NCBI RefSeq assembly: GCF_013141865.1 | Contig: NZ_RCST01000001.1 | Coordinates: 1,550,001-1,614,000, forward strand | Source of the DNA: Methylomonas sp. ZR1 | GTDB lineage: Bacteria > Pseudomonadota > Gammaproteobacteria > Methylococcales > Methylomonadaceae | DNA: 64,000 nt | Direction: 5' to 3' | Shown: positions 1 through 64,000 of the stretch, in pieces | How the letters are laid out: the number at the start of each line of letters is the position of its first letter | How positions within the stretch are numbered: the first letter of the stretch is position 1 | Position numbers and translations under genes: made by a program | Notes under the pieces: model-generated | Told to the model about the DNA's origin: nothing | The model's input: the letters and a program-made list of their open reading frames with translations, nothing else | Database searches by the model: none

Positions 1-2
1 AA

Positions 3-923
3 ACCATGCGTCCCGGCGACAACAAATGGACCATGACCATCTGGGGCCGCGACGTTAACACTGGCGAAGCCAAATTTGGTTACCAAAAAACCCCGCACGA
101 CGAGTGGGACTACGCGGGCGTCAACTACATGGGGCTGTCCGAGCAAATGGTCGACGGCAAAATGACCAAACTGCTGACGCACCCGGACCGTAACGGCTTG
201 GTGTATACCTTGAACCGCGAAAACGGCAGCTTGGTCAATGCCTTCAAAATCGACGACACCGTCAACTGGGTGAAAAAAGTCGATCTGAAAACCGGTCTGC
301 CGATCCGCGATCCGGAATATTCGACACACATGGACCACCAAGCCACCGGTATCTGCCCGTCGGCGATGGGTTACCACAACCAAGGTATCGAGTCTTACGA
401 TCCGAACAAAAAGCTGTTCTTCATGGGTACCAACCATATCTGCATGGACTGGGAACCGTTCATGCTGCCTTACCGTGCCGGCCAGTTCTTCGTCGGCGCG
501 ACTTTGAACATGTATCCGGGGCCAAAAGGCACTTTGGGCCAAGTCAAAGCCATGAACGCGGTGACCGGCAAAATGGAATGGGAAGTTCAAGAGAAATTCG
601 CAGTGTGGGGCGGCACCACCGCCACTGCCGGCGACTTGGTGTTCTACGGCACCCTGGACGGCTACATCAAAGCTCGTCATTCCAAAACCGGCGAAGAGCT
701 GTGGAAGTTTAAATTGCCTTCCGGTGTTATCGGCCATCCGATCACCTATAAACACAACAACAAACAGTACGTTGCGATTTATTACGGTGTCGGCGGCTGG
801 CCTGGCGTAGGTCTGGTATTCGACTTGGCCGATCCGACCGCTGGTTTGGGTGCGGTGGGTGCGTTCAAGGAACTAGCGCATTACACCCAAATGGGTGGCG
901 GCGTGATGGTGTTCGCGTTGTAG
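3..923 (+). CDS. mxaF: Methanol dehydrogenase large subunit MxaF (3' part)
   Basis: This is the C-terminal half of the PQQ-dependent periplasmic methanol dehydrogenase large subunit; the reading frame is open to the left edge, so the start lies outside the window. The motif DEWDYAG near the left end holds the catalytic Asp. The residue two positions after it is Ala, as in calcium MxaF enzymes, whereas lanthanide XoxF enzymes carry Asp there. Propeller-type W motifs follow (MEWEVQ, GEELWKF), and the protein ends GGGVMVFAL. The downstream order mxaJ-mxaG-mxaI confirms MxaF. It oxidises methanol to formaldehyde and passes electrons to cytochrome cL. Confidence 0.97.
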
Positions 924-936
924 AAAGCTTTCCTGG

Positions 937-1037
937 TTCCCACGCGCTGCGTGGGAATTCAGGTTAACCGCGCTGCGGTGGCGATGATCTGCCGCAGCGC
1001 GGCTACTAAGGCGTTCCCGCGCAGCGCGTGGGAACGA
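937..1037. repeat. Cluster of three GC-rich palindromes between mxaF and mxaJ
   Basis: Three hairpins lie in tandem: TTCCCACG/CGTGGGAA at 937-957, an 11-bp inverted repeat CCGCGCTGCGG/CCGCAGCGCGG at 968-1002, and a GTTCCC-type palindrome at 1011-1036. The first and third belong to a family that recurs at 2489-2514 and 52995-53019, so this is an interspersed REP-like repeat. Inside an operon such hairpins can stabilise the upstream mxaF mRNA or lower expression of the genes below; that role is inferred. Confidence 0.8.
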
Positions 1038-1069
1038 GGCAACGAGTCTACTTAATTCCTAGAATCACT

Positions 1070-1912
1070 ATGAAAACAAGCACACGCATTGTGGCTGCGT
1101 TGGCATTGGGCTTTGGTTTTTCCACAGTTCAAGCCGAACAGCCGGTTTTAAAAGTCTGCACGGCTGAAAACGAAATGCCTTACTCCAATAAAAACGGCGA
1201 AGGCTTTGAAAACAAATTGGCGCAGTATGTGGCCGAACAACTGGGCCGTAAATTGGAAACCGTCAGCTGGACAGATCCGCGCTACTTTATCCGCGATTAC
1301 CTGGATAAAGGCTTGTGCGACGTGGTAATGGGCGTCGATGCCGGCGACCCGCGTTTGTTGACCACGGCACCTTACTACCGGTCCGGCTATGTCTTTATCA
1401 GCCGCGAAAAAGACGGGTTGGACTTGCAGAACTGGGATAGCCCGGCCTTGAAGCAAGCCCAGCGGATTGCTTTCGCACCGGGCTCTCCGGCCGAAACCAT
1501 GCTGCGGGCCATCGGCCGTTACAACGATATGTTCAATTACCAACAAGAGTTGGCCGGCTTCAAGTCCAAACGTAACCAGTACGTCAAGTACGACAACGAC
1601 AAGCTGGTTAACGAAGTGGCTTCCGGCAAAGCGGAAATCGCCATCTTGTGGGGGCCCGCCGCGGCCCGCTACGTGAAGGCATCGGCCACGCCGCTGACGA
1701 TGACGGTCATTCCGGACAACGCCAAGCGCGCCGACGGCGAAAAGGTAGGTTTGCATTACAGCACCGCCATCGGTGTGCGCAAGGACGACAGCGCTTTGCT
1801 GGGGCAATTGAACAAAATCATCAAAGACGGGCAGGACAATATCGAAGCGTTGCTGGAAGCGGAAGGCATTCCGTTGCTGGATCAACCCGAAACAGCCGTG
1901 TCCATGAACTAA
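1070..1912 (+). CDS. mxaJ: MxaJ, periplasmic binding-protein-like methanol dehydrogenase partner
   Basis: A 280-residue protein of the extracellular solute-binding protein 3 fold, recognised as MxaJ by its position directly after mxaF. The first 36 or so residues form a Sec signal peptide ending VQAEQ, and the mature part opens VLKVCTAENEMPYS, typical of this fold. I start it at ATG 1070 because the signal peptide begins there; the longer upstream frame runs into the palindromic repeats. MxaJ is thought to assist methanol dehydrogenase assembly or activation in the periplasm; its exact role is unsettled. Confidence 0.93.
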   Translation: MKTSTRIVAALALGFGFSTVQAEQPVLKVCTAENEMPYSNKNGEGFENKLAQYVAEQLGRKLETVSWTDPRYFIRDYLDKGLCDVVMGVDAGDPRLLTTAPYYRSGYVFISREKDGLDLQNWDSPALKQAQRIAFAPGSPAETMLRAIGRYNDMFNYQQELAGFKSKRNQYVKYDNDKLVNEVASGKAEIAILWGPAAARYVKASATPLTMTVIPDNAKRADGEKVGLHYSTAIGVRKDDSALLGQLNKIIKDGQDNIEALLEAEGIPLLDQPETAVSMN

Positions 1913-1926
1913 ACAGGAAACCTTGA

Positions 1927-2403
1927 ATGAAATTGAAAACATTTTTGACTGGCGCCGTGCTGTCGATGTCAGCGCTGGCGGCAAGTGCTGTCCAGGCCGA
2001 TATTACCCTGCGCCATGCCTTGACCGGGGAAGCGCTGGATTTGAGTTTCGCCAAAAAAGGCGGCAACACCGACAAATTCAAGCAATTCATGCAAACCGGC
2101 AAAAATCCTTACAACGGCGATGCCGAGGCAGCCAAGAAAGGCGAAAGCTTGTACATGACCGGTTGCTCGGGCTGCCACGGCCATGAAGCCGAAGGCAAAC
2201 TCGGCCCCGGTCTGGCCGACGACTACTGGACTTATCCGCGCGGCCTGACCGACCAGGGCTTGTTCGAAATCCTGTTCGGTGGCGCCAACGGCATGATGGG
2301 GCCGCAGTACGTCAACTTCAGCACCGATGACATGCTACACATCATGGCTTTCTTGCGCAGCATTTATAAGGGCGATCCGAAGAAAGCCGAGTGGTTGAAG
2401 TGA
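1927..2403 (+). CDS. mxaG: Cytochrome cL (MxaG), electron acceptor of methanol dehydrogenase
   Basis: A 158-residue periplasmic c-type cytochrome. A signal peptide ends near VQADI at residues 22-26, and a single haem-binding CSGCH motif lies at about residue 78. A Met-rich stretch (GANGMMGPQY) supplies the likely distal Met ligand. Cytochrome cL takes electrons from the PQQ of MxaF/MxaI and hands them to the respiratory chain. An AGGA ribosome-binding site lies 7 bases before the ATG, and the gene starts 14 bases after mxaJ, so the two are translated from one message. Confidence 0.96.
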   Translation: MKLKTFLTGAVLSMSALAASAVQADITLRHALTGEALDLSFAKKGGNTDKFKQFMQTGKNPYNGDAEAAKKGESLYMTGCSGCHGHEAEGKLGPGLADDYWTYPRGLTDQGLFEILFGGANGMMGPQYVNFSTDDMLHIMAFLRSIYKGDPKKAEWLK

Positions 2404-2488
2404 AGCCACGTTTTGACTCGTTCTCGCGCGTCGCGTACCCAAGGGCATAAATGGTAATGGCGATTTTGCCGCAGCGCGGACAAGCCAT

Positions 2489-2514
2489 GCGTTCCCACGC
2501 AGCGCGTGGGAACG
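2489..2514. repeat. REP-like palindrome between mxaG and mxaI
   Basis: GCGTTCCCACGC followed by AGCGCGTGGGAACG forms a near-perfect hairpin of the same family as 1011-1036 and 52995-53019. It sits in the 157-base gap between mxaG and mxaI. Confidence 0.8.
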
Positions 2515-2560
2515 AGGAAGAGCTAAAGCAAATTTAAATTTAATATATCAGGAGATCAAC

Positions 2561-2842
2561 ATGAACAAATTAGTAATGTTAGGCGCGGTCCTGCTGGCTT
2601 TTGGCCTGTCCGGCGCGGCAAAAGCCTACGACGGCACCAAATGCAAAGAAGCCGGCAACTGCTGGGAACCGAAACCGGGGTATCCGGCACAAGTGGCGGG
2701 CAGCAAATACGACCCGAAACACGATCCCAACGAGCTGAACAAACAAGCCCAGTCGATCAAAGAAATGGAAGCCCGCAACGCCAAACGTACTGAATTGCTG
2801 GCGAAAACCGGCAAGTTTGTTTACGACGTCGAAGGCCAATAA
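2561..2842 (+). CDS. mxaI: Methanol dehydrogenase small subunit MxaI
   Basis: A 93-residue secreted protein with a signal peptide ending GAAKAYDG near residue 23. The mature chain holds two close cysteines (TKCKEAGNCWEPK) and a Lys/Glu-rich C-terminal helix, the standard layout of the beta subunit that wraps MxaF in the alpha2beta2 enzyme. A good AGGAG ribosome-binding site precedes ATG 2561. This subunit is found with MxaF but not with XoxF, which agrees with the calcium-type call for the first gene. Confidence 0.97.
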   Translation: MNKLVMLGAVLLAFGLSGAAKAYDGTKCKEAGNCWEPKPGYPAQVAGSKYDPKHDPNELNKQAQSIKEMEARNAKRTELLAKTGKFVYDVEGQ

Positions 2843-3213
2843 ACACCGGGTAGGTCAGGGTGCGCATCGCGCTTACTGGCAGTCACTAGGAAAATAGAAC
2901 CCTTAGGACGCCGCCAGGGACGGCGGTAACTAATGATGCGGAGGGAATCGAAGATTATTCTGCCGAAGCGAAGACCAGGGAATGCCCAAGGCAACGGCGC
3001 GCTCAACCCATGCAAGCTGTTTAAGAACTTCGCGAGTGCAGTAGCCTTTAAACAGCTTCTAAACGAAACCTCACGGCTCCGGGCCGTTGCTATGCCGCTT
3101 AGATCACGACGGCCCGTTTTCAGCGGCGCGTATGTCAGCAATCGGCGGCATGGCAACCCAGCACCGGAGTTCTTTTTGCGGTATTGGCTTTAATCAACAG
3201 CGCTCAATTAGCT
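2843..3213 (+). other. Structured gap between mxaI and mxaR
   Basis: No gene is supported in these 371 bases. Several inverted repeats are visible: CCGCC/GGCGG at 2911-2926, a perfect 11-bp pair AAGCTGTTTAA/TTAAACAGCTT at 3014-3024 and 3048-3058, and ACGGC/GCCGT at 3073-3086. None is followed by a T-run on the coding strand. The gap separates the abundant structural genes (mxaFJGI) from the accessory genes, so it may hold a processing site or a second promoter; that is inference. Confidence 0.55.
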
Positions 3214-4233
3214 ATGACAAGCAAGCAAACCCTCAGCGACTGGCGCGCCAGTGCGTTGCAGTTGGAACAACAAATCAACCATGTCGTCGTCGGTCAGCAG
3301 GCGGCGGTACGTAATCTTTTGATAGCTGTATTCGCCCGCGGCCATGTGTTGCTGGAAGGCCAGGTCGGCGTGGGTAAAACCACCTTATTGCGGGCCATCG
3401 CCCAAGGTCTGGGCGGACACTACCAGCGTATCGAAGGCACCATCGACCTGATGCCGGCCGACTTGATCTATTACACCTATTTAAATCAAGAAGGCCGACC
3501 CTGCGTCGATCCCGGCCCTTTGCTGAAGCAGGGCGAACAGTTGTCGGTGTTCTTCTTTAACGAGATCAATCGGGCCCGGCCGCAAGTGCATTCGCTGCTG
3601 TTGCGGGTGATGGCCGAGCGCAGTATCGGCGCGTTCAATCGCGAATACCGGATGCCGCACATTCAGGTATTTGCCGACCGCAATCGGGTAGAAAAAGAAG
3701 AAACCTTTGAGTTGCCGGCGGCCGCTCGCGACCGGTTTTTCATGGAAATCAACATCACCGCACCCAGTGACGACAAGGTGTTGGACGATTTGCTGTTCAA
3801 TCCGCGTTACCACGATGTCGATGCCTTGATCGGGGAAATGGCCGCCAGCCAAATACCTTATTACCAGCTCAACGACTGGGCGGCGGCGATTCAAGACAGC
3901 ATCCAGCCCAGCGCCGCTTTGCGCCAATACGCCTTGGATTTATGGAAAGCCACCGCCGATCCCGGCGCATTCGGCATCGCTTTAGCCGATGTGGAAATGC
4001 ACAACCTGCTGCAGGCCGGCGCCAGTCCGCGCGGCGTCAGCTACATGATACGCGCCGCCAAAGTCCGGGCTTGGCTGGAAAATCGCGACAGCCTGTTGCC
4101 GGAAGATTTGCAGGCGGTTTTCGCCGTCACCATGTCGCACCGGATATTCCTGAATCCGATGTACAGCTATCGCCAAGACGACATTATTCCCACCTTGATA
4201 GACAGCATACTCAACCAAATCGCCGCACCGTAA
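3214..4233 (+). CDS. mxaR: MoxR-family AAA ATPase MxaR
   Basis: A 339-residue cytoplasmic AAA+ ATPase of the MoxR type. Walker A GQVGVGKTTLL lies at about residues 49-59 and a Walker B-like FFFNEINRA near 115; the sensor/arginine-finger region RDRFFMEI follows. MoxR proteins act as chaperones with von Willebrand A partners, and three such genes (mxaS, mxaC, mxaL) follow in this operon. MxaR is needed in other methylotrophs for methanol dehydrogenase maturation, probably metal insertion. The start is taken at ATG 3214; an in-frame TTG at 3184 is possible, and no strong ribosome-binding site separates them. Confidence 0.93.
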   Translation: MTSKQTLSDWRASALQLEQQINHVVVGQQAAVRNLLIAVFARGHVLLEGQVGVGKTTLLRAIAQGLGGHYQRIEGTIDLMPADLIYYTYLNQEGRPCVDPGPLLKQGEQLSVFFFNEINRARPQVHSLLLRVMAERSIGAFNREYRMPHIQVFADRNRVEKEETFELPAAARDRFFMEINITAPSDDKVLDDLLFNPRYHDVDALIGEMAASQIPYYQLNDWAAAIQDSIQPSAALRQYALDLWKATADPGAFGIALADVEMHNLLQAGASPRGVSYMIRAAKVRAWLENRDSLLPEDLQAVFAVTMSHRIFLNPMYSYRQDDIIPTLIDSILNQIAAP

Positions 4234-4238
4234 CAGTC

Positions 4239-4865
4239 ATGAACATTAAATCGATTCTGCACGCCATGCTGCCGCATGCCGGCCTCGGCCACTTATTGGA
4301 CACCTATTTAACTTGGTCCGGCGTCGGCTTTATTTGCTCGTTTATTGCCAGTAGCTTGGATAAACATGCCGACGTCCCTTACGCCGCGTATTACACCAGC
4401 GCCTTGAACGACGCGGTGGGCTTTAAGTTCTGGATTTTATTGGCGGTGGTCGGCACTTTACTGTTTTGCCTAAGCCTGCCGGTGTTATATCTATCGCTAC
4501 ATTTTCCGGCGCTAAGTGATTTCAGCCGGCGCTTGCGGCGGTTTACCTACACGTTTTTTTTGGTCGCCTTCGACGAGGGCGGATTGATGATCGGGATTTT
4601 GACCGCCAATTTTATCGATACCAGTGAGCGCATCTCGCTGTTGGCGAACAAATCGTTCTTGTTCAGCGATGTCGGTTTTTTCACTATCCTGGCCTTATGC
4701 CTGTTGAACTCCTTGCTATGGCTGTTCGGCGAAGCCATCCACAGTCGCAATCCGCAAACGTACTCTGGCGTGGTGGCCTTATTGATGAAGGTGCCGCTCA
4801 AATTTTCCATTCCCGGCTACTTGGTTGTGACGGCCGTGCTGGCGAATTTGGTTGTCAGCCAATAA
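4239..4865 (+). CDS. Unnamed multi-pass membrane protein between mxaR and mxaS
   Basis: A 208-residue protein starting at ATG 4239, five bases after mxaR. Four or five hydrophobic segments are visible, around residues 65-92, 108-130, 148-172 and 188-207. A Phe/Asp-rich segment (FLVAFDEGGLMIGIL) lies within one of them. No cofactor or catalytic motif is seen and I do not recognise the family. The tight spacing on both sides argues that it is co-expressed with the MxaR/MxaS maturation pair, perhaps as a membrane anchor for them. That role is inferred from position only. Confidence 0.8.
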   Translation: MNIKSILHAMLPHAGLGHLLDTYLTWSGVGFICSFIASSLDKHADVPYAAYYTSALNDAVGFKFWILLAVVGTLLFCLSLPVLYLSLHFPALSDFSRRLRRFTYTFFLVAFDEGGLMIGILTANFIDTSERISLLANKSFLFSDVGFFTILALCLLNSLLWLFGEAIHSRNPQTYSGVVALLMKVPLKFSIPGYLVVTAVLANLVVSQ

Positions 4866-4881
4866 GTTACTCGCTAAAGCG

Positions 4882-5736
4882 ATGTCGGCCACGATAAAGC
4901 CTTTCCAATACCGCCTGCCACGCCCGGCAGTCGGTGTATTTCCCGGCGCGCACCCCGGACAAATGGTCGGCAACGGCCAACTGTTCAAGCGCCATGACAC
5001 CCTGATTGCCCGACCTGACCCCAGGCGCATCGATTTACGGGCCAGCCTGCTCGATCCGTTCGGCCATTACCAAGTGAGGGTACAGCAGCAACACAGTGCT
5101 ATTGATGTGTATTTGCTGGCCGATTTATCCGCTTCCATGGGTTTCGGCGGTGGCAACGACAAGCGCCGTGTAATGGCCGATATGCTGTTATCGATTGCCG
5201 CATCGGCCCTGGAATACGGCGACAACATCGGGTTTATTGCGGCTAACCAGCAGGTGCTCACCGACTGTTATTTGCCGGCCGGTAAACATTTAGGCCGGAT
5301 TCAAGCCATGGCAAAACGCCTGGAAACACTCGACCTGCAACCCGGCTCGGCAGGTTTGCAGCAAGCCCAACGCTATCTACCCAAACATAGGGCCTTGGTG
5401 TTTCTGGCGTCGGATTTTCATTTTCCGTTACCGCAGTTGCAAGCCATTTTGCAAAACTTGCGTCGCCACGACCTGATACCGCTGGTGCTGTGGGACCCAG
5501 CCGAATACAGCCGCTTACCGGATTGGGGGCTGTTTCAAGTTCAGGACCTGGAAACCGGTAAGCGCCGCACGCTGTGGTTGCGTCCCGGTTTGAAGCGCAA
5601 CATAGAACAGGCATTTGCCCAGCGCCGTGCGCAATTGCAACAGCAGTTTCGGGCCTCGGGCTGTGAGCCGCTGTTTATCGACAACGGCTACCGCGCCGAG
5701 CAGCTGGGGCACTATTTTTTAAGGAGAGCAGGGTGA
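4882..5736 (+). CDS. mxaS: MxaS, DUF58/vWA-like methanol oxidation accessory protein
   Basis: A 284-residue soluble protein of the DUF58 type, which usually pairs with a MoxR ATPase. A metal-ion-dependent adhesion-type motif (LLADLSASMG) lies at about residue 80, and FLASDFHFPLPQ supplies a second conserved acidic segment. ATG 4882 is chosen because it follows the stop of the preceding gene; an in-frame TTG at 4852 would overlap that gene by 14 bases. It probably acts with MxaR in maturation or calcium insertion of methanol dehydrogenase. Confidence 0.88.
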   Translation: MSATIKPFQYRLPRPAVGVFPGAHPGQMVGNGQLFKRHDTLIARPDPRRIDLRASLLDPFGHYQVRVQQQHSAIDVYLLADLSASMGFGGGNDKRRVMADMLLSIAASALEYGDNIGFIAANQQVLTDCYLPAGKHLGRIQAMAKRLETLDLQPGSAGLQQAQRYLPKHRALVFLASDFHFPLPQLQAILQNLRRHDLIPLVLWDPAEYSRLPDWGLFQVQDLETGKRRTLWLRPGLKRNIEQAFAQRRAQLQQQFRASGCEPLFIDNGYRAEQLGHYFLRRAG

Positions 5737-6650
5737 CGTTGGCGGCAAAGCGGCTTGGTTGTGCTTGGGTATGGGTATGCGTCACGCTGCTGGCGGCGTG
5801 CTCCGGCACGTCTAACCAAGCACTCCGCGACTTTCAACTGCAAACGCCGCGGCCGTTTGGGTATGTGATCGGCGATACCATCCCGCAGCGGATTGTGCTG
5901 GAAACGCGCGCCGGCATGCTCTTGGAGCGCAACAGTCTGCCGGCGCCGGGTCGCTTGAATCGCTGGTTACAACTGAACGCGGTGACTGTGCTGGAAACGG
6001 CCGGCAATGACGGCAAGCGCTATCAAATCGACCTGCAATATCAGCAATTTTACGCACCGCTGGAAGTGAAAGCCTTGAGCATACCCGGTTTCACCTTGCG
6101 CTTTCAGCAGCACGGGCAAACTCTGGAACAGCCGGTCGCAGCCTGGACCTTTACGATCGCGCCATTGCGGGAGTTGGTGGTCAGGCAGGACCAGCACGGC
6201 GAATACATGCGCCCGGACCAAGCGCCGAGCTTGTTGGATGACGCGGCAATTGTCCGGCGCTTATGCGTGGCGCTGGCGGTGGCTCTGGGCATCGCATTAC
6301 GTTTGGCTTGGCTTTACGGTTATTTACCGGGACTACCGAAACGCAGCGTATTCAAGCGCGCGCAGCGGCAACTGCAAACCCTTGGCTTGTCACAGTTGCC
6401 GCAAGGGCTGGGCGCTGTACATGCGGCATTTAACGGTCTTCACGGCAAGCCGGTGTTTTTGCACAAACTGGCCGAGTTTTATCAGGGCCACCCGGAATAT
6501 CGCAGCATCGCCGACGAATTGACTTGGTTTTTCGATTATTCCAATCGTTACTTTTTCGGTGACGCTTCGATAATGCCGCAAGAATACGATCTGCAAAAAC
6601 TCAAAACCCTGTGCCTGCATTGCCGGGAAATCGAGCGAGGCAGTCGATGA
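5733..6650 (+). CDS. mxaA: MxaA, lipoprotein-like methanol dehydrogenase maturation protein
   Basis: A 305-residue protein that starts at GTG 5733, overlapping the mxaS stop by four bases after an AAGGAG ribosome-binding site. The N-terminus is a signal peptide with a lipobox (LLAACSG), so it is probably a lipoprotein facing the periplasm. A second hydrophobic segment lies at about residues 172-195, followed by a cytoplasm-like C-terminal part. MxaA is needed in other methylotrophs for calcium insertion into methanol dehydrogenase. Confidence 0.88.
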   Translation: MTLAAKRLGCAWVWVCVTLLAACSGTSNQALRDFQLQTPRPFGYVIGDTIPQRIVLETRAGMLLERNSLPAPGRLNRWLQLNAVTVLETAGNDGKRYQIDLQYQQFYAPLEVKALSIPGFTLRFQQHGQTLEQPVAAWTFTIAPLRELVVRQDQHGEYMRPDQAPSLLDDAAIVRRLCVALAVALGIALRLAWLYGYLPGLPKRSVFKRAQRQLQTLGLSQLPQGLGAVHAAFNGLHGKPVFLHKLAEFYQGHPEYRSIADELTWFFDYSNRYFFGDASIMPQEYDLQKLKTLCLHCREIERGSR

Positions 6651-7630
6651 ATTTGGGCTTTGAGTATCCTTGGGTCTTGCTCGGTTTGGGCTTATGCCTG
6701 TTGCCAATGTTGAGAATGGGAGTGGTCGCCAACCCCTATCCCTGGCTGGCGATATTGCCTGTCGACCCACTATCGCTGGCTATCAGCGCCTTGATCCGCT
6801 TGCTGGGCGTGCTGGCGATAAGCGGGTTGATTCTGGGCTTGGCCGGTGCCTATCTGCAAGAACAGCAAATGGAGCGCATCGGCCACGGTGCACACATCGT
6901 CATGCTGTTGGATCGCAGTAACAGCATGGACAACACCTTCGCCGGCAAGACGCCGGAAACCCAGGGCGAGGAGTCCAAAGCCAACGCCGCCCGCCGCTTG
7001 TTGAATCAGTTTGTCGATCACCGAGCGCACGATTTGATCGGCATCGCGGAATACAGTACTTCGCCGCTATTCGTGCTACCGCTCACTGAAAACAAAGCCG
7101 CGATTCATGCTGCGATAGACGCCACCGCGTTGCCGGCCTTGGCTTATACCAACGTCAGCAAGGGCTTGAGCATGGCTTTGGAGTTCTTCGATAGCCGGCC
7201 GGTGACCGGTTCGCGCATCGTGTTGCTGGTGTCGGACGGCGCGGCGGTAATCGATCCGGACAGCGAAGCGGCCTTGCGAGAGTTGTTCAAACAACGCCAA
7301 GTCAGTTTGTATTGGGTGTTTCTGCGCACCGCCAACAGCCCTGGCTTGTTTGAAGTGCCCGACGACCCGCGCGACGATAATGCTCAGGCCATGCCGGAAC
7401 GGTATCTGCATCTGTTCTTTAACAGTCTGCATATTCCCTATCAAGCCTACGAAGCCGAAACGCCCGGTGCATTGCAGCAGGCCATTGACGACATCAACCG
7501 CTTGGAGAATCGGCCTTTGCATTATTTCGAGCGGATTCCGAAGCTGGATTTATCCACGCGCTGTTATGCCTTTGCGGCGGCGCTGATGTTGTTATTGCTG
7601 GGCGTGAAACTCTGCGAGGCCAGACTGTGA
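6647..7630 (+). CDS. mxaC: MxaC, membrane-anchored vWA-domain protein
   Basis: A 327-residue protein starting at ATG 6647 in an ATGA overlap with mxaA. Membrane segments lie near residues 10-28 and 50-70 and at the C-terminus (FAAALMLLLLG). Between them is a von Willebrand A domain with the metal-site motif DRSNS (HIVMLLDRSNSMD) at about residue 90 and a second conserved VSDGAAV. This is the standard shape of MxaC, which together with MxaA, MxaK and MxaL is needed for active calcium-bound methanol dehydrogenase. Confidence 0.9.
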   Translation: MNLGFEYPWVLLGLGLCLLPMLRMGVVANPYPWLAILPVDPLSLAISALIRLLGVLAISGLILGLAGAYLQEQQMERIGHGAHIVMLLDRSNSMDNTFAGKTPETQGEESKANAARRLLNQFVDHRAHDLIGIAEYSTSPLFVLPLTENKAAIHAAIDATALPALAYTNVSKGLSMALEFFDSRPVTGSRIVLLVSDGAAVIDPDSEAALRELFKQRQVSLYWVFLRTANSPGLFEVPDDPRDDNAQAMPERYLHLFFNSLHIPYQAYEAETPGALQQAIDDINRLENRPLHYFERIPKLDLSTRCYAFAAALMLLLLGVKLCEARL

Positions 7631-8190
7631 TCCGTAAGTTAAAACACTGGGCGCTGTGGGCCATATTGGCAGCAGCTTTATTAGTGACTCTGACGCAATT
7701 GCTGCAACTGTATGGCCTAGCCGGCCAAAATCGGCTGATCGGCCAATTACTGGCCGATCAGGATGTCGGCGCAGACGAGTTGGCAACCTCGGCGCCGGAA
7801 GTACGCATGACCAGAGCGGTGTATCTCAGCCGGCACCAACGCTACGACGAAGCCCTGGCGACGCTGAACCTGTTATTGCAGCAAGCCGGCGCTGAAGCGC
7901 AAGCGCAAACCCGTTATAACCTGGGCAATCTGTATCTGCGCCAAGCCATGGAGAAAGCCCAGGCCGGCAATGTCAACGAGGCGATGCCCTTGCTGGGTTT
8001 GGCCAAGCAAGCTTATCGCGAAGCATTAACGTTGGACAGCGGCTTTTGGGATGCCAAGTACAATCTGGAAGTGGCGATGCGGCTGTTGCCGGAGATGGAC
8101 AGAATCAGCAGCGGCGACGAGCAGGATGATCTTAATCAACAGACCCAACTATGGACCACCTTGCCGGGCTTTCCGCGTGGCTTGCCCTAA
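7627..8190 (+). CDS. mxaK: MxaK, membrane-anchored TPR-like protein
   Basis: A 187-residue protein starting at GTG 7627, overlapping the mxaC stop (GTGA). One N-terminal membrane segment (WALWAILAAALLVTLTQLL) is followed by Ala/Leu-rich helical repeats with a TPR-like pattern (ARYNLGNLYLRQA-type around residue 95 and FWDAKYNLEVAM around 145). Similar TPR proteins stand between two vWA proteins in BatABCD-type operons, and mxaK fills that place between mxaC and mxaL. Confidence 0.85.
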   Translation: MIRKLKHWALWAILAAALLVTLTQLLQLYGLAGQNRLIGQLLADQDVGADELATSAPEVRMTRAVYLSRHQRYDEALATLNLLLQQAGAEAQAQTRYNLGNLYLRQAMEKAQAGNVNEAMPLLGLAKQAYREALTLDSGFWDAKYNLEVAMRLLPEMDRISSGDEQDDLNQQTQLWTTLPGFPRGLP

Positions 8191-8226
8191 CTTGGCGCTT
8201 ATCTTCCCGACCGATAATTTCGCTAT

Positions 8227-9159
8227 ATGACTATCGTCCCCAATCTTAGGGATTACCGTTTCTGGCTGCTGACCGCGGCCTTGCTGTCCTTGTCGGTAGT
8301 GTTTTTCCATCCGCAAACCAGCGCGCAAGTGCCGCTCTACCGGCTGGTATTTGTTGTCGATATTACCCGCAGCATGAATACCGAAGATTATCAGCTGGAT
8401 AAACAGCCGGTCAGCCGCTTGCAGTTTGTTAAACAGGCGTTGCGCAAGGAATTGTTAAAACTGCCTTGCGGTTCGCAAGTCGGTTTGGGGGTGTTCACCG
8501 AACGCCGCTCGACTCTGCTATTCGAACCGATCGAAGTCTGTTCGGGTTTTGCCGAGCTGGACGCAGCGATTGCGGCGCTGGATTGGCGTATGGCTTGGGC
8601 CGCCGACAGCCGCATCGCTAGTGGCTTATTAAGTACGCTTGAGATGTTGCAAGGTAAGGACCAAACCTTGGTGTTTTTCAGCGACGGCCAGGAAGCACCG
8701 CCGCCCAATCCGCGTTACAAACCCGATCTGTCGGTAGTTAAAGATAAGGTAAAAGGTGTGATCGTCGGCGTCGGCGGCGATCAACTTGCACCCATCCCTA
8801 AGTTCGACGCCAAAGGCCAACGCCAGGGGTTTTATAAACCCGAAGACGTGCCGCACCGCTCGTCTTTCGGCGAATCGGATCTAAATCCCGAGAAGATCCA
8901 GGGCTACAACGCCCGCAACGCACCGTTTGGCAGCGAGGCGGCCAGCGGCGACGAGCATATGAGCCGGCTACACGACAGCTATCTACGCCAGCTGGCTGCC
9001 GAGAGCGGCTTGCAATACCGGCGCCTGAGCGATACCGACAGTCTGGATCAAGCGCTGCAACAAGCCGAGTTTGCCAAGCCTGGCACGCACACCGTCGATA
9101 GCAGCTGGCGCTATGCCGGTCTGGCTTTGTTGTTTCTGGTGATGGTGTATCTAAAGTAG
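8227..9159 (+). CDS. mxaL: MxaL, vWA-domain methanol oxidation accessory protein
   Basis: A 310-residue protein with an N-terminal membrane segment at residues 11-28 and a C-terminal one (LALLFLVMVYL). A von Willebrand A domain between them carries the metal motif DITRS (FVVDITRSMN) near residue 45 and VFFSDGQEAP near 160. It is the last recognisable mxa gene here. The mxaD, mxaE and mxaH genes that follow in some methylotrophs are not present downstream; the next gene is convergent. Confidence 0.88.
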   Translation: MTIVPNLRDYRFWLLTAALLSLSVVFFHPQTSAQVPLYRLVFVVDITRSMNTEDYQLDKQPVSRLQFVKQALRKELLKLPCGSQVGLGVFTERRSTLLFEPIEVCSGFAELDAAIAALDWRMAWAADSRIASGLLSTLEMLQGKDQTLVFFSDGQEAPPPNPRYKPDLSVVKDKVKGVIVGVGGDQLAPIPKFDAKGQRQGFYKPEDVPHRSSFGESDLNPEKIQGYNARNAPFGSEAASGDEHMSRLHDSYLRQLAAESGLQYRRLSDTDSLDQALQQAEFAKPGTHTVDSSWRYAGLALLFLVMVYLK

Positions 9160-9160
9160 C

Positions 9161-10333
9161 TCAATCGCCGGACACTGTATCGACGAGCAATATTCGTTCA
9201 CTATCCAGGCGCAAAGACAGGGTTTTGCACAGCAAGCTGGTTTCAAAATCCATGTAGCGCTCGGAAGTGACGACCCGATTGCGGTCGCCGCAGTTTTCCA
9301 ATGCCAGCAATTGAAAGAAATAAGGGCGCCAGGACCAGTTAAAGCCTATTTTGCGCGGATCGGTAAACCATTGGTTTTCTTTGAAATTAAAATCCGGCGA
9401 AATCTGGTCGCCGTGGTTGTTGCACAAATAAAAACGAATCACGCCGCTATCGGTAAAATTCCAGCTGACCAGTTCATTCAAGTTAAAGTCGTCCTGCAAG
9501 GTTTCGGCCAGCTTGTAAATCAAGGTTTTGGTGGTGTTAATGGCGCTGACTTTCTTTTGCACCTTAACCAGTGTGTTTTTCAAAAATTTAGTGCGCAATG
9601 AAGCGATATGTTGTTCGTAAAGCTCGGCATGCTGAAAATCGGCTTCGGCTTTGGCAAACAAAAACCCCTGCATGAATTGCGCGCCGCAGTTCAAACTAAA
9701 TAAAAACGCTTCGTCCGATTCCACGCCTTCACAAATAATCCGGCAGCCGGTGCGTTTACCCAGCCGCGAGATCATATGAATAATGTCGCCGGCGATGCCG
9801 CCCTTGGTGGCCAGCTTGAACAGCCGCATATCGATTTTGATGATGTCGGGTTGAATGGCGATCACCCGTTCCAGTTGCGAGGCGCCGGCGCCGAAATCGC
9901 CGATAGCCACACTCAAGCCGTGTTTGCGGTAGCGCTGTACGATTTGTTTTAACTTTTGCGGATCGACATGCGCATTGGAAATTTCCACGATGATGCGTCG
10001 CCGGTCGATATTCAACTCGTCCAACATCCGTAGCGTGGGTAGCGTGTTTAATTGGCGCAGATTTTCTATCCAGGCCGCGGAAATATTCAGCGCCAGATAG
10101 CTTTGCGTATCGGCCAATTCCGAGAATTTTTCCAGGGCCTGCCAGCGTACCTGCCTGTCCAGTTCGATACGGGTTTTGGCATCAACCTCGGCGGAAGAGA
10201 AGAGGGCGCCGGCGGAAACCACTTTGCCTTTGTCGTCGTATTGGCGGGCCAGGGCTTCGTAGCCGACGATTTTGCCGCTGGCCACCGAAATAATGGGTTG
10301 GAAATACGGGAATAACTGTGTTTTAGCTTGCAT
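9161..10333 (-). CDS. EAL-domain protein with YkuI-like sensory C-terminus
   Basis: A 390-residue protein starting at ATG 10333 behind an AAGGGA site; an in-frame TTG at 10351 is the alternative. The EAL domain spans about residues 10-245: GYEALAR, LALNIS, IIVEIS, IIKIDMRL and ICEGVES are all present. The usual DDFGTG motif reads GDFGAG, so the first of two metal-binding aspartates is Gly and c-di-GMP phosphodiesterase activity may be weak or lost. The C-terminal part resembles the YkuI_C sensory domain. It begins 19 bases after nasA, so it is probably the last gene of the nitrate operon. Confidence 0.85.
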   Translation of the reverse strand: MQAKTQLFPYFQPIISVASGKIVGYEALARQYDDKGKVVSAGALFSSAEVDAKTRIELDRQVRWQALEKFSELADTQSYLALNISAAWIENLRQLNTLPTLRMLDELNIDRRRIIVEISNAHVDPQKLKQIVQRYRKHGLSVAIGDFGAGASQLERVIAIQPDIIKIDMRLFKLATKGGIAGDIIHMISRLGKRTGCRIICEGVESDEAFLFSLNCGAQFMQGFLFAKAEADFQHAELYEQHIASLRTKFLKNTLVKVQKKVSAINTTKTLIYKLAETLQDDFNLNELVSWNFTDSGVIRFYLCNNHGDQISPDFNFKENQWFTDPRKIGFNWSWRPYFFQLLALENCGDRNRVVTSERYMDFETSLLCKTLSLRLDSERILLVDTVSGD

Positions 10334-10352
10334 CGTCCCTTGGGCTATCAAT

Positions 10353-13031
10353 TTAACTGGGTTTGGGTAAAAACTCCTTCAACTCCGCGACGCAGGAACC
10401 GCAACCGCTACCGGCGCTCAAACAGGCGCTGATGTCGGCGACGCTTTGCAGTTGCTGGGTTTGCACCGCGTGTCGGATGGTTTTTTCGCCCACATTGAAA
10501 CACGAACAGACGATTCGGCCAATATCGGCTTCACCTTTTGGCGGCAGTCCGCTCAGCAAGCTCAGGCGCTCGGCTCGGCTCAACTCATTTTTAGCGAATA
10601 AACTGCCCAGCCAGCCAGGCTCGGGCAGCTCGCAATCCGGTCCGACGCACAAACAGGCTTGTAATTCGCGATCCGGTAAATAAGCGGTACGGTAATAGCC
10701 GGCTTGTTGGTCGCTGTATTCCAGCCAGCAGTTATCATCATCAATATGTCTTGTGTCAGCGAGCAGCGCGCGGCTCCAGGCCCGCCAGTCCTTGCCGGGT
10801 TCGGTAGACGCTAACTCGTAACGAAAATAGCGGTCGCCGCGCACACTGACTTGATACTCGGCCCCGCCAATTTGTAAGGGACGGCGCGACAAAATAGTGG
10901 CATACCAACGTGACGGCCAGGCATGGATTGTGGCCGGTGTTTGCTTGCTTTCCGGTTGCCCGGAATAGGGATCGACCACCGGATTGACCACGGCGCCCAT
11001 GCGGCCGTGGCTGCTGAGTTGTTCGGTCCAGTGCATAGGTACGAACAGACTGCCGATTTGTTGCCCCGGATTGAGATCGACGCGGGCCAGCATACTGCCC
11101 CACCGGCTTTGGATCTGCGCCAGACTGCGCGCGCTTAAGCCGAGGCGTTCAGCGTCGGCGGGGTTTATCTCGACGAAAGGTTCCGGGCGGTGCGCGTTTA
11201 ATTTGGCGGCCAGACTGGTGCGGGTCATCGTGTGCCATTGGTCGCGCAGGCGGCCGGTATTCAGCGTAAACGGATAATCGTTATCCGGCGCGTTAACAGG
11301 CGGACGCGGGGTAATCGGGATGAAGCGGGCTTTACGATTGCTTGTGTAGTACTGGCCGTCAGTAAACATTCTGGCTGCGCCTGCGCTTTGCTGGTGGGTG
11401 ACCGGCCATTGCACCGGTTGCAGCGCGTCATAACCTTGCCCGTCCAAGTGGACAAAGGCCGATAAATTAAAATCGCGTAACTGATGCTCGTCATCGTTTT
11501 CGAAGGCCGACAGCGCGGCGTGTTCACGAAAAATGTCGGCGCTGGATTGGTAATTAAACGCATCGCTAAACCCCATGCGCTGAGCGACTTGGCTGATGAT
11601 CCACCAGTCGTGTTTGGCTTCGCCGGAGGCCGGAAACAAGGGCCGTTGCCGAGAGATGCGCCGCTCCAGATTGGTGACGGTGCCGTCTTTCTCGCTCCAG
11701 CCGGTGGCCGGCAGCAGCACATGAGCCAACTCGGCGGTATCGGTGTTGGCGATGCAATCGGATACCACCACCAATTCGCATTGTTGCAAGGCACGTTTCA
11801 CTTTGTCGGCGTCCGGCATCGACACCACCGGATTGGTCGCCATAATCCATACGGCCTTGATTTGACCAGCGGCAATGGCGTCGAACATCGCTACGGCCTT
11901 CAAACCTTGTTTGTCGGCGACTTTGTCACTGCCCCAAAAGCGGCCGACTCTATCGACGTGTTCCGGGTTTTCCAGGTCCATATGCGCAGCCAAGGTGTTT
12001 GCCAAGCCGCCCACTTCGCGGCCGCCCATCGCGTTAGGTTGACCAGTGAAGGAAAACGGCCCCATGCCTGGCTTGCCGATGCGGCCAGTGGCGAGGTGGC
12101 AGTTGATGATGGCATTGCATTTATCCGAACCGGAGCTGGACTGGTTGATGCCCTGCGAATAAACCGTGACGGTTTTCTCGGTGCCGGCAAACCAGTCGAA
12201 CAGTGTGGCGACTGCTTCGCTAGGCAAGCCACAGCCTGCGGCGACCTGCTCGATACTGCCGGCGGTTTTCACAGCTTCTTGCAATGCGGCGTCGAAACCT
12301 TCGGTATGTCTATCGATATAAGTCTGATCGATCCGGCCGTTTTGCGCTAAATAAGCCAAAATGCCGTTGAACAATAGCGCATCCATGCCCGGTTTAACGG
12401 GCAGATGCAAATCGGCGATGTCGCAACTGGCCGTGCTGCGCGGATCGATCACCACAATCTTTAAATTTGGGTTGTTTTCCTTAGCCTTGCGAATGCGTTG
12501 AAAGGCAATCGGGTGGCACCAGGCGGCATTGGAGCCCATCAGTAAAATCAACTCGGCCAGTTCCAGGTCTTCGTAATTGCAAGGCACGGTATCGGCGCCA
12601 AACGCGCGTTTGTAGCCCACTACCGCCGAAGACATGCACAAACGGGAGTTGGTATCGATATTGGCGGTGCCGATGAAGCCTTTCATCAATTTGTTGGCGA
12701 CGTAGTAATCCTCGGTCAGCAATTGGCCTGAGACATAAAACGCCACCGCTTCGGGGCCGTGCTGCGCAATAATGGTGTTAAAGCGTTCTGCGACATGATC
12801 TAAAGCTGACGCCCAATCGACTTGTTTCCCTTGAATGCTGGGATAAAGCAGGCGGTTTTCCAGCGACACGGTATCGCCCAGCGTCGCGCCTTTGGAGCAA
12901 AGTCTGCCGAAATTGGCTGGGTGCTTACTGTCGCCTTTGATGCTGACCCGGTGTGTCGCGTGGTCTTCTATCGTGGCTTCGATGCCGCAGCCGACGCCGC
13001 AATAAGGACAAGTGGTTTTGATGGTGTTCAT
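10353..13031 (-). CDS. nasA: Assimilatory nitrate reductase catalytic subunit NasA
   Basis: An 892-residue molybdenum bis-MGD enzyme that reduces nitrate to nitrite in the cytoplasm. Four cysteines at residues 8, 11, 15 and 45 (CPYCGVGC and CSKG) bind the N-terminal [4Fe-4S] cluster. The molybdopterin oxidoreductase body follows, with a dinucleotide-binding domain around residue 590 onward. The last 55 or so residues form a BFD-like [2Fe-2S] domain (CSCFNVG and SGCGSC), as in the Klebsiella NasA architecture. No Tat signal is present, which fits an assimilatory enzyme. It follows the nasB-like gene by 12 bases. Confidence 0.96.
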   Translation of the reverse strand: MNTIKTTCPYCGVGCGIEATIEDHATHRVSIKGDSKHPANFGRLCSKGATLGDTVSLENRLLYPSIQGKQVDWASALDHVAERFNTIIAQHGPEAVAFYVSGQLLTEDYYVANKLMKGFIGTANIDTNSRLCMSSAVVGYKRAFGADTVPCNYEDLELAELILLMGSNAAWCHPIAFQRIRKAKENNPNLKIVVIDPRSTASCDIADLHLPVKPGMDALLFNGILAYLAQNGRIDQTYIDRHTEGFDAALQEAVKTAGSIEQVAAGCGLPSEAVATLFDWFAGTEKTVTVYSQGINQSSSGSDKCNAIINCHLATGRIGKPGMGPFSFTGQPNAMGGREVGGLANTLAAHMDLENPEHVDRVGRFWGSDKVADKQGLKAVAMFDAIAAGQIKAVWIMATNPVVSMPDADKVKRALQQCELVVVSDCIANTDTAELAHVLLPATGWSEKDGTVTNLERRISRQRPLFPASGEAKHDWWIISQVAQRMGFSDAFNYQSSADIFREHAALSAFENDDEHQLRDFNLSAFVHLDGQGYDALQPVQWPVTHQQSAGAARMFTDGQYYTSNRKARFIPITPRPPVNAPDNDYPFTLNTGRLRDQWHTMTRTSLAAKLNAHRPEPFVEINPADAERLGLSARSLAQIQSRWGSMLARVDLNPGQQIGSLFVPMHWTEQLSSHGRMGAVVNPVVDPYSGQPESKQTPATIHAWPSRWYATILSRRPLQIGGAEYQVSVRGDRYFRYELASTEPGKDWRAWSRALLADTRHIDDDNCWLEYSDQQAGYYRTAYLPDRELQACLCVGPDCELPEPGWLGSLFAKNELSRAERLSLLSGLPPKGEADIGRIVCSCFNVGEKTIRHAVQTQQLQSVADISACLSAGSGCGSCVAELKEFLPKPS

Positions 13032-13043
13032 GGGTAAAGGAAT

Positions 13044-14267
13044 TTAAGCCGCGCGCGCGAGCGGGATTCTGCCGAACATCAAGCGGTCGCGGATCGCGGC
13101 AATCGGTGTGCTTTCTTTAACCAAATTCAGATACCAGGCACTGTCGCTGGTGTCGCCGTACAAAATAACGCCGACGACGACGTCGCCGCGCAGGACAATT
13201 TTTTTATAGATGCCCAGGCCGTGGTCAATCAACTGCAAAATCTGGCATTCGCTGTCGCCTTCGAAATCGCCCACCGAGAATAAATCGATGCCGGTGACTT
13301 TCAACATCGTCGCGGACGATAAGGTTTTAAATTGGCTGTCGACTTTACCCGCCAGTTGTTGCGCGCAGACTTTGGCCTGTTCGTAGACCGGCGCGACCAA
13401 ACCGAACAGTTCGCCCCGATACTGCACGCATTCGCCGACCGAGAATATCGCCGGGTCGCTAGTCTGCATGCCGTCGTCGACTACGATGCCGTGCTGACAC
13501 GCCAGACCGATGCGTTTAGCCAGACTGATATTGGGCTTAATGCCGGTGGACATAATCAGCATGTCGGCCGGTAATACGCTGCCGTTACTCAAAGTCACCG
13601 CGCTGATATGCCCGTCCTGACTGTCTATGCGTTGGATGGTGGTACCCAGATGAAACTGAATGCCTTTATCCGCCAATTGCCGTTGTAAAAACGCCGCAGC
13701 TTTACCATCCAATTGCCGGTTCAACAAATGGCCGGCACGGTTGATGACGCTGACTTGCATACCGCGTTGCAATAAGCCGTTGGCGGCTTCCAGACCCAGT
13801 AAACCACCGCCCAGAATGACCGCATGTCGTTTGCTGGCGGATTTTTTGATCATGGTTTCCACGTCGGCGATGTCTCTAAAGCCCAATACGCCTTCGACGT
13901 CGCGGCCCGGTATGTCCAGCATCAGCGGCAAGGAACCGGTGGCGATCAACAGTTTGTCGTAAAACGCGCAGGTGCCGTCGTGGGCGATGACACAGCGGCG
14001 TTCGCGATCAACATCGACAACCGCTTTGTCCGGTCCGCAATACAAGGTCACGCGGTTTTTTAGATACCAATCGAAATCGTGAATCATGATGTCGGCAACG
14101 CTTTTGGCGCCGAACAACACAGGTGTCAGCATGATGCGATTGTAGTTGCCGTGCGGCTCGGCGCCGAACACGGTAATGTCGTAGCGATCCGGTACGGTTT
14201 GAATCAATTCGTCAACGGTGCGCATGCCGGCCATGCCATTGCCTATCACTACCAATTTGAGTTTCAT
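13044..14267 (-). CDS. NasB-like FAD/NAD(P) electron-transfer subunit of nitrate reductase
   Basis: A 407-residue flavoprotein starting at ATG 14267; the longer frame upstream only covers the end of the porin gene. It has an FAD-binding VVIGNGMAGM at residues 5-14, a pyridine-nucleotide site VILGGGLLGLEAANG near 150, and a third FAD contact SVGECVQYRG near 280. It matches the N-terminal half of NirB but lacks the sirohaem part. Next to nasA it most likely delivers NAD(P)H electrons to nitrate reductase, as NasB does in Bacillus. No nitrite reductase gene is in the window. Confidence 0.85.
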   Translation of the reverse strand: MKLKLVVIGNGMAGMRTVDELIQTVPDRYDITVFGAEPHGNYNRIMLTPVLFGAKSVADIMIHDFDWYLKNRVTLYCGPDKAVVDVDRERRCVIAHDGTCAFYDKLLIATGSLPLMLDIPGRDVEGVLGFRDIADVETMIKKSASKRHAVILGGGLLGLEAANGLLQRGMQVSVINRAGHLLNRQLDGKAAAFLQRQLADKGIQFHLGTTIQRIDSQDGHISAVTLSNGSVLPADMLIMSTGIKPNISLAKRIGLACQHGIVVDDGMQTSDPAIFSVGECVQYRGELFGLVAPVYEQAKVCAQQLAGKVDSQFKTLSSATMLKVTGIDLFSVGDFEGDSECQILQLIDHGLGIYKKIVLRGDVVVGVILYGDTSDSAWYLNLVKESTPIAAIRDRLMFGRIPLARAA

Positions 14268-14344
14268 GATGTTGTCGGTACTATTTGCGAAGATCGGTGG
14301 GAAATTGGACGCAAACTGTGCAAAACAGTTTGCGCCGCTGCTGC

Positions 14345-15637
14345 CTAGAAGCTGACGTTGCCTTGCATCCAAATCACTTGGGTGTCCGGGAACGCCGGGT
14401 TATCGCTGTTAAAGTTCGCGTACTTGGCTAACAGCGAGTAATGTTTGCCAAACTTTTTCAGGGCCTGAAAATCCCATTCCTTACCGTATTCAATTTTGCC
14501 GGTATCGTCTTTAAAGTCGTGATAGACGCCGGTAATGATCAAGCTGTCGTTCATCGCTTTGTAGCTGGCGGTGGCGAAGACGTCGCGGATACCATTAGCC
14601 GGTGTAGTCAAAAATAAATCCGCCCACCCCTGGAAAGCGTGATTGGTGCCCAGCGGGGTTTGGAAAGATTTGCCGGCTCCGTAGCCATTTAGCTGCTCCA
14701 CGGCACCTGACACGGTCAGATTGTAAGCACTGGCCCCCGCCATCAGATTGAAGCGGTCGGCCTGATAGTGGTTGGGGTTGTCGCCGTAGTCCGATTGTTT
14801 GCTCCATTCGGCCGTGTAGATGGCATTGACAGTGTCAAAAAACTGCGGCGATTTGCCATCGAAGCGCAAGCCGTAGGTTTGTGAGGAGTTAGCGTAGTTA
14901 GCGCGTTCGCGGTAATCCAGCCAGTATCCGTAACCGATCAGGTTGCCCCAGTCATTAATCTTGTAATTCAGGTTTAAAAACGGCGCGTTTATCGAATGCG
15001 TTTCGCCGAATATGTTTTGGATGTGGTCTATATAGCCGACGTTTGCTGTCAGCCCGAACAAGGTCTGATTATTGTGGGTGATCAGAATCGAGTCATAGGT
15101 CATCTCCATCTGCCGCCAGCCGACGTTACCGATGAAGCGGTCGTCGTCCAATTTGATGCGTTGCCGGCCGACTTTGATCAGGGTGTCGGCGATGCCTTTG
15201 TAGCTGATCCAGAATTGATTCAGCTCGTTACGGGCCGGATCGGCAATGACGGCATAGTTGCGGTCACGGTTCGAGGTAGTACCGCCGCGGTCGTAGTCGG
15301 CTTGAGCCGCGTAGAGGCCTTCGTATTCCGCGTAACCTTGGAAATCGTGAAAAACCGGCGTCAGGAAACCCAGCCGCAGGCGCACCGTATTGGCGTTGGC
15401 GGTTTCCACCGGCTGGCCGCCCATATTGGCGGGTTTACGAACAGAGTTGTCTTTATCGACATTCTCCCAGCGGTAATTCAAATCCATTTTTACCGCGCCG
15501 TTGCTGCCGTAATGGTAGAAATTCAAGGCGTCTTCCACCTCTTTGGTAATGTCGGCGGCGGCCGGTAGGCTGAAGAAGGTGAGTGATAATAGTGTCGCCG
15601 GTAACGTGCCGGTTGGACGTTTGAGTGTTTGCGGCAT
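14345..15637 (-). CDS. Outer-membrane beta-barrel porin of the alginate-export type
   Basis: A 430-residue secreted protein with a signal peptide ending PAAADI near residue 29. The body alternates polar and aromatic residues as in beta strands and ends in Phe (IWMQGNVSF), the usual outer-membrane assembly signal. The pattern resembles the alginate_exp porin family. Its place between nrtCD and the nasB-like gene suggests it lets nitrate cross the outer membrane; no binding residues can be named from the sequence. A GGGG stretch six bases upstream may serve as the ribosome-binding site. Confidence 0.82.
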   Translation of the reverse strand: MPQTLKRPTGTLPATLLSLTFFSLPAAADITKEVEDALNFYHYGSNGAVKMDLNYRWENVDKDNSVRKPANMGGQPVETANANTVRLRLGFLTPVFHDFQGYAEYEGLYAAQADYDRGGTTSNRDRNYAVIADPARNELNQFWISYKGIADTLIKVGRQRIKLDDDRFIGNVGWRQMEMTYDSILITHNNQTLFGLTANVGYIDHIQNIFGETHSINAPFLNLNYKINDWGNLIGYGYWLDYRERANYANSSQTYGLRFDGKSPQFFDTVNAIYTAEWSKQSDYGDNPNHYQADRFNLMAGASAYNLTVSGAVEQLNGYGAGKSFQTPLGTNHAFQGWADLFLTTPANGIRDVFATASYKAMNDSLIITGVYHDFKDDTGKIEYGKEWDFQALKKFGKHYSLLAKYANFNSDNPAFPDTQVIWMQGNVSF

Positions 15638-15668
15638 AAGGCCCCCTAGGAAAACAAGCGGTTATAAA

Positions 15669-17429
15669 TTAATGGGTGTGATCGCATTCGGACAGGAAGG
15701 TCAGCAAGCTCTCCCGGTACTTGTAGTAATCCGGATGCTCCAGCAGGGCCTTGCGAGTACGCGGCCGAGGCAGGTCGATTTCTTGAATTTTGCCGATTTT
15801 GGCGTGCGGGCCGTTGGTCATCATCACCACTCTGTCAGCCAATAGAATGGCTTCGTCGACGTCGTGGGTCACGACGATCGCGGTGACGTGGGTGCGTTCC
15901 CAGACTTCCATCAATACTTCCTGCAATTCCCAACGGGTCAACGAATCCAGCATACCGAACGGTTCGTCCAGTAGCAGTAATTTTGGCGACAAGGCAAAGG
16001 CGCGGGCAATACCGACGCGCTGGCGCATGCCGTTGGACATGTCCCCGGCTTTTTTAAACATCGCATCGGCCAGACCGACCCGGGTCAGGTAGTATTCGAC
16101 GATGTCCTCGCGTTCGTCTTGCGAGGCATGTGGGTACACTTTATCCACGCCCAGCATCACGTTTTCGAAGGCGGTCAGCCAGGGAAACAGGCTAGGAGCC
16201 TGAAACACCACGCCGCGATCCGGACCTGCGCCGCTGATTTCCCGGTTATCCAAAATAATGCCGCCTTCGGAAATTTCGTTCAGGCCGGCGGTCATCGACA
16301 AAACCGTGGATTTACCGCAACCGGAGTGGCCGATAATGGAAATGAATTCGCCTTTCTTCATTTTTAGATCGAAGCCGTCCACCACTTTCACGGTACTGTT
16401 GCCGTCCGGGGTAGGGTAGATTTTGGACAGATTCGAGAATTCCAGATAGCGGGCCTTGCCCAGATCGCGGGCGCTGGGTTTCAGCGCCGAGGTATCCAGC
16501 TTCCAGTCGTTACTGGTATTGGGGCGGACATCCGGCAGTTTGAGCTTGTCGCCAGCGTCGGCTTGGGCTTTTTCCATGCCGATATTCATCAAATAGCGGG
16601 TGATTTCCGCGCGCAGGCGTTTGAATTCATCGTTATGGTTTAAAGCGGTGCGGTCGCGCGGCCGCTCCAGGTTGACCGTAAAGGACGGGCCAAAGCTGGC
16701 ATCCGGGCCGGGATTGAGTGGAATGACCCGGTCGGCCATGTAAATGGCTTCATCGACGTCGTTGGTAATCAAGATGACAGTCTTTTTATCCTGTTCCCAA
16801 ATTTGCAGAATTTCGTCTTGCAAGTTGCCGCGGGTCAGCGCATCCAGGGCGCTGAGCGGTTCGTCCAGCAGCAAAATATCCGGGTTGGCGGCCAGCGCCC
16901 GGGCCACGTTAACACGCTGACGCATGCCGCCTGATAACTCGGCGGGTTTTTTGTCCATCGCCCGGCCGAGGTTCACCATTTTGACGTACTTCTCGGTATG
17001 CGCGCGGCGTTGTTCCGGCGTCCAGTCCTTGAAGATCGCATCTACCGCCAGCGCCACGTTTTCGTAAACGGTTAGCCAGGGCATCAAGGAATAGTTTTGA
17101 AACACCACGCCGCGATCCGGGCCGGGTTCGGTGATGGGCTGGCCTTGTTTCAATAGTTCGCCGCTGTCGGCATGGATTAAACCCGCAATCATCGATACCA
17201 AGGTGGTTTTGCCGCTGCCGGAAAAACCGACAATGGCGATAAACTCGCCTTCGCGAATATCCAGATTAATGTCTCTGAGGATGGAGGTTTTGTCTTTGCC
17301 TTCTCCATAGGATTTACAGACATTTTTTAACTCTACTAACGGCTTATACGCATCGTTGGCGGGAACGGAAGACATGGCGGATTGTTTGTGCATGGAAAGT
17401 TCGATGATTTTGGCTTGGGCGGCGCTCAT
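15669..17429 (-). CDS. Fused nitrate ABC transporter ATPase (NrtC-NrtD)
   Basis: A 586-residue protein with two complete ABC ATPase domains in one chain. The first (residues about 30-260) has Walker [10 protein letters not shown], signature LSGGMRQR, Walker [12 protein letters not shown], and ITNDVDEAI where the switch His is expected. The second (about 325-560) has [29 protein letters not shown] and the normal VTHDVDEAI. Cyanobacteria encode NrtC and NrtD separately; here they are joined, and the NrtA-like C-terminal domain of cyanobacterial NrtC is missing. It starts 10 bases after nrtB. Confidence 0.92.
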
Positions 17430-17439
17430 GACGGTATCC

Positions 17440-18453
17440 TCAGATTTTTTGGAACGAGAACAGGTTTTGTAACGAGTGCATTACCCGGTCGAGAATGAAG
17501 CCGATAATACCGATGGTAAAGACCGCCACCATGATCCTGCTCAAGGAATTGGAACTGCCGTTTTGGAATTCGTCCCAGACGAATTTGCCCAATCCTGGGT
17601 TTTGCGCCAGCATCTCGGCAGCGATCAACACCATCCAACCCACGCCCAAGGATAGGCGCATCCCGGTAAAGATATAAGGTAAAGCCGAAGGCAGAATGAT
17701 GCGTTTGATTTGTGTGGCCCAATCCAGTCTTAACACTTTACCGACGTTGACCAAGTCGCGGTCTATCGATGACACACCCACGGCGGTGTTGATCAGCGTT
17801 GGCCATAAAGAGCATAAAGTCACGGTGATGGCCGAGGTGACGAACGATTTGGCGAACCAGGAATCGTCGTCAGTGACATAGATGGCGCTCACCACCAAGG
17901 TGACGATGGGCAACCAGGCCAGCGGCGATACCGGTTTGAAGATTTGAATCAACGGGTTAAACGCAGTATTCAACACCGGACTCATGCCGCAGATGATACC
18001 TAGAGGCACGGCAATCAGCGTGGCGATGATAAAGCCGGCGAATACGGTGCGCAGGCTGGTAAATATTTGGTCCAGATAAGTCGGTTTGCCGGTGTAGGGG
18101 CGGGGCTTGATTTCCGCTTTGGGGTCTTCGGCCAACTTTTCTTTATTCCGCAATTCCTGGCGTTCGTAAAACTCGGCCATTTTGGTTTTTTCCGCATAGT
18201 GTTCAGTCACCAAACCGCTGACTTCCGACCAGACTGCGACCGGGCCGGGAATGGCGCCCAAACTGGTGTTGATGCGTGCGGCAGTGACGCTCCAAAATCC
18301 TAAAAACAAGATGAAAGCGATGATGGGCACGCCCATGACCAACCATAACTGGCGCATTTGCTGGGCAGGATTTTCACCGGCGGCGATTTTGACTAAGGGT
18401 ACGAACCAGGTCAGGCCGGTGATGTTAAAGAATTTGATCAATGTATTAGTCAT
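17440..18453 (-). CDS. nrtB: Nitrate ABC transporter permease NrtB
   Basis: A 337-residue inner-membrane protein of the BPD_transp_1 type. A first membrane segment near residue 40 is followed by a charged loop of about 60 residues (Lys/Glu-rich, residues 85-130). Five further segments follow, with the EAA-like cytoplasmic loop around residue 245 (a Val/Asp-rich stretch ending [11 protein letters not shown]). It forms the channel for nitrate (perhaps also nitrite) taken from NrtA and is driven by the fused ATPase encoded next. Confidence 0.93.
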
Positions 18454-18484
18454 GTCTTTGCTCGCTAGTCTTAACGGTGTCGGT

Positions 18485-18501
18485 AAAAAGGATGCGTCCT
18501 T
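18485..18501 (-). terminator. Weak hairpin between nrtA and nrtB
   Basis: On the minus strand AAGGA-CGCA-TCCTT is followed directly by a short T-run. It is too weak for full termination. It could lower nrtB-nasA expression relative to the binding protein NrtA, a common need in ABC operons; that is inference. Confidence 0.4.
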
Positions 18502-18544
18502 GCATCAACATACGATCCTTGTGTAGAGCACCCACCAGAGTTTC

Positions 18545-19939
18545 TTAGTCGACAATCTTGCCGCCGGAGACGGTTTGTTTGCCTTTCAAGCCAATCGGAA
18601 ATTTGGCTAGATAATCGTTAGGTTTGTTGGCATCGAACGGAATTTTGTCGATGAAAAAGTTTTGTGAAGGCTTGATGCCGGTGTCGGCCGGAAAATCTTC
18701 CGCTTTGGCTTTACCCTCGGCCACCAATTCTTTCGCCGCAGCCAAATATATATCGGGGCGATAAACTTTTTTCGCGGTGTCGAGATACCAGTTATCCGGT
18801 TTTTGCTCGGCGATCATGCCCCAGCGCCGTAATTGCGTCAGGTACCAAACCGCACTGCTGTAAGAGGGATAGCTGGCGCCGTGGCGAAAGAAGGTGTTGA
18901 AGTCGGGCAGGGAGCGTTTGTCGCCTTTTTCGTATTCAAAGGTGCCGTTCATGCTGGCCGCCAGTACTTCAACGTCGGCGCCCACATATTGTTTTTGCGA
19001 CAACATTTCAATCGCTTCCTTACGGTTTTTGTTGCTTTCGGCATCCAGCCAGATCGAAGCGCGGATCAAGGCTTTAGTGACTGCCAGATAGGTGTTGGGA
19101 TATTTCTCGGCCCAAGAGCTGGTCACGCCGAACACTTTTTCCGGAGTGTCTTTCCACAATTCCTCGTCGGTGATCACCGGTACACCGATGCCTTTAAATA
19201 CCGCTTGCTGGTTCCACGGCTCGCCGACGCAATAGCCGAAGATGGTGCCGGACTCCAGCGTGGCCGGCATTTGCGGCGGCGGCGTGACCGACAACAAAGC
19301 ATCGGCGCTGATCTGGCCGGAAATGTCTTGCGGTGGCGCATAGTAGCCGGGATTAATGCCGCCAGCCGCCAGCCAATAGCGCAGTTTCAGGTTGTGGGAA
19401 CCGGCCGGAAAAGTCATCGCCATATTGAATGGCTTGCCTTCGGCTTTATATTTGTCCACTACCGGTTTCAGATAATCCGCCTTAATCGGATGCACCGGTT
19501 TGCCGCCCTCCATTGGCACATTGGCTTTCATTTGTTTCCAGATGTCGTTGGATACGGTGATGGCATTGCCGTTGAAGCCCATGCTGAAGGCAGTCACGAT
19601 GTCGGCCTTGGTGCCGAAGCCGATGCTGGCCGCTAACGGTGCCGGCGCCAGCATGTGCGAACCGTCCAGCTCGCCGTTCACAACCCGGTCCATCACCACT
19701 TTCCAATTGGCTTGTGCTTCCAGTTGCACAAACAGGCCTTCCTCTTCAAAAAAACCTTTTTCCGCAGCCACCGCCAGCGGGGCCATGTCGGTCAATTTGA
19801 TAAAACCGAACTTCAAATCTTCTTTTTCCAGTTTCCCGGCGGCGAAGCTGTGGTTGGAAAAGCCTAATATGCCCAGCGCAACCACCGAGCTGAAAGCGGC
19901 GGCAAGTGTCTTCGGGGTGAAAATGCGGTTCTGTTTCAT
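18545..19939 (-). CDS. nrtA: Nitrate-binding periplasmic protein NrtA
   Basis: A 464-residue protein of the NrtA/CmpA family. A signal peptide covers about the first 35 residues (ending NHSFAAGK); no lipobox Cys is seen, so it is probably soluble in the periplasm or held by its leader. Family-typical stretches include KFGFIKLTDMAPLAVA, GYCVGEPWNQQAV and LSVTPPPQMPATL. ATG 19939 is chosen because the signal peptide begins there and an AGGA site precedes it. It is the first gene of the nitrate operon and sits just below a regulated leader. Confidence 0.94.
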   Translation of the reverse strand: MKQNRIFTPKTLAAAFSSVVALGILGFSNHSFAAGKLEKEDLKFGFIKLTDMAPLAVAAEKGFFEEEGLFVQLEAQANWKVVMDRVVNGELDGSHMLAPAPLAASIGFGTKADIVTAFSMGFNGNAITVSNDIWKQMKANVPMEGGKPVHPIKADYLKPVVDKYKAEGKPFNMAMTFPAGSHNLKLRYWLAAGGINPGYYAPPQDISGQISADALLSVTPPPQMPATLESGTIFGYCVGEPWNQQAVFKGIGVPVITDEELWKDTPEKVFGVTSSWAEKYPNTYLAVTKALIRASIWLDAESNKNRKEAIEMLSQKQYVGADVEVLAASMNGTFEYEKGDKRSLPDFNTFFRHGASYPSYSSAVWYLTQLRRWGMIAEQKPDNWYLDTAKKVYRPDIYLAAAKELVAEGKAKAEDFPADTGIKPSQNFFIDKIPFDANKPNDYLAKFPIGLKGKQTVSGGKIVD

Positions 19940-19970
19940 GTCGGTTCCTGTCAATTGAGAAAAACGGGCC

Positions 19971-20024
19971 AAAAAAAAGGCGTCTATGCCCGACTTGTTT
20001 GCAAGCCTGACAGTAGACGCCTTT
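19971..20024 (-). terminator. Intrinsic terminator in the nrtA leader (attenuator)
   Basis: Read on the minus strand, AAAGGCGTCTA (20024-20014) pairs perfectly with TAGACGCCTTT (19986-19976). The 27-base loop can itself pair in part, and a T-run follows. It lies between the promoter and the nrtA start, so it must be read through for the operon to be expressed. Confidence 0.9.
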
Positions 20025-20033
20025 GTCTTTAGT

Positions 20034-20079
20034 GCTCAACAGTGAGCGGGGTTTGGGTTTACCACTCCTACACTGGAGT
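20034..20079 (-). promoter_or_regulatory. Two hexaloop hairpins, ANTAR-type antiterminator target
   Basis: On the minus strand the first hairpin is ACTCC-AGTGTA-GGAGT (20079-20064) and the second GCTC-ACTGTT-GAGC (20047-20034). Both loops have six bases with A at position 1 and G at position 4. That is the signature of RNA targets bound by ANTAR antiterminators such as NasR, known from Klebsiella nasF. The terminator hairpin starts 10 bases below the second hairpin. The regulator gene is not in the window. Confidence 0.8.
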
Positions 20080-20092
20080 ATTGCTGCTTACT

Positions 20093-20109
20093 AAGCAATG
20101 CTGATGCCA
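20093..20109 (-). promoter_or_regulatory. Sigma-54 (-24/-12) promoter of the nitrate operon
   Basis: The minus strand reads TGGCAT-CAGCA-TTGCTT, matching TGGCAC-N5-TTGC with the GG and GC elements at the required spacing. Transcription would start near 20083, so both hexaloop hairpins and the terminator fall within the leader RNA. A sigma-70-like TATAAT also lies at 20152-20147 but has no convincing -35. Confidence 0.8.
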
Positions 20110-20560
20110 GTTTAATGACTCTTGTGATAACTATATGTAAAAAACCATTATAAACAGTGTGTTACACCTATTTTTGGTGAGTCTGTTTTTAGAGAAATTT
20201 GCGGGCGCATCTTGGCATGCAGAAAAATCATGCACTCTATTGATTCGGAAGTGCTTTTTTTGCACATGCGTGGTGCGCACCGGAATGGGGAGGCTCGCCG
20301 AGACATGCGGAAGAATTAGCGGTATTGCTAAGGTCGCGGGTCCGCGATGCAGGATTGGCTGGGCCGATATGAGCTTCCCGGTGGCTGGATAGGCATTTTG
20401 CCAGGTGTAAACCTGCCTGATAATGGCAATATTTCATTTAGGCGCACGAGCGAAGCAAATTGATACAATTCGCAGCAATGATGCTCGCCGTCTATGAAAC
20501 AGAATAGGATGCAGCGAGTTTTAGGTAGACGAGTCAATCGAATTTAAGCTGGGGCGGATT
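20110..20560. other. Intergenic region between the nitrate operon and a divergent gene
   Basis: No gene is supported here. The region holds the NtrC-like site, a CACC-N7-GGTG dyad near 20164-20180, an AT-rich stretch and the presumed promoter of the divergent gene at 20561. A GGCGGATT stretch about 10 bases before that gene's ATG contains a GGCGGA that could act in ribosome binding. Confidence 0.5.
20261..20277 (-). promoter_or_regulatory. NtrC-like enhancer site upstream of the nitrate operon
   Basis: TGCAC-N7-GTGCG fits the dyad of NtrC sites (TGCAC-N7-GTGCA) with one mismatch. It lies about 180-195 bases above the predicted start, a normal enhancer distance for a sigma-54 promoter. A further palindrome GGTGCGCACC overlaps its right half. 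Confidence 0.5.
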
Positions 20561-21103
20561 ATGAAATACATCGTAAAACAAATTGCCGATGACTTTATCT
20601 TTGAAGAAATGGAGCAGGCCAGGAAACAGTTTGTCGAGGCGCTGAATTACACCATGGAAAGCGCTACGATCTTTTTCGATAAAAATCCCACCAATCCGCT
20701 GGATTTTTTTATTGCCTACGATTTTCAGCAAAAGCACGGCGACCCTGTGGTCTATGGGTTTAATTTGCGGGATGAAATGATCCGAATTTTTAGTTTGGAC
20801 GACAACAAAACCCATTCATCTCAATCAGCCCTGGCAATCAGCCAACAGCTAAAAAAACTGGCTGAGGAACTTGAAGAGCGTTACGACCCGGAACCCACGA
20901 AGACCATCGCCGAAACCCAAGAGAAAAAAGACACGCAATATGCCAGCAGCATCAATCGGTCTTACCGTGAGGTACTCAGAGAAGCGAAAGAACACGACCG
21001 AGCCGAGCAATTGCGGAAAGCCGAGGCTGCGGCTGCGGCGGCAGACGAAGGCTATCAACGCCATACGATTTTACTGGGCAGTAAGAGTGCGGCTAAATCC
21101 TAA
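20561..21103 (+). CDS. Hypothetical protein, 180 residues
   Basis: I do not recognise this protein. It has no signal peptide or membrane segment. The first 90 residues look like a compact alpha/beta domain (FFIAYDFQQKHGDPVVYGFN). Residues 100-165 are charged and Ala/Glu-rich, probably a long helix or coiled coil. It is divergent from the nitrate operon, but nothing in its sequence links it to nitrogen metabolism. Codon use resembles the neighbouring genes. Confidence 0.65.
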   Translation: MKYIVKQIADDFIFEEMEQARKQFVEALNYTMESATIFFDKNPTNPLDFFIAYDFQQKHGDPVVYGFNLRDEMIRIFSLDDNKTHSSQSALAISQQLKKLAEELEERYDPEPTKTIAETQEKKDTQYASSINRSYREVLREAKEHDRAEQLRKAEAAAAAADEGYQRHTILLGSKSAAKS

Positions 21104-21430
21104 GCCCGGCCCGTAAATATCGTCGCTCCCGCGCAGTCCGACATTCACGGGGCAGCGCTTAGCTGCCATATCACACTGCTAAGCCAATTTCCGGCTGACA
21201 AGACCAAAACGGTATTTTGAAAACGCCAGACAAGCTCACTGCGGATGCCTTGATTAGAGAGGGATCCGCAGCAGGGTTAATGCTACCATTGAAACGTGTT
21301 TAAGCAAGTGCTTTGCACTTTGCAGTACCCAATACCCCCATCAAACCAGAGAGGAACAGCCAATCCGTTGACTGTGCGTGGACTTGTCCTCACCGGTTCG
21401 AGTGTTGTGTTTGGCTAGTATGCTCTGCCT
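21104..21430. other. Gap with a REP-type fragment, no gene seen
   Basis: Positions 21109-21136 (AAATATCGTCGCTCCCGCGCAG) match in reverse the repeat at 38695-38722, so this is a partial interspersed repeat. The rest shows no reading frame with gene-like features. A GGTTCGAGTG stretch near 21399 recalls a tRNA T-loop, but no cloverleaf can be built. Confidence 0.5.
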
Positions 21431-21607
21431 TTACACCGACAACATCCAGCCGTTTGCATAAAAAATCTCAAACTCCCGGAACAGCACGAAGAATCTGCCG
21501 AATTTGATTTTGCCTGTCCCGGCTTCATTCAGATCGGCGACGGTGCCGTCGCCATACCAGTTACTGTGGATGACATCGCCGATTTGTATTTTTTCGTAGG
21601 TTTTCAT
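21431..21607 (-). CDS. Small hypothetical protein, 58 residues
   Basis: Starts at ATG 21607 with AGGGGCG just upstream. The chain reads as a small beta-rich domain: IGDVIHSNWYGDGTVADL, then KIKFGRFFVLFREFEIFY. This recalls short Tudor/SH3-like folds, but I cannot name a family. It has no signal peptide and stands alone between two unrelated units. Confidence 0.5.
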   Translation of the reverse strand: MKTYEKIQIGDVIHSNWYGDGTVADLNEAGTGKIKFGRFFVLFREFEIFYANGWMLSV

Positions 21608-21813
21608 GACGCGCCCCTGGGTATTTAATGACAAGCAGTACGCAGCATAAAAAATGCCAAAACTATCGAATTAAACGGGGGTTGGGGTAGTGGGTGGCCG
21701 AGCCTTGCCGGCTGTGGCCTGAGTGCGAAGAGCTTGATAAGGCCAGAAATATAAAAGCCCGTTTCCGCCAGCAATCGTTACGGAAAATCGTCACCGATAC
21801 GATATTTAGTAGC

Positions 21814-22794
21814 TTATTGGCCCCATGCCGCTTTCAGGCGTAAGATTTCCGGCATTATTTCCATAAACAAGGCCAGCAGGCGCGGATCGAAATGGCTGCC
21901 GGCCATGCTTTGCATCGATTTTAAAGTCTCTTCCAGCGGCCACGGTTCTTTGTAAGGACGTTTAGTGGTCAAGGCATCGAACACGTCGGCTATCGCCACG
22001 ATTCTGGCGGATTCCGGAATTGCCTCACCGGCCAAGCCCAACGGGTAGCCGCTGCCGTCCCATTTTTCGTGGTGATGGCGGGCGATTTCCGCAGCCATTT
22101 TGAAGACCGGATTGTCGCTTTTGTTCAGAATGTCGTAGCCGATTTGCGAATGCGATTGCATGATCGGCCATTCCTCTTCATTAAGCGCCCGTGCGGCTTT
22201 TAAAATGCCGTGCGGAATGCCGATTTTGCCGGTGTCATGGGTGGGGGCGGCCAATTCCATCATCGCCACTTGCGATGGCGTCCAGCCGGCGGCGCGGGCC
22301 AGTGCCGCAGAATAAGCCGCCATGCGCCAGATGTGGTCGCCGGTGTACGGATCGTTATAGTGGCCGGCGTCACCGAGCATTTCGATGGCGGCGCGGGCGA
22401 GTTGGTCCAATTCATCTACTCGCACCAGCGATAAATGGGTTTGCACCCGGCGCAGCACGATGGGGCCGGAGACCGGTTTTTGAATGTAATCGACCGCGCC
22501 GACATCGAAGCCGCGCGCTTCGTTTTCCATTTCGCCCATCGCCGTGACGAAAATCACCGGGATTTTCGCAGTCAGCGGATCGGCTTTTAACTGCGTACAC
22601 ACTTGGTAGCCGTCCATATTCGGCATCATGATGTCCAGCAGAATGATGTCAGGTTGATGTTCCCGGGCGGCCGCCAGGGCTTTTTCGCCGTTGATGGCAA
22701 ACAGCAGTTGAAAGTGGTCCTTGAGTATTTGCTGTAACACTTTCAAATTGTTCGGTTCGTCGTCGACCAGCAATACTTTGTAGCTGTCTTTCAT
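21814..22794 (-). CDS. Response regulator with HD-GYP phosphodiesterase domain
   Basis: A 326-residue two-domain protein. The receiver domain (residues 1-125) has the acidic pair near residue 11, phospho-acceptor Asp in IILLDIMMPNMDG near 57 and Lys in YIQKPVS. The HD-GYP domain follows, with THDTGKIGIP near residue 191 and HHEKWDGSGYP near 240, the motifs of c-di-GMP phosphodiesterases of the RpfG type. It starts 3 bases after the hybrid kinase upstream, so the pair should form one signalling unit that lowers c-di-GMP on signal. Confidence 0.92.
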   Translation of the reverse strand: MKDSYKVLLVDDEPNNLKVLQQILKDHFQLLFAINGEKALAAAREHQPDIILLDIMMPNMDGYQVCTQLKADPLTAKIPVIFVTAMGEMENEARGFDVGAVDYIQKPVSGPIVLRRVQTHLSLVRVDELDQLARAAIEMLGDAGHYNDPYTGDHIWRMAAYSAALARAAGWTPSQVAMMELAAPTHDTGKIGIPHGILKAARALNEEEWPIMQSHSQIGYDILNKSDNPVFKMAAEIARHHHEKWDGSGYPLGLAGEAIPESARIVAIADVFDALTTKRPYKEPWPLEETLKSMQSMAGSHFDPRLLALFMEIMPEILRLKAAWGQ

Positions 22795-22797
22795 GGC

Positions 22798-26475
<3,678 letters not shown>

Positions 26476-26669
26476 GTTGGGCCTCAATGTCGGCAAGCAG
26501 GTCAGCCGACGTTATGCCATGGATGGTGGCGATGCGGCAATACCTTATGCCAATCGACATCTTCATACCGCTAAGATTCCTCGGGGTAGGTAATTGTCAA
26601 ACTGCGGTGGGAGGGGCGTCTCGGAATCGCATAGACTGTCTAGTGATTGATCTAAACTTAAAAATCGCC

Positions 26670-26689
26670 GCTCCCGCGCAGGCGGGAGC
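26670..26689. repeat. REP-like palindrome GCTCCCGC family
   Basis: GCTCCCGCGCAGGCGGGAGC is a perfect-ended palindrome. The same element in the opposite arrangement lies at 38695-38714, with a partial copy near 21121. It sits between the kinase and the peptidoglycan hydrolase gene. Confidence 0.75.
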
Positions 26690-26756
26690 TCAGTGCTTGC
26701 AATGGATTCGCTCAGCGGCCTAACGGCCCCAACTTTTGCGGAGAAAGCTGCGTAGC

Positions 26757-27695
26757 TTATTTGCGCAAGGCATTAAAAAAACTACACTCGGGCGCGCCGC
26801 CGTTACTCTCGAAAAACACAAAACAATCGTTAAACCATTTCACAAAACGGTCGGCGTGTTCGGCGCTCCCGATCGGATATTGGCGCATTTTCCAGCGATT
26901 GCGCGCCGAGTCGTTACGGTAGATGCCGCCAGCGTTGTAAGCACATGCCACTTTGGGTGGATCAAAATGGGTTTGCTTCCACTGTCCGGCGATATAAGCG
27001 GTGCCGGCCTGAATCGAATTGCTGGGTACTAATAGCCAGGCTTTGTCGATGTCATCTTTGTTTAAAGCCGCGCGGGCGGTGGAGATTAAAGTCTGCATCA
27101 AGCCGGGCGAGATTTTATGCGGCGTACGCACTTCGTCGATAAAGCCGGGTTCTTCGCGCACTGCGTTTTGATTGCCGGACGACTCGGTGCAAATGGTGGC
27201 GATGATCAGCTCCACCGGCACTTTCAACTCGGTAGACCAATGCGTCAACGCACTACCGTACTGGCTCCACACTTTGCCTACCGTTTTCGGCTCGCCGCCG
27301 GTGCCTATTGGGGTATCGTCGCTGCCTACCAATAACCCTTGATCGGTCAATTGCCAGGACACGCTGTCCTGATAAGCATGCCGGGTTTTTAACTCGTCGA
27401 GTAAATCTTGGCCGATAACCGTGCTGCCGGCATCGTTAGCGGCGGGACGTTGCATATTCGGAGAACTATCGTCCTGGAACAAACTGCTCCAGGTTAGCGG
27501 GCCGACGATGCCGTCGCTGTCCAAGCCGTGGCTGCTTTGATACGCCACCACGGCTGCGGAGGTTTTGGCACCGAATAATCCGTCGGGCTGGCCGACACCG
27601 TTTATTTGCAGGCTTTTTAAGCGCGTCTGTACTTCCAACACATCGCGGCCGCGCAGCATAGGCAGTTGAAATTTAAGTGGGCGACTGAATGCCAT
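26757..27695 (-). CDS. Peptidoglycan-binding lytic transglycosylase-like protein without signal peptide
   Basis: A 312-residue protein. Residues 10-75 form a PG_binding_1 domain (GRDVLEVQTRLKSL, GLFGAKTSAAV, DGIVGPLTW). Residues 145-290 form an SLT/lysozyme-like domain: the catalytic-type Glu is in ATICTESSGN, then SPGLMQTL and ACAYNAGG, the usual transglycosylase blocks. No N-terminal signal peptide or membrane helix is visible, which is unusual for a wall-cleaving enzyme and recalls phage endolysins. It is followed upstream on the same strand by a lipoprotein gene and two membrane genes. Confidence 0.82.
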   Translation of the reverse strand: MAFSRPLKFQLPMLRGRDVLEVQTRLKSLQINGVGQPDGLFGAKTSAAVVAYQSSHGLDSDGIVGPLTWSSLFQDDSSPNMQRPAANDAGSTVIGQDLLDELKTRHAYQDSVSWQLTDQGLLVGSDDTPIGTGGEPKTVGKVWSQYGSALTHWSTELKVPVELIIATICTESSGNQNAVREEPGFIDEVRTPHKISPGLMQTLISTARAALNKDDIDKAWLLVPSNSIQAGTAYIAGQWKQTHFDPPKVACAYNAGGIYRNDSARNRWKMRQYPIGSAEHADRFVKWFNDCFVFFESNGGAPECSFFNALRK

Positions 27696-27719
27696 GACCG
27701 GCTCCTATCCGCTAAAGGC

Positions 27720-28388
27720 TTATGGGCAGCCGGGAATCGAAGCTTTGATTCCGGCGATGTCGTTTAACAAGCGCCGGTGATAATCGGCGTAGCGGCTTTG
27801 GCCAGCCTGCGCGGCAGCTTGGTTCTCGTTTTGTTGTAATTGTTTCAGCGCTTGGCAACTGCCGGTATCGTCGATTTGAAAACGAATCGCTGCCAACTCG
27901 GCGTTATGCAGAAAAAAAGTGGCGGCGGGTTTTAAGTCGCCGGGCGCTTGCAGAAATTCGCGGGCACAAGCGTGTAACTTTTGGTTGTAAGGCTTAGCAG
28001 CGGCTGTGCTGGTCTGTTCGCTACGCAGTGAGCGCAACGACTCGCACCAGTTTTCGAAATACTGGGCGCGTTGCCCGACGATAGCCTCGGCCGCAGCCCA
28101 ATCCGTTGTCAAATGTATGCCTTGTTCGAGTTGCTCTGCTGCGCATTGATAATTTTTGATGCTGTCGGTGTTTTGTTTAGCTAGCCGGTAACAGGCGTCG
28201 CCTTTCAGTAGATGCAATTGGTTACAGGTCTCGTCGTCGGCTTTGCAATCGACTTCCGCCCCCGCTATTTCGTGCCAATTATTTTCATCAGCGGCTTCTT
28301 TGAAGTTTTTCAATTGCCGGGTCGCGCAGCCGGAGGCTAACAAAACCGTTGCTAATAGCGGTATGACTATTTTCAGATTCGGCCTCAT
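27720..28388 (-). CDS. Hypothetical lipoprotein, 222 residues
   Basis: A signal peptide with lipobox LASGCAT places Cys near residue 21, so the mature protein should be lipid-anchored. The rest is helical and holds many cysteines (GAEVDCKADDETCNQLHLLKG, QHAC-type pairs) and repeats that recall TPR units. I do not recognise a family. Its start overlaps the end of the next gene upstream by four bases, so the two are translated together. Confidence 0.7.
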   Translation of the reverse strand: MRPNLKIVIPLLATVLLASGCATRQLKNFKEAADENNWHEIAGAEVDCKADDETCNQLHLLKGDACYRLAKQNTDSIKNYQCAAEQLEQGIHLTTDWAAAEAIVGQRAQYFENWCESLRSLRSEQTSTAAAKPYNQKLHACAREFLQAPGDLKPAATFFLHNAELAAIRFQIDDTGSCQALKQLQQNENQAAAQAGQSRYADYHRRLLNDIAGIKASIPGCP

Positions 28389-29731
28389 GACGCTTGGCCC
28401 TCGAGGATTTTGTTAATCATGCCGGAGACCGGTTTGTCCTCCGCTTGCAGCTTCTCGGTCACCACAATCAAGCTATCCAGGTCCTTTAATGCATCGGGGT
28501 TTTGGTGCAGTTTGTCCACGGCTTGCAACACCGATTCGTAACCGCCGGTGCTGCCGAACATCGCCGGGTCGCGGGCTAGGATCAAAGACTTCAATTCCCG
28601 GTCGGCAGCGGTGCGATGGAATTCGTCCAGGCCTTCTTCAAATTGCTGCAACGTCGTAAAGCCGCCCAGTTCGGCATATTTTTCGAATAATGCCGCCGAA
28701 TCAGCATTGCCGATAAAGTCGTTGACCGCGTCTTTCATAAACTTGGGATTTTCCATCTGCGCCTGAAACGCGGCACGAAATAACGGGCTTTGTCGCAGCA
28801 ACATAAAGCCGGTGTTGTCATCGACCGGCTCCAGCGTCAAACCGGCCGCCGGTGAGAAGGGCATGTGTAAAATCCGGGCTTTCCATTTTTGGTAATAAAT
28901 GCCGGTCAGTTTGACGGTGCCGGCCACCACGGCCGCGATCAACGCAGCCGGCGGCATGAAGGTACCCAGCGTAGCGCCGAAGGTATTCACCGCGCTACCG
29001 AGTATGTCTGTCAACGGGCCGTCCTGATCCAGCGTGTTTTGCGTGTCGGTGACCGCGTGCAGAGCATCTTCGATTTTACCTTCGCCCATCAGGCCCTTGG
29101 CGACATTTACGCCTTTTTCGACTTTGTTCGCCAGATCGACGTATTTGCCGCCAATTTCCTTGGGCAGCAAACCGGCCACGGTGCGCGCCATGTCGATGCC
29201 GCTGCTGACGGTTTCCAGCATGGAGCCGGTTTTGGATTGCTGTTGTTGGCTGACCGCTGCGTCGCGTTGCGTGGTTGCTTCATGGGCTTGCTGCAATGCG
29301 GCGCTTTCCGAATCGCGATTCTGGCCGCGTGCGCCGAAGTAAAAGCCGATGATGGTGCCGAGGATGCCGCCCAATACGTCCGGAAACTGATTGTTCGGCA
29401 AGGCCAAAAACAACATTGAGGCCGTGACGATCAGCATCGCGATCACACCGCGTATCGTGCCCTCCGGCAGGCCGGCCGGACTTTGAAAAAACAGCGCCAG
29501 TTGTTTTTCGCGGGTGCAGGTTTCCAGAAAGGTTTTTTGCAGATGCCGCAAATACAGTAAAAAAGCGAGCACAACCACCGCCAAGATGCCCAGCGTAATC
29601 AAAAAATGAATCGATAGTGCGATGGGTCTTTCCTCACTGTTAACGGCCGCAGTTTGCGCGGCAACGGCGAGCGGGAGCAGGCTTAGCGCGGCGTAAGCCA
29701 GGGCTTTGTGTCGAAATGTCGGTTTATGCAT
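28385..29731 (-). CDS. Hypothetical membrane protein, 448 residues
   Basis: An apparent signal peptide (residues 1-25) precedes a membrane segment at about 42-62 (FLITLGILAVVVLAFLLYL). A two-helix module at about 92-133 follows: LPEGTIRGVIAMLIVTASML and LGGILGTIIGFYFGARG. A long soluble region comes next, with one more short hydrophobic stretch near 255-275 (AALIAAVVAGTVKLTGIYY). No enzymatic motif is seen. It overlaps the lipoprotein gene, so it is part of a small envelope operon of unknown job. Confidence 0.7.
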   Translation of the reverse strand: MHKPTFRHKALAYAALSLLPLAVAAQTAAVNSEERPIALSIHFLITLGILAVVVLAFLLYLRHLQKTFLETCTREKQLALFFQSPAGLPEGTIRGVIAMLIVTASMLFLALPNNQFPDVLGGILGTIIGFYFGARGQNRDSESAALQQAHEATTQRDAAVSQQQQSKTGSMLETVSSGIDMARTVAGLLPKEIGGKYVDLANKVEKGVNVAKGLMGEGKIEDALHAVTDTQNTLDQDGPLTDILGSAVNTFGATLGTFMPPAALIAAVVAGTVKLTGIYYQKWKARILHMPFSPAAGLTLEPVDDNTGFMLLRQSPLFRAAFQAQMENPKFMKDAVNDFIGNADSAALFEKYAELGGFTTLQQFEEGLDEFHRTAADRELKSLILARDPAMFGSTGGYESVLQAVDKLHQNPDALKDLDSLIVVTEKLQAEDKPVSGMINKILEGQAS

Positions 29732-29877
29732 AAGTCCGCCTTTTGGGTAACGATCTCCTTGATCGATTAAGGTCTCTAATTAGGCTTGCCGCTCGGATGA
29801 TATACCCGCTCTATCCGCCGGTCTAGGATTCGTTCTATGCGCCTCTTGCCGTTTTTTGATGTGTCAATGACGATTTT

Positions 29878-30579
29878 TTATTCTATAGACTCGGTCTCGG
29901 GTAATTGCTGCGCCGGTTTTTTGATACGAGTGACCGGGGAAGTCCATATGGGATGACGGCGCTCCTGACGGTAATAGGTTTCGTAAAGTGCTTGATAAAC
30001 CATTTCGGACGCGGCCCAACGTTCCTTGCAAAAACTGGAAAGCATTAATCCTGAAACGGCGGCGCATACCCATCCCAGTAATAGCAACTTCTCAATAAAC
30101 AAGACCACAGTAAAAATGGCCAATATCAAAGTCAGGCTGCGCGCTAATTTGGATTGCAATTGCAACGCCTCCACCTTGGCCACCACGGGGTTATCGTTGT
30201 CCCTAAGTCTATCCAAGGCTTCGTGATATTGACTCAACAACGGGTCGTTGGTGGTTAAAGCCAGATTTTGCGCGCGCCGATACCAACTATCCGTTTTCTG
30301 GCGTTTGCGGTTTCGATATAAATAATCGTAAGTGGTATTGAGTATGTCGTGCGACAAGCGCTTGACGACAAGGGAGACCGCCAGTGTCAACAGCAGAAAA
30401 ATCAACGCGCCCGCCGTGCTGGCGGCGAATGGGTCAGGCAAACGCTGCAATGCAGGGTGAATTTGTTCGCGGTAGTTAAAGAATACTGCTACCAACGTAG
30501 CGGACGGCAAAGCGATGCCGACTTGTTCGACCGGGTCTGTGAAAAGTTTGCCGATCAGCGTATTGAGCGGGTTTGACAT
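29878..30579 (-). CDS. Hypothetical membrane protein, 233 residues
   Basis: ATG 30579 has a strong GGAGG site, so it is preferred over the longer upstream frame. Hydrophobic segments are visible near residues 22-36, 55-75 and 150-190 (ILAIFTVVLFIEKLLLLGWV, then VSGLMLSSF). The intervening part is basic and Tyr-rich (TYDYLYRNRKRQK). No known family is recognised. It lies 147 bases above the preceding membrane gene in the same orientation and may head that operon. Confidence 0.68.
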   Translation of the reverse strand: MSNPLNTLIGKLFTDPVEQVGIALPSATLVAVFFNYREQIHPALQRLPDPFAASTAGALIFLLLTLAVSLVVKRLSHDILNTTYDYLYRNRKRQKTDSWYRRAQNLALTTNDPLLSQYHEALDRLRDNDNPVVAKVEALQLQSKLARSLTLILAIFTVVLFIEKLLLLGWVCAAVSGLMLSSFCKERWAASEMVYQALYETYYRQERRHPIWTSPVTRIKKPAQQLPETESIE

Positions 30580-31042
30580 TTTGTCCCTCCTTCTAAGTTG
30601 GGAAAAATGAGTTGCGGGACGCGCTGCGCCCGGTTGCTTTGACCGTTGGTCATTAGATAGCAAACGCGGCGAAACAGCAACTCAATTGATGAACCCATTA
30701 TGCCGACATTGGCTTGTATGAGGATGTACGTAAATACCCAAGCTTTGGATGCATTTTTTACTTTGCTAACGGCAAAAAATAGTGCATCGGACCTTAAATC
30801 ATTAACCCGCGCGTAAATGCCGGCGTTCGCTTGAAGCTGGGGGCTATCGGTAGTTAATAACCGGATTTCCGTATATTCAAGAAAATATTTCCGGCTCAGT
30901 ACATTTGCTTACTCGTTAAAAACCGGTAAAACTGGCGTACAGTGAACGAACAAAGAGGCCTAAAACAGGTTCCCCATTTTGGCTGGAATGGCGGATTAGG
31001 GACCCTGCAATGGCCTCGATAACTACAAGAGGGGAGTGCGTC
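30580..31042. other. Divergent intergenic region before ftsH
   Basis: No gene is supported. The region is AT-richer than its flanks and holds a small dyad CGGT-N8-ACCG near 30850. It must carry the promoters of the leftward membrane genes and of the rightward ftsH. No clear -35/-10 pair could be assigned. Confidence 0.5.
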
Positions 31043-32974
31043 ATGATAGACCAGCAAAAACTAACCGAGCTTTATCAGACTTTTGTTAAATGGTTATGCG
31101 TGTTTTGGGCTTGGCTCAAATCGACGTGGCAAAGCCTATCCAAACCTAAACCGGGTACCGACCAGCCCGACGGCAGTGAGCCTAAGCGTTCGCCGATATG
31201 GTTATACGTGCTGTTGGGGATTTTTGTAATGTCGCTATTCGCCGGCGGCGAACGCATCCAGGGCCAGGAAATTCCCTATAGCCAGTTCTTAACTTTGGTT
31301 AATGACAATAAAGTCGAAAATGCCGTGGTTACCCAGCGTTTCATCAACGGCACGTTAAAAGAAGAAGATAAGAAAATCGGCAAGCATTTCTTCACCGTGC
31401 CGCTATGGGACGAGTCACTGGTTAAAAATCTGCAAGAGCATAAAGTGGAATATGTGGTCAGAAGCGGTGACAACTGGTTGAGCAATTTGCTGTTTAACTG
31501 GGTGATTCCACTGGCGATTTTTGCCGGAATCTGGATGTGGCTATTGCCGAAAATGACCGGCGGAGCAGGGCGCGGCTTTTTGAACTTGGGCAATAAAATC
31601 CGTATCCAGCAGGAAACCTCTAAAACTACGTTCGACGACGTGGCCGGCGCGGAAAGCGCGAAGCAGGAATTAAAAGAAACCATTGAGTTTTTAAAATCCC
31701 CGGAAAAACTGCAAAAGCTGGGTGGGCGCATGCCGAAAGGCGTGTTGTTGGTCGGCTCGCCGGGTACCGGCAAAACCCTGTTGGCCCGCGCGGTGTCCGG
31801 TGAAGCCGGGGTGCCGTTTTTTAACATCAGCGCCTCCGAGTTTATCGAAATGTTTGTCGGTATCGGCGCGGCGCGGGTGCGGGACTTATTCGAACAGGCC
31901 CGGCAAAAAGCCCCGTGCATCATCTTTATCGACGAACTGGATGCGATTGGCCGCTCACGCGGTGGTCCGGCAATGCTGGGCGGCAATGACGAACGCGAAC
32001 AAACCTTGAATCAATTGCTAACTGAGATGGACGGCTTCGACGCCACCTCCGGCGTCGTGGTGATGGCTGCCACCAACAGGCCGGAAATCCTGGATAGAGC
32101 TTTGCTGCGTGCCGGCCGCTTCGACAGGCAAATTGTGGTGGATAAACCCGACCTGATCGACCGGGTGGCTATCCTGAAATTGCACAGCAAAGCCATGCAA
32201 TTGGACAAAGATATCGACTTAAACACGGTTGCTAAACGCACACCCGGTTTCGTCGGCGCCGATCTGTCCAACATCGCCAACGAAGCGGCGATATTGGCTG
32301 CGCGCGGCGGCCGCGACACCGTCAACATGGCCGATTTCGAAGCCGCCATCGATAGAGTGATGGCCGGCCCGGAAAAGAAAAACCGCATTCTCGGCCCGGA
32401 TGAAAAGCGCCGAGTGGCTTATCACGAAGCCGGTCACGCGCTCGTCGCAGAAAACGTGCCCACCGGCCAGCCGGTACATAAAATTTCCATCATCCCGCGC
32501 GGTGTCTCAGCGCTGGGTTTTACGTTGCAGTTGCCGGTCGAGGAAAAATATCTTTCCACTGAAAACGAACTGAAAGACCAATTAGCCATCCTGCTCGGCG
32601 GCCGGGTGGCCGAACAATTGGCGCTGCAGAGCGTCTCCACCGGCGCCCAGAACGACCTGGAAAAGGCCAGCGAAATTGCCCGCAACATGGTTTGCTATCT
32701 GGGTATGAGCAAAAAGCTGGGGCCACAAATTTACGGCCAACGCCAGCAATTGCAATTCCTGTCCGGCGACGTCAAAGAGCAACGCAACTACAGCGAAGAA
32801 ACCGCTCGCGTCGTCGATGCCGAGATCAAGGCATTAATCGAAGACGCAGAACGCCGCGCGCAAAAGATATTAAGCGAGAAACGCGGTTATTTGGATAAGT
32901 TGGCGGACTTGTTGCAAGAGAAGGAGGTGATTCAGCGCGAGGAGATGGTGGCGTTGATTGGCGGCGGAAAGTAA
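31043..32974 (+). CDS. ftsH: FtsH-type membrane AAA+ zinc metalloprotease
   Basis: A 643-residue protease starting at ATG 31043 after GAGGGGAG. A cytosolic extension of about 50 residues precedes the first membrane helix ([17 protein letters not shown]). A periplasmic FtsH_ext domain and a second helix ([16 protein letters not shown]) follow. The AAA domain has Walker [11 protein letters not shown], Walker [12 protein letters not shown] and [19 protein letters not shown]; the zinc motif is HEAGH. The long N-terminus and the solitary position away from ftsJ suggest an accessory copy next to a housekeeping one elsewhere, which is an inference. Confidence 0.93.
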
Positions 32975-32978
32975 AAGG

Positions 32979-33005
32979 CAGCTATTGTGGAAAATCCACA
33001 ATAGC
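32979..33005 (+). terminator. Terminator-like hairpin after ftsH
   Basis: AGCTATTGTGG-5 bases-CCACAATAGCT is a perfect 11-bp stem starting five bases after the ftsH stop. A T-run is missing, so it may act as a terminator for either strand or as an mRNA 3' stabiliser. The gene on the other side is convergent. Confidence 0.6.
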
Positions 33006-33024
33006 TATGGCGAGTAAAGGCAAG

Positions 33025-33777
33025 CTAGGGCAGTGCCAGGAGGTCAACTAAGTGCATTCGCCCAAGCGCTATCAATCCATTATTGCTAGCGAGCCATTTT
33101 GAAAGCGCAACACGATTTACGCCGCCACCGCTGCTCGAGCTTTGAGATATGAACCGTTCATTGGCATCTTCACCAACAATTACAATATGATCAATGTCCA
33201 GCGCACGATCACGATCCCATGAATATTCAGCAAAATCGATTCCTACCAGACAGCCCGGTTTAAACATATCCTCGGCCAACCAATTTCCCGAAATTATTTG
33301 ACTAGTGATCTTGCCTACGTTAGTAATCTGCTCGTCTGAATAAGTATATAATTGACTAGGCTTGGTAGTAAGGCTATAGGCATTTAATATTTCTTTAGAT
33401 AAAAGGTAAATCCAACCAGAACAGTCAACATATTCTTTTTGCTGTAAATCTTTCCATGTTTTTGCTTTGTCCCCTAATGAATATTTAATGGTATCGAACT
33501 CAAGAGTACGATCTGCGATTATCTGGGCTGCTTTTTCTCTATTAACTGAGGAAAGGACAGGAGAGTTTTGAAAATATTGTATCAACCATTTGCGCCTAAC
33601 TACTCCGGCTTTTCCAGTGTTAATCCCGCTCAAAACGTTTCCAGAAACCCATGTTAAATCCGATTTCTGAGTATCTATTTCAAACTGATCTCCTAGCCTC
33701 AGCTCACCAATAATGTTTCCATGTGGAGTTGATCTAATATTTAAAGCTGTTGCAATACATTGGAATGTTATTTTCAT
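33025..33777 (-). CDS. SH3-like plus NlpC/P60-like amidase protein without signal peptide
   Basis: About 250 residues from ATG 33777, which has AGGGA nine bases upstream; ATG 33786 is the alternative. Residues 5-65 look like a bacterial SH3 domain (ALNIRSTPHGN, GELRLGDQFEI, KAGVVRRKWL). The rest fits an NlpC/P60-like cysteine amidase, with YVDCSGWIYLL holding the candidate nucleophile Cys and DIDHIVIVGED the candidate His. No signal peptide is seen. The DNA is clearly AT-richer than the ftsH side. It is the last gene of a three-gene run with a phosphatase and a membrane protein. Confidence 0.72.
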   Translation of the reverse strand: MKITFQCIATALNIRSTPHGNIIGELRLGDQFEIDTQKSDLTWVSGNVLSGINTGKAGVVRRKWLIQYFQNSPVLSSVNREKAAQIIADRTLEFDTIKYSLGDKAKTWKDLQQKEYVDCSGWIYLLSKEILNAYSLTTKPSQLYTYSDEQITNVGKITSQIISGNWLAEDMFKPGCLVGIDFAEYSWDRDRALDIDHIVIVGEDANERFISQSSSSGGGVNRVALSKWLASNNGLIALGRMHLVDLLALP

Positions 33778-33829
33778 ATGAGGCATTCCCTGGTAAAATC
33801 AGCAAAATTAAGCTATTTTTATGTGATTC

Positions 33830-35260
33830 TTAAATTGGCAGGTCTTCAATTTTGCATCTATTTTGATTTTTAGATATACACCAATTGTCAATTGCGGTTT
33901 CGGGCTCGGGAAAGGCAAGGCTAAACAAATCAAATCCAGCTGTTATAAAATCTGTATAAGGCTTTCTTAGTTTCAAAATTCCAAAATTATTGGCGTTTGT
34001 AGAAAATGCTTTTACGCCCATGAAGCCAGGTAGTTTCTTTGTGAATTTATAGAATTCGCTAGAGTTCAATGATACATCTTCTGGTACCCCAACATTATAT
34101 TCGGTGCTTAGCAAGCTTTTGATTCCACCTACTCTCGCAAGCGGAGATGATATAAATTCAATCAATTTGGCTTGGCTGTTTTTTGGCGGGACCCAGTAAA
34201 CTAAACGACCCCAATGAATGTCTCCTGTGAGGATAATAAAGCTTACCCCTCGTTCATTAATGTTTTCTACGAGAATAGCAAGCAATTCATTATATTCTGT
34301 AATATAGTCTTCCAGTGCATTATCAAATTTAGTTGACGTTAGCATCAATGGTTGACCAATTACCAACAAGCCAACTCGTTCAACATTATAAATCCATGAT
34401 ATTAATGCAGACTTTTGCGGCGCAGATAATGTGTGAGGTTTGTTGGCATCTCTATTTGTACGGTCAGTGCGGGTATCTGAAATAAATAAGTCTATACCTG
34501 CTAATTTGTAGGAAGCCCAGCAACGCTCAAATTCAAGCGGAGACTCTCCTATCATATTCATTACACCTTGATTTCTCCAAAACGCTTCTTGTCCACATTT
34601 TGCCCAATTTGATTTATTATCACTCCAACTCCTGGTTAAATAGGGCATTGCTTCGGGATATCCGTTCCAATATTCATGATCATCGCATGTAAACACATTC
34701 GCTCCATTTTTTAGAAGGCTTCCAAGTCTGGACGCTTGAAAAGCCTTATGGTAGCGTTCTTGGTACAACATTTTGGGTGTAACTGAAGCGAATGCTGCTG
34801 GAACATCCGCATATATCTGGTCACCACAAAATATTTTCAGATGAGGGATGTTTTTTTTAATTAAATTTTCCATTCTTCTGGGGTATTCAACAAATTGGTC
34901 AGAAGGAAAATAGCATGATGATAGCGCGATAACTAACTCGTCTTCCGGATGATTTAAAGAGATAGGTGGGGTTCTTATTCGGATAATTTCTTCATCTCTA
35001 TTCGCTTGGAATTTTGGCTTTATCTCGTAATTCTGATTTGGCTTAAGACCGGTGATTAGAGCGATGTGGCTATCCAATCCTAACGCACCAGGTATTGGGT
35101 CAAGACCAATTATATTTTCATTATTGCTATTTGGAGTGACTTCTAGGTGATTACTTGCTTTGCATGGTAAGTGGGAAGGCCAACCATCAATTCGCAATCG
35201 TAGCGAGTATGTATTGCCTTCAGTGTTAATCGCCCCTGGATACAACCTGAGATCTGCCAT
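33830..35260 (-). CDS. PhoD-like metallophosphatase
   Basis: A 476-residue protein of the PhoD/metallophosphatase type. Metal-binding blocks are FCGDQIYAD near residue 143, TCDDHEYWNGYP near 193 and LTGDIHWGR near 345, which give the expected Asp, Asp/His and His ligands. No Tat or Sec signal is visible, so it would be cytoplasmic, unlike classical secreted PhoD. It starts two bases after the membrane gene upstream. Its substrate cannot be told from the sequence. AT content is high. Confidence 0.83.
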   Translation of the reverse strand: MADLRLYPGAINTEGNTYSLRLRIDGWPSHLPCKASNHLEVTPNSNNENIIGLDPIPGALGLDSHIALITGLKPNQNYEIKPKFQANRDEEIIRIRTPPISLNHPEDELVIALSSCYFPSDQFVEYPRRMENLIKKNIPHLKIFCGDQIYADVPAAFASVTPKMLYQERYHKAFQASRLGSLLKNGANVFTCDDHEYWNGYPEAMPYLTRSWSDNKSNWAKCGQEAFWRNQGVMNMIGESPLEFERCWASYKLAGIDLFISDTRTDRTNRDANKPHTLSAPQKSALISWIYNVERVGLLVIGQPLMLTSTKFDNALEDYITEYNELLAILVENINERGVSFIILTGDIHWGRLVYWVPPKNSQAKLIEFISSPLARVGGIKSLLSTEYNVGVPEDVSLNSSEFYKFTKKLPGFMGVKAFSTNANNFGILKLRKPYTDFITAGFDLFSLAFPEPETAIDNWCISKNQNRCKIEDLPI

Positions 35261-35262
35261 AT

Positions 35263-36150
35263 TTATCTCCTAAATCTGGCGCCAATTCCTACTATAGTTT
35301 GAAGTAGACTTTTACCTGCTTCAGATCCAAGCATGAGAGCGCCAAATCCGAATAGAAAACCAACAATTTTTGTATCAAATGAATTTGACGTGATGAAAAT
35401 AAAATTAATTGCAATAGCTTCGACAAATGCAATAAACGCCGAAACAGAACGAAGCTGCCTGTGATAGCGGAATTCAGCCGACTTCAGCGCATTTGCGAGT
35501 TCACGTTCGGCGCGGATTACTCCAGGTAGGAAAGATTCGATAAACTGAACCCTCCATACATAAAATAGAGCAGGGCTTACATCTTGTCCTTCAGTACTTA
35601 AGATATTAATCCAGTTCCGTAAGGTATTTTTTAAGATTTGATCCTTATGGTCGTCTAAGTTGGTTACAACTGCATCTAATATATTTTGTGCATCATTAGG
35701 ATTGCGTATATTCAAACGAATCAGTTCATCTAATGCCGTAGCTGTCTGTTGGACTCCCAAGGGTGCCATTAATTTTGATATATCCGAAACATTGCGAATA
35801 TCGGCATCTGACACCTCTGTAATTGGGCTGTCTCCAACTGAGCGTAATAAAAAGCTCTGAATTAGTCGCACTTGCTTGCCAGATTTCTTATAATGATCAC
35901 GAATTCTTTTAGGGAAAGTTGTCGGTATTCCAACCACAAATCCTTTAAGAATATCTGATGCAGAGCGTTTCAGTTCTTCTTTATCGTCTAATCCGTTTTC
36001 TGTGCCATACACTATATAGTTTAATGCTTCCCAATATCTTCTGGTTCTGGATCCAAATAGCTTCCACAACTCGATGATACCTTGATGAAATGGAATAAAT
36101 GTCACTGTCAGTTCAATTACACTGTATATTTCGTTGAAGTTTATTGCCAT
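35263..36150 (-). CDS. Hypothetical membrane protein, 295 residues
   Basis: Mostly helical and charged, with two hydrophobic segments near the C-terminus at about residues 240-258 (FIAFVEAIAINFIFITS) and 262-283 (IVGFLFGFGALMLGSEAG). The N-terminal 230 residues are probably cytosolic. No family or active site is recognised. The two-base spacing to the PhoD-like gene shows coupled expression. It heads the AT-rich three-gene unit. Confidence 0.65.
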   Translation of the reverse strand: MAINFNEIYSVIELTVTFIPFHQGIIELWKLFGSRTRRYWEALNYIVYGTENGLDDKEELKRSASDILKGFVVGIPTTFPKRIRDHYKKSGKQVRLIQSFLLRSVGDSPITEVSDADIRNVSDISKLMAPLGVQQTATALDELIRLNIRNPNDAQNILDAVVTNLDDHKDQILKNTLRNWINILSTEGQDVSPALFYVWRVQFIESFLPGVIRAERELANALKSAEFRYHRQLRSVSAFIAFVEAIAINFIFITSNSFDTKIVGFLFGFGALMLGSEAGKSLLQTIVGIGARFRR

Positions 36151-36516
36151 GACAACCTCTATTGAATAAATTCAATTAATTGTATATTTAAGATTGTGCT
36201 CGTCATTATTCAAACTAATTGTAATTTGGTTTTTGATGCTTGCCAAAGACAGCATGTTAGCACTCCCGTGTCATTTTTTTATTGAGTCGGAATTTATTGG
36301 GTAAGTATTCCCGTTAAGTTTTATAGGGTTTTCATCATCGTTATACATTATATGTGTTAATTTAGTGATTTGAATTTATGTGGCGTTAAACCGATTTAGT
36401 TAGGTTAAGGGTTAAGATTATTATCGTAGAAATGCTTATTTCGTATAAGATTGAATAAATAATTTGAATTATGGTCCATGGCGATCATTAACTTCCGAGT
36501 TAATATTTATATGTTG
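36151..36516. other. AT-rich gap in the accessory island
   Basis: No gene is supported in these 366 bases. The stretch is markedly AT-rich (for example around 36160-36190 and 36330-36460) and is the likely promoter region of the leftward membrane/PhoD/amidase unit. No operator-like dyad stands out. Confidence 0.5.
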
Positions 36517-37803
36517 CTATTTCTTATCTTTTGAATTTTCTTCTGGAATAGTTGCGACACTGATTTGTAGTATGGCCGCGTCTGTGGAATTTAGTTTTGC
36601 TTCTAAATATTTCAGTTCTTTTTCAATATCTTTAATTTTTGACTCATCGCGATTTGATGCCTTTCTTTCGTTATCTAAGGTTTCGCGTAGTGTGCTAATT
36701 TTATTTTCCAATGCCTTCTTCTGGTTTAACAGGTTTTCTATTGCTTTATTGGAGGTCTCTAGCTTTATCTGATTTTTTCCAGCTTTATCCAAAAGTGAAC
36801 TGAGTCCATCGTAAAATGAGCACTTATTGTGATAATTCATTGCGTCGAAACGTATTTCTCCGAGTCCTATTGCTTGGGATGCGTTTTTATAACTTGTTAG
36901 TTTATCGTTCAAAAAATTTTGTCGGTTAGTATTGATTTCCATTAGTATTGCTGGTGTAACAACATTTTGAAAAACCTCTTCATTCATTATGGCCTGACTG
37001 CCGGTCAGGAAACTAGCAGAACCCGCAAGAGCTTGTGCCGCGCCGACGCCAGACATACTACCAGCAATACCTGCGCCAGTTGCCATGACTTGAAATATGG
37101 TATTCATTGCGGTTCTATTACCGTATATATGTGATTTGTGTATTTCACAAATTTCATCTGATCTACTTATTAAATAAGTAAGACATCCCAATGAATAGGC
37201 ATTAATGCTTGCGAGTTGTGCTTCGCTAATTTTTAACTTTTCAATAGCCAAATCGAGTTCGGATTTTTTGTTTTCGGCTGTTTCTTTCCATTCATTGGCT
37301 AAAATCCTACTTTCGTTAGCTATAGGCACTAGACTTATCTGTTTTTTAGCCTGTTTTTCAATACTTAAAGCTTCCTTCTCATGCTCTTGTGCAATTTTGT
37401 TTGATTTCTCTAAATCTTTCTTTAATGTTTCAATTATTTTTTTATCTTCTATAATATTTTCTTTGTATTTCAATGCGTTTTCATTAGGATTTTTATTTTC
37501 GCATTGCTCAAAATATAATCTATCTGCATTTGTATTTTTACTGTTTGAGTCGTTTATAGAAATTGTCTGATATTCACATTCATCTTTAACAATAAAGCTA
37601 CCAAAATTTTTTGTTGACGTGTCTTCGCTTAAAGTGCTTAACCAATGTTTGCCATCTGGCGCACTATAGTTTTTACATTCCGGACTGCGAAATAGCGGTG
37701 CTACTCTCGCATGAGATGCTGCTGGATCGAATATGTGTTTATCAATAAAAGCGCACCCATTTGTTATGAATATAAGGCTAAATAGGAATATTTTTATTTT
37801 CAT
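36517..37803 (-). CDS. Coiled-coil lipoprotein, 428 residues
   Basis: ATG 37803 opens a signal peptide with a lipobox ending ITNGC, so the protein is probably lipid-anchored. The mature chain has two long Lys/Glu-rich coiled-coil regions, about residues 125-215 and 345-410. Between them a Gly/Ala/Met-rich stretch (VMATGAGIAGSMSGVGAAQ) recalls a membrane-active or glycine-zipper segment. The family is not recognised. The DNA is strongly AT-rich. It is in the same orientation as the PhoD-like unit but separated by 366 bases. Confidence 0.7.
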   Translation of the reverse strand: MKIKIFLFSLIFITNGCAFIDKHIFDPAASHARVAPLFRSPECKNYSAPDGKHWLSTLSEDTSTKNFGSFIVKDECEYQTISINDSNSKNTNADRLYFEQCENKNPNENALKYKENIIEDKKIIETLKKDLEKSNKIAQEHEKEALSIEKQAKKQISLVPIANESRILANEWKETAENKKSELDLAIEKLKISEAQLASINAYSLGCLTYLISRSDEICEIHKSHIYGNRTAMNTIFQVMATGAGIAGSMSGVGAAQALAGSASFLTGSQAIMNEEVFQNVVTPAILMEINTNRQNFLNDKLTSYKNASQAIGLGEIRFDAMNYHNKCSFYDGLSSLLDKAGKNQIKLETSNKAIENLLNQKKALENKISTLRETLDNERKASNRDESKIKDIEKELKYLEAKLNSTDAAILQISVATIPEENSKDKK

Positions 37804-37950
37804 TTTATTGGCCTGTGATATTTTCAGTAATAATCTGTTTTTTTTTAGATATTGTCTACGGTGTATTTGTACTAGTACAAATGTACTGCGCGACATTAAA
37901 GCTAACCAACATTTACAATCGGATGAAATTACATTTGGACGGCTCTATCC

Positions 37951-38625
37951 ATGAATATTCTCCTGATCGACGACCATTTCTGCGCCCGCGAGGGTGTGGC
38001 TTGTTTGTTGAAACAAATCATTCCGGAATTACAGGTGTTTGAAGCGGAGAGCTTCGACGAGGGGTTGACCTTGGCTCAGCAAACGCCGTTGAATCTGGTT
38101 ATGTTGGATGTGCAGTTGCCCGGCAAGGATGGGTTGGCAGGGCTGGTGGAATTGAAGGCGGCATTTCCGGATTTGTGCGTGGTGATGTTTTCCGGGCTGG
38201 ACGATAGGGAGTTGGTATTTAAGGCGCTAAGGGCGGGAGCTATGGGATTTATCGTCAAAACTGTATCTCGGCAGGCGTTTGTCGATGCGTTGCGGGACGT
38301 GTTGGCCGGTAAGGTTTATTTGCCGGCATCCGCGGTGGGCCCGCAACGAACTGTCGATTCATATGCCGGCCATGTTACAGAAATACCTAAGGTATCCGAT
38401 TCGGCCAGTTTAGGCCTGACAGCGCGCGAGTTCGAAGTGCTGACTTGGTTAGCACAGGGGATAGGCAATAAGCAGATTGCTCGGCAGTTGGGTATAGAAG
38501 AACAAACGGTGCGCAATCATCTGCGGCCGATTTACCAAAAATTCGGTGTTGCTAAACGTACCGAGTTGTTGGTGAAGATTTTTGAGCGGGGGATTGTGTT
38601 TGGGAGGCCGGGAGTGGGGAATTGA
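37951..38625 (+). CDS. LuxR-family response regulator
   Basis: A 224-residue regulator. The receiver domain has the acidic pair in LLIDDHFCAREG, the phospho-acceptor in VMLDVQLPGKDG near residue 51 and Lys in FIVKTVS. A LuxR/GerE helix-turn-helix follows (LTAREFEVLTWLAQG, KQIARQLGIEEQTVRNHL). It faces a hybrid histidine kinase gene that ends 110 bases away on the other strand, its likely partner. Regulated genes are not indicated. Confidence 0.9.
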   Translation: MNILLIDDHFCAREGVACLLKQIIPELQVFEAESFDEGLTLAQQTPLNLVMLDVQLPGKDGLAGLVELKAAFPDLCVVMFSGLDDRELVFKALRAGAMGFIVKTVSRQAFVDALRDVLAGKVYLPASAVGPQRTVDSYAGHVTEIPKVSDSASLGLTAREFEVLTWLAQGIGNKQIARQLGIEEQTVRNHLRPIYQKFGVAKRTELLVKIFERGIVFGRPGVGN

Positions 38626-38694
38626 TGACAGCGTGCAGAGAACACGTGGGAATGAAGCTTTTAGATCTCGCGGCAAACCGATTGAGGCAACGCG

Positions 38695-38714
38695 GCTCCC
38701 GCCTGCGCGGGAGC
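38695..38714. repeat. REP-like palindrome GCTCCCGC family
   Basis: GCTCCCGCCTGCGCGGGAGC between two convergent regulator genes. It belongs with 26670-26689, and its right flank (GACGATATTTA) matches the partial copy at 21109-21136 in reverse. Confidence 0.75.
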
Positions 38715-38734
38715 GACGATATTTAGGGCTCCGC

Positions 38735-40627
38735 TTAAATAGTAAACGGTTTTCCTTCACGGCTGTCTTTCAATGAATGGCCGATTTGTATGGTTTTAGC
38801 CATGGCTTCCATCAGCGCTTTGGCGCCGGCGGGTTTGCGCAGAATGGCGGTGTGTGCCGGTAACAGGGCTTTTTCGTGATCCGAGATGGCGCGGGCGGAC
38901 AGAATCATGGTCGGTACCGGCCCGCAAGCGGTGTGGACTGCGGCGATGATGTCATGGGCGGTTTCGCGGTTGCCCAGGTAAAAGTCGGTGATTAATAAAT
39001 CCGGATCTCTATCGTTTTCGGCTAGTAGTGCCGCGGTTTCCGTGAGCGATGCTGCTTCCTGTACCAGGCAACCCCAAGCTCTGAGTTGTTTGGCGATGGC
39101 TTGCAATACCTCGGCATCGTCATCAACCACCATCACAAAGTAGCCGGAGAAGTCGCCGTCTTGATCTAATCCGCTGTATACAGCCAGCATCGGCTCGGCA
39201 ACCGGTACTTGGAGTTTAAAGTCGCAGCCAAAACGCGAACCGCATACCAAGTTCAGACTGTGGTCGGGTAAACATTTGACGGCGGCGGCCACGTAAGCCA
39301 AACCTATTCCCAAGCCGGGTATGTTGTTGTCGTTCTCGCGACGCTGGTTACGGACAAATTCCTTGAATACCTCTTCGCGCATCTCTTCCGCGATCCCTGG
39401 GCCACTGTCGCAGACATGTAAAGTCAGATGCTGCTTGCCGGTTTTGACTGCCGACACCAATATCCAGCCGCTCTCGGTATATTTGATGGCGTTATCGAGC
39501 ACATTGCCGAGAATTTGCCGCAGGATGTTGCTGTCGCTGCATATGTTATAAGGCTCTTGGCGGCGCAACACTACTTTAAGCCGGATGCCGCGCTTGGCGG
39601 CTTGCGGGGCATATTGATTTTCCAAGCCGGTCAGCAATGCATTAATATCGATACTGGCCGGTTGTGGAATTTGCCGGCCGGTTTCCAGGTTGGCGATGTC
39701 TAAGACATGGTTAAAGGCGGCGTTCAATTCGTCTATCACCATGCCCATGCGATTGAGCATAAACGCCGCGCCATTGTTAGGTGGGTTTGTTAGGGCGGTG
39801 TCTAACACTGCGGCATAGCAGGCTAAGGCTTGCAAGGGTTGGCGCAGATTGTGGCCCATTTGCTGCAAAAAGCGGGTTTTGTCGTCGGCGCTGAGTTGAG
39901 CTTTGCGTTTCTCGCGGAAGGATTTGCGGGCGTAAGCTTCTAGTTGGCAGCGGGTGCAGACGCCGAAGATATTGACGATGCAAAGATTAAGGACAGACTG
40001 GATCAAGTCAATCACGGTCAGGCCAAGCCAATAGCCGGCCAGCGGCATGGTCAGCGCAGTACTCCAGCCAAAACTTATTGTCGCCCGCAACGACATGAAC
40101 ATTTGCCCGTAACTGAAAAAATACATGGGCAATAGGGCCGGCCAGGTTTCGGCGTAATAGCGGGGATTACCGTCGTACAGCAAGATGGCGATTAAATTGG
40201 CTGCGGACAGTCCGGCGCTGAGTTTGGCGATGGTGTTGATTTTTGCCGCCGCTTCTACGCAGACATTTAGGTATCTGAATAAGCCCAAAAGTACCAGGAC
40301 TATGGGAAGTCTTAAGATGGCTTCTGCGGTTGAGGTATTACCAGTATGCAGATCCAGCAGGATATAGACCAGGAATGCGACGGCTCCCAAGCCTAACGCC
40401 CATTTGAGGGGGCTTAGTAATACTAGGTAACGTTCTTCCCAAAACTGCCGTTCGCTATCTTCATCGAACTGCGGGATGGCAAACAGTTTGGTGAGGCTGA
40501 GCGAAAGTTTGGTATCGAGAAAAAGTCCGAGCGGACGGTGGGTGGGGGCGCGAAAAAAAGCCTTGCCGGCAAGATGTTCGATGAATGGATTTGGTATGCG
40601 CATGCCGCCGGTCTTGGTCGCAACCAT
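38735..40627 (-). CDS. Hybrid sensor histidine kinase with membrane sensor and C-terminal receiver
   Basis: A 630-residue kinase; ATG 40627 or ATG 40603 could be the start. Residues about 75-215 hold five or six membrane helices, a MASE-like integral sensor with no large periplasmic loop. The H-box QMGHNLRQPLQAL is near residue 250, and the HATPase (NVLDNAIKYTESG, GLGIGLAYV) follows. A receiver domain closes the protein (MVVDDDAEV, LLITDFYLGNRE, ILRKPAG). This layout often partners with LuxR-type regulators like the convergent gene at 37951. Confidence 0.9.
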   Translation of the reverse strand: MVATKTGGMRIPNPFIEHLAGKAFFRAPTHRPLGLFLDTKLSLSLTKLFAIPQFDEDSERQFWEERYLVLLSPLKWALGLGAVAFLVYILLDLHTGNTSTAEAILRLPIVLVLLGLFRYLNVCVEAAAKINTIAKLSAGLSAANLIAILLYDGNPRYYAETWPALLPMYFFSYGQMFMSLRATISFGWSTALTMPLAGYWLGLTVIDLIQSVLNLCIVNIFGVCTRCQLEAYARKSFREKRKAQLSADDKTRFLQQMGHNLRQPLQALACYAAVLDTALTNPPNNGAAFMLNRMGMVIDELNAAFNHVLDIANLETGRQIPQPASIDINALLTGLENQYAPQAAKRGIRLKVVLRRQEPYNICSDSNILRQILGNVLDNAIKYTESGWILVSAVKTGKQHLTLHVCDSGPGIAEEMREEVFKEFVRNQRRENDNNIPGLGIGLAYVAAAVKCLPDHSLNLVCGSRFGCDFKLQVPVAEPMLAVYSGLDQDGDFSGYFVMVVDDDAEVLQAIAKQLRAWGCLVQEAASLTETAALLAENDRDPDLLITDFYLGNRETAHDIIAAVHTACGPVPTMILSARAISDHEKALLPAHTAILRKPAGAKALMEAMAKTIQIGHSLKDSREGKPFTI

Positions 40628-40768
40628 CGTACTCGATGCGGCGCAAAGAGCGCATCAGTGTTTCCGATAGCCAAGTTATTGTTGTTTTTGTAGCTGGGCT
40701 TTATTTTCTCTATTCCGGTAGGCCTAAGCAAGAAAAGTTAGCTAACGCACCAACAAATTCTATCGGCC

Positions 40769-42064
40769 TTAAACACTTTGCCGCCAGCGTTGATAAAGTA
40801 GGCTTAAAATCAGCGCACATTGCAGCGCGGCAAAAGCTAACGCCGAGAATGCAGAATCCGCCCATAGTGGAAAGAATAAGGCTGAAACGCCGGTCATGCC
40901 GACCGCGCCGAACAAGCCGGGGAGAATGCCGTAAAGCAGCGCCGCGGACAGTAAACTCAGGCTAAACGCGCGTTGCGGATTTTTGCCGTAGCAAAAAAAC
41001 AGGTAAACGGCGTAATCGCGTAGTACTAATAGTACGACAGCCAGTGGGTAGGCATTCAGGGAGATGTCCAGCCAGGCAAAGCGTTGCTCTTGGAAGCTCA
41101 GAAATATCGCAAACGGCAGGCTTAGCGCAAAACTCAATGCGCTCAAGGGTAGTTCCTCACCCACTCGGCGCCAATTCGCTTGTCGCCGATAATCCAGTAA
41201 GCGTTTGATGCGCATTGGCTCGTGCCGTTCGACGATGACGCCAATGTAAGTTAAAGCGCTGCAAACGGCTAAAGCAGCCAGGGAAAAGGAATAGTGGGTA
41301 TTGGGAATAAAGCCGCCCAAATAGACAATCAAAAACAGCGTAAAACTCAACCATGCCCAGGGCAAATTTCGCAAACCCAAGTCTTGCGCCAGCAAGCGAT
41401 AATTGCCCATGACGCACCAGAATAAGGCGCAAAGCAGGCTTATTTGGTGCAAAGTCTGTGGGTTAACGGTCAGGTTATACCAGGTGTTGCTTTGAAAATG
41501 ACCGGGCAAATAATTGGCCGTTTCGGTTAAATCAGTCAAAGACGGCATGAAAACGAGGAAACCCACCAATACCAAAATGAGTATCGAACCGGTTTTTAGT
41601 TGGCCGCGTTGCACTGCCAGCAAACCCAACAAAAGCCCGGCGCTTTGTACCAATAATGCGGTGCCAATGGCGTAAAAAAACAATAAGGGTAGGGCGGCCG
41701 GATTGTCGGTCGCCAGCGCATGGACCAGTAAACAAATGCCGGCGCAGTACCAGGCCATGCTGGTACTGCCCAGCAGTTTGCCCCAGGTCATTTGCCAAGG
41801 CCCGAGCGCCGACAGGCGTTGGGTATCCCAGGTGCGGTCGCGGTATTCTTCAACAATGCTGTCCAGGCTTTGCCGGGTGCCCCATAAAAGGGTAATCAGC
41901 ATGAATAGCGTCAAAGCGGCTTGCGCGGTGATGCTGCCCAGCCGGTAGTCGTCCAGAAAATAGCTTAAAGTAAACACTGCACCCAGCACGATTGGCGCAC
42001 CTACCAGCCGAGCTGGCGAGCATTCCAAAATCAGCTGGCGTTCAAATTCGGGATTCAGATTCAT
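40769..42064 (-). CDS. ABC-2 type transporter permease, 431 residues
   Basis: A multi-pass inner-membrane protein with about ten hydrophobic segments spread over the chain (for example LTLFMLITLLWG, ILILVLVGFLVFMPS, FSLSLLSAALLYGILPGLFGAVG). It shows no ATPase motif. It overlaps the ATPase gene upstream by four bases, so the two form one exporter. The substrate is unknown; the large soluble loops between helices 1 and 2 resemble permeases of the ABC-2 class. Confidence 0.8.
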   Translation of the reverse strand: MNLNPEFERQLILECSPARLVGAPIVLGAVFTLSYFLDDYRLGSITAQAALTLFMLITLLWGTRQSLDSIVEEYRDRTWDTQRLSALGPWQMTWGKLLGSTSMAWYCAGICLLVHALATDNPAALPLLFFYAIGTALLVQSAGLLLGLLAVQRGQLKTGSILILVLVGFLVFMPSLTDLTETANYLPGHFQSNTWYNLTVNPQTLHQISLLCALFWCVMGNYRLLAQDLGLRNLPWAWLSFTLFLIVYLGGFIPNTHYSFSLAALAVCSALTYIGVIVERHEPMRIKRLLDYRRQANWRRVGEELPLSALSFALSLPFAIFLSFQEQRFAWLDISLNAYPLAVVLLVLRDYAVYLFFCYGKNPQRAFSLSLLSAALLYGILPGLFGAVGMTGVSALFFPLWADSAFSALAFAALQCALILSLLYQRWRQSV

Positions 42065-42975
42065 GAGCTGTGGCGGATGGTTTGTAGGTAAGCGTCTTGC
42101 AGATTGCTAGAAACTGGGGCGAATTCGCAGACCGGTAAATCCAGTGCGATGAGGGCTTTCAATACTTGGTGTTGTAGAGCCGCCTCGCCATTAAGTTGCA
42201 GTAAGGCTTGTTGTTTATCGTCGCTATTCAACACCTTAACATCGGGTAGCGATTGCAGGCGTTGCAGCAGGTTTTCTACTGGATGTGCCAGCAGTAATTT
42301 AAACGGTTTTAGTAAGGACGGCGCTTTCACCGCAACCTGTTCGACGATTTTGCCGTGACGCAGCACCAGCATATCGGTGCAATAAGCCTCCAGTTCGGCG
42401 AGGATATGCGAGGACACCAGCAGTGTCATGCCTTGGGCTTGCAGGTCTAAAAATAGCTCGGCCAGTTCGTGGCGGGCTTCCGGGTCCAAGCCGGATGCCG
42501 GTTCGTCCAGCAACACTACCGGCGGTTTGTGGATGATGGCTTGGGCGATGGCTACCCGTTGACGTAGGCCGCGCGATAGCTCGGCCGGGCTGTTTTCCAA
42601 TCTATCTTGAATATGCAAACGCCGGCTGACAGCTTCGATGGCGGCGGGGCAATCAGTTGCAAAAATGCCCTGGGCGCGGGCCACGAAATGCAGGCATTGC
42701 CGCACCGTCAAGCGTTGATAAAGCCCAAAAAAATCCGATAAGTAGCCGATGATGCGATGGCACTCGCGCGGTTGTTCCAATACATCGATGCCGGCGATAT
42801 TGATCGCACCGCTGACCGGTTGATCCAGCGCCGCCATGCAGCGCAGCAGCGTGGTTTTGCCTGCGCCGTTGGGGCCGACCAGCGCGGTGATGCTGCCGGC
42901 AGCGATGTCGAACGACACATTGTCCAATGCGCGCAGGCCAGGGTATTCGAAAATCAGTTTATCGACGGAGATCAT
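42061..42975 (-). CDS. ABC-2 type transporter ATPase
   Basis: A 304-residue ATPase. Walker A is GPNGAGKTTLL near residue 35, signature LSRGLRQRVAIAQA near 130, Walker B VVLLDEPASGLDPEA near 150, and the switch His is in LLVSSHILAELE. A C-terminal extension of about 80 residues is typical of exporters of this class. With the permease downstream it forms a two-gene ABC exporter of unknown cargo. Confidence 0.9.
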   Translation of the reverse strand: MISVDKLIFEYPGLRALDNVSFDIAAGSITALVGPNGAGKTTLLRCMAALDQPVSGAINIAGIDVLEQPRECHRIIGYLSDFFGLYQRLTVRQCLHFVARAQGIFATDCPAAIEAVSRRLHIQDRLENSPAELSRGLRQRVAIAQAIIHKPPVVLLDEPASGLDPEARHELAELFLDLQAQGMTLLVSSHILAELEAYCTDMLVLRHGKIVEQVAVKAPSLLKPFKLLLAHPVENLLQRLQSLPDVKVLNSDDKQQALLQLNGEAALQHQVLKALIALDLPVCEFAPVSSNLQDAYLQTIRHSS

Positions 42976-43298
42976 GTTTAGCTTTGATGAAGGCTTGGGT
43001 AAAAAATGATGCGGGTTCGATGATACCGCTTTTTGGTTTGCCGGACGCCGATTATCGGCTTAGGCTGCTTGGGTATGAATTTTGCTGCATTTCTGGGGTG
43101 AGTTTGGCTGATAAACTCCGAGTACGCCCGAAATTAAGGCCTACACCAATCCCGCTTGACCATGCGGCGGGGCGCGAAACTGTGTATTATTACTCGCAAT
43201 AACGGTGCTTTATCAGGCGAATGAGTAACGACTCAATCGCGATACAGATGAGTGCACGCAAAGACTGGTTATTTTTAAACATCAAGTAGGAGAAATGA
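42976..43298. other. Divergent intergenic region between the ABC exporter and icd
   Basis: No gene is supported. The right part must hold the icd promoter: TATTAT at 43184-43190 is a plausible -10, but a -35 at normal spacing is not clear. A strong AGGAG site lies just before the icd start. Confidence 0.5.
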
Positions 43299-44309
43299 AT
43301 GCATAACGTCACGTTGATTAAAGGTGATGGTATTGGCCCTTCGATCATGGACGCCGCCGTGGCGGTGATCAACGCTTCGGGTGCGAAAATTCATTGGCAT
43401 GAGGCGGACGCCGGCATGTCGGCTTATGAAAGAACCGGCACGCCGCTGCCGGATGCGACGATGGAATCTATCGCCCAGACTCGGGTGGCGTTTAAAGGAC
43501 CATTGACCACGATGGTGGGCGAAGGGTTTAGAAGCATCAACGTGGAACTGCGTAAACAATACGATCTCTACGCCAACGTACGGCCGGCGAAAAGCTGGAA
43601 AGGCGTAAAAACCCGTTACGACGACGTCGATATTGTCATTGTGCGCGAAAATACCGAAGGCCTCTATGTCGGTTTGGAACATTATCTGACACCGGCTAAA
43701 GACATTGCCGAAAGCTTGGCCGTGGTCACCAAGGCCGGTTCCGAGCGCATCGTGGAATATGCATTTAAATATGCTATCGATAACAATCGTAAGAAAGTGA
43801 CGGTTTGTCATAAAGCCAATATTTTGAAATACACCCAGGGCTTGTTCCTGAGAGCGGCACGGGAAGTGGCGGCCAAATATCCGGGCATCGAATTCGACGA
43901 AAAAATCGTCGACGCGGCCTGCATGCACATGGTCATGAAACCGGAACAATTTGACGTGGTGGTCACCACCAATATGTTTGGTGACATTTTGTCGGATTTG
44001 ACTGCCGGTTTGGTAGGTGGCTTGGGCTTGATCCCTGGTGCGAACATAGGTGCCGATGCAGCGCTATTCGAAGCGGTACACGGCAGTGCGCCGGACATCG
44101 TCGGCAAAAATATCGCCAACCCTACGGCTGTGATGATGGGGGGCGTGATGATGCTGAACCATTTGGGCGAACACGAAGCGGCTACCCGGATGCTGAACGC
44201 GATTGAAAAAGTCGTGAACGGCGGTGTCTATGTCACCCCGGATTTGAACCCGGACACCAAATACGGCACCCAGGAAATGGGTCAAGCCATCGTCGATGCG
44301 ATGGAGTGA
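43299..44309 (+). CDS. NAD-dependent isocitrate dehydrogenase
   Basis: A 336-residue enzyme of the isocitrate/isopropylmalate dehydrogenase family that converts isocitrate to 2-oxoglutarate. Key blocks are GDGIGP at residues 9-14, VRENTEGLY near 115, NMFGDILSD near 230 and the cofactor loop HGSAPDI near 265. Asp in that loop favours NAD over NADP. ATG 43299 is used; the ATG four bases earlier runs straight into a stop. It starts the TCA segment with acnB. Confidence 0.93.
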   Translation: MHNVTLIKGDGIGPSIMDAAVAVINASGAKIHWHEADAGMSAYERTGTPLPDATMESIAQTRVAFKGPLTTMVGEGFRSINVELRKQYDLYANVRPAKSWKGVKTRYDDVDIVIVRENTEGLYVGLEHYLTPAKDIAESLAVVTKAGSERIVEYAFKYAIDNNRKKVTVCHKANILKYTQGLFLRAAREVAAKYPGIEFDEKIVDAACMHMVMKPEQFDVVVTTNMFGDILSDLTAGLVGGLGLIPGANIGADAALFEAVHGSAPDIVGKNIANPTAVMMGGVMMLNHLGEHEAATRMLNAIEKVVNGGVYVTPDLNPDTKYGTQEMGQAIVDAME

Positions 44310-44331
44310 TTAACCTGCGGCGGAGGCGGTT

Positions 44332-44946
44332 ATGAGTGCGCAACCTAAATTCGATAAGCCCTGGATGTCTGTTGAGGATTATCTGGCAGCGGAATTGCTC
44401 AGCGACATAAAGCATGAGTATGACGCCGGCGAGCTGGTGGCCATGTCGGGTGCCAGCAAGAATCATGAGCGCATCAAGATGAGTTTGGTTCGACTGTTGG
44501 GTAATCATTTACAAGGCAAGCCTTGTGAACCCTTCAGTTCCGATGTCAAAGTCAAGATCGGCCAGTATCTGTTCTACCCCGATGCGATGGTGGTTTGCGA
44601 GGATACCTCGACCCACGACTATTATGCCGAAGCGCCAGTCTTGATTGTCGAAGTGCTGTCCAAATCCACTCGCCGCCGCGACGAAACCATCAAGCGCCGC
44701 TTATACCAAACCATTCCCAGCTTGCTGGAATATGTGCTGATCGAGCAGGACATCGTCGATGTCGAAGTCTGTCGGCGTAGCGAAGGCTGGGTGTCCAACC
44801 ATTACTTTCTCGGCGATCAAGCCCGCTTCGAGTCAGTGGATTTAACGCTGGACGTTGCCGAGATTTATCAGCGGGTTGATAACGACGACATGCGCACTTT
44901 TATAGCCGAACAGGCCGCCGCAGCCAACGCATCCCAAGGTCAATAA
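44332..44946 (+). CDS. Uma2-family (DUF820) putative endonuclease
   Basis: A 204-residue protein of the Uma2 family with a PD-(D/E)XK-like fold. Diagnostic blocks are KHEYDAGELVAMSGAS near residue 30, YFYPDAMV-like LFYPDAMVVCED near 82 and LIVEVLSKST near 103, which supply the expected acidic and Lys residues. Such genes are numerous in some bacteria and their biological role is not established. It sits 22 bases after icd and 18 before acnB, all co-oriented, so it should be co-transcribed with them despite having no TCA role. Confidence 0.85.
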   Translation: MSAQPKFDKPWMSVEDYLAAELLSDIKHEYDAGELVAMSGASKNHERIKMSLVRLLGNHLQGKPCEPFSSDVKVKIGQYLFYPDAMVVCEDTSTHDYYAEAPVLIVEVLSKSTRRRDETIKRRLYQTIPSLLEYVLIEQDIVDVEVCRRSEGWVSNHYFLGDQARFESVDLTLDVAEIYQRVDNDDMRTFIAEQAAAANASQGQ

Positions 44947-44964
44947 TTTTTACCGGAAATCATC

Positions 44965-47523
44965 ATGCTAGAACAATACCGAAAACATGTCGCCGAACGC
45001 GCTGCCGAAGGCATCGTTCCCAAACCACTGGACGCCGAACAAGTTGCCGCGCTGGTTGAATTATTGAAACAGCCGCCTGCCGGCGAAGAAGCGTTTCTGC
45101 TGGATTTGCTGGAAAACCGTATTCCAGCTGGGGTAGACGAAGCCGCATATGTCAAAGCCGGTTTCTTTACCGCCGTTGCCAAAGGCGAGGCGACATCGCC
45201 ACTATTAACAGCTGAAAAAGCCACCGAATTGCTCGGCACGATGCTGGGTGGTTACAACGTCGCACCGTTGATCGAATTGCTGGACAACGCCACGTTGGCA
45301 CCCATTGCCGCGAAAGCACTGTCGCAAATTTTGCTGATCTTCGACGCCTTCCACGATGTGCAGGAAAAAGCCGAAGCAGGCAACGCTTATGCCAAACAGG
45401 TACTGCAATCCTGGGCTGATGCCGAATGGTTTACCGCCAAGCCGGAAGTTTCGGAAAAGCTCACCGTGACGGTGTTTAAAGTCACAGGCGAAACCAATAC
45501 CGACGATCTGTCACCGGCACCGGATGCCTGGTCCAGACCCGATATTCCGTTGCACGCCAAGGCTATGCTGAAAATGCCGCGCGACGGCATCACCAATGCA
45601 GAGCAACAAATCACCGAACTGAAAGCCAAGGGCTTCCCGGTGGCCTATGTCGGCGACGTGGTGGGTACCGGTTCCTCGCGCAAATCCGCCACCAACTCGG
45701 TGCTGTGGTTCATGGGCGACGACATTCCGTTTATCCCCAATAAACGCGGCGGTGGTGTTTGTATCGGCGGCAAGATCGCGCCGATTTTCTTCAACACCAT
45801 GGAAGACTCCGGCGCGCTGCCAATCGAGTGTGACGTCACCGGTATGGCGATGGGCGATGTGATCGACATTTATCCGTATCAAGGCTTCGTCAAACGCCAC
45901 GGTACGGATGAAGTGATTTGCGAATTTGCACTAAAAACCGAAGTGATCTTCGACGAAGTCCGCGCCGGTGGCCGGATTCCGTTAATCATCGGCCGCGGCT
46001 TGACCGACCGTGCCCGCCAATTCTTGGGCTTGCCAGCTTCTACGGTATTTCGCCGTTTGGGCGAAGCCGCCGATACCGGCAAAGGTTTTACCCTGGCGCA
46101 AAAAATCGTCGGCAAGGCTTGCGGCGTGGCCGGCGTGCGGCCTGGCAGCTATTGCGAACCGAAAATGACCACCGTAGGTTCGCAAGACACCACCGGGCCG
46201 ATGACCCGCGACGAACTCAAAGACCTGGCCTGCCTGGGTTTTTCCGCCGATCTCGTGATGCAGTCCTTCTGCCACACCGCCGCTTATCCCAAGCCGGTGG
46301 ACGTGCAAATGCAGCACACCTTGCCGGACTTCATCATGACTCGCGGCGGCGTCTCGTTGCGTCCTGGCGACGGCGTGATCCACTCCTGGTTGAACCGTAT
46401 GCTATTGCCGGATACCGTCGGCACCGGCGGCGACTCACATACCCGTTTCCCGATCGGTATTTCCTTCCCGGCCGGTTCCGGCCTGGTGGCCTTCGCTGCG
46501 GCGACCGGCGTGATGCCCCTGGATATGCCGGAATCGGTATTGGTGCGCTTCAAGGGCCAGATGCAACCTGGCATTACCTTGCGCGATTTAGTCAACGCTA
46601 TTCCTTATGCGGCATTGAAAAGCGGCTCATTGACCGTCGCCAAGCAAGGTAAGAAGAACGTGTTTTCCGGCCGGATTTTGGAAATCGAAGGTTTGCCGGA
46701 TTTAAAAGTCGAGCAAGCGTTCGAGTTGTCAGATGCCTCGGCAGAGCGATCCGCCGGCGGCTGCACAATCAAACTCAACGAAGCGCCGATTCGCGAGTAT
46801 CTGAACTCCAACATCACCTTGCTGAAATGGATGATCGCCGAAGGCTACGGCGATGCCAGAACCATCCAGCGCCGGATTAAAGCCATGCAAGATTGGTTGG
46901 CGAATCCGGTTTTGATGGAAGCGGATAAGGATGCCGAGTATGCGGAAATTATAGAAATCGATTTGAACGAAATCACCGAGCCGCTTTTAGCTTGCCCGAA
47001 CGACCCGGATGACATCAAGCCTTTGTCGGAAGTGGCGGGCACCAAGATCGACGAGGTGTTCATCGGTTCCTGCATGACCAACATCGGCCACTTCCGCGCC
47101 GCCGGCAAGTTGCTGGAAAAAGCCGGGGCCTTGCCCACACGCTTGTGGGTAGCACCACCGACCAAAATGGATCAAAACCAGTTGGTGGAAGAAGGCTATT
47201 ACGGCACCTTCGGCAAGGTCGGAGCGCGCACCGAAATGCCGGGCTGCTCCTTGTGCATGGGCAACCAGGCGCGAGTGGCGGAAGGTTCGACCGTGGTATC
47301 GACATCGACCCGCAACTTCCCCAACCGTTTGGGCAATGGTGCGAACGTCTATCTGTCCTCAGCGGAATTGGCAGCGGTGTGCTCGCTATTGGGCAAGATT
47401 CCGACGGTTGCCGAGTATATGCAATATGCCGCCAGCATCGAACAAACCAGCGCGGATACCTATCGTTATCTTAACTTCGATCAAATTGATAGTTATCAGG
47501 ATAAGGCCAAGGAAGTCGCTTAG
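44965..47523 (+). CDS. acnB: Aconitate hydratase B
   Basis: An 852-residue bifunctional aconitase B that interconverts citrate and isocitrate. The N-terminal HEAT-like domain opens [16 protein letters not shown], followed by the swivel and catalytic domains. Cluster-ligand cysteines are visible in [10 protein letters not shown] near residue 695 and in [11 protein letters not shown] near 755. The length is normal for AcnB (about 860 residues). It follows the Uma2 gene and makes a natural pair with the isocitrate dehydrogenase upstream. Confidence 0.97.
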
Positions 47524-47554
47524 CCCGGCGTATTTTAGGCATCGTGCCGTAGCA

Positions 47555-47590
47555 GGCGCGGTAACCCGGTTTTAGTTGGGCTACCGCGCC
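47555..47590 (+). terminator. Hairpin downstream of acnB
   Basis: GGCGCGGTA (47555-47563) and TACCGCGCC (47582-47590) form a 9-bp stem 31 bases after the acnB stop. There is no T-run. It may end the TCA transcript or be another dispersed palindrome. Confidence 0.45.
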
Positions 47591-47639
47591 GCATCAGGTG
47601 GGAAGATATGGCGCGGAAGTGGTAAGCAATGAAAAAAAA

Positions 47640-48194
47640 TTACAGGCTATCAATAATCTCCAGGCAGCGCTGAAAAGCACTACGGACGATGAAAAAGGTC
47701 ATTGCAAGCGGGTAGGATAGATAGTGCTCAGGTAGTGCCAGACAAATCAGCACCAATACCGCAACGGCGCAGGAATCGAAGCGGGCCAAATATTTTTGCA
47801 TATAGCGCAAGGATTCTTGGGATTCCCAATCAAACTGCGGACTTTTGTTGATTAAAGCCAGTAGCATCCAACTGCTAAGCAAAGCAAAATAAACTGGAAA
47901 CACGCTGAATTGCGGCGAGCCGTCGCTGAATTGCGGGCTCCAGTAACCGTACCAAGTCCATAAGCCTGCGGAGGCAAAACCATCGTGCCATATTTTGCTG
48001 GGTACTAATTTCAAACAACCACTCAATAGAAAAAGCACCGCAAGGCACGCTCCCGCACCCCATACGGCCTCTATATTGAGTAAGGGTAAAAATGCATTTT
48101 GGGTTAAGGTTAGGGGAGTTAAGATTAGACAGCAGACGATGAAAATAGGCATGGTAGTAACAATGGCTTTTTTAAGTTTTACACAGTCTGCCAT
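47640..48194 (-). CDS. Hypothetical membrane protein, 184 residues
   Basis: ATG 48194 is preferred over a TTG seven codons upstream. Four hydrophobic segments are visible near residues 15-32, 42-60, 95-112 and 145-175. The sequence SPQF recurs three times (WSPQFSDG, GSPQFSV, KSPQFDW), a curious short repeat in the loop region. I recognise no family. It stands alone, convergent with acnB. Confidence 0.6.
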   Translation of the reverse strand: MADCVKLKKAIVTTMPIFIVCCLILTPLTLTQNAFLPLLNIEAVWGAGACLAVLFLLSGCLKLVPSKIWHDGFASAGLWTWYGYWSPQFSDGSPQFSVFPVYFALLSSWMLLALINKSPQFDWESQESLRYMQKYLARFDSCAVAVLVLICLALPEHYLSYPLAMTFFIVRSAFQRCLEIIDSL

Positions 48195-48426
48195 AAGCTC
48201 GACGGATTTGAGCAATCGATATAAGCGGCTTACCTGGCTCGAAATTTCCTGAGCTTCTGATGCGGGCTCAAACTGGAGTCACGACATTTGCAAGCGCCTG
48301 TCCTTACGTTGCGACCTTTTTGATTGTGACGTGCTTTTGCACCGAGCGTCAATCACACAATAATTGGGTTATTTCAGTTATTGCCTATTCTCGTTTGCTA
48401 TCCCTAGCTAAAGATTCACTCAATTT

Positions 48427-48849
48427 TCAATTGATTAAATGCATCTGCAAAGCGGAACGGAGTTGGGTGATCCTTTGTTCGGCCTGGTCGCCTGCATAGG
48501 GCAGGCTGGCGAACTTTCCCCATACCGGCGCCGGCCAGGCTTTATCGGTTTGATAGCGCACCACATGGTGCAGATGCAATTGCGGGACGAGATTGCCGAT
48601 TGCGGCAATATTCAGTTTGTCGGGGCGATAAATACTCGCCAGTGCCTCGGCAAGCAGGCAGGACTCGCTTTGCAGAGCCTGTCTATCCGCCTGTCCAAGC
48701 TGATAAATTTCTCTGATATTGTGGCGCCTGGGCACCAGGATGAACCACGGGTATTGGCTGTCGTTCATCATTAACAATTCCGTTAGCGCAAAGCTCCCTA
48801 CGTTAAAACAATCTTGCGCCAGTTGTTGATGAAGTACGAAATCGGGCAT
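48427..48849 (-). CDS. HIT-family protein
   Basis: A 140-residue protein of the histidine-triad superfamily. The active-site region reads LHLHHVVR at residues 91-98, so the canonical H-x-H-x-H spacing is altered to H92-x-H94-H95. A Trp/Pro-rich stretch (WPAPVWG) follows. WFILVPRR near residue 35 is the usual substrate-side strand. Members hydrolyse or transfer nucleotidyl groups; the substrate is not known. It starts at ATG 48849 behind GAGAG. Confidence 0.85.
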   Translation of the reverse strand: MPDFVLHQQLAQDCFNVGSFALTELLMMNDSQYPWFILVPRRHNIREIYQLGQADRQALQSESCLLAEALASIYRPDKLNIAAIGNLVPQLHLHHVVRYQTDKAWPAPVWGKFASLPYAGDQAEQRITQLRSALQMHLIN

Positions 48850-48916
48850 GGTGCTCTCAAATGAAGAATAAAATATTTAGCCGACTGATGCTGTAAAGGC
48901 CGATACGCCAATATCA

Positions 48917-49774
48917 TCAGGGACGATGCAACAGCTGCTCGCACAATGCCGGTAACGGCGGTGGCGGCAACGGCACGCTTTTCGACGGGGCTTTGGCTTC
49001 CGCGGAAAACCACCACGCCAAACTGGCGTCGCAACCGTCGCCGGCAGGTAACGGCTCTTGCGAGTCGCAATGCGGACTATGCGCGGGGCATTTCAAGCGC
49101 ACATGAAAATGATCGTCGTGTTTCCACCATGGGCGAATCTTCCTCAACCACTCGCCGGCTCCGGGACTTTTGGTGGTGCACAATTCTTGTTTGATGCTGG
49201 GGTTCACAAAAATCCTGTCGACCTCCGGTTGGCGTGCGGCTGCTTCCAGTACCTTTGCCAGATCCGGCGACCAATGCCGGTAATCCATAGTATCGTTTTG
49301 CATGTTCACGACCGACGGTGCGCTCCAGGTTTCGCGTTCATTGGCCGTTAGCTGCCGGTTACTGGCTGGTTCCGATAATAAAAACCATATATCCACATCC
49401 AAGCCTGACTGATGGCTGCGATGTCCGCTTAAAGTGGGGCCACCGCGTGGTTGGCCTAAATCGCCGATCAACAACGAGCCCAATTTATGCTCGGCGCTGA
49501 ACTGGCCCAGATGCTGGATAAAACCGATTAAGTTAGGATGCCCATAATAGCGGTGGCGCGATAAGCGCATCACTTGATAACCTTGGCCGTCCAGGGGCAG
49601 GGCGGCCGCGCCGCTGATGCAGCCACTGGTATAAGTGCCGATGCTTTCGCTGGGTTCCTGGGTCGGCGTGGTGACCTTGGCCCAGTCTTGAGCCGTTGAA
49701 CCAGCCTTGACCTCGTAGCTGGTGCTAAACGCGGCAACGCTTAATAATATTGTCGAAAGGGCAGCAAATCGCAT
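48917..49774 (-). CDS. mepA: Penicillin-insensitive murein endopeptidase MepA
   Basis: A 285-residue periplasmic zinc peptidase that cuts the D-Ala-DAP crosslinks of peptidoglycan. A signal peptide covers about residues 1-24. Zinc-site motifs are GGPTLSGHRSHQSGLDVDIW, with His and Asp ligands near residue 120, and HDDHFHVRLKCP near 215. The C-terminus is Pro-rich. It lies between the HIT gene and an acyltransferase on the same strand. Confidence 0.93.
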   Translation of the reverse strand: MRFAALSTILLSVAAFSTSYEVKAGSTAQDWAKVTTPTQEPSESIGTYTSGCISGAAALPLDGQGYQVMRLSRHRYYGHPNLIGFIQHLGQFSAEHKLGSLLIGDLGQPRGGPTLSGHRSHQSGLDVDIWFLLSEPASNRQLTANERETWSAPSVVNMQNDTMDYRHWSPDLAKVLEAAARQPEVDRIFVNPSIKQELCTTKSPGAGEWLRKIRPWWKHDDHFHVRLKCPAHSPHCDSQEPLPAGDGCDASLAWWFSAEAKAPSKSVPLPPPPLPALCEQLLHRP

Positions 49775-49808
49775 GATTAAGTAGCTAAAAATGGAGTGAT
49801 TATTGGGA

Positions 49809-50945
49809 TTATAGCGTCGGCTTGCCGATGCTTGCTATGGCATCGGTCACCCTCCGCCCCAAACTCATGCTGGGGATTTCCAGCCAATGATAAAACAACA
49901 AAGAAACCCCTTGTACACAGACTATGGTGATAAGCCAGCCGCCAAACCAAAGTGCCAGCCGATTTTCGGTAAACCCTTCCAAAAATTTTAAAACCAGCGG
50001 CGTTAGACAAATCAGAATCGCCATGTGGCTGAGATAGGCGCTGTAAGACACTTTGCCGATTTGCCGTAACATCGGTTGCGATAGCACCTGCTGTGCATCT
50101 TTAGAACCTAGCACGAACATCAAAATCAAGCCGGCTCCCAAACCGGAACCCAGCCAGACTGCGGTATCGCCAAAAATGTCGGACGGCACAAAAGTGCCGC
50201 AGGTATAAAACGCTAAGCCGGTCAATAGCAACAAACGCCGTTGCCAGCGTCGGCCGGACAGGTAATGGGTAAGATCGGTGTAGTGTCTGGCAATGGTCAT
50301 GCCCAATAGAAAATGCAGCAAGAAAATCGACACACCCAATAGGCTGGTCGCCAGCAAGCCAAAAAATACCAGCCAAGAACTGCCGCGTCCGGCCAGCAAT
50401 AAGCCTACTGGCAACAGCAAAGACAATACCAATTCGATACTTAAAGTCCAAGCTTGCGGCAGTAGTACGATCAAGGCGGGCAATTTCAACAAAAAGCTCT
50501 CACGTAGCATGTCAGAGGGTGTTAACGGAAATTTATGCCACATGCCGGTTATCCAGTCAGTTGCCGGCAGACTGGTCTTTAGTATCGCGCTGTCGAAGGT
50601 GTTCAGAAACAGGCAGGCGCTAATCAGCAAAACCAACAAGTACGGCAACCAGATCCGAAACATCCGATTGATCAAGAAACGCGCCAAATGAAACTCGCTC
50701 AGATCGGGTATGTGTCCCGTGCGAAAATAGCGCAAAGACAGCACCACGCCACTGAGCACGAAAAACATCGATACTGCCGCCGAGCCGTCCCACCAAATGT
50801 GTAGCGGCGAGAAATCCAACCATTGCTGGCAAAGTGGCGTTTCGCAGGGTAGGCCATAGGCGATGACGAAATGTTCGCTGATAACGGCCAAGGCCGCCAG
50901 GCCGCGAATGGTGTCCAGGTAACTGATATGTGTTTTAGGTGCCAC
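49809..50945 (-). CDS. Acyltransferase 3 (OafA-like) membrane protein
   Basis: A 378-residue integral membrane O-acyltransferase. The N-terminus YLDTIRGLAALAVISEHF carries the family Arg and the catalytic-type His. About ten membrane helices follow, with SFVLSGVVLSLRYF-like motifs near residue 65. Such proteins acetylate surface polysaccharides or lipids. The start is a GTG. It is 34 bases above mepA and may be co-transcribed with it, which would suggest an envelope substrate. Confidence 0.88.
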   Translation of the reverse strand: MAPKTHISYLDTIRGLAALAVISEHFVIAYGLPCETPLCQQWLDFSPLHIWWDGSAAVSMFFVLSGVVLSLRYFRTGHIPDLSEFHLARFLINRMFRIWLPYLLVLLISACLFLNTFDSAILKTSLPATDWITGMWHKFPLTPSDMLRESFLLKLPALIVLLPQAWTLSIELVLSLLLPVGLLLAGRGSSWLVFFGLLATSLLGVSIFLLHFLLGMTIARHYTDLTHYLSGRRWQRRLLLLTGLAFYTCGTFVPSDIFGDTAVWLGSGLGAGLILMFVLGSKDAQQVLSQPMLRQIGKVSYSAYLSHMAILICLTPLVLKFLEGFTENRLALWFGGWLITIVCVQGVSLLFYHWLEIPSMSLGRRVTDAIASIGKPTL

Positions 50946-51084
50946 AGGCGAATCTTATTTTGGAGTAGTCAGTGTCGGCTGGCATAGGTATAGCAGGCTT
51001 TGGCGATTCGGCTATCGAGCGCTGTTATATTTGCTGGGTTGCGAAAGCAGACGCTGTTAAGTTGCTGATCATCCGTCTTCAGTC

Positions 51085-51113
51085 GTCATCCCCGCGTCGG
51101 CAGGGATGCGGGA
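51085..51113. repeat. REP-like element TCATCCCCGCG type
   Basis: TCATCCCCGCGTCGGCAGGG followed by ATGCGGGA forms an imperfect hairpin of the common extragenic palindrome type. It lies in the gap between the acyltransferase and dbpA genes. Confidence 0.55.
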
Positions 51114-51158
51114 ATGCCGTCAGAAAAACCAAGCAAAACCGCTGCTCAAGGCTTTAAA

Positions 51159-52547
51159 CTAATTCCATTGCGATTTGCGCACGTTGAAATTGCGGCCCTT
51201 GATTTTGCCGGCCCGCAAGCAGGTCAAAGCCTTATCCGCACTGCCGCGTTTCACCGCTACATAGGCGTGTTTATCGAAGATGTCGATTTTGCCCACTTCG
51301 CCGCCGGCTATGCCGTTAGCGCCGGTGAGTGCGCCCAAAATATCGCCCGGCCGCATCTTGTCCTTGCGGCCGCCGTCTATCCATAGCGTGACCATCGGCG
51401 GCTCGAAGCGGTGTTCGCTGCTCAGTTTAAACGGCGCGATTTCGTCCCATTTCACGGAACCTGCCATATAGTCTTCGATGGCTTTCACGCGGTTTAACTC
51501 CGCTTCGCTGACTAAACTCAGTGCCAGGCCTTTCGCGCCGGCACGGCCGGTACGGCCAATTCGGTGCACGTACACTTCCGGGTCCCAAGGTAGTTCGTAA
51601 TTGATCACCGCTTGCATGTCTTTGATGTCCAGGCCGCGCGCGGCAACATCGGTAGCGACCAGAATCGAACAGCTTTTATTGGCAAAACGCACCAACACTT
51701 GATCGCGGTCTTTTTGTTCCAAATCGCCATGCAAGGCCTGCACGGAAAAGCCGCAATTGGTCAATGTATCTGCCACGTCCTGGCATTCGCGCTTGGTATT
51801 GCAAAACACCACCGTCGATTCCGGGCGATGATAAGCCAGCAAATAACCGAGCGCATTCAGGCGTTTGGCTTTGTCTAGCTGATGAAAACGTTGTTCGATA
51901 GGGTTGTCCAGATGGCTGGTTTCGACGCTGACCGAGATCGGTTTGAATTGAAATTTCTGGCTCAAGGCGCGAATCGGCTCGGCGTAAGTCGCGGAGAATA
52001 GCAGCGTTTGCCGATGTGTCGGCGCGTAGGCAATTACGTCGGAGATGATGTCCGCAAAGCCCATGTCCAGCATGCGGTCGGCCTCGTCCAGCACCAATAC
52101 TTTTAAATGATCCAGGCGCAAGCTGGCTTTTTGCAGATGTTCCTGCAATCGGCCCGGAGTACCCACCACCACATGCACGCCGTGTTCCAGCGAACTGCGC
52201 TGCGGCGCGAACGGTGTGCCGCCGCACAAGGCCAGCACTTTAATATTTTGCGTGAAGCGGGCTAATTGGCGGATTTCTTTGCAGACCTGATCGGCCAATT
52301 CGCGGGTAGGGCAAATCACCATGGCTTGCACTTTAAAGCTGCTCAAATCCAGCCGCGACAACAAGCCAATGCCAAACGCCGCCGTCTTGCCGCTGCCGGT
52401 CTTAGCTTGGGCGATCACATCCTTGCCTTCCAGAATATGCGGCAGACTTTCGGCCTGGATTGGTGTCAGGTGGGTGTAACCCAGCGATTCGATGTTTTCC
52501 AGCAGGGCGGGTTTTAACGGCAGGGACGAAAATTCGGGTGTATTCAC
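51159..52547 (-). CDS. dbpA: ATP-dependent RNA helicase DbpA
   Basis: A 462-residue DEAD-box helicase for ribosome assembly. I choose GTG 52547 because the protein then opens VNTPEFSSLPLKPALLENI, the usual DbpA N-terminus. Motifs in order are AKTGSGKTAAF, VLDEADRMLDMGF, FSATYAEP and HRIGRTGRAG. The C-terminal 75 residues are the DbpA RNA-binding domain (TLWIDGGRKDKMRPGDILGAL), which recognises hairpin 92 of 23S rRNA in known members. It is transcribed alone. Confidence 0.96.
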   Translation of the reverse strand: MNTPEFSSLPLKPALLENIESLGYTHLTPIQAESLPHILEGKDVIAQAKTGSGKTAAFGIGLLSRLDLSSFKVQAMVICPTRELADQVCKEIRQLARFTQNIKVLALCGGTPFAPQRSSLEHGVHVVVGTPGRLQEHLQKASLRLDHLKVLVLDEADRMLDMGFADIISDVIAYAPTHRQTLLFSATYAEPIRALSQKFQFKPISVSVETSHLDNPIEQRFHQLDKAKRLNALGYLLAYHRPESTVVFCNTKRECQDVADTLTNCGFSVQALHGDLEQKDRDQVLVRFANKSCSILVATDVAARGLDIKDMQAVINYELPWDPEVYVHRIGRTGRAGAKGLALSLVSEAELNRVKAIEDYMAGSVKWDEIAPFKLSSEHRFEPPMVTLWIDGGRKDKMRPGDILGALTGANGIAGGEVGKIDIFDKHAYVAVKRGSADKALTCLRAGKIKGRNFNVRKSQWN

Positions 52548-53027
52548 AAAGGCTCTAATCGATATGATGCGGCGCGCTTGCCGACATGCGGGAGGCCATG
52601 ATACCAGAGTTGCACATTGGGTCCTTGCCGAATCAACGGGCTGCCAGCTTGCCATTCGCAGTCGATTTTTCACTTATCGGCCGATAAACAAAATTGTCCG
52701 CCGTTCAAACATTAAAAATATCGATCATTCGCTTGAAGCCGGAGCCAGATAAGTGCAGTGAAAGCTTGGCTCCAAACGACGATGAAAAACACGATTGAGT
52801 TGCTGGCCTCGGTTTTGATCATGCCCGGCGCCAAAGCTGTGGACGTTGGACAAGTGGCTGGCGAAACTGGCCGATCACTTTGGTATTGCCTATCAGGCTT
52901 CGCCGACCGCGAATTGCTTTACATTTGTTCCGTGCGGTTCGTGACCTCATCGCACGCTACCAACTGGTAATGGACGCTGGAGCGTCCGAGGATGCGTTCC
53001 CACGCGGAGCGTGGGAACGATAAAAAA
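52548..53027. other. Gap with REP elements and a possible gene remnant
   Basis: No intact gene is supported. A frame around 52830-52935 on the + strand encodes a peptide containing LDKWLAKLADHFGIAYQ before a stop; it may be a decayed gene end. The right part holds a GGACGCTGGAGCGTCC hairpin (52972-52987) joined to a GTTCCCACGC palindrome. Confidence 0.4.
52972..53019. repeat. Composite REP element (two adjacent hairpins)
   Basis: GGACGCTGGAGCGTCC at 52972-52987 is followed by a CGTTCCCACGC/GCGTGGGAACG palindrome at 52995-53019. The second half is the same family as the repeats at 1011-1036 and 2489-2514 in the mxa operon. Confidence 0.75.
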
Positions 53028-53524
53028 TTAACGGTTTTGGCCTAGGTCGCCCAACCAAAACGCTCCGGATTTTATAAACTCCTTATCATCCAGTTCCCCA
53101 TGCGTTTGAGGATATTCCCCATGATGCTCGTACGGTAAAGTCCTAAAATATAAATTCTTTTTAATATCCTTCATTCCATTTAATCCGTCTATATAGGTTA
53201 AGTTATTTACGACGTTCACCCATCGACCTAAAGTTCGTTTATTTTCAGATATAGGGGACTCGTAGAAGTTGTCTATTTGAGTTAATAGAGTTCCTGTTTG
53301 CCCAAAACCAAAATATTGAGACTCGACATTTTCGGCAATGGGATGAAGTGTTATATTGAAAAACTTTGTCAAAGTATGTTTTCTAATATAAGGCACCACA
53401 GATTCCTCAAAGTCTTTGAAGGAAGCAGCAGATGCTAAATAAACGATTTTTTCAAATTCGATGTCCGGAAAGTATGTCAATACATTATTGGCTATTATTG
53501 TTCCCATACTATGCCCTACAAGTA

Positions 53525-54625
53525 CTGCTCATAAAGAAAGTATTGTCACTCGCCAGCATATCGACATTCCGGATGCCTAAAGAAAGATTTCACGACATCC
53601 GGGAGTTTCTGTAATCGGTGCATGGCCGATTGAACGAGTTTCTTTAATTCGATTTTATTTTCCGGCATTTGCTTGGCGACACGCGGCTTGATATAGCCCC
53701 AGACCTGTTCATCGGGATTCAATTGCGGCGCATACGGTGGCAAAAAGGCCAATTTCAACCGGCCTTGCTGCTGGTCCACAAAGGTTTTTACGATCTTGGT
53801 CTTGTGAATCGGATGGCCGTCGACGACCAGAATGATCGGCTGTTCGGCACCGCGCAGCAGGCGCTTCAAGAATTCAACAAATACCTCGGCGGTGACGTTG
53901 CCTTCCTGCACCATGAAGCGAAAATCGCCCCGCGCACTGACCGCCGAGATCAGATTCAAACCATATCGGCGCCCGGTTGCCTTCACGATGGGTGTGCGTC
54001 CGACCGGCGCCCAGGTAGTGCCGGCATGAAAGTCAGAACGGACGCCCGCTTCGTCAGCAAAATAAATCACCGCGCCGGTGCGTTTCGCTTCGGCCTTCAA
54101 GGCAGGAAACTCGTCAGCCTGCCACTTTTCCACCAGCACCGGGTCTTGCTGCCAAGCCCGATATAAGGGCTTTTGCGGGGTAAAGCCGAGAATCCGCATG
54201 ATCCGCCCCACACTCGGTGCGGTCAGGCGCTTACCAAACTGGCGGTGAATGATTTCGCCGATCAACGACAAGGTCCACAAGCCACACTCCAGTTTCATCT
54301 GCCAGGGCGTTTTATCTCGCACCATCTCGGCAATCCAGCGCATTTCTTCAGGCGTCACCAGCGGTGGACGCCCCGTGATCTTCTTGGCCAGCAGGGCGTT
54401 TTGCCCCCCGGTCGCAAAGTCTGATAGCCAGCGAAACACGGTGCGGATGTTGACGCCCATGACTGCCGCTACGCTGGCAGCGGTCTGCCCGTTTTTCACT
54501 GCTTTGACCGCCTGCTGACGCATTACTTGCAGGGTATGGTGATCAATTTCTCGACCATCGGAATCTCGTTTACATTTCATGCGCGTATTATCGCATGAAT
54601 ATGGCTTAACTTATTTTAAGAGCAG
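53525..54625 (-). mobile_element. IS630-family insertion sequence, about 1101 bp
   Basis: The ends are imperfect inverted repeats: CTGCTCATAAAGAAAG on the left and CTGCTCTTAAAATAAG read inward from the right. Both ends are flanked by TA (53523-53524 and 54626-54627), the target duplication of the IS630/Tc1 group. It carries one transposase gene and is GC-richer than the AT-rich gene it interrupts. Confidence 0.92.
53546..54580 (-). CDS. IS630-family transposase
   Basis: A 344-residue DDE transposase that fills the element. An N-terminal helix-turn-helix (ASVAAVMGVNIRTVFRWL) is at about residues 35-55. The catalytic acidic residues lie in IYFADEAGVRSDFH near 172, IILVVDGHPIHK near 255 and LNPDEQVWGYIKP near 295. 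The frame is intact, so the element may be active. It has the same orientation as the host gene. Confidence 0.94.
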   Translation of the reverse strand: MKCKRDSDGREIDHHTLQVMRQQAVKAVKNGQTAASVAAVMGVNIRTVFRWLSDFATGGQNALLAKKITGRPPLVTPEEMRWIAEMVRDKTPWQMKLECGLWTLSLIGEIIHRQFGKRLTAPSVGRIMRILGFTPQKPLYRAWQQDPVLVEKWQADEFPALKAEAKRTGAVIYFADEAGVRSDFHAGTTWAPVGRTPIVKATGRRYGLNLISAVSARGDFRFMVQEGNVTAEVFVEFLKRLLRGAEQPIILVVDGHPIHKTKIVKTFVDQQQGRLKLAFLPPYAPQLNPDEQVWGYIKPRVAKQMPENKIELKKLVQSAMHRLQKLPDVVKSFFRHPECRYAGE

Positions 54626-55642
54626 TAACACCTTTACGTTTTTGTTTTTGTCTTGCTTTTCCTTCAGTATTCTAAAAAATTTACTCGCAGCCCCCTCTTT
54701 ACTTGCCTGATAATTTTCAATGCTATCTTTTCTGTAATCACAGCCATCATCTTCATCGTAACAGATTCTTTTTGAGAACATTATTTCTGTTCGTCTTTTC
54801 ATTGTTGACCAGGCACTTGTAGCCAACGTATCAAATATAGGGGCAGTAGTTAGCGCTAGTGTTGCTTGACCAAAGTTTAGTAAGCCATCTCCAACTTTTT
54901 TAGTTAAGGAACGCTCATCACAAAGTTTTGGCAACTCTCCAAAATTGTATTTATTGTTAACAATACTAGGAGTATTTGTTTTGCACTGATTGTTGACAAA
55001 GTCACCAGAAAGATAATGTTTGCTTAGTTCAGAAGCATTATTCTCACCACCGTACTCACCAAAGAGAATTGATTTTCCATAATTATTCATTACTTGAAAA
55101 AACCTCATGGGAGCTCTGGTAACTCCTCTACCAATATCCTCTAAAAAGGTAAATGGGGCTGTCAGTGGCCCCCAGACTTCTAAGTACTCACCTTGTCGAC
55201 TATGTAGCAAATGCTCTTTGTATGTTGTCCAGAACCCAGACCGCCAATCAATAAAAATCGGAGTATATCCAGTCTCTTGAATCTGCTTGGATATTTTATT
55301 TGCCTTATCTACTGACTCACTTGGATAATTGAGGCCTCCATGTATATATATAGCAATTTTATTATTTTCTTTTAACGCTTCATCTATTCTTTTTTCGATA
55401 TACTCCAATTCAGGATCTTTATTTGACTGATGGTTTTCAATTTCTTTAACTTTTTGAGTTCCAAAAATCGTGTGGCCAGGTATCTCTAACTCACCATCCC
55501 TATCAATTGATATAATGTTATCCTTTGCGGGTAAAGTAGTGCATCCAACCAGGAAAGCTAAACCAAAAATAAATTTATAAATCCTAATATTGGTCATTGG
55601 CGCGAAGCAAGTCATTTTCGACCTCATGGCTCAGTCGATTAA

Positions 55643-56518
55643 TCAATAAGCCTGCACCCCAAACTTCAACAACAACCTCGGCAAAATATCGTCCAGATTC
55701 AGCACGTCCTTATCGGTCAATTCAATCAGATTGAAATTATATTTCTGGTAGATAGCGAGTTTTTCCTGTTTGCGGGCTAGATATTTGGCGTCGTTTTCGT
55801 AGCCCCAGAACTCGATATACACCTTGCCGGTGGGGATGTAAAAGTCGCAGTACATTTCTTCCTCAATCGGCAGTTTGCGCTCGTAGGCGTGAACGATTTC
55901 CGCCATGTACAGCCAGTTGTCGATCAGCATTTCCGCCTTGGAGCGGACGAAATGACCATCGGTGGTTCGGTGGGTGGCTTCGAATTTGTGACGGAAGCTG
56001 TCCATCTTGTCGGTATCGGTCTTGGGCTTATCGACGCCCTTGATGTTATCGACGTTGTCTTTCAATGCCCGATTGCGGGTGATTTTTTCCGGCCAGCGCA
56101 CGTAAGGAATGCCGGAACGGCTGTCTTCGCCTTGCTCGGCACCCATCGCCAATCCCTGCTCGGTGACCAACCAGCCTTTCAAGCCCTTTTTGATCCAGCC
56201 GAGTTCTGAAAGGATATAGTTCATTTTGTTGGCGGACAGCTCAAAGTGTTGCCCCAACACGGTGGCGGTCAGCAACTTAGCTGCTTCCGGTTTGGCAGCC
56301 GCGGTTGGCACTTGAAAATCCTCGGGCCAGGCGACGTATTGGCCGTATTTACCGGTTAGATAGACACCGCCGGCGGCACTGCCTGCGTCGGTTAACTGCC
56401 ATTTGTCGTCTTGCTTTTCGATTAGGCCCAGTGCAGTCAACTGCCCGAACATTTGCTCTTGGGACACCCCGCGCAATTTGGCCAGTTGGGTGGTGGATAG
56501 GCGTTTATCTTCACTCAT
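55643..56518 (-). CDS. Putative PD-(D/E)XK-like nuclease with winged-helix N-terminus
   Basis: A 291-residue protein. Two short winged-helix-like segments occupy about residues 1-60 (TTQLAKLRGVSQEQMFGQL) and 85-130 (TATVLGQHFELSANKMNYIL). The C-terminal 100 residues have the order of a PD-(D/E)XK nuclease: Glu in VRSKAEMLIDNWL, Asp in MYCDFYIPTG, Glu in VYIEFWGY, then Lys/Tyr-rich helix KQEKLAIYQKYNF. The family is not named with certainty. It follows the truncated helicase by 51 bases on the same strand. Confidence 0.68.
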   Translation of the reverse strand: MSEDKRLSTTQLAKLRGVSQEQMFGQLTALGLIEKQDDKWQLTDAGSAAGGVYLTGKYGQYVAWPEDFQVPTAAAKPEAAKLLTATVLGQHFELSANKMNYILSELGWIKKGLKGWLVTEQGLAMGAEQGEDSRSGIPYVRWPEKITRNRALKDNVDNIKGVDKPKTDTDKMDSFRHKFEATHRTTDGHFVRSKAEMLIDNWLYMAEIVHAYERKLPIEEEMYCDFYIPTGKVYIEFWGYENDAKYLARKQEKLAIYQKYNFNLIELTDKDVLNLDDILPRLLLKFGVQAY

Positions 56519-56569
56519 TGCTGTAGTTCTCTAGTTAGACCGACATAGTTTAGATTATGCTGGCTGCCC

Positions 56570-58660
56570 TCAGCCTGCGTTCACTGTTGATTTACTCTTG
56601 GCTGCCTGTAGATCGATAAATTGCTCTGTATGCGAACAGGAAAACGCTGCGTTTTTTCGGTAATGCGAGCAGCCCCAAAATTGGCCATGCGGTCCTTTGC
56701 GCAACACCATGGCGCCTTGGCAACGCGGGCAAATGGGTTCGACAAAGTCGCAACGGCGGTTTTTACACACACGAAAGCGGCCTTGGGTTTTCAAGCCGCC
56801 GCCGCACCATTGACAAGCCCGTTGGGTGTGATTGCAGAGTGGATATTGATTGCAGCCAAAAAAGCTGCCGTACTGGCTATCTCGGGGTACCATCCAGCCG
56901 GTTTTGCAGGCTGGACAGGGAATATCGGCCATCTGCTCTTGAAAGCCGGGACCGGTAAATTCGTCGACCGTAACGGCATAGTCGCCGTCAATTAATTCTC
57001 TGACAAACGGCGACGGGTTAAGGCCGTTGGTGACCAAATAGACGTGATGCCTTGCCCGCGTCAGTGCCACGTAGAACAGGCGACGTTCTTCGGCATGTGC
57101 GAAGGCCTCGGCCTGAGGCAACAACAACTCCAGCAAAGGATGGGTGGCTTTTTCCGACGGAAAGCCATGTTCGCCTTTGTCCAAGCCGAACACGACGACA
57201 TAATCGGCTTCTTTACCCTTGGAGGCATGTACCGTCATGAATTGCAGTGACAGCTGCGGATAACGACGCTTTAAGACGGCGACATCGGGGCGTTTGAAGT
57301 TGAAGCGCGCTAACAGCAGTACACTGGCGGATGGCTTAGCTTTCCCGGCGATAGCGTCGAGTGCCGCCTGTATGCCGGTCAAATCCTGATCGGTTTTGAT
57401 TAGCGACACGGCGGCCTGCTCGACAAGTCGCAGGCTACGAATCTGTTTGTTGATCTGGCTGGGGTTTTGGATGACGAAGCGCGACGCTACTTCACCGATT
57501 TTGTTATTGAAGCGAAAGGTTTGATCCAGCACGCTGGTCGCCGTATCGCCAAAGTGGGTTTGAAACTCCTTGGTCAGCGCAACGTCGCTGCCGGTAAAAC
57601 GGTAGATGGATTGCCAGTCGTCGCCAACACCAAATAAGCTGGCTTCCGGTTGCTGGGACATCAAGGCTTTCAGTAAGCGCGCCCGGCTAGCCGAAATATC
57701 CTGAAACTCGTCCACCAATAAGTATTGGTACGGAGACATAAAGCGTCCGGATTCGACGTACTCGATGGCTCTGCCGATCATGTCATCAAAGTCGATGGTG
57801 GCGTTGTCGCGCAACTGTTGTTGGTAAGCTTGGTAGATCGGTTCGAATAAATGCGCGGCGGCGCGCATGCGTTCCTGGTCTTCATGCTTGTCGGCCTTTT
57901 CGACCAGTTGTTTGATGCTGAGGTAAGCGGCTTTGAACAAGCTGAGGATTTGCGCCATCAGTTTGCTGAATTCCGATACCCGGCCTAGCTGATTGAGTTG
58001 GTTGAGTAATTCATTTTGTGGCAAGGGTTGGAACTGAACACCGGCAGCCAGTAATTTTTCGCTGAGTACTTCGGTCAATCGCCCTTGTTGTTTCAGGTAG
58101 CTATAGGTTTCGATTAGCGGGGTTTGATATTTTGCATGTAACGCCCGCTTCCAGGCCATGCCGGCCAAGTAGTTTTCTTGATTGATAAACGGCGGCGTTT
58201 GCTTCAGCTCGTTGACCGCAAAGTGTTCGATGTAAATGCCGTAAGCCGGCAGAAAGAAGTCCGGTTGGTAGACGCGGTAGTCCGGGCCGGAGGTATTGAC
58301 CTGGTAATTGGCCTCGTATTGATAGGCTATCCCTTGGCGATACAAGAAATTGGCAATCTCGCACTCCTCGTAGCTTTTGACCAGCTCGCCCTGTAGCGTA
58401 CGAATATCGTTTTCGAGGATGTAGGCGTTGTAGTCACCCAAACTCTTGAAATTGAATTGGCTTTTATAGGGATAGGCAAAGCGCAAAAAATAGGTCAGCA
58501 GCCGCGAGCGATAACGTTCATCCTCCAGCAAGCTTTGAATGTGGCTATCGACAAACGCGGCGCGCAAGGCCTCGTCCTCGGCCATTTTGTCGATGGCCGG
58601 CCTGGTACCTTCAACCTGGCTAATGATGAGGGACGGCCGGGATTCATGTAAAACTGCCAA
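56570..58660 (-). pseudogene. Helicase IV-like (UvrD/HelD) gene, 5' truncated
   Basis: The 696-residue frame matches helicase IV from just after the motif Ia region onward. LLVDEFQDIS near residue 330, FGVGDDWQSIYRF near 355, FMTVHASKGKEADYV near 490 and YVALTRARH near 540 are intact. Walker A (AGAGSGKT in HelD) and everything before it are missing, and a stop lies four codons above the only in-frame TTG. A PD-(D/E)XK-like insert (about 95-200, with YQPDFFLPAY and IYIEHF) and three C-terminal zinc ribbons (CPAC, CQWC, CPRC) are present. Without motif I it cannot bind ATP normally. Confidence 0.8.
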
Positions 58661-58710
58661 AAAGATTGCTTATCTATTTGAATTAAAATACTAATTCAGG
58701 TTGTCAAGAG

Positions 58711-59727
58711 TTATTTTTCAGTAACAGTCTGCGGTGGAGCTAGTGTTTGCAAAATTCGCTCATGCGTGGCGATAACAGCTCTGGCAGTCAGTAATTCCGT
58801 TTCAAGCTGTTGACCTACCGCTATCCTTTCCTGAAGTCTTTCAGCGCTATTTTTATTTTCTGCGATCAGCACTGTTTCCCGCTCACTGGCTTTCGCCAAT
58901 TGCAACATGAGTTGCTCGTTTTTGAGCTCAGCCACTCCAAGCCGTTCTTTTGAATGACGCAGCATTCGAACCTCTTGATCCAGGTTATTGAAATCATTTC
59001 TTACATGAATCAGTTCACTGGATAATCTGGCGTTATTTTCGTGACTGACCATAAGTTCTTGCTGTTTGCTCGTTATCGAATCTTTAGCGATGCGCAATTC
59101 GCCTTGCAAAAATTGAATTTGTTGTTCGTATTGGCGGCAATCCTGTTCACGTTGTTCCTTCGCCGCTGTGCGGAAATGCTCCAGGGCTTCGCGGGCATGC
59201 CGGTGTTTTTCTTCCAATGACTGGCGATGTTCCTCTGCCTTAGTTTGTTGTGATTCCAAATCACGGAGGTGCTGAATCAACTGAGCATTCGCAAGTTTCT
59301 CTTCTTGGAGCTTAGTCCGTGTATCTGCGTGGGCTTTTTTTTCAGCAGTAAGCTCAAGGGTCAACCGCTCTGATTGTCCCCGAAATGAATCCACTTCGTT
59401 TCTCAACGCCGCAATAATATCGTTCAGTTTGGCCAAGTCCTCTTTATGCTTATCCGTTAAGGTGGCAATTCGTTCATCAGCTTCTTGGTGCAGGCGTTCC
59501 GCCAGTCTGGACGATAAATCCAAAATGGCGTCACTCGCCGCAACCTTCTTGCCGTTATGAATCCCTTCCTCTTCCTCGATTTCCTTGAGATAGCGATGAA
59601 TCGTAGTCTTTGAGCCTGTATTGCCAAGCTCGCTACGAATCGCGTCAATAGAAGGATTTCGGCCTAGTGCCAGCAAATTGTTTCTTGCCCTCACTACCTC
59701 GGTTTTATAAATACCGCCTCTCGCCAT
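58711..59727 (-). CDS. KfrA-like DNA-binding coiled-coil protein
   Basis: A 338-residue protein starting at ATG 59727 with GGAG eight bases upstream. Residues 1-60 match the KfrA_N DNA-binding domain (GIYKTEVVRARNNLLALG, IRSELGNTGSKTTIHRYL). Residues 75-330 form one long coiled coil rich in Glu, Lys, Gln and Leu. KfrA proteins were found on IncP plasmids, where they repress their own promoter and help partition; chromosomal copies often accompany mobile DNA. A 16-bp palindrome lies just upstream. Confidence 0.85.
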   Translation of the reverse strand: MARGGIYKTEVVRARNNLLALGRNPSIDAIRSELGNTGSKTTIHRYLKEIEEEEGIHNGKKVAASDAILDLSSRLAERLHQEADERIATLTDKHKEDLAKLNDIIAALRNEVDSFRGQSERLTLELTAEKKAHADTRTKLQEEKLANAQLIQHLRDLESQQTKAEEHRQSLEEKHRHAREALEHFRTAAKEQREQDCRQYEQQIQFLQGELRIAKDSITSKQQELMVSHENNARLSSELIHVRNDFNNLDQEVRMLRHSKERLGVAELKNEQLMLQLAKASERETVLIAENKNSAERLQERIAVGQQLETELLTARAVIATHERILQTLAPPQTVTEK

Positions 59728-59752
59728 AATAGTCACTCCGAGTATTTCATAC

Positions 59753-59768
59753 CGTATTACGTAATACG
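59753..59768. promoter_or_regulatory. Perfect 16-bp palindrome upstream of the kfrA-like gene
   Basis: CGTATTACGTAATACG is a perfect palindrome 26 bases above the KfrA-like start codon. Since KfrA is autoregulatory in plasmids, this is a likely operator. It lies in the short gap before the Rhs fragments. Confidence 0.6.
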
Positions 59769-59933
59769 ATGTTACATGCTATTTTAACGAAAGTCTACGC
59801 GAATAATTTATGCTTTATGATATGCGATAATGGTTGATTATCACATGTTAGACGCATATTCCTTGTTAAAAAGCCCAAATCCCAATACAGCCAGAACCTT
59901 TGTAGTGGCTTAAAGCCATACTACGGCAAAGGT

Positions 59934-60470
59934 AACCTCGACAACCAACTGACCAGCGCCAACAAAACCGGCTCGGCCAACAGCCTGGCTTATGATGGCG
60001 CCGGCCGCTTGAGTCAAACCACCCTGGCGGGCGTCGTCACCAACCTGAGCTACGACGGCAGCGACCTGGTGGCTGAATACAACAGCACCGGCACCCTGCT
60101 GAGACGTTACGTACACGGCCCTGGCGTTGACCAACCCTTAGTCTGGTACGAAGGCGCCGTCACCACCAACAAAACCTGGCTATACAGCGACCACCAAGGC
60201 AGCATTGTCGCCACCGCCAACAGTGCCGGCACCAGTACCGCCACCTTGAGCTACGGCCCTTACGGCGAACCGAATGCCACCACCGGCGTCCGCTTCCGCT
60301 ACACCGGCCAGCAGCTGATTGGCCCGCTGAACCTGTACTACTACAAAGCGCGGATGTACTCGCCGGCGATTGGCCGCTTCCTGCAAACTGATCCGATTGG
60401 CTACCAGGATGGCTTGAATCTGTATGCCTATGTGGGGAATAATCCGTTTAATCGGAATGATCCCAGTGGG
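59934..60470 (+). repeat. Rhs core repeat, copy 1
   Basis: 537 bases that align without gaps to 61989-62525 at a constant offset of 2055. Differences are mostly at third codon positions, so the protein core is almost identical. This is a typical substrate for recombination between Rhs modules. Confidence 0.88.
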
Positions 60471-60989
60471 AAATTGTCTCAAGGAACGGTTGATTTCTTT
60501 GCTGGATTTGGAGACACGATTTTGTTGGGATTTGGTGACGATCTTCGTAATGTTCTTGATATTGATGGTGGTATAAACTACAACTCACAAGAATATTCTG
60601 CTGGTGAGTATGCCGGTATTGCGACAAGCTTTGCTACAGGAGTAGCCGGTGGAGTAAGAGCTGCTGGTACACGAGGCGCTGGTTTGGAGTTTTCTCATTG
60701 GATCCCTGCTAGATCTGGAGGCCCCCGTTCTATTTTTAATGGAAACTTTGTTTCAAAAGAAACTCACGCATTGTCTGATCCATATCGTTATCGATTCATG
60801 TCCAGATCGTGGAAAGCGGAAAATCCAATGCCTAGTGTTATTTCTCAGCAGTGGACACGACTACCAAATGTTTACAAAGGGGCTGTGTCAGGCGGTTTAT
60901 ATGGAACGTTAGGTGCCGCTATGTCGGGGAATAGTTCATATAATAATTCTATGTTTGATAGTGTAAACCTTAGTGCCGCTAAAAAATAA
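59934..60989 (+). pseudogene. Rhs core end with toxin tip 1, no start (displaced module)
   Basis: From 59934 the frame encodes the end of an Rhs core (SGTLLRRYVHGPGVDQ-type repeats, FLQTDPIGYQDGLNLYAYVGNNPF and the DPSG junction). A tip of about 170 residues follows: an Ala/Gly-rich linker (AGIATSFATGVAGG), then a compact domain with FSHWIPARSGGPRSIFNG. The frame is open back to a stop at 59835 but has no start or secretion domain, so it is a displaced C-terminal module, silent unless joined to a full rhs gene. The tip's toxin class is unknown. Confidence 0.8.
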
Positions 60990-61415
60990 ATGCTAGATTT
61001 TTTTAAGAACATGCTTGGGATAAATTGCGGATTATCTAAATTGGAAGTATTGATTCTAGATACTGTGCGCAACAATATTGATCCTTCTATGATTAACTTA
61101 TGGGATAGACAGCTGCAAGCGATAAATAAAATTCAGCGTCTTCCTGGTGGCGTTGAGGTAAATTTTTATAGAATGAAAAATGGGAAGCCGAATTTTGATG
61201 GCAATATTGCATTTCCTAATAAATCAGATGAATATGAAATAGCGAAAGTATATCTTCGGATAGAAAATAGTTCGATTGAGAATGTAGCTTCTGTATGGTG
61301 TGTTAAAGGTTTGATTTTTTCAATTGAATACACAAGCTGTGCAGATTATTTTGAAGAAGTTATTGCAATGGATCCAATGCCAGAAATTTCTATTAAATGC
61401 ATACTGAATCAGTAA
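60990..61415 (+). CDS. Candidate immunity protein for Rhs tip 1
   Basis: A 141-residue protein whose ATG directly follows the stop of the Rhs tip (TAAATG). It has no signal peptide, membrane helix or catalytic motif. Recognisable stretches are LWDRQLQAINKIQRLPGG and a Trp/Cys segment (VASVWCVKGLIFSIEY). Position and size fit a cognate immunity protein, as is usual after Rhs toxin tips. The base composition is lower in GC than the Rhs core, also usual. The function is inferred from context. Confidence 0.65.
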   Translation: MLDFFKNMLGINCGLSKLEVLILDTVRNNIDPSMINLWDRQLQAINKIQRLPGGVEVNFYRMKNGKPNFDGNIAFPNKSDEYEIAKVYLRIENSSIENVASVWCVKGLIFSIEYTSCADYFEEVIAMDPMPEISIKCILNQ

Positions 61416-61431
61416 CTTAAAATCAGCGTAG

Positions 61432-61457
61432 GTCCGAATAGCGAAGCGTATTCGGAC
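61432..61457. repeat. REP-like hairpin between immunity gene and second Rhs module
   Basis: GTCCGAATA-GCGAAGCG-TATTCGGAC is a perfect 9-bp stem with an 8-base loop. Hairpins of this form (GTCGGATTAGCGAAGCGTAATCCGAC type) are widespread dispersed repeats in proteobacteria. Confidence 0.6.
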
Positions 61458-61469
61458 GCATGTGATTAA

Positions 61470-63152
61470 AAAAAACGCCGCCTGACCAGCACCACCGCCG
61501 GCGGCAAAACCCTGGCCTACCAATACGACCCGGCCGGCACCCGCACCCGCACCACCTGGCCGGAAGCCACCGCGTTCTACATCACGGCCAGCTACGACGC
61601 CCTCAACCGGCCGACCGCCCTGCTGGAGAACGGCACCGTCAGCCTGGCCAGCTATGCCTACGACGACCTGTCGCGGCGCACCACCGTCACCCTGGGTAAC
61701 GGCACCACCACCGTCACCGGCTACGACGCGCAATCGGCGTTGGCCAGCCTGACCCAAAACCTGGCCGGCACCGCCCAGGACAACACCTGGAGCTACACCC
61801 GCAACCAGGTGCAAGACATCAAAGCGGCCAGCTGGAGCAACAACAGCTACCAATGGACCGGCTACACCAACGGCACCCGCAGCTACACCGCCAACGGCCT
61901 GAACCAATACGCCACGGCCGCCGGCAGCACCTTAAGCTACGACGCCAACGGCAACCTCGGCGGCGACGGCGTGTGGACCTACGCTTACAACCTCGACAAC
62001 CAACTGACCAGCGCCAACAAAACCGGCTCGGCCAACAGCCTGGCCTACGACGGCGCCGGCCGCTTGAGCCAAACCACCCTGGCCGGCGTCGTCACCAACC
62101 TGAGCTACGACGGCAGCGACTTGGTGGCTGAATACAACAGTACCGGCACCTTGCTGAGACGCTACGTACACGGCCCCGGCGTCGACCAACCCCTGGTCTG
62201 GTACGAAGGCGCCGTCACCACCAACAAAACCTGGCTGTACAGCGACCACCAAGGCAGCATCGTCGCCACCGCCAACAGTGCCGGCACCAGTACGGCGATC
62301 TTAAGCTACGGCCCCTATGGCGAACCCAATGCCACCACCGGCGTCCGCTTCCGCTACACCGGTCAGCAGCTGCTGGGACCGCTCAACCTGTACTACTACA
62401 AAGCGCGGATGTACTCGCCTGCCATCGGCCGATTCTTGCAGACTGATCCGATTGGCTACCAGGACGGCTTGAACCTGTATGCCTATGTGGGGAATAATCC
62501 GTTTAACCGTCGCGATCCAAGCGGTTTATTTCTCGAAACTGCCTGGGATGTTGCGAATATCGCTTTGGGGGCCACATCGCTTGCCGCGAATGTTAGCCAA
62601 GGCAATTGGGGCTGGGCCACTTTGGATGCTGCTGGTCTTATCTATGACGGAGTGGCAACCGCCATACCGTTCTTGCCGGCAGGCGTCAGTGCAGGCTTGA
62701 AATCCTTGGAAGCTGGGAATTCAATTCGAACATCCGCTCAAATCGGATACGATGTGTCTCAAGTTGCCGACGTAGCGCATCAAGTCACGCGGATGGCACC
62801 GACAACTTCAAATGCGGCGGTGCAAGGATCGCGCTATCACGATACGGTTGGGAATATCTTGAACGACGGAAACATATTGAGTTCCGGAGCGGCCAATGCT
62901 TTTACAGGGGCAAATCGCGCTAAAGGTGGGCCAGATATATCATGGGGTGGTTCTAATCTTTGGGCAGATTTAACGACGAAAGGGGAGTGGACGAAGCATG
63001 TCAACAAATATACAGGCGATTATGGTTTAGGAATCCCATTATTTTATGAGCGGGGCGTTGGTTTAACCAATGTCAATAGGCTTTACAGTGGTGCGAGTGT
63101 AGGTTTGGCAGGGATACAATTAGGAGCGTCATCTATTTCTGGTAGAAAATAA
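61470..63152 (+). pseudogene. Rhs core with toxin tip 2, 5' truncated (displaced module)
   Basis: The frame opens after a TAA at 61467 inside an A8 run and at once encodes Rhs repeats (KTLAYQYDPAGTRTRTTW, YDALNRPTALLENG), about 350 residues of core in all, ending in the NNPFNRRDPSG junction. The first methionine-like start is deep inside, so the 5' end and secretion parts are missing. The tip (about 210 residues) ends in GPDISWGGSNLWADLTTKGEW, which has the Asp...Asp-x-Thr pattern of restriction-endonuclease-like Tox-REase domains. It probably targets DNA, but that is tentative. Confidence 0.8.
61989..62525 (+). repeat. Rhs core repeat, copy 2
   Basis: This partner of 59934-60470 is gap-free. 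The two copies diverge sharply right after the DPSG codons, where the tip sequences begin. Confidence 0.88.
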
Positions 63153-63194
63153 TAAGTGTCAGTAAGCAAAGGTCTTTATTGAATTATCGTTGGT

Positions 63195-63225
63195 CGAGAA
63201 ACCCGTTATTCTCCGTGGTTTCTCG
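63195..63225. repeat. Hairpin between Rhs tip 2 and its downstream gene
   Basis: CGAGAAACC (63195-63203) pairs with GGTTTCTCG (63217-63225). No T-run follows on either strand. It lies in the 119-base gap before the candidate immunity gene. Confidence 0.4.
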
Positions 63226-63271
63226 GTCGAAAAAAAGTTTCCGGATTTTTCCTCTAACTAGCGAATAATTT

Positions 63272-63688
63272 ATGGCGGTAATTAAAGGTTTATTCTTCAT
63301 AGTCCTAGGTTTAGAGACAAAACAAGGGCCATGGTGGTTAGGTAGCAAGAAGGTTTACTATTATTTACCGCCATCACTTGAACAGCTTCAGGCATTAGCA
63401 AATCAACGTAGTGATATTGTCCTTAAAGAAAGTGACACAGGCAGTAGAGCAGAGAGAGACACCTTAGTATTAGATCCGACCGGGAATATTTCCGGTAAGC
63501 TCTATTTGTCAAAAAGTCATCTTATGACAAAGAATCCCGATGAGAACACATTAAATTGGATGATCGATATCGCGAAACAGCTGAACGGACGGGTCAAAGA
63601 TAATCGAAGCAGAACCTATCGCTCATCTGATGATTATTATGTCGATCCTAAAGATGAAGAGGTGGTTAAGCATAACGCTAGTCTCTGA
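63272..63688 (+). CDS. Candidate immunity protein for Rhs tip 2
   Basis: A 138-residue protein with no recognised family. It contains a Trp/Tyr-rich N-terminal part (GPWWLGSKKVYYYLPPS) and a charged C-terminus (RSSDDYYVDPKDEE). A weak hydrophobic stretch at residues 5-14 is too short for a clear signal peptide. It follows the second Rhs tip on the same strand, the usual place for the cognate immunity gene. No enzymatic motif is seen. Confidence 0.6.
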   Translation: MAVIKGLFFIVLGLETKQGPWWLGSKKVYYYLPPSLEQLQALANQRSDIVLKESDTGSRAERDTLVLDPTGNISGKLYLSKSHLMTKNPDENTLNWMIDIAKQLNGRVKDNRSRTYRSSDDYYVDPKDEEVVKHNASL

Positions 63689-63734
63689 ACCCGTAAGCCA
63701 CAATTGGTAGCCCGCGTAGATACTGTTATCCAAG

Positions 63735-64000
<266 letters not shown>

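Follow-up and report, generated by a model that had tools for sequence, protein, structure and literature searches.

A nitrate gene run preceded by a structured leader

The window analysed here is a 64,000-nucleotide stretch of the Methylomonas sp. ZR1 genome (positions 1550001–1614000 of 5.18 Mb), and its minus strand carries a run of nitrate transport and reduction genes, presumably expressed as one transcript, nrtA-nrtB-nrtCD-porin-nasB-nasC-EAL (Table 1). The nrtA frame opens with the ATG at 19939; over the best segment, its product shares 91 and 94% identity with the corresponding proteins of two Methylomonas records. An Alginate_exp porin gene sits within the run; a related porin gene in genome G152 (L268) itself bears the RNA described below.

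Table 1. Features of the nrtA leader and the gene run behind it (window coordinates).
Feature	Position	Strand	Remark
NtrC-like dyad CGCACCACGCATGTGCA	20261..20277	-	11/14 letters of consensus
Sigma-54-type promoter TGGCATCAGCATTGC (-24/-12)	20095..20109	-	GG-N10-GC kept
HP1, ACTCC-AGTGTA-GGAGT, P1-like hexaloop hairpin	20064..20079	-	both-side changes in four pairs
HP2, GCTC-ACTGTT-GAGC, second P1-like hexaloop hairpin	20034..20047	-	loop G4 in 23/23 leaders having HP2
HP3 (P2), AGAC-AAAGGC-GTCT, putative antiterminator hairpin	20015..20028	-	A1 and G4 in 24/24 leaders
Intrinsic terminator, 11-bp outer stem and T8	19971..20024	-	89.2% of cells paired, 24 leaders
nrtA, nitrate-type ABC transporter binding protein, apparent signal peptide	18545..19939	-	PF13379
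nrtB, ABC permease	17440..18453	-	TIGR01183 best match, below cut-off
nrtCD, two-domain ABC ATPase	15669..17429	-	TIGR01184 above cut-off
Porin-like protein	14345..15637	-	PF13372 Alginate_exp, 32.1 bits
nasB-type FAD reductase (NirB N-terminal type)	13044..14372	-	domain/family matches
nasC-type molybdopterin nitrate reductase with BFD domain	10353..13031	-	no NCBIfam cut-off reached
EAL-YkuI_C protein, last of run	9161..10351	-	PF00563 and PF10388

Transcription of the leader would start near 20083, about 186 bases below the NtrC-like dyad. An earlier note on this DNA had read from the letters a sigma-54-type promoter, two hairpins with A1 and G4 in their six-base loops, an 11-bp terminator with a T-run and an NtrC-like dyad about 185 bases upstream, and each of these was recovered at the positions in Table 1. 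The note had called the leader complete with two hairpins; both are present, and a third, HP3, had been overlooked. Neither of the two named hairpins overlaps the terminator, so by themselves they make no switch. The loop and 3′ strand of HP3 lie inside the 5′ arm of the terminator (20024–20014, pairing with 19986–19976 over 11 pairs, with the T-run reaching 19971), and HP3 therefore supplies the switch.

Work on ANTAR targets describes tandem hexaloops with A1 and G4 (PMC3369931, PMC3369936, PMC7496416), closed in the NasR SELEX by a C:G pair (PMC7496416). In the eut, amiE and nasF leaders, the hairpin P2 serves as antiterminator and sits where the 5′ side of the terminator begins (PMC3369931, Ramesh et al. 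2012; PMC3369936, Stewart and van Tilbeurgh 2012). All three hexaloops of the window (AGTGTA, ACTGTT and AAAGGC) carry A1 and G4 and are closed by C:G, with three hairpins rather than two, and HP3 takes the place of P2 at the terminator. The HP2–HP3 linker measures 5 nt in the window when a 4-bp HP3 stem is counted, and 4–7 nt with a 3-bp stem across the 24 leaders compared below (L027 lacking HP2).

Conservation, covariation and search models

We compared 24 leaders, namely that of the window and those of 26 methanotroph-type loci (L015–L040, taken from 80 nrtA-relative loci) minus L023, L031 and L036, in which a scripted search found no such leader; L027 is the single leader without HP2, and L016 and L038 are misaligned at HP1. 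The window leader folds at −43 kcal/mol with the terminator formed (z −5.14; 0 of 200 shuffles were as good). The computed fold closes A1:U6 of HP2 and leaves a four-base loop, so the six-base loop is deduced from relatives; A1 occurs together with U6 in 14 of the 23 HP2 loops.

Across the 24 leaders, the three hairpins are paired in 91.0% of 324 cells, and pairing falls to 25–49% when the hairpin partners are slid. Both sides are changed in 22 cells, a number reached by none of 500 shuffles, and the covariation score is 0.228 versus 0.158 for shuffled and 0.016–0.088 for slid structures. No excess over shuffles was seen for two of the five measures taken on the whole structure, namely how many pairs show a both-side change (162/500) and how many further pair types occur (455/500). 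Changes on both sides affect four pairs in HP1, one in HP2 and none in HP3, the last because HP3 hardly varies. A1 and G4 are found in 19 and 20 of 24 HP1 loops, in 21 and 23 of 23 HP2 loops, and in every HP3 loop. The terminator showed no covariation above shuffles in the 24 leaders, though its cells are largely paired (Table 1).

A covariance model of 19 leaders that left out the window and its three nearest relatives, L015–L017 (model R2), scores 42.1 bits (E 7.5e-8) on the window leader, with the next match in the window at 14.4 bits (E 0.11). Rfam models gave no match at their gathering scores in the window or in 20 relatives' loci. Model R1, built from 23 leaders and favouring three-hairpin ones, finds the nrtA leader strongly in its own genome (55 bits); its other matches there, at 20.6 bits and below, were not accepted, three having been checked for reading frames. 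The string GACAAAGRCGTC was discarded as a lone marker: with at most one mismatch it occurs 103 times in the genome, its reversed control equally often, and long reading frames run across both of the further exact copies that were opened (L008 and L009). A simple promoter/terminator scan of 19700–20600, with a terminator loop limit of 8, flagged nothing, and a tRNA scan of 19000–21500 found none.

At the promoter, TGGCA and TGC are invariant in 24/24 leaders. TGGCAY-N5-TTGC occurs twice in the window versus 0.32 expected, and two other spacings or looser sigma-54 forms occur once each (0.97 and 0.28 expected); taken by itself, the sigma-54 pattern hardly exceeds chance. A dyad matching at least 10 of 14 letters of the NtrC consensus lies within 300 bases upstream in 19 of the 24 leaders, versus 1.6 expected from mononucleotide shuffles, and one NtrC gene in the genome exceeds the curated cut-off (733 versus 558.6 bits). 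The GG-N10-GC core, the upstream dyad and an NtrC gene are all present, and we infer that sigma-54 and NtrC are used at the nrtA leader. The earlier note's view is thereby supported that in a methanotroph a full set of nitrate transport and reduction genes follows a sigma-54/NtrC-type promoter and an attenuator of ANTAR type.

A probable NasT-type regulator without a detected NasS

The genome holds one ANTAR match (PF03861, 67.1 bits, L002 9396–9983), a receiver-ANTAR protein (PF00072 and PF03861) of NasT type without a NIT domain. Its gene lies directly behind that of a NarK transporter and divergent from nirB, the identities of NirB and NarK being confirmed by NCBIfam. The genome-wide look for a NasR- or NasT-like protein proposed in the earlier note therefore yields a NasT, and the NasR that the note had in mind as regulator drops out. 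Klebsiella-type control by a nitrate-binding NasR has the same order of promoter and leader on its side, and a NasR-type NIT-ANTAR protein does occur in one family genome (L102 409–1671, G093). The sole ANTAR match of the own genome, however, lacks a NIT domain, which contradicts such control unless a gene is absent from the genome record, and we consider it barely tenable.

The receiver aspartate of this NasT is replaced by asparagine, and NasS was not detected in the genome: of its four PF13379 places, one is nrtA and the other three encode transporter-type proteins with transporter genes as neighbours, and a search with the NasS-like neighbour of nasT at L108 matched NrtA alone. A divergent NasS could have escaped this search. 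Of the features of a NasS-NasT system, the genome thus has the receiver-ANTAR NasT and shows neither a NasS partner nor an acidic receiver residue, the latter being a pattern derived in the present analysis and not a published one.

Proteins at least 68% identical to the L108 neighbour were found in 6 of 201 family genomes (G150, G064, G014, G041, G164 and G082), the NasS label here resting on position and fold family, as no family model names NasS. The remaining matches, 34–48% identical, are read as NrtA, because such a match follows closely behind 105 of the RNA sites. A NasS-type protein thus accompanies ANTAR in 6 of 113 genomes, which suggests that NasT without NasS (orphan NasT) is the rule in the sampled family; it appears to occur in other Gammaproteobacteria as well.

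Distribution and targets of the RNA

R1 matched 111 of the 201 family genomes and PF03861 matched 113, with both present in 107, RNA only in 4, ANTAR only in 6 and neither in 84 (Fisher p 1e-43, uncorrected for kinship). In half of the six ANTAR-only genomes (G016, G066 and G068), all ANTAR matches score 45–53 bits. A second receiver-ANTAR class (45–54 bits), with an intact receiver Asp and located beside PAS/kinase-like genes (L291–L294), was seen in the matches opened in G078, G014, G007 and G001. One further locus (L295 2268–2657) encodes a 130-aa ANTAR-type protein without a receiver, next to, as judged by eye, a glutamine-synthetase-like gene and a NIT-like membrane protein. Of 201 genomes sampled across the order, 86 gave a match, in each case in a row of the host family.

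The 111 genomes contain 144 RNA sites; 105 of them have an nrtA match within the 800 bases that follow, and 5 precede an EAL gene. The other 34, assigned via the longest reading frame behind P2, comprise 16 sites at nirB, 4 at nrtA, 2 at narK, 5 at chemoreceptors (MCP domain), and one each at a porin (Alginate_exp) and a sensor (NIT-HAMP-PAS; L269 963–2999, genome G042), with 5 left unassigned; NirB and NarK were confirmed by NCBIfam for the own genome and one example each, the rest by similarity. A match in L280, among the five unassigned, is probably false.

The nirB leaders of Methylomonas (L002 minus strand, ~7730–7600; L187–L204) show a sigma-54-like site, a P2 of the form GGAC-AAAGGY-GTCC and a terminator. 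A conserved AAGTCT..AGACTT-type hairpin without an A1/G4 hexaloop replaces P1 in 16 of 18 relatives. The R1 search misses the nirB leader of the own genome, despite the P2 and terminator there.

The make-up of the nrtA leader, its conservation, its covariation and its co-occurrence with ANTAR genes are thus established computationally. An attenuator that is constitutive or otherwise controlled, its hexaloops being no ANTAR site, would draw on the chance recurrence of short motifs; the conservation of loops and stems, the match of the held-out model and the RNA/ANTAR co-occurrence all speak against it, and we rate it as very improbable.

Two kinds of NasT and the middle hairpin

We compared the phospho-acceptor column of the receiver in 32 distinct methanotroph NasT proteins from the loci opened, a subset of the 113 genomes (the NIT-ANTAR protein of L102 left out). 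The three NasS-linked proteins have D, and the 29 others N (27) or Q (2). In other Gammaproteobacteria, covered by 20 genomes reached via nrtA loci, the residue is D or E in 9/9 where a second NasS/NrtA-type protein is present, and D in 1/9 (L311) where there is one such protein, the rest having V, V, K, T, N, A, I and I; five of 23 ANTAR places were left out, four for long frames (L306, L308, L314 and L318) and L319 for lack of a NasT match. Combined, an acidic receiver residue occurs in 12/12 NasT with NasS versus 1/38 without (kinship not corrected). On a tree of these 50 proteins, the NasS label needs 2 changes versus 10.9 for shuffled labels, so few events could explain the whole receiver pattern. 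The tree does not show orphan NasT as a single clade, with 2 label changes on it and one in just 12% of the bootstrap trees.

All six NasS-carrying genomes have leaders that keep the HP1 and P2 loops and lack the HP2 hexaloop, its position being taken (by eye) by a stem with a shorter loop of 3 or 5 bases. Among the other leaders, 73 of 78 carry a six-base HP2 loop whose fourth base is G and whose first is A or G, and in 9 of those 73 HP1 is the failing hairpin. The association of HP2 with NasS status (p 1e-6) is not corrected for kinship and draws on three genera only, and transfer of whole clusters is possible; R1 favours three-hairpin leaders, and NasS status was not checked individually for the genomes behind L015–L040. 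The comparison started from 86 distinct RNA hits, of which L280 and a wrong-strand hit of L015 were dropped. The natural reading of this pattern would be that HP1 and P2 serve NasS-linked NasT, that HP2 and P2 serve orphan NasT, and that HP1 is optional. Outside the family, as judged by eye, most leaders have two hexaloops whichever NasT is present, and a few (e.g. L041, L042 and L093) have three hairpins; the third hairpin is therefore not strictly confined to these methanotrophs.

Relation to known leaders

The NasT/nalA leader of Pseudomonas nirBD is a closer known model than Klebsiella nasF. The review PMC12830290 gives it a sigma-54/NtrC start, NasT as ANTAR antiterminator and a position ahead of nitrate/nitrite genes, to which the window leader corresponds in type; the window leader differs in having three hexaloops and no detected NasS. 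Work on Klebsiella nasF (PMC3369936, PMC7496416) describes P1 and P2 hexaloops with A1 and G4 and a P2 overlapping the terminator, whereas the protein here is receiver-ANTAR and not NIT-ANTAR, and the leader has an additional hexaloop hairpin. The NasS-NasT systems of Paracoccus, Azotobacter and Pseudomonas (PMC3795266, PMC5424462) share a NasT-type protein, a nitrate assimilation target and leader hairpins with the present case, in which NasS was not detected and the receiver acid is lost. The targets of Enterococcus EutV likewise have tandem hexaloops with P2 against the terminator (PMC3369931); EutV differs in its two hairpins, phosphorylated regulator and ethanolamine genes.

Two Rfam families resemble the window leader while scoring it far below their cut-offs. 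The consensus of P11 (RF00625) shares a promoter-like part and GACAAAGGCGUC with it (21.9 bits, cut-off 70), and that of narK RNA (RF03032), whose Rfam model has no base pairs, contains a promoter-like GGCaCA..UUGCU and ACGACAAAGACGUCGC, a P2-like hexaloop (18.8 bits, cut-off 43.2). P11 in turn looks similar to the nalA leader. Both consensus sequences hold the promoter-like part and a GACAAAGRCGUC hexaloop, which suggests that P11 and narK RNA may both be NasT leaders with the same kind of switch. Among the literature matches listed, none settled the P11–nalA link or explained narK RNA, and none described an ANTAR leader or NasT in methanotrophs or an orphan NasT, most subscription papers being outside the search.

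A proposed attenuator and what may set it

We propose, with a probability of roughly 0.85, that the leader is a NasT-type ANTAR transcription attenuator acting through the orphan NasT. Under nitrogen limitation, the NtrC/sigma-54 promoter would start the leader RNA, and by default the terminator would fold and stop transcription before nrtA. By analogy with known ANTAR leaders, the orphan NasT whose gene lies behind narK would bind, as a dimer, two adjacent A1/G4 hexaloops, most likely HP2 and HP3; with HP3 held by NasT, the terminator could not pair, and transcription would read through from nrtA to the EAL gene. HP1 would be an extra P1-like site, conferring higher affinity or an alternative register. 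The proposal is supported by the hairpin anatomy, covariation, held-out model match and ANTAR co-occurrence given above, by the single ANTAR gene beside narK and nirB, by the NtrC gene and NtrC-like dyads, and by at least 18 further RNA sites that precede nirB or narK, besides the 105 at nrtA. Points against it are the scant variation of HP3, which leaves covariation little to act on, the computed fold, in which the terminator forms and HP2 closes to a four-base loop, the 10 genomes discordant for RNA and ANTAR, and the nirB leaders without an A1/G4 partner hairpin (16/18 Methylomonas relatives).

With no NasS detected and the receiver aspartate gone, the activity of NasT may depend on how much of it is present or on a ligand. 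In Paracoccus, NasT is held by NasS until nitrate arrives, and loss of NasS abolishes nitrate control (PMC3795266, PMC5424462), the nasS mutant expressing nas without nitrate (PMC5424462). Orphan NasT could therefore act by amount alone, and with no NasS detected in this genome, nitrate control of the present leader is likewise unproved. The same RNA switch would then work without sensing nitrate: NtrC/sigma-54 would drive narK-nasT as well as the leader, and read-through would follow the level of free NasT in a feed-forward loop for nitrogen limitation. Fitting this are the undetected NasS, the Asp-to-Asn change, the Paracoccus mutant and a sigma-54-type site close upstream of the narK-nasT ATG, present in the own genome and, as judged by eye, shared by 15 of 18 Methylomonas relatives; a pseudo-receiver could, however, bind a ligand or another partner, and a divergent NasS could have been missed. 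We regard regulation by NasT amount as a serious contender, if somewhat short of even odds.

In another version, c-di-GMP would gate orphan NasT, and the EAL protein encoded at the end of the nas run would stand in for NasS by lowering or relaying c-di-GMP. Relatives of this gene lie directly behind nasT in genera g3, g15, g25 and g29, the RNA precedes EAL at 5 of 144 sites, and c-di-GMP is reported to impair P. putida NasT (review PMC12830290). Yet 56 of 113 ANTAR genomes have no EAL at E 1e-60 (at most 9 candidates scored per genome), 17 of 74 EAL genomes have no ANTAR, the gene stands among unrelated genes in several genera, and the window protein, one of 12 such among 47 aligned, has GDFG for DDFG and may not be an enzyme. 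Gating by c-di-GMP therefore appears unlikely. EAL as a universal NasT partner is ruled out by distribution. EAL-YkuI_C relatives (L125–L174) were seen behind nasT or beside chemoreceptor genes.

More tentatively, and with the odds leaning against it, orphan NasT acting through the proposed attenuator might represent a separate regulatory class that has lost NasS as well as the receiver acid and takes a different input, directly via the pseudo-receiver or via c-di-GMP and the linked EAL protein. In these methanotrophs it would work by antitermination on an enlarged, three-hexaloop RNA and would tie chemoreceptor, NIT-sensor and EAL genes to nitrate assimilation (nrt-nas, nirB and narK).

The leader thus offers a well-delimited candidate RNA switch for nitrate use in methanotrophs, one open to experiment. 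It raises the question of what NasT responds to once the nitrate sensor and the phosphorylation site are both gone, and this leader, like those of relatives, could serve directly as a reporter for the orphan NasT signal.
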